Positions 1-15,258 of a stretch of 15,258 nt of DNA are shown one piece after another. A program made the position numbers and the translations under genes. The notes beneath the pieces are model-generated. The model worked only from the letters and a program-made list of their open reading frames with translations. It made no database searches and was not told the DNA's origin. This DNA is from Auxenochlorella pyrenoidosa (taxonomy: Eukaryota; Chlorophyta; Trebouxiophyceae; Chlorellales; Chlorellaceae). Position 1 is the first letter of the stretch; every line of letters begins with the position of its first letter. The stretch spans positions 549,719 through 564,976 of the forward strand of contig KQ482021.1 in NCBI GenBank assembly GCA_001430745.1, written 5' to 3'.

Positions 1-1749
1 GCGTGCAGGCCCTACTTCAAGCTCAAGTCCTTCTTTGCCACCAAGCCGCTGCCAGATGCAGCGCTGCAGGCGATGATCGACTGGGTGCCCAAAATTGACC
101 CGCTGGGAGGGTACATTGAGATCGACCTGATTGGACCAAAGGTGGGTGCCAAAATAGACCCGCCAGGGTACTCCATAGTACAGGGTACTACATACATGTA
201 GTACATTGATATGAAGATCGACCTGATTGGGCCAAAGGTGCGGCGAGCGCACATCTGCGGCATTGCAGGGGTTCGCTTTGCATGGGCATGGGGCAAAAAA
301 GCCTGGCCAGGGGAGCGCTGGGCAGCGCCCGGCGAGTCCAGGGTCTGTGCAACACAGCGTCCAAGGGCTGCCTCCCTTGGCCGGCGCCGCTGGGTAACGC
401 CTGGCTTGCGCCAGCCCTGCTGGCCGGCCGCCCATGGTGCCTCCTTGTGCCGGGTGCACCGGCTGCCAGCAACGCTCTCCCTCCTCGCCTGCCGCCCTGC
501 AGAGCGCGGTGGCCAAGGTCGCCGCCAATGCAACAGGCTTTGCCCATCGCGACGCCCTCTTCTCTATTCAGTGAGATGCGCACCATTGGCCAGCCTCTGC
601 AGTTGGCTCCGCGCCCACCCTGCAAACCACAGCCTATGGACTGCCCTTTTGTCAGCCCTGCTGGGTTCGTGGTCACGGCTGCCACTGCTATCTACACATG
701 CTGCATCCCGCCACAGGTACGCGCGCTGAGTGGCGGCCAGCCCTGCCAACAGCCCCGCTGTGTTGGTGGCCACATCACATTGCCCTGCTGCCATGTCTTT
801 GCAGGTACGGCGCTGAGTGGCAGTCCAAGTCGGTGACCCCCAAGGCGCTGCCGCTGATTGAGTCGCTCCAGCGCCAGCTGAACCCCTTTTTCGACTCGCA
901 GCAGGCAAGCCCGGGCAGCTGCCTGGCACCTTCTCAGGCGGCATGCCGCAGGGCGCTGGCCAGGCGCAGGGGAGGTGGCACAGGAAGGAACCGGGGGGGG
1001 GGGCGCTTGGCCATTGACGATTGGCCATTGGCCATTGGCCAGCACCCAGCCCCTCTTCCAGCTGGCTGCCGTGCACATGGGGCGCGCCAGGCCCGCCCTG
1101 GCAGCCAGCCAGCCCTGCCCCTGCCCCAGCCGACCTCGCCCGCCTGCCGTCGACGGCCCCTCTCTGGTGCACCTGCCCTTCCTTTTGCAGCGCCCCGCCT
1201 ATGTGAATTACATCGACATCCAGATTGGGCCAGACCCGCAGGCCAGCTACTACGGCCAGGACGCCGCCTGGCTGTCCCAGGTGCGCACCGATTATAGACC
1301 GACAGGTGCTTACCCGCTTGCCGACCGGTGCCGGAGACTTTCGAGCACTCAGGATGCGCTGCATTGGCCAGCTGCTGCCAAGGCCAGGCAGCGCTGGCTT
1401 GGCAAGCGGCGCAGGCCCGCCTCCCTGCCCCACGGCATCACAGGCATGCTGCGCATGCCGTGCGATGCGGTCCCAAGGGATGTCGCCGCCCATGGCACAC
1501 TGTTGGCGCCCTGCTTTTGACATCATCGTCTATAGACGCCCTGCTCCAAACGTTGCCGTCCCCTGCCCCCGCCCTCCGCCCCCCCAAGTGGGTTGGTTGC
1601 AACCCCAGTCCATCCACCCCCACATACACACACACCCGGCCCCCACCCCTCCCTTGCCCCTGCAGGTGAAGGCAAAATACGACCCAGAGGGCCTCTTCTC
1701 CTCGAACCCACTGTCCATCCCTGTGGGCAAGCCGGCAGGCCGGCGGTAG
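1..1749 (+). CDS. Berberine-bridge-enzyme-like FAD-linked oxidoreductase, C-terminal part (5' truncated by window)
   Basis: Proposed exons: 1-141, 503-570, 805-904, 1191-1280 and 1666-1749 (TAG at 1747-1749). They join in frame to 160 residues. The protein shows the usual end of the BBE family (FAD_binding_4 followed by the BBE domain, PF08031): FAHRDALFSIQYGAEW in exons 2-3 (the HR..lf.iqY...W block), then AYVNYIDIQIG and YYG in exon 4, and KYDPEGLF with NPLSIP in exon 5, matching the family's aYvNY.D, YyG and yDP..lF...sIP blocks. Such enzymes oxidise small-molecule alcohols, sugars or alkaloid precursors with covalently bound FAD; the flavin-binding half lies upstream of the window, so the substrate cannot be inferred. 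The intron after exon 3 has a GC donor (CAG|GCAAGC at 905). Exon 1 and exon 3 both have decayed partial copies in neighbouring introns (142-237 and 717-745). The 3'UTR runs to a TGTAA at 2032. Confidence 0.85.
142..240 (+). repeat. Partial tandem copy of exon 1 with its donor site, BBE-like gene
   Basis: Bases around 199-240 repeat the end of exon 1 (ATCGACCTGATTGGRCCAAA followed by GGTG) 96 bp downstream, and 142-172 repeats the earlier stretch GGGTGCC..AAAAT.GACCCGCC. An AT-richer piece containing TACATACATGTAGTA sits between the two halves. The real donor is taken as 142-143, the copied donor as 238-239. Reading through 142-237 meets TAG at 199-201, so using the second donor would truncate the protein. 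Confidence 0.75.
717..745 (+). repeat. Decoy copy of the exon 3 acceptor and exon start, BBE-like gene
   Basis: CCACAG followed by GTACGCGCGCTGAGTGGC (acceptor AG at 715-716) is a diverged copy of the true junction TTGCAG followed by GTACGGCGCTGAGTGGC (acceptor AG at 803-804), 88 bp upstream. Similarity continues upstream as ACACATGCTGC..CC versus CACATTGCCCTGC. Because one base is shifted, splicing to the copy gives a TGA within three codons. Confidence 0.75.
1007..1041 (+). repeat. Four-copy TTGGCCA (CCAAT-like) heptamer array in an intron
   Basis: TTGGCCA occurs at 1007-1013, 1021-1027, 1028-1034 and 1035-1041, the last three directly abutting. Each core TGGCCA is palindromic, and the reverse complement reads TGGCCAATGGCCAATGG, so the array holds several CCAAT pentamers. 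It lies in the GC-donor intron of the BBE-like gene, just after a run of G. It may be an expansion, or a cluster of CCAAT-type protein sites; function is unknown. Confidence 0.7.
1600..1665 (+). repeat. Pyrimidine/CA-rich tract before the last exon acceptor
   Basis: The end of intron 4 of the BBE-like gene is CA/C-rich (CACATACACACACACCC followed by C/T runs) and ends in CCCCTGCAG at 1657-1665. It acts as the polypyrimidine tract of the 1666 acceptor. Confidence 0.6.
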
Positions 1750-2031
1750 CTGTGGGATACTTGCGGGAATGATTCTTGCAACCATAAGTTGGCAGTGGTG
1801 ATCAACGTGGCAGTTAAGGCATCAGTGTATTGCACCCAGAATCACACCTCGAGGCTTACCCAGCACCTGTTCTGCCCTCCTACCGTTCTCCCTGCCTGCC
1901 AGCTGTACTGAGGAACTTGCTCTTTGTGCGCCAAGTGCACGGTCATCCCACATTAAAATGCCTCAGTTGCTGTGTGTGCAGTCAGTCCCACGCCATGCCA
2001 GACGGCGGCTGTCATGTCTCTTTTCCAGCAC

Positions 2032-2036
2032 TGTAA
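2032..2036 (+). terminator. TGTAA polyadenylation signal for the BBE-like gene
   Basis: TGTAA is the common chlorophyte near-upstream polyadenylation element. This is the first plus-strand TGTAA after the stop codon (about 283 nt downstream). It lies 1 bp from the opposing signal at 2038-2042. Confidence 0.6.
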
Positions 2037-2037
2037 G

Positions 2038-2042
2038 TTACA
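2038..2042 (-). terminator. TGTAA polyadenylation signal (minus strand) for the SirB1-like gene
   Basis: The plus-strand TTACA reads TGTAA on the minus strand, about 120 nt after the minus-strand stop at 2162. It is the only minus-strand TGTAA in that stretch. Together with 2032-2036 it makes TGTAAGTTACA, so the two convergent transcripts should overlap by a few tens of bases. Confidence 0.6.
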
Positions 2043-2161
2043 ACTGCAGCAGTTCGAATCTATTGAAGCTCAGAGCACAGCGAAGAATGTACACGACATG
2101 CACAGATTTTGTAGCATGCACACTGCGCAGACAAATTGGGCAGCGAGGACGGCGTGGGCGG

Positions 2162-5100
2162 TCACCACGTGAGCGGCAGCCGGCTGTCGTCGTCTTGCTG
2201 CGCTGCAGGCGGCGGCCGGCGCAGCGCGCCCTCCAGGCTCAGCGCCTCTGGCGCCGCCTCCACCCCCGACAGCAGGGCCAGCAGCCTGTCTGTGAGCTGC
2301 TGCTCGCTCAGCGTCTGGCCCCCCGCAACGACCTGCAGGGCAGGGGCAGTGCGGCTCGTACTGCGCTTTCGCTTGTTTGTTTGGGCTTGAAGTCTGTCTA
2401 CCCGCAACGGAACTTGCGACGCAGACCCAAAAGACCTTGCGAACCAGCTCAGACAAGTGGCCATGAATGCACACTGCGAGAGTGCCATGGACACTCCCAT
2501 CTGCTTGGTGCCAGCAGGGGCAGATCAGCTCTGCTGGGCAGCGGCACGACAGAGGGCGCTCACCACTGCGCCGGTCGGTGTGAGGGAGAGCGCGGGGGCC
2601 GCCCCTGCTGCCGCCGCCGCCTGCGTGCTGCGCATGAACTGCTGCAGCTCGGCTTTCGCCTCTGCGGGCGGGCAGGGCCGGCACAGCAGCTGTGCGCGAG
2701 TCAGACTGTATGGCAGCCTGGCGCACGTGGCAGCCGGGAGCTGCAGGCGAGCCCGTGTGCTGGCTGCCACGCCACAGAGTGGGCGCCTCCAGACAGCGAC
2801 GCCCATCCCCCGTAGGCGTGGGCCGCCCCTTTCCGGTGCAGCATGTGCAGGCGCGCCCCACGACAGAGTGTCTGACCACCCTTCCGTTGGGCCCACCTCT
2901 GAAGCGCCCCTCCCACCCGCCCCCCACCCCCCGAGCCCCACCTCTGAAGCGGCCCACATGCATCAGCAGCACCGCAAGGTCTCGCCGCTCCAGGGGGCAG
3001 CTGTCGCCCAGCAGCAGCACGAGCCGCTCGCAGGCAGCCAGGGCGCGCCTGCAGCGTCCACAGCGGGGGGGATGACGTTTGCGGCCGGCCCGGCAGCAGC
3101 GGCGCCAACAGGGAGGCCGCGCCGGAGCTGCCCAGCAGGCCGGCAGCAGGCGCTCAGGAGCGCTGCTCCCAGTATGGAAGATGCAAGGCCATGCGAGCGT
3201 GAAGCTGGAGGTGCAACATGGAGGATGCAAGACCCCGCGAGCGTGGAGCTAACTGTGCAGGCAAGCATGGGGCTAAGAGCGGCATGAAGATCAGCGGTGG
3301 ACACCACGCAGGCGTGAAGCTAGGAACGAAGCTGGAGGCGCTGCACCTGATGTCCCCCGCGCCGGGAGAGGTCCAGATGCCTCGCTCTAGCCGGTGCTTG
3401 GCGGTACGGCTGATGGCCTGCGGGGCGGGAGGGTGGGCGGGCGGGCGCGCCCGGCGCGTCATGTGAATGCTCCTGTTGTGTTGTGTTGTGGGGCTCCGCC
3501 CGGGGCCTGGCGGTACAAGTGAAGGCCACCAGGGTGGGGGGCACACGCCGAGCAGGCAAGATGCGGGGTCAGGGGCGTTGAGCTCCTCTAAGAGCTTCGC
3601 GGGTCGGCCAATAGCCACATGCCGCAGACACGCAGACAGGGCGGGCGGCCCCACACCCAGCGAAGGCAATTCCGCCAGCCCAACCCCGGTTGTCGAGGGC
3701 CGCCCGGAGCTGATACCAGGGCCCAGGGCCGGCGGTCATCAAATGGTGCATGCCATGCACGCCCTGCGCAGCACACGCCCTGCCTCCTTGCTTGCACAGC
3801 CGAGCAGCCGACCTGCAGCCCTCCCACGGCGTCCCCACCTGCATGGCCGCGTCGCTCTCGCCCTCCAGGAACACCCGGGCCGCCGCCGCAAAGCCGCCGC
3901 CGCTGCCGGCGCCACTGTCCCACGCAAAGGGCCAGAAGCAGCGCTTGAGGAAGCGCAGCATTTCGGCCAGCGCATCGGTAGAGCAGGTGTTTAGCACTGC
4001 ACCGGCAGGCAGGGCCCGTCAAAGTTGCAAGCAGGTTCGAGCACTGCGCTGGCAGGCAGGGTGGCGCTGTGAGCAGGTGTTGAGCACTGCACTGGCAGGC
4101 AGGGGGCATCAACGTTGCGAGCAGGGTGGGGGCGTGCGCCGTGGACTCGGGGAGTGGCCGTACGCATACAGGGGCAGAGAGCAGCAGCAGCAGAGCGGGA
4201 ACCGCCCTGCACTGCCGCAGGCAGTGAGGCAACGCCCCGCCCTGCTCCGCTCCGCCCCGGCGCACTGTGGCAGGCAGCGAGGCAGGGCCTGGCAGCGCAC
4301 CAGTGCCGTCGGGTCGCACCACGGCGGCGCGCGGCAGCGGCAGCGCCGCCACGCGCGGCGGCGCCCCCAGGTCGCTGCAGTCGACCTTGACAGCAAAGTC
4401 CATGGCGCCCTGCGGGGTGGGGTGGGGTGTGGTGGGGGGTATTGTCTAGATTGTCAAGAATGAATGAAGAATGAAGAGGCGGTGCAGTCCACCTTGACAG
4501 CCAAGTCCATGGCACCCTGTGTGTGTGTTTGTGTGGGTGGCGTGGGTGGCGAGTCGTGGGTGGAGTGGTGGGGATGGTGTGTGTATGTGCATGTGTGTGT
4601 GGGGGTGGGGGTGGGGGGGCAGCGAGGTGGGCGCAGCAAGGGAGGAAGCTGTCAGGGAGGTGTCAAGAAGAGGAATAAGAAACGATGGAGGGGAGCGCCC
4701 TGGCGGGCCAGGGAGGCAGAGCTTGGCGGGGGAGGCAGGGAGTGCCGCAGGCGGGCACCCACCATGAGGAGCAGGCGCCGCACCAGATCCTCCAAAATGA
4801 TGGCCAGCACTGCAGAGGCAGGCAGGCGGGCGCAGCAGGCAGGTGGGCACAGCAGGCAGGGGAGCTGGCGCGGGCGGGACGCGCGGTGGTGGGCAGGGCT
4901 CCGCATGCCTGCCTCTGTTGGCAAGTTCTGGCAGTTCGCAAGAGCTCTGCCGTGCCTGTCCAGTGGCAACGATAGTCAATACCCAGCCTGGGCAGCCTTA
5001 GCATGGGCACTAGAGCACCAGGGCACTGAGCCTGGGCAGGCAGCGGCACCCAAGGAATGCCCCGGCTGCGGGCCAGCGCCGGCCCACGGCCAACCCTGCC

Positions 5101-6896
5101 AGGCAAGCAGCAAGGCGCATCAGGCGGCGGCAGAGGGCGGCAGAGGGCGGCGAACCTGCCGGGATGCCCTGCTTGCGGGTGAGCACCTCGTTTAGGTATG
5201 CATGTGAGGCTCGCTCCCACACACCAGGGTGGTCCAGGACGGCTGCAAAAGGGGGTGGGGGGTGGGGGGGTGGGGGGGGGCCGCACGTGGGTAGGCAGGC
5301 AAGCAGGACGGTCGGGCGCTGTCGAAGCGCGCTGGGCGCCGTCGAAGCACGCTGGGCCTGCTGGCAACCGCGGTAGTGTGCCTCAGGGTGGCATGCAGGG
5401 CAGCCAGAAACCAGGGTGGCTCACAGACACAGTGCGCCCGCGGGGACAGCCCCTGACGGCTGGAGACGCACGGCACGGCAGCAGATTGGCAGGCACGCCC
5501 AGCGGGCACAGCGGGCGCCGCACCTTGGCCCGGCAGCGCGCTGCGCCCCGCGGCTCGGAAGCCCTGCCGCTCAAACAGGTACCGCCGCAGCACCTGCAGT
5601 ACCGCCTCGCTGCTGGGCCTGCCGCCGCTGCTGCCGCCGCCACCACTGCTCTGCTCGCTCCCACCGCCGCCGCCCGCAGCACTGCTGCCACTCCCGCTGC
5701 TACCGCTGCTGCTGTTACCGCCCTCCAGCCCGCCCTCACTCCCAGCGCTTGCTGGCGGCAGCTCGGCAAGCAGCCGGGCCAGCTCCACTGCCATGCGCTG
5801 CAGGCGCTGGCGGTACGCCTCCACCGGAAGCTGCGGTACAGGTCAGGGGGTGCAGGGATGGGGTCACGCCAGCTCCCCAGCCATGCGCTGCAAGTGCTGG
5901 CAGTACGCCTCCACCGGAAGCTGTGGTACAGAGAGTGCCGGGGCAGGGGGTGCCAGGGCAGGGGGCGCAGCAACAGGGGTCACGGCCGCAAGCCAGGATG
6001 GGCATGGGCATGCGGGCTGCCTGCACGGCTCGGGTGCTGCGCACCTGCCGGCAGGGGAGGCAGGCTGCCAGCACGGCGCATGCACTTCCGCTGCTGAAGA
6101 AACAAAAAGACGAGCCCAGGCACGTGCAGGTGCATGCCAGGGAGCCCGGCCAAGGCCCCCCAGCCGACATAAAGCGCCACGGTTGTATGCAGATAAGCGC
6201 CGGGCTTGCCTGCACCGACGAGTGCGACACCAGGGCGTCGTCCTCTGCCGCCACGTAGAGCGCGGCGGCGGCCAGGTCCACCGAGGCCTCGCCCTCGGCG
6301 ATGCAGCGCAGAAAGGCGCGGCGCGCCTCGTAGGCGTGCTGCGCCGAGAAGTCGGTCCTGCGGGCGCGGCAGGATGGCATGCAGGGGCGAGCCGCAGTCG
6401 GGCACACACAATCACTTGAACAGCCAGTCAAGTCGAGGTGCGGGCAACTGGACGCATGAGGCGCATGAAAGGGAAGGAGTCGGCGCCAGCAGAGGCAGCA
6501 TTTGCAGGTAGGGCGGAAGAGGCGGCCGGGCGGGCGGCGGCGGTGCCGTGCCACGGGGTGTTGGGCCAGCCAGTTCGATCGCCTGGTCTCTGCGTGACTG
6601 GAAGGCGATGCTCACCTCCTCCAATTCGGGTAGTCCTCGGGGGTACAAGGCTCAAAGCGCCTCTCTGGTTGCGCCCGCGACAGGCGCTCCACTCGGTCTT
6701 TCTGGCATCCTGCTAGCCTCCGTGGCGCGTGAGCAGCGACAGGGGGGCCAACAAACTGGCTGGGCAGGTGGGCAGGCAGGGCCAGCGCCTGAGCTCCCGA
6801 CACGGCTGCACAACCTGGAGCAGGCATGGCCTGTCCTGAAAATGTGATCGATACGCCGCAGACAGCAGCATGAGGGAGGGCACCTTGTGCCGGCAT
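2162..6896 (-). CDS. SirB1/FBXO21-type transglutaminase-like-fold protein with TPR-like C-terminus, probably plastid-targeted
   Basis: Proposed exons, 5' to 3' on the minus strand: 6896-6616, 6357-6210, 5830-5524, 5242-5156, 4809-4763, 4409-4301, 3996-3839, (3594-3547 optional), 3417-3347, 3048-2942, 2661-2564, 2332-2162. All phases close, giving 527 residues (543 with the optional exon). Residues 1 to about 45 are rich in A/P/V/L and poor in acids, like a chloroplast transit peptide. Residues about 105-142 (AYEARRAFL..IAEGEASVDLAAAALYVAAEDDALVS) and YLNEVLTRKQGIP plus LAIILEDLVRRLLLM (261-290) match the Transglut_core2/SirB1 N-terminal family (PF13369). RALAACERLVLLLGD, RRDLAVLL and GRFREAKAELQQFM resemble the TPR-like tail of SirB1. 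A Ser/Gly-rich insert spans about 173-216. The biochemical role of this family is not established. The 6209 donor is GC. The start is the first ATG in the frame that stays open into exon 1; an upstream exon cannot be excluded. Confidence 0.8.
2371..2428 (+). repeat. Dispersed hairpin element, copy 1
   Basis: This 58 bp block matches 13015-13067 in the same orientation: GCTTGTTTG..GGGCTKGAAGTCTGTCTA, then GCAACGGAA, GCGAC and CAGACCC. It can fold as GTCTG(2392-2396)/CAGAC(2422-2426) and CGCAA(2403-2407)/TTGCG(2414-2418) around the loop CGGAAC. It lies in the last intron of the SirB1-like gene, antisense to that transcript. Confidence 0.75.
2895..2950 (-). repeat. Duplicated donor of the TPR-like exon (45 bp period)
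   Basis: On the minus strand the exon end CGCTTCAGAG|GTGGG occurs twice, with donors at 2941-2940 and 2896-2895. The spacing is 45 bp, and the sequence between is Gly/Arg/Trp-coding without a stop. Use of the distal donor would insert 15 codons between GRFR and EAKAEL. Confidence 0.7.
3174..3254 (+). repeat. Diverged two-copy tandem repeat, about 44 bp period
   Basis: ATGGARGATGCAAGRCC..GCGAGCGTGRAGCT occurs at 3174 and 3218 in the intron between 3347 and 3048 of the SirB1-like gene. Further weak copies of GCGTGAAGCT..GCTGGAGG are seen to about 3340, next to the donor at 3346. It has no coding role in the model. Confidence 0.65.
3990..4110 (-). repeat. Array of three exon-start copies with acceptors (exon 7 of SirB1-like gene)
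   Basis: On the minus strand, CCTGCCRGYGCAG|TGCT is seen with first exon bases at 3996 (taken as real), 4043 and 4086. The 4086 copy continues as TGCTCAACACCTGCTC, almost the same as the real TGCTAAACACCTGCTC. Spacings are 47 and 43 bp. Splicing to the 4086 copy reads into TGA before the real exon. Confidence 0.75.
4482..4520 (-). repeat. Decoy copy of the exon 6 acceptor and exon start
   Basis: On the minus strand, ACAG|GGTGCCATGGACTTGG then GCTGTCAAGGTGGACTGCA copies the true exon 6 start at 4409 (GGCGCCATGGACTTTG then CTGTCAAGGTCGACTGCA). The offset is 107 bp (4516 versus 4409). The changes are mostly at third codon positions. The copied frame then reads to TGA. Confidence 0.8.
4519..4619 (+). 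repeat. GT/G-rich simple tract in an intron
   Basis: Long alternating GTGTGT runs grade into GGGGTGGGGG. On the transcribed minus strand this is a CA/C-rich pyrimidine tract ahead of the decoy acceptor at 4517-4518. Such tracts can form Z-DNA or G-quadruplex; no gene is seen in it. Confidence 0.7.
5251..5280 (+). repeat. G-run (C-run on the transcribed strand) before an acceptor
   Basis: Runs of 5, 6, 7 and 9 G separated by single T. On the minus strand it is the polypyrimidine tract before TTTTGCAG at 5243-5250. It has potential to form a G-quadruplex. Confidence 0.65.
5867..5935 (-). repeat. Decoy copy of exon 3 (LPVEAY...) with its acceptor
   Basis: On the minus strand, CTTCCGGTGGAGGCGTACTG begins at 5920 after GTACCACAG, 90 bp upstream of the true exon 3 start at 5830 (CTTCCGGTGGAGGCGTACCG after GTACCGCAG). 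The copy codes LPVEAYCQHLQRMAGELA and then TGA, against LPVEAYRQRLQRMAVELA in the real exon. The strong residual similarity suggests a recent copy. Confidence 0.85.
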
Positions 6897-6995
6897 TGGC
6901 GCTGTGCGCCTTGCGGGCGACTGCAGGCATGCCTGGCAGCGCACTTATGGCGGCCGCCGGCAGGCAGAGTGCAGCTGCATCTCTGGTGCCGCAAA

Positions 6996-7020
6996 GGATA
7001 TAAGCAGCACATATAAACAG
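6996..7020 (-). promoter_or_regulatory. Possible TATA-like promoter element of the SirB1-like gene
   Basis: The minus strand reads TTTATATG then CTTATATCC in an otherwise GC-rich region, about 100-120 nt upstream of the chosen ATG at 6896 and just after the expected 3' end of the next gene. The position suits a core promoter. No transcription start evidence is available. Confidence 0.35.
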
Positions 7021-7051
7021 GCTCGCCCTTTGCGCGTACCCCATACTTGCA

Positions 7052-7056
7052 TTACA
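7052..7056 (-). terminator. TGTAA polyadenylation signal of ankyrin gene A
   Basis: The minus-strand TGTAA (plus TTACA) lies about 190 nt after the stop codon at 7248. It lies beyond the duplicated block, so it has no equivalent behind the second ankyrin gene. Confidence 0.55.
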
Positions 7057-7247
7057 AGCAGATAGGCAGCATTGGTCGAGGGTGCTGGAGGGAGGGATGT
7101 AGGTGTGGGGCCCGCGCAGATAAGCAATCAAGAAATGTCAGGCGCAGATGGACAGCCAGGCAGCAACACTGGGCCATGCCAGGAAGAGGCGGCACGCAGG
7201 AAGGGGGCTGCAGGAAGCGGGGCCTCGGGAGTGCTGCCAGATTGCAG

Positions 7248-8084
7248 CTAAGAGAACGCAAGGTCGAGGATGCGGGTGGTGAGCTCTTGGGGCAGGTGGG
7301 ACCGCTGCGTGCGCTGCACGCGGGCCAGGCTCAGCACGGCGCAGCGCAGGCGCTCGCGCTGCTCCTTCGGCAGGCGCTGCACCAGCAGGCCCGCCTCGAC
7401 ATGCGAGCGCGCCAGCACGGCTGGCAGCAGTGGCGCCAGCGCGGGGCAGGGCGTCGGCACCAATGCCCACTGGTCCACCGTGAGCGGGGCAGCGGCCACA
7501 ACCTCTGCGTACCCTGGCAGCGCCAGGTCTGCGCTCTGCACATGCTGCAGAGCCTCCAGCTGCTCATCGGTGGTTGTGCCCAGCATGAGCAGGGCGCAGA
7601 TTGCCTCTTCCGTATGCCGCCCAGTGAACTGCGTCAGCACGATGTCCAGAGGCGTGCGCCCTTGATTGTCTCTCTGCAGCGCTGCCTCTGGCGCAGCCTC
7701 TGCCAGCAGGCACATTTCGTCGAAATTCCTCCGCTCCGCCGCAACGTGCAGCGGCAGGGAGCCACGATGGTTGGCAACGAGGGCGGCCGCTGGCTCTACG
7801 GCCAGCAACATGTCCACCACGCCGTACCCTCCACTGTTGTCAGAGGCCGCCTCATGCAGCGGTAGGTTTCCGTCCACAAAGTCTGGTATCAGGGCCGCAG
7901 CCGGGGCCGCAGTCGCCAGGATCTCTGCCACTTCACTTCGGCCGCTAAAGGCCGCGAAGTGCAGCGCGGTACATCCATTTGGCTTCCTCATTAGCGCTGC
8001 ATCTGGGTGCTGTGCCAGGATCTGAGTGACTGCCAGAGCATCTTCATCGTCCGTTGCATCCCACAGCACCTGAAGGATGTCCAT
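7248..8084 (-). CDS. Ankyrin-repeat protein A
   Basis: A single open coding exon of 278 residues. Four ankyrin-type repeats are visible: GCTALHFAAFSGRSEVAEIL (about 36-55), DGNLPLHEAASDNSGGYGVV, RGSLPLHVAAERRNFDEM and QGRTPLDIVLTQFTGRHTEE, so a protein-binding role is likely. The last ~120 residues are not ankyrin. They are helical-looking and end with LPQELTTRILDLAFS, which recalls the first helix of an F-box (LP.El...Il.L), but the match is too short to call. The ATG at 8084 is chosen because an acceptor (CACTGCAG) stands 2 nt before it, and a GTGAGC donor at 8222 suggests a 135 nt 5'UTR intron that would remove the in-frame upstream ATG. It is one half of a tandem pair with 9185-10027. The partner and target are unknown. 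Confidence 0.85.
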   Translation of the reverse strand: MDILQVLWDATDDEDALAVTQILAQHPDAALMRKPNGCTALHFAAFSGRSEVAEILATAAPAAALIPDFVDGNLPLHEAASDNSGGYGVVDMLLAVEPAAALVANHRGSLPLHVAAERRNFDEMCLLAEAAPEAALQRDNQGRTPLDIVLTQFTGRHTEEAICALLMLGTTTDEQLEALQHVQSADLALPGYAEVVAAAPLTVDQWALVPTPCPALAPLLPAVLARSHVEAGLLVQRLPKEQRERLRCAVLSLARVQRTQRSHLPQELTTRILDLAFS

Positions 8085-8086
8085 GC

Positions 8087-8223
8087 CTGCAGTGCAGCGA
8101 GGGGGGCGGGGCAGTGGCGGGGCATGTTGCATTTGTGAGTTGGTGCCACCAGCAGCGGCGGCAGGACGGCTCCGGGCTCTCACTGTGCAAGCTGTCCGGC
8201 CCTGCAAGCCGCGCTAGCTCACC
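8087..8223 (-). other. 5'UTR intron of ankyrin gene A
   Basis: The donor at 8222-8221 (CATCACGG|GTGAGCTAGC) and the acceptor AG at 8088-8087 lie just before the ATG. The donor context and an internal CTCACAAATGCAAC are conserved in the paralogue, whose intron is 10153-10039. CTCAC sits about 45 nt before the acceptor and could be the branch site. Confidence 0.6.
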
Positions 8224-8640
8224 CGTGATGCAAAGGCGCGCCCCTTTTGCTGCGGCGCTCCTGTCCGGAAGCGCTGCTCGCCTGCAGGGTGAAGTCAGCA
8301 GGCAAAACACTCAGATCGCATTACAGTGCTTGAATCGAGACTGTTCAAGCGACATAAGCGCGTGACGACGCCCCAGACCAGCAGGCTCCGCTTGTATGCT
8401 TTGTTGGAGCGGGCTCGCCTTTACGAACGATCGGATGAGGGAGCAGAAGAATTGGATGAGAAAAGAAACCGCAGCCGTGCAGGCTGGAAATCACCGCCCC
8501 GCTGCGGTGTGGGCAGCCTGCTGTGTCTCAGTCAGCAAGCACCTGTTGCTTGTTTGACACGCTGTCCAACCCCATGCCTGGGTATTATGAACACTTGCCA
8601 GGTAGTGTATCACCGGGCCAATTCAGGAATCCTGCATGGA
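8224..8640 (-). promoter_or_regulatory. 5'UTR exon and promoter region of ankyrin gene A
   Basis: Blocks shared with 10154-10560 include GAGCAGCRCT, CTGCAGGCGAGCAGC, ATGCGATCTGAGTG, CGATCGT and GCGGTGATTTCC (minus strand). No canonical TATA box is seen. The conserved ATGCGATCTGAGTG opens a uORF of 8 codons here (stop TGA). The transcription start is not identifiable by eye. Confidence 0.45.
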
Positions 8641-9104
8641 AGCCGCCGCGCAGCGGGGGTATGTGCGCTGCACGCGCCAGGCACTGCCCGCATAGCAGGA
8701 GGACATTTGTAAGGGGGCAACCAGTAGGTTGGGCGGCAGCAGCAAGCAGGGCACTGGTGCGTCCACCAGGGGGATGCTGTGGACAGCACTGCATGTTTTA
8801 GCCAACCACCATGACACATCAGCTTCCTTGTAAGCACTCATTCATTGTGTTGCCCGCCTCGGCTGGTCGATGGCACCTTCCACCCTTCCCTCGCTCCCGC
8901 TCGCACTGCTTAGCCCCCTGCACTCCCATCCACCCGGCCCCCTAGCCGAAAGAGATCGTTGATGAGCGGCTCTCTTTTGCGCGTAAGTTGTGCAAGCACT
9001 ACTTGCAGGCAGGCAGCAATGGCTGTAGGTGTTGAAGGGGAGGATGCAGGTCTGGGCTTGGCGCCCCAGGGCAGCAGGCACAAAGACTGGGAAAGGTTTT
9101 GTGA
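8641..9104. other. Spacer between the ankyrin duplication units
   Basis: About 460 bp without a supported gene. It is less GC-rich than the flanks and shows no clear match to the other unit. Plus-strand TGTAA occurs at 8708 and 8828, but no plus-strand gene precedes them. No minus-strand TGTAA serves the ankyrin gene B upstream. Confidence 0.5.
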
Positions 9105-9184
9105 GTGACACGATCCAGGAACAGGCGGCATGCAGGAAGGGGGCTACAGGGGGCAGGTGCCTTGGCAGCGCTGCCAGTTTGCAG

Positions 9185-10027
9185 CTAGGAGAGCATAAGG
9201 CCCAAGATGCGGGCGGTGAGCTCTTGGGGCAGGTGGGACCGCTGCGTGCGCTGCACGCGGGCCAGGCTCAGCGCAGCGCAGCGCAGGCGCTCGCGCTGCT
9301 CCGCCGGCAGGCGCTGCACCAGCAGGCCCGCCTCGGCATGCGAGCGCGCCAGCACGGCTGGCAGCAGGGGCGCCAGCGCGGGGCAGGGCGTCGGCACCAG
9401 TGCCCACTGGTCCACCGTGAGTGGGGCAGCGGCCACAACCTCTGCGTACCCTGGCAGCGCCAGGTCTGCGCTCTGCACATGCTGCAGAGCCTCCAGCTGC
9501 TCGTCGGTGGTTGTGCCCAGCATGAGCAGGGCGCAGATTGCCTCTTCCTGGCCTGTGACCTTCAGAATGTCCAGAGGCTTGTGGCCGTCGACATCTTTGC
9601 GCTGCGCTGCATCTGGCGCAGCCTCTGCCAGCAGGAGCAGCATTTCGAGGTCGCCCATACCCTCTGCCGCGCAGTGCAGCGGGAGGGAGCCCCAGTCGTT
9701 GGCGACGAGGGCGGCCGCTGGCGCTGCGGCCAGCAGCACACGCGCCACCGCAGCTTGTCCCTCGTGGGCCGCATCATGCAGGGGTAGATTGCCATCATGG
9801 GAGTCTGGTATCAGGGCTGAAGCCGGGGCCACATCCACCAGGATCTGCGCCACTTCCGCACTGCTGCTGTGCCAGGCAGCTATGTGCAGGGCGGTATATT
9901 CACCATCAGGTGCCAGCTCGAGCGCTGCAGCTGGGTGCTCTTCCAGGATGCGACGAACGGTCAATGCGTCGCCAGCATGCACTGCATCAATCAGCGCCTC
10001 AAACGGGCCCTCTGGCAGTGCGTCCAT
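9185..10027 (-). CDS. Ankyrin-repeat protein B
   Basis: A coding exon of 280 residues, paralogous to the 7248-8084 gene. Ankyrin units: YTALHIAAWHSSSAEVAQIL, DGNLPLHDAAHEGQAAVARV, WGSLPLHCAAEGMGDLEM and DGHKPLDILKVTGQEE. From EEAICALLMLG to the end it is almost the same as protein A, ending LPQELTARILGLMLS. The ATG at 10027 follows an acceptor (TTCTTTCCAG, AG at 10040-10039) by 11 nt, with a conserved GTGAGCTAGC donor at 10153. An upstream ATG at 10252 (conserved context ATGCGATCTGAGTG) opens a uORF that crosses the splice junction out of frame and overlaps the main start. No minus-strand TGTAA is found within ~540 nt of the stop, unlike gene A. Same unknown role as protein A. Confidence 0.85.
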   Translation of the reverse strand: MDALPEGPFEALIDAVHAGDALTVRRILEEHPAAALELAPDGEYTALHIAAWHSSSAEVAQILVDVAPASALIPDSHDGNLPLHDAAHEGQAAVARVLLAAAPAAALVANDWGSLPLHCAAEGMGDLEMLLLLAEAAPDAAQRKDVDGHKPLDILKVTGQEEAICALLMLGTTTDEQLEALQHVQSADLALPGYAEVVAAAPLTVDQWALVPTPCPALAPLLPAVLARSHAEAGLLVQRLPAEQRERLRCAALSLARVQRTQRSHLPQELTARILGLMLS

Positions 10028-10038
10028 GCCCGGAGAGC

Positions 10039-10153
10039 CTGGAAAGAAGCGGGGGCGACGTGTTGCATTTGTGAGATGGTAGCAGTAGTGGCAGAACGGC
10101 CACGGGGCGCTTCCTTTGCAAACCGCCCGGCCCTGCAAGCCGAGCTAGCTCAC
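10039..10153 (-). other. 5'UTR intron of ankyrin gene B
   Basis: The donor CATCACAA|GTGAGCTAGC (GT at 10153-10152) and acceptor TTCTTTCCAG (AG at 10040-10039) give a 115 nt intron. It keeps the CTCACAAATGCAAC block of its paralogue. Confidence 0.6.
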
Positions 10154-10560
10154 TTGTGATGCGAAGGCGCGTCCCTTTGCTGCGGCTCCCTGTCCGGGAG
10201 TGCTGCTCGCCTGCAGGGTGAAATCAGCAAGAAATAAGCACTCAGATCGCATCAGTGTGCTTAAATTGAGGCTGTTCACGCCACAGGAACTCCCGAGTGA
10301 CCAGCCCGAACCAGCAGTTGCCCCTCTCGCAGGCTTTGTAGGAGCGAGCCCACCTTCAGTAACGATCGGACGCAGGAGCGGATGGTTTGTGTGCGAGTGA
10401 TGACCGCAGCCGTGCATTCTGGAAATCACCGCTGCATGGACGGCTGCACGCTGTGTCTCGCTCAGCAAGCACTTGGTTACGCAAACATGCTTCCCCGACC
10501 CCTGCATGGGTGTTCATGAACACATTCCAGGTACATGCATCACTGGCCAAAACAGGAGGC
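10154..10560 (-). promoter_or_regulatory. 5'UTR exon and promoter region of ankyrin gene B
   Basis: Homologous to 8224-8640. The shared uORF start ATGCGATCTGAGTG is at 10252; here the uORF stays open to the splice site. There is no recognisable TATA box. Confidence 0.45.
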
Positions 10561-11265
10561 AAGCCTGCCTGCAGCCTTGTGACCTGGGACCAGTATGATG
10601 GATGCAGAGAACATGGCTGCAGCATGCCGCCTTCGTTGGCTTCATGCCACACATGCCAGCATTCAATGAAAGCAACCGCATGTGAAACAGCCTGTCTCTG
10701 CCCACGAGGGGAGGACCGCTTGCAGCGGTCTACGTGTGCTGCCCTGCGCATGCTGCGGGCCACAGCGCCGCCGCCATGGGGAAGAAGGCCAGCGCCCGGA
10801 TATGCAGATGCGTGTTCCTTTGCCCTACACGGCTTCTTCACTCGATCCTTGAGCCCAATTGCGCTGCAAACCTGTGCTCAGCCCTTTCCCCGCTGCCGGA
10901 CGGCTGTGCCGCGCCCCGTGGTGAACACTGCTGACCGTCGCCGGAGCACTCTGGGGATCCTCTCTGCGAGAGGCTGGCTGCAACGTAGGTGGGTGTCCGC
11001 CGCTTGGTGTTCTGGTGGCCACCCCCGCCGCCGCCGCTGTGTTTGCCCTGCCTTCACGTGGCAAGCTGTGTAGCTGTGCTGCCACTAGAAGGGCCACAAG
11101 AAGGGGTCAAGATGCAGCAACAAAGCTCAGGGCTGTGCGGGGCCCCAATTGCCCCTGCCGCTGCTGCTCAAGGCCGTGTGTGGCTGGGAACTGCGTACTG
11201 CTTCATCGAACGCTGATCACAAAGTGCATGCGCCATTGGGCTGCAGGGTCAAAGGCTGCAAGGGC
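10561..11265. other. Divergent intergenic region between ankyrin gene B and the SGNH hydrolase gene
   Basis: About 700 bp without a supported coding exon. It should hold the plus-strand promoter and 5'UTR of the hydrolase. A G-box-like CACGTGGC is at 11055-11062. No TATA box, RNA gene or repeat is recognised. Confidence 0.4.
11055..11062 (+). promoter_or_regulatory. G-box-like CACGTGGC upstream of the hydrolase gene
   Basis: CACGTGGC is a classic plant/algal bZIP/bHLH binding core, about 210 nt upstream of the chosen ATG. A single occurrence could be chance in GC-rich DNA. Confidence 0.25.
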
Positions 11266-14200
11266 ATGCAGCTGGCAGCGGCGCGCTGGGGGCGCAGGGC
11301 CGGGCCCGTATGCCACCAGCCAGGCGCCTGGCCATGCGCACGAGCTGGGCCGGCCCTTGCATGCCTCCTAATGCTGCTGGCGTGCGCCTGCGAGGCGGCA
11401 GCAGGAGCAGGGGACCTGCCGCGGCGAGGAGGTAGGGCTTGCGGCATTCTTGCTGGCCCTGCTTCCAAAGTGGGGGTCACTGGAGCCAGCGGGCACGCGT
11501 ATGCAACCCCAGGCGATCCCCCACCTGGCCTGCTGCCTTGCTGTGACACCCATTGTGAGCCTGTCCACCTCGTTGTGCAGAGAGGGGTCTGCGGCAGGTC
11601 GTTCCAGCCGAGCTGCAGGTGCGTCTTCCTTGCCGGCGGCCCACTGGCCCGTGGCAGGCTGCAGCAGCGGCGGTGTACAGGGCAACCGCCCGGGGTGGGG
11701 ACGTGTATTTGCCGCGGGCTGGGCTTCAGCCCGCACGGGCAGCACGGGCAGCATGGGGCTGCTCTGTGCAGCTCAATTCAGAGCAAAGCTGCCCGACTGC
11801 GCGCCCCAGCTCGCCCCTGGCCCTTACCCACACCCGCACCCACCAGCACCAGGCTGCGCCCCGCTCCCTCCCTCCCCGCAGGTGCCCTGGCCGCCGCTGC
11901 TGACGCCAGCTGAGGTGCAGCGGGGGGTGTACCACGGCAGCGGCGGCGCACTGCGCGCGCTGGCCGCCAAGCTGCGCGCCGGGCAGGGCGTGACGGTGGT
12001 CCTGCTGGGCGGGTCGGTGACCAACGCGGGGGAGCTCTCGCGGCAGGGGCTGAGCTACGCCGCGCGCTTCTTCAACTTTATCAACTCGACCTTTCCAAAC
12101 CCGTGAGCGGGCTGGGCAGGACCCGCTGGCGCAGGGTGCTTGGCGCCGACCGAGCAGGCTCGTCGCGCTGTGCGGCGCCGCGCCGTCGCTGCCCCAGGCC
12201 CCTCCCTGCAACGCCCCAGGCCTGGCGCCGTCCAGACGTGCCCCGTACTCCCTCGCAGCGCCCCCTGGTCCGCCCGTCTGCGGGGCCCGCCCCGGCAGTC
12301 CCTCCCCGGCGTCATCGCACGAGCCCAAACCGCTGCGCCCGCTGCGCCCGCCCCGCAGGGCCCACCGTTTCATCAACCACGGCATGCCCTCCTCCAACTC
12401 GGGCTGGTTTGCGCCCTGCGTCGACGTGCTGGTGCCCCCCGGGGCAGACCTGGGTGAGCTTGCATGCCCGCCTGGCTGGCTGGCTGGCTGAGCCTGTTGG
12501 GAAACTGGGTGACGAGAAGCTGCCGGGCACCAATCTGGGTGAGCCTGAATGCACCCTGGCTGGCTGAGCCTGCGGAGAAGAGGCTGGGTGCCTTCTGGGC
12601 GGTGGAGCAGGCAGAGGGCGTGCTGGCACCCGGCATGGAGAGGCTGAGTTCCTGCTGGGCAGGAAAAACAGGCTGAGCGCACACCTAGCTGCGTGCCCCC
12701 CCCCCCTCCCACCCTACCCTGCAGTTGTGGTGGAGTTTGCGGTGAACGACAACCAGCAGGCGCCCATCACCTCGCCGCGACGCCACTTTTACGAGCAGCT
12801 CCTCCGCCGCCTGCTGGGCCGCCCCGCCGCCCCGGCGCTGCTGCTGCTGCACCACTACTCGTGGTTCCTGGCCACGGGGGACGGCCTGGACGCCGGCCTG
12901 TTCTACAACAACCCCGAGTCCTCCTTCCACTGGCTGGCACAGGCAAGCAGCATGTTGCTCGCTCGTGCTGCCTGCAGCGGGGCGAGCCGCCCCGTGAACA
13001 GCCCCTGCCTGCGTGCTTGTTTGGGCTGGAAGTCTGTCTAATCGCAACGGAAGTGCGACACAGACCCCGCTGCAAGCAGCATGCTGCAGCATGCAACCGG
13101 CCCCGCTGAAGGCAGCACGGGCTAGCGAGCGGCCGAGTTGCAGGGGACAGGGCCGCTTGGGTGGGACGCTGGCAGGGGGCGCTGGTGGGTCCCCAAGGCT
13201 GCGCCGGCTCCTCCGTGGGAGCCCGGCCCGCTCTATTTGCCCCCCCTCCCCTCTCCCCCCCACCCCCCCACACCCCCTTCTTCGCCCCTGCGCAGTACTA
13301 TGACCTGCCGTCTGTGTCCCTGCGGGCGGCGGCCTGGCACCTGATGCAGCTGGGCATCGAGGGGTTCAAGGCAAGGGGCTGTTGGGGAGCTGGGCAGCGG
13401 CCTGGGGCCGCCAGTTGGCAGGCGGCAGCGCACGGCTGCCAGCCCGCGCTGCTTGCCCGGGGCGCCGGCGTCCGCTGGCACTTCTGCGCCGTGCGCTGCG
13501 CACCCCGCCTCCCTGTAAGGGGCGCGGAGCCAGCAGCTGCAGCCAGAGGCCAGGCGTGTCCTGGCACCGCACCCGGGCAGCCAACCGAACCGATGCGCGC
13601 GATGCGCGCCACCCTGCCTGCCCTGCAGGTGGAGCAAGTGTTGCCACCTCGCCCTGCCACCTTGCCCTGCCACCTGCCCTGTCACCCTGCCCTGCCACCC
13701 TGCCTGCCTGCAGGTGGACCAAGTGCTGCGGCCCGGCAGCCAACCAACCTGTGTGTGTCAATTACTGTAGGACTTTACATCTTAGATTGATCAATTGATC
13801 ATGGCGCCACCGTGCCTGCCTGCAGGTGGACCAAAGGCTGCGGCCCGGCAGCCAACCAACCTGCGTGTGTCATTCACTGTAGGACTTAAAATTTAAGATT
13901 GACCAATTGATCATTGCGCCACCGTGCCTGCCTGCAGGTGGACCAAGTGCTGCGGCCCGGCATCTCATACGCCGGCAGGCCGCTGCCGCAGGCGGACCCC
14001 TCCCAGAGCAGCCAGTACATTTACGAGGACTTGTGAGCAGGAGGGGACACGCTGTGCTGTGCTGTGCTGCGCCGTGCTGTGCTGCGCTTTACCGTGTTGC
14101 TGTGTTGCGCTGCGCTGTGCTGGGCCATCACAAGAGCCCCATGCTCAGCGCGGGCGAGCGCTGCTGTGCTCGCTCCCTCTGCCCCGCCCTCGAAGGCGTG

Positions 14201-15237
14201 GGGCCCTCCGCCACTGCCCCGTGTCCGCAAGCCTAAAGCCAGCGCTGCCTGCGCTCTGCCTGCCATGCCGCATCCTCCGTGCACAGCCGCCCTGATGACC
14301 CAACCTAACCCCCACCCCCCCCACCCCACCCCACCCCACCCCACCACCCCACCCCACCCCGCCCTCATGCCTGCCCTCATGCCTGCCCTTGTGCCCGCCC
14401 TGCCTGCGCCCTTGCAGCGTGCACCCCGGGCCCACCGGCCACCAGCTGCTGGCGGAGCTGCTCTGCGCGCCCCTCATCCGGGCTGTGTGGGAGACAGACC
14501 TTGGGCTGGTGCTGGAGGAGCGGCGCGACCCGCGCCTGCGCGGCCTGCCCCCGCCCATGATCCCAAACGAGCATGACCAGCAGGCGCCCCCCTTCTGCGC
14601 CATCGGGGTGCGTGCCTGCCGGGCGCCGCGCCCTCGACCCCCTGCGCAAGGGTCGCGTGCTCGGGGCGGCGATGCAGCGTGCCCATCACGCCGGCAGCCT
14701 GCCAGGCCGGCATCGCCTGTGGGCCTCTCCGCACGCTTGGCGGGCATGCGTCCCGTGCCCCGCGCCGCGCTCCTGGCGCGTTAGTCCAGCCTCGCAACCC
14801 ACATGCACCCCACCCCCCGGGCCCATCTCAAACAACCCCCCCAACCCCCGCCCCCGCCACCCTCCCCAGTCACCCAACCCCACACACCCTCGTTCCTCCT
14901 TGCGCCCTCGCAGGACGACTTCCAATGGGCGGTCGTGGACTCCCAGGGCTTCAACCTCACCTCCGAAAGGCCGCGAGGCAACCCCTACGACCCCGCCCTG
15001 TCCGGCTGGGTGGCCACGCAGCCAGGCGCGCCGCCGCCGGGCCCCGCCGCCGCCCCTGCCTCTCCATGTTGCCCCGCCCTGGCCCTGCGACAGGCCCGGC
15101 CCCGGCCCTGCTCTGGTGCCTGTGCCGCCTGCTCTGGGTGCTGGCCCCGCTCTTGCCCTGCGCTGGCCCTGGCCCGGGTGCTGCTCCTGTTCCGACTCCA
15201 CCTGACTCCTGCCCACCTTGCCGGCCCTGCCTGCTGA
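11266..15237 (+). CDS. SGNH/GDSL-type hydrolase, secreted or membrane-anchored (3' end uncertain)
   Basis: Proposed exons: 11266-11431, 11581-11618, 11882-12102, 12359-12453, 12725-12942, 13296-13370, 13938-14032, 14418-14607 and 14914-15025 or on to TGA at 15237. All phases close. The N-terminus holds a hydrophobic run (PALACLLMLLACACEAAAGA, about 26-45) that fits a signal peptide or anchor; a start at 11371 is the alternative. SGNH blocks: VVLLGGSVTNAG with Ser113 (GGS in place of GDS), NHGMPSSNSGW with Gly150, VVVEFAVND with Asn181, and EDFVHPGPTGH with Asp302/His305 (the DxxH block, split by intron 7). These are the expected catalytic and oxyanion residues of an ester- or acetyl-hydrolase; the substrate is unknown, perhaps a cell-wall polysaccharide or lipid. 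Exon 9 (DDFQWAVVDSQGFNL, GWVATQPG) looks real to about 15025; beyond that the frame turns Ala/Pro/Cys-rich, so an intron and further exons outside the window are likely. Donors at 12943 and 13371 are GC. Confidence 0.85.
12454..12600 (+). repeat. Repeated donor segment after exon 4 of the hydrolase gene
   Basis: The true donor CTGG|GTGAGCTTGCATGC (GT at 12454) is copied 85 bp downstream as CTGG|GTGAGCCTGAATGC (GT at 12539), both followed by a CTGGCTGGCTGAGCCTG run. Less perfect ACTGGGTGACG and GCTGGGTGCC copies lie at about 12516 and 12589. Use of the second donor reads through TGA. Confidence 0.75.
13015..13067 (+). repeat. Dispersed hairpin element, copy 2
   Basis: It matches 2371-2428 in the same orientation. 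Stems: GTCTGT(13032-13037)/ACAGAC(13060-13065) and TCGCA(13042-13046)/TGCGA(13054-13058), loop ACGGAAG. It lies in a GC-donor intron of the hydrolase gene, sense to the transcript. Stem bases differ between copies but stay paired. Confidence 0.75.
13233..13295 (+). repeat. C/T-run before an acceptor
   Basis: Dense C-runs (CCCCCCTCCCCTCTCCCCCC and on) end in CCCCTGCGCAG at 13285-13295, the acceptor for exon 6 of the hydrolase gene. Confidence 0.6.
13617..13964 (+). repeat. Four-copy acceptor array with a 112 bp period
   Basis: CTGCAG|GTGGASCAA occurs with first exon base at 13629, 13714, 13826 and 13938; the last is the real exon 7. The 13714 and 13826 units are each exactly 112 bp and differ at about 11 positions. 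Both code VDQ(V/R)LRPGSQPT and reach TAG at the same codon. Each carries an AT-rich insert with ATTGAYCAATTGATCAT, unlike the GC-rich surroundings. The 13629 unit is shorter and more diverged. Confidence 0.9.
13788..13801. repeat. Perfect 14 bp palindrome TGATCAATTGATCA
   Basis: A self-complementary 14-mer inside the AT-rich part of the first 112 bp unit. In the second unit (13900-13913) one base is changed (TGACCAATTGATCA). It could be a protein site or a relic of an inserted element. Confidence 0.6.
14051..14122 (+). repeat. Degenerate GCTGT microsatellite
   Basis: Repeated GCTGT/GCTGC pentamers start 19 nt after the donor at 14033 in intron 7 of the hydrolase gene. No coding role. Confidence 0.75.
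14307..14398 (+). repeat. CCCCA/CCACC tract and 12-mer repeats in intron 7
   Basis: (CCCCA)n from 14307 to 14361, then GCCCTCATGCCT repeated about three times, supplying the pyrimidine tract for the 14418 acceptor. Telomere-like runs of this kind are common in algal introns; this one is irregular. Confidence 0.65.
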
Positions 15238-15258
15238 GCCCTCCTTCCCTGCCTCACG

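Follow-up and report, generated by a model that had tools for sequence, protein, structure and literature searches.

Copied exon-intron borders in three genes

The analyzed DNA, a 15,258-nt stretch of the Auxenochlorella pyrenoidosa genome here called the window, contains nine exon-intron borders with copies in the intron, distributed over a berberine-bridge-like, a SirB1-like and an SGNH/GDSL-like gene. The original prediction had named eight such junctions, with neighboring copies spaced 43 to 112 nt apart. All eight were located with their copies on the intron side and the spacing was borne out; however, the count was incomplete, as a ninth case was found at the acceptor of the exon starting at 3417 (copy near 3526). 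Instead of the approximately 24 introns assumed for the window, we delimited 20 complete ones.

The borders at 142 and 805 of the berberine-bridge-like gene (plus strand) were checked by alignment to solved berberine-bridge-like enzymes. The exon end with its donor (119..144; intron starting at 142) matches an intronic copy at 215..240 over 26 nt at 96%, and the join to position 503 fits the alignment with 6eo4; the decoy donor carried by the copy, at 238, has a site score of 6.2 vs 7.0 for the true donor. The acceptor border of the exon starting at 805 (802..828), read from the sequence and with an exon join that also fits the 6eo4 alignment, recurs with one small gap at 714..740 (gapped scan score of 17, offset of 87), where the decoy acceptor at 717 scores 4.6 vs 6.5 for the true one.

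Five borders lie in the SirB1-like gene on the minus strand. Those at 2941, 3996, 4409 and 5830 were checked against six SirB1-like proteins of Chlorellaceae (P0001 to P0006), while P0070, which reads through introns, was left aside. The exon end and donor at 2937..2955 (intron starting at 2941), where the exon join was set by alignment, is matched by a copy at 2892..2910; its decoy donor at 2896 scores 6.1 vs 5.4 for the true donor and, if used, would add 15 amino acids in frame. At the ninth border (3384..3432, exon starting at 3417; gapless score of 20, offset of 109), comparison with the intronic copy at 3493..3541 showed that the decoy AG is lost; no extra residues are present here in five of the six relatives, whereas P0006 from Chlorella variabilis has 11. 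The acceptor border at 3992..4014 (exon starting at 3996, join set by alignment) is matched by two copies, at 4039..4061 with decoy acceptor 4043 and at 4082..4104 with decoy acceptor 4086. The border at 4373..4412 (exon starting at 4409), supported by its copy match and the relatives' alignment, has a copy at 4480..4519 whose decoy acceptor at 4516 is weak (−2.2 vs 9.2 for the true site). On the same evidence, the acceptor border at 5778..5841, which includes 53 nt of the exon starting at 5830, has a copy with decoy acceptor 5920 at 5868..5931 (64 nt at 91%).

In the SGNH/GDSL-like gene (plus strand), the borders at 12454 and 13938 were checked against P0072 and P0073, and both were confirmed by the spliced-looking 440-amino-acid record P0072 at 100% identity. 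The donor border at 12450..12467 (intron starting at 12454), placed by protein alignment and copy comparison, is repeated at 12535..12552 with a decoy donor at 12539 (site score of 5.2 vs 5.0 for the true donor). The acceptor border at 13918..13962 (exon starting at 13938), placed by copy match and protein alignment, has three intronic copies: one 112 nt upstream at 13806..13850 (decoy acceptor 13826; period of 112 by TRF), a second at 13694..13738, also reported by TRF, whose decoy acceptor at 13714 scores 11.0 vs 9.9 for the true site, and the most diverged one at 13609..13653 (decoy acceptor 13629; 64% identity to the reference copy). According to TRF, the array at 13694-13962 consists of 2.4 head-to-tail copies of 112 nt, and the 20 nt preceding the border at 13938 are identical to those at 13826 (20/20) and nearly so to those at 13714 (19/20).

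Collectively, alignment to protein relatives assigned the coding exon to the outer copy for all eight first-listed borders, and the aligned relatives contained none of the extra residues expected from any of the eight decoys. The homology is longer on the exon side in six of the nine cases and shorter in three. In some cases (4409 and 2941), the expected unit can be recognized only in part, and their tandem origin is therefore read from position rather than from full-length homology. Gene finders trained on this genome were misled by the copies and called small exons at some of them.

Frequency in the window and in a genome sample

Borders were compared without gaps with their own introns at a score threshold of at least 16, in the window and in about 99 kb of genome sequence outside it, where the gene models came from an HMM trained on window plus sample and are model-only. 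The threshold was reached by 7/40 window junctions and 9/269 sample junctions, while in the control comparison of borders with other introns it was reached by 1/374 and 1/2658, respectively. Chance similarity is thus excluded as the source of the copies, and to this extent the original claim that they are too many for coincidence holds. Several of the nine sample matches represent low-complexity sequence, minisatellites next to a donor site or a repeat within coding sequence. A permissive gapped scan was discarded on account of its high control values (score of at least 20 in 14/313 sample junctions, but also in 8/313 with the intron reversed), and a stricter masked scan was put in its place; at a score of at least 13, the controls of the latter gave 1/40 and 0/313 for reversed introns and 0/302 and 1/2488 for other introns, in window and sample, respectively.

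Counted per intron at a single threshold, border copies were present in 6/20 introns of the window vs 7/155 elsewhere (P = 0.001), making the window an outlier. Two sample introns (L014 8404 and L027 5470) were left out of this final count, as they match through coding repeats; retaining both gives 6/20 vs 9/157 (P = 0.0025). Three of the nine window cases (805, 2941 and 12454) escape the threshold behind the 6/20, and the sample counts are therefore likely to be low too. Self-alignment of borders across the rest of the sampled genome did not bear out the proposal that the phenomenon is general, as about one such intron in twenty was found there.

The further copies include those at two donors in L028 (5015, near perfect and 88 nt apart, and 5310, 91 nt apart) and at acceptors in L004 (44 nt) and L020 (101 nt). 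Of the seven sample cases kept, that in L017 looks doubtful on inspection and that in L027 contains CTG repeats; some sample copies consist solely of exon sequence, and in these the splice site may not have been part of the duplicated segment at all. The L004 donor (110 nt) resembles a further old case and was left out of the counts. Contig C36 holds four of the seven border cases outside the window and contributed 22 of the 157 introns. The density of duplications in L027 plus L028 (11 in 15.4 kb vs 13 in 87.2 kb elsewhere, P = 0.0003) pointed to a contig-wide hot spot on C36, but 5 of these 11 are by eye lysine/alanine-rich coding repeats, and the hot spot is therefore kept as a lead only.

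The figure for the length of all 20 window introns was 305 nt, compared with a sample median of 221 nt. Window introns that carry no border copies likewise exceed the sample median, and border duplication is therefore not the sole source of this length.

Geometry, decoys and competing explanations

The duplication unit measures a fifth to a half of the intron length, and crossing of a border is therefore to be expected. When the best event per intron was considered, a border was crossed or copied in 6/9 window introns vs 4.2 expected (P = 0.18) and in 7/14 sample introns vs 6.7 expected (P = 0.55). Statistically, as far as a sample of this power can show, borders are thus crossed no more often than the ratio of unit to intron length predicts, and against geometry the argument from coincidence fails. 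At the level of single points, at a score of at least 13, junctions had roughly threefold the coverage of random points within introns (5/40 vs 8/211 in the window and 8/313 vs 12/1515 in the sample), an excess that is partly due to the method, since the search at interior points ran on a single side and some sample matches are artifacts. These counts are compatible with a modest preference of duplication for borders. Both the threefold coverage and the surplus of border cases in the window could suggest that duplication is targeted there, with replication stress, R-loops or transcription-associated breakage at splice sites as possible triggers. However, at the event level the counts agree with geometry in both the window and the sample, and much of the point-level excess would follow from the one-sided control search and from a slower decay of copies that bear exon sequence; targeting is not needed and we consider it unlikely.

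As had been claimed, at seven of the eight first-listed borders use of the decoy leads to a stop, and the original prediction had proposed that decoys buffer or regulate splicing. Selection could indeed maintain them as competing sites that regulate or buffer expression, a stop codon committing the transcript to decay. Random intron extensions of matching lengths, however, gave a stop in 2053/4065 trials, about half, so that seven of eight is weak evidence (binomial P of about 0.035). The best decoy equals or exceeds the true site in strength in 3/8 cases, and AG or GT is intact in 11/12 window decoy copies, but the latter is expected because all but one of the nine window cases came from a reader seeking splice sites; among copies found by scanning (3417 in the window and seven in the sample), just 2/8 keep the dinucleotide and 6/8 do not. 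Furthermore, the decoy at 4516 is very weak, and ten paralogue introns lack comparable copies, with 0/20 of their junctions scoring above 10 compared with 17 to 51 at window borders 142, 805, 3996, 5830 and 13938. A regulatory or buffering role therefore finds little support and appears quite improbable. We infer that the spliceosome now mostly ignores the decoys, on the grounds of protein conservation for six of the first-listed borders and, for the other two, of the spliced-looking record as well. Another possibility is that the copies serve as real small alternative exons in some transcripts, as in the potato RdRp gene. One version of the trained gene finder called such exons at 202-237, 13629-13637 and 13714-13722, and the next version called them at 202-237, 13714-13750 and 13826-13878; nevertheless, no such residues occur at the eight borders in the relatives' proteins or in the 100% identical P0072, and this reading is highly improbable.

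The original prediction had also invoked intron gain or growth by tandem duplication, and these two parts fared differently. In favor of Rogers-type gain through duplication of segments containing AG and GT, the copies at several borders (13938, 142, 805 and 2941) carry AG-GT. However, the two flanks of an intron, at its donor and at its acceptor, match each other in register no more than by chance, with a score of at least 10 in 1/176 introns vs 1.25 expected from shuffled pairs, and both SGNH-gene introns tested occur in paralogues: the intron at 13371-13937 in both paralogues read and the one at 12454-12724 in one of two. Intron gain is accordingly extremely improbable. Growth, in contrast, is supported by the paralogues, a comparison that covers two introns of this one gene. 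The intron between GFK and VD, which holds the 112-bp array, spans 567 nt in the window, whereas its counterparts at this position in two paralogues have 118 and 154 nt, and the intron between DL and V spans 271 nt vs 157 nt in the C30 paralogue. An introner or mobile-element origin was rejected for the four of nine arrays that were searched, including 5830/5920, each of which matches only itself, at a single place in the searchable genome.

Tandem duplication and intron length

The copies at the nine borders are best explained as ordinary short tandem DNA duplications that happened to cross a border and then probably became part of the intron, since the outer copy continues to encode the right protein; we assign this reading a probability of about three in four. 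The copies have likely lengthened old introns without changing the protein. A duplication of such size would cross a border in roughly one case out of two, and the lineages still using the outer site would have kept the reading frame and survived. Every event would thus add one unit to the intron and leave a decoy behind. The decoy would then decay while selection holds the true exon copy, so that exon-bearing copies would be recognizable longer.

Splice sites duplicated in cis were reportedly studied by Reed and Maniatis in 1986, who are said to have let two copies of one acceptor compete, with the upstream copy beside an exon fragment of 14, 55 or 205 nt. The borders described here similarly place an exon fragment, mostly of about 16 to 53 nt, beside the inner acceptor, but the arrangement is natural, recurrent and green-algal, and is known here from sequence. 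In another study, the authors' own tests of such constructs gave very inefficient splicing that used the distal site exclusively (PMC5389562). In the potato RdRp gene, a tandem duplication across an intron-exon border led to use of both acceptors and to a new intron and exon segment; the first intron is also said to contain an 83-bp duplication, which left the gene structure unchanged (PMC4974935). As in potato, the segments duplicated here comprise an intron tail or head plus exon sequence, and border crossing brings the acceptor and the head of the exon along. Unlike in potato, the relatives' proteins indicate that the inner copy is skipped and that neither exon nor intron was gained: the residues that a new exon piece would add at the eight borders are absent from the relatives and from P0072. 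Moreover, nine borders in three genes are concerned. Tandem-duplication intron gain likewise relies on a local duplication supplying spare AG and GT signals, but in the introns tested here the flanks are not mutual copies, and two introns preexist in paralogues. Drosophila intron gains are described as sheltered by nonsense-mediated decay (PMC2809761). Stop-bearing missplicing products could similarly be cleared here while the arrangement settles, although the Drosophila case concerns new introns and ours would concern decoys in old ones. No account of border copies that recur and are taken up into introns was found in the available text of open-licence PMC papers.

As the copies misled the gene finders trained here, they are a practical warning for the annotation of algal genomes. 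To our knowledge, intron growth that does not involve transposons is poorly documented; here, growth by whole duplication units is readable event by event, and one gene can be compared with its paralogues. Since three of the eight cases have a decoy that equals or outdoes the true site in strength, the arrays constitute natural tests of splice-site choice, and where nearly identical acceptors share one intron, the site used tests for cues beyond the local sequence. More tentatively, and with a broader reading that we regard as possible but rather doubtful, border-crossing tandem duplication may act in short-intron genomes as a neutral, one-way engine of intron lengthening, with some genes or regions as hot spots, in which the outer site would always win even against an equally strong rival because splice choice would follow exon context (exon definition) rather than strength or nearness.

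Genes, introns and a dispersed element in the window

The genome around the window comprises 51.6 Mb in 65 contigs, and protein comparison placed the window genes nearest to Micractinium. The SirB1-like protein, encoded on the minus strand, matches that of Micractinium sp. CCAP 211/92 at 87%, and the SGNH/GDSL-like hydrolase matches its relatives P0072 at 100% and P0073, from the same Micractinium strain, at 83%. The window also carries the end of a berberine-bridge-like oxidase gene and two ankyrin-repeat frames (7219-8500 and 9156-10432, minus strand), which form a tandem pair with 300 nt at one end at 93% identity.

Twenty complete introns were delimited by hand from protein alignments. In the berberine-bridge-like gene, the alignment with the solved enzyme 6eo4 crosses the borders DLIGPK/SAVAKV and SIQ/YGAEW without insertion, as do six Chlorellaceae SirB1-like proteins at VQ/LPVEAY, LLM/GAMDF, DGT/VLNTC and GRFR/EAKAEL. 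At a ninth border (MQ/AISRT), five of these six show no insertion, whereas the sixth, from Chlorella variabilis, carries 11 additional residues. The P0072 protein (440 aa) is identical to the SGNH query at 327 of 327 residues (100%), and its record looks like a spliced transcript, because its contig measures 2244 nt vs about 3.1 kb spanned by the same exons in the genome.

GC-AG introns were unusually common, four of the 20 curated introns starting with GCAAG (at 905, 12943 and 13371 on the plus strand and 6209 on the minus strand); GC donors occurred in 27 of 162 introns predicted by an HMM that was itself seeded with GC donors. Two unrelated genes carry, within introns, copies of a roughly 60-bp dispersed element (2371-2430 and 13011-13070; the second copy 88% over 42 nt). 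A genome search with 2350-2445, in which 40 of 151 candidates were scored, gave at least 39 matches outside the query (56-68 bp at 89-95% identity, in both orientations and distributed over many contigs). The folded strand forms a small hairpin, the element had no Rfam match at the gathering threshold, and one unmasked copy, near 3266 of sample locus L027, falls in no predicted gene.

Copies of exon-intron borders

The intron-side copies of eight borders claimed in the original prediction were all found by comparison of the window sequence. They concern the donors at 142 (copy at 238, plus strand), 2941 (2896, minus) and 12454 (12539, plus) and the acceptors at 805 (717, plus), 3996 (4043 and 4086, minus), 4409 (4516, minus), 5830 (5920, minus) and 13938 (13826, 13714 and 13629, plus). 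A new, ninth case is the minus-strand acceptor at 3417, with a copy near 3526 in which AG is now TG. Gapless homology at these nine borders spans 8 to 157 nt; its longer part is exonic at six of them (142, 805, 2941, 3417, 4409, 5830) and intronic at the other three (3996, 12454, 13938). Longer homology towards the exon would be the expected result of selection acting on the true exon copy. AT-rich stretches of about 40 nt lie within some unit copies in GC-rich surroundings (165-205 and 13745-13800, by eye).

Breakpoints were read by eye, without a statistical test. In the 112-nt array, exon sequence ending CCCGGCA is joined to GCCAACC; upstream, around 13572-13586, there is a similar CCCGGGCAGCCAACC. 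At 5830, exon CTGGC is joined to intron sequence near a second CTGGC; at 142 GGTG marks the join, and the copy contains some 40 nt of other sequence. Judged from the sequence, homologies this short (4 to 7 nt) are compatible with slippage or microhomology-mediated joining.

Border copies exceed chance similarity. With a score of at least 16, a border matched its own intron at 7 of 40 junctions in the window and 9 of 269 in a sample of 135 predicted introns from unmasked stretches of 12 further loci, whereas borders matched other introns in 1 of 374 and 1 of 2658 control comparisons, respectively. Of the nine sample matches, one at the L004 acceptor (44 nt) is a clear border copy, two are minisatellites located in introns at the donor (L004 131 and L017 rc4445) and one is a coding repeat (L014 8404); the others are of low complexity or doubtful. 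These minisatellites (L004 131-470, 25 nt; L017 minus strand 5127-5555, about 33 nt) start no more than 3 nt from the donor and so include it in the repeat. Two loci on the window's contig enlarged the sample to 157 introns and, together with a masked gapped scan, contributed the L028 donors 5015 and 5310 and an L020 acceptor.

By a single threshold, border copies were present in 6 of 20 introns in the window vs 7 of 155 in the sample (P 0.001), or in 6/20 vs 9/157 with two coding repeats kept (P 0.0025); the window is expected to be extreme, because it was chosen for its border copies. A regional hot spot on its contig is possible. Outside the window, local duplication density at L027 and L028 on this contig (C36) looks above that elsewhere, about half of it being coding repeats.

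Whether duplications prefer borders was judged from nearby duplications whose copies are spaced 25 to 320 nt, in introns plus 60 nt of flanking sequence, low complexity being masked. The geometric expectation placed a tandem unit of given length in the intron at its pre-duplication length. The best event per intron crossed or copied a border in 6 of 9 window cases (4.2 expected) and 7 of 14 sample cases (6.7 expected). All events, coding repeats included, gave 8/16 (5.3 expected) and 11/26 (11.2 expected); with the unit defined by the aligned length alone, the expectations fall to 2.9 and 5.7. Counting against the absence of any preference, point-level coverage was about threefold higher at junctions than at random intron points (5/40 vs 8/211; 8/313 vs 12/1515). 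As the control points were searched to a single side and slower decay is expected of exon-bearing copies, this was read as a modest excess at most.

Strength of the decoy splice sites

Using donor and acceptor matrices trained for this analysis, we scored each true site and its best decoy, obtaining 7.0 and 6.2 at 142, 6.5 and 4.6 at 805, 5.4 and 6.1 at 2941, 4.6 and 4.1 at 3996, 9.2 and -2.2 at 4409, 3.0 and 1.9 at 5830, 5.0 and 5.2 at 12454, and 9.9 and 11.0 at 13938 (99th percentile of intronic sites: GT, 5.6; AG, 6.6). As the decoy equals or exceeds the true site at three of the eight borders, site strength alone fails to explain why the exon lies at the outer site; the explanation would have to come from exon context or from selection on the product. 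AG or GT is intact in 11 of 12 window copies, which were selected by a search for splice sites. Among the copies found by scanning (3417 and seven sample cases), two of eight keep it (L004 and L028 5015); the other six show TG, CC, GC, CA, CG and CG, and exon-only copies may be among them.

Growth versus gain of introns

The original prediction also invoked intron gain or growth by tandem duplication, and only growth held up. Gain from a duplicated AG-GT segment would make the donor and acceptor flanks copies of each other, and none of 176 introns looks like such a Rogers-type case. Further SGNH family members exist in the genome, and two paralogues, on contigs C48 and C30, were read. The GFK/VD intron is present in both, measuring 567 nt in the window vs 118 nt in C48, where its donor is also GC, and 154 nt in C30; three extra copies explain 309 nt of the difference. 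The DL/V intron measures 271 nt in the window vs 157 nt in C30; C48 lacks it and has one positioned four residues farther upstream, whereas both occur in C30. In border-copy score, no junction among the 20 in the ten paralogue introns exceeded 10. These comparisons of paralogous sequences argue for growth of existing introns, not gain, with ordinary short tandem duplications that cross borders probably lengthening old introns.
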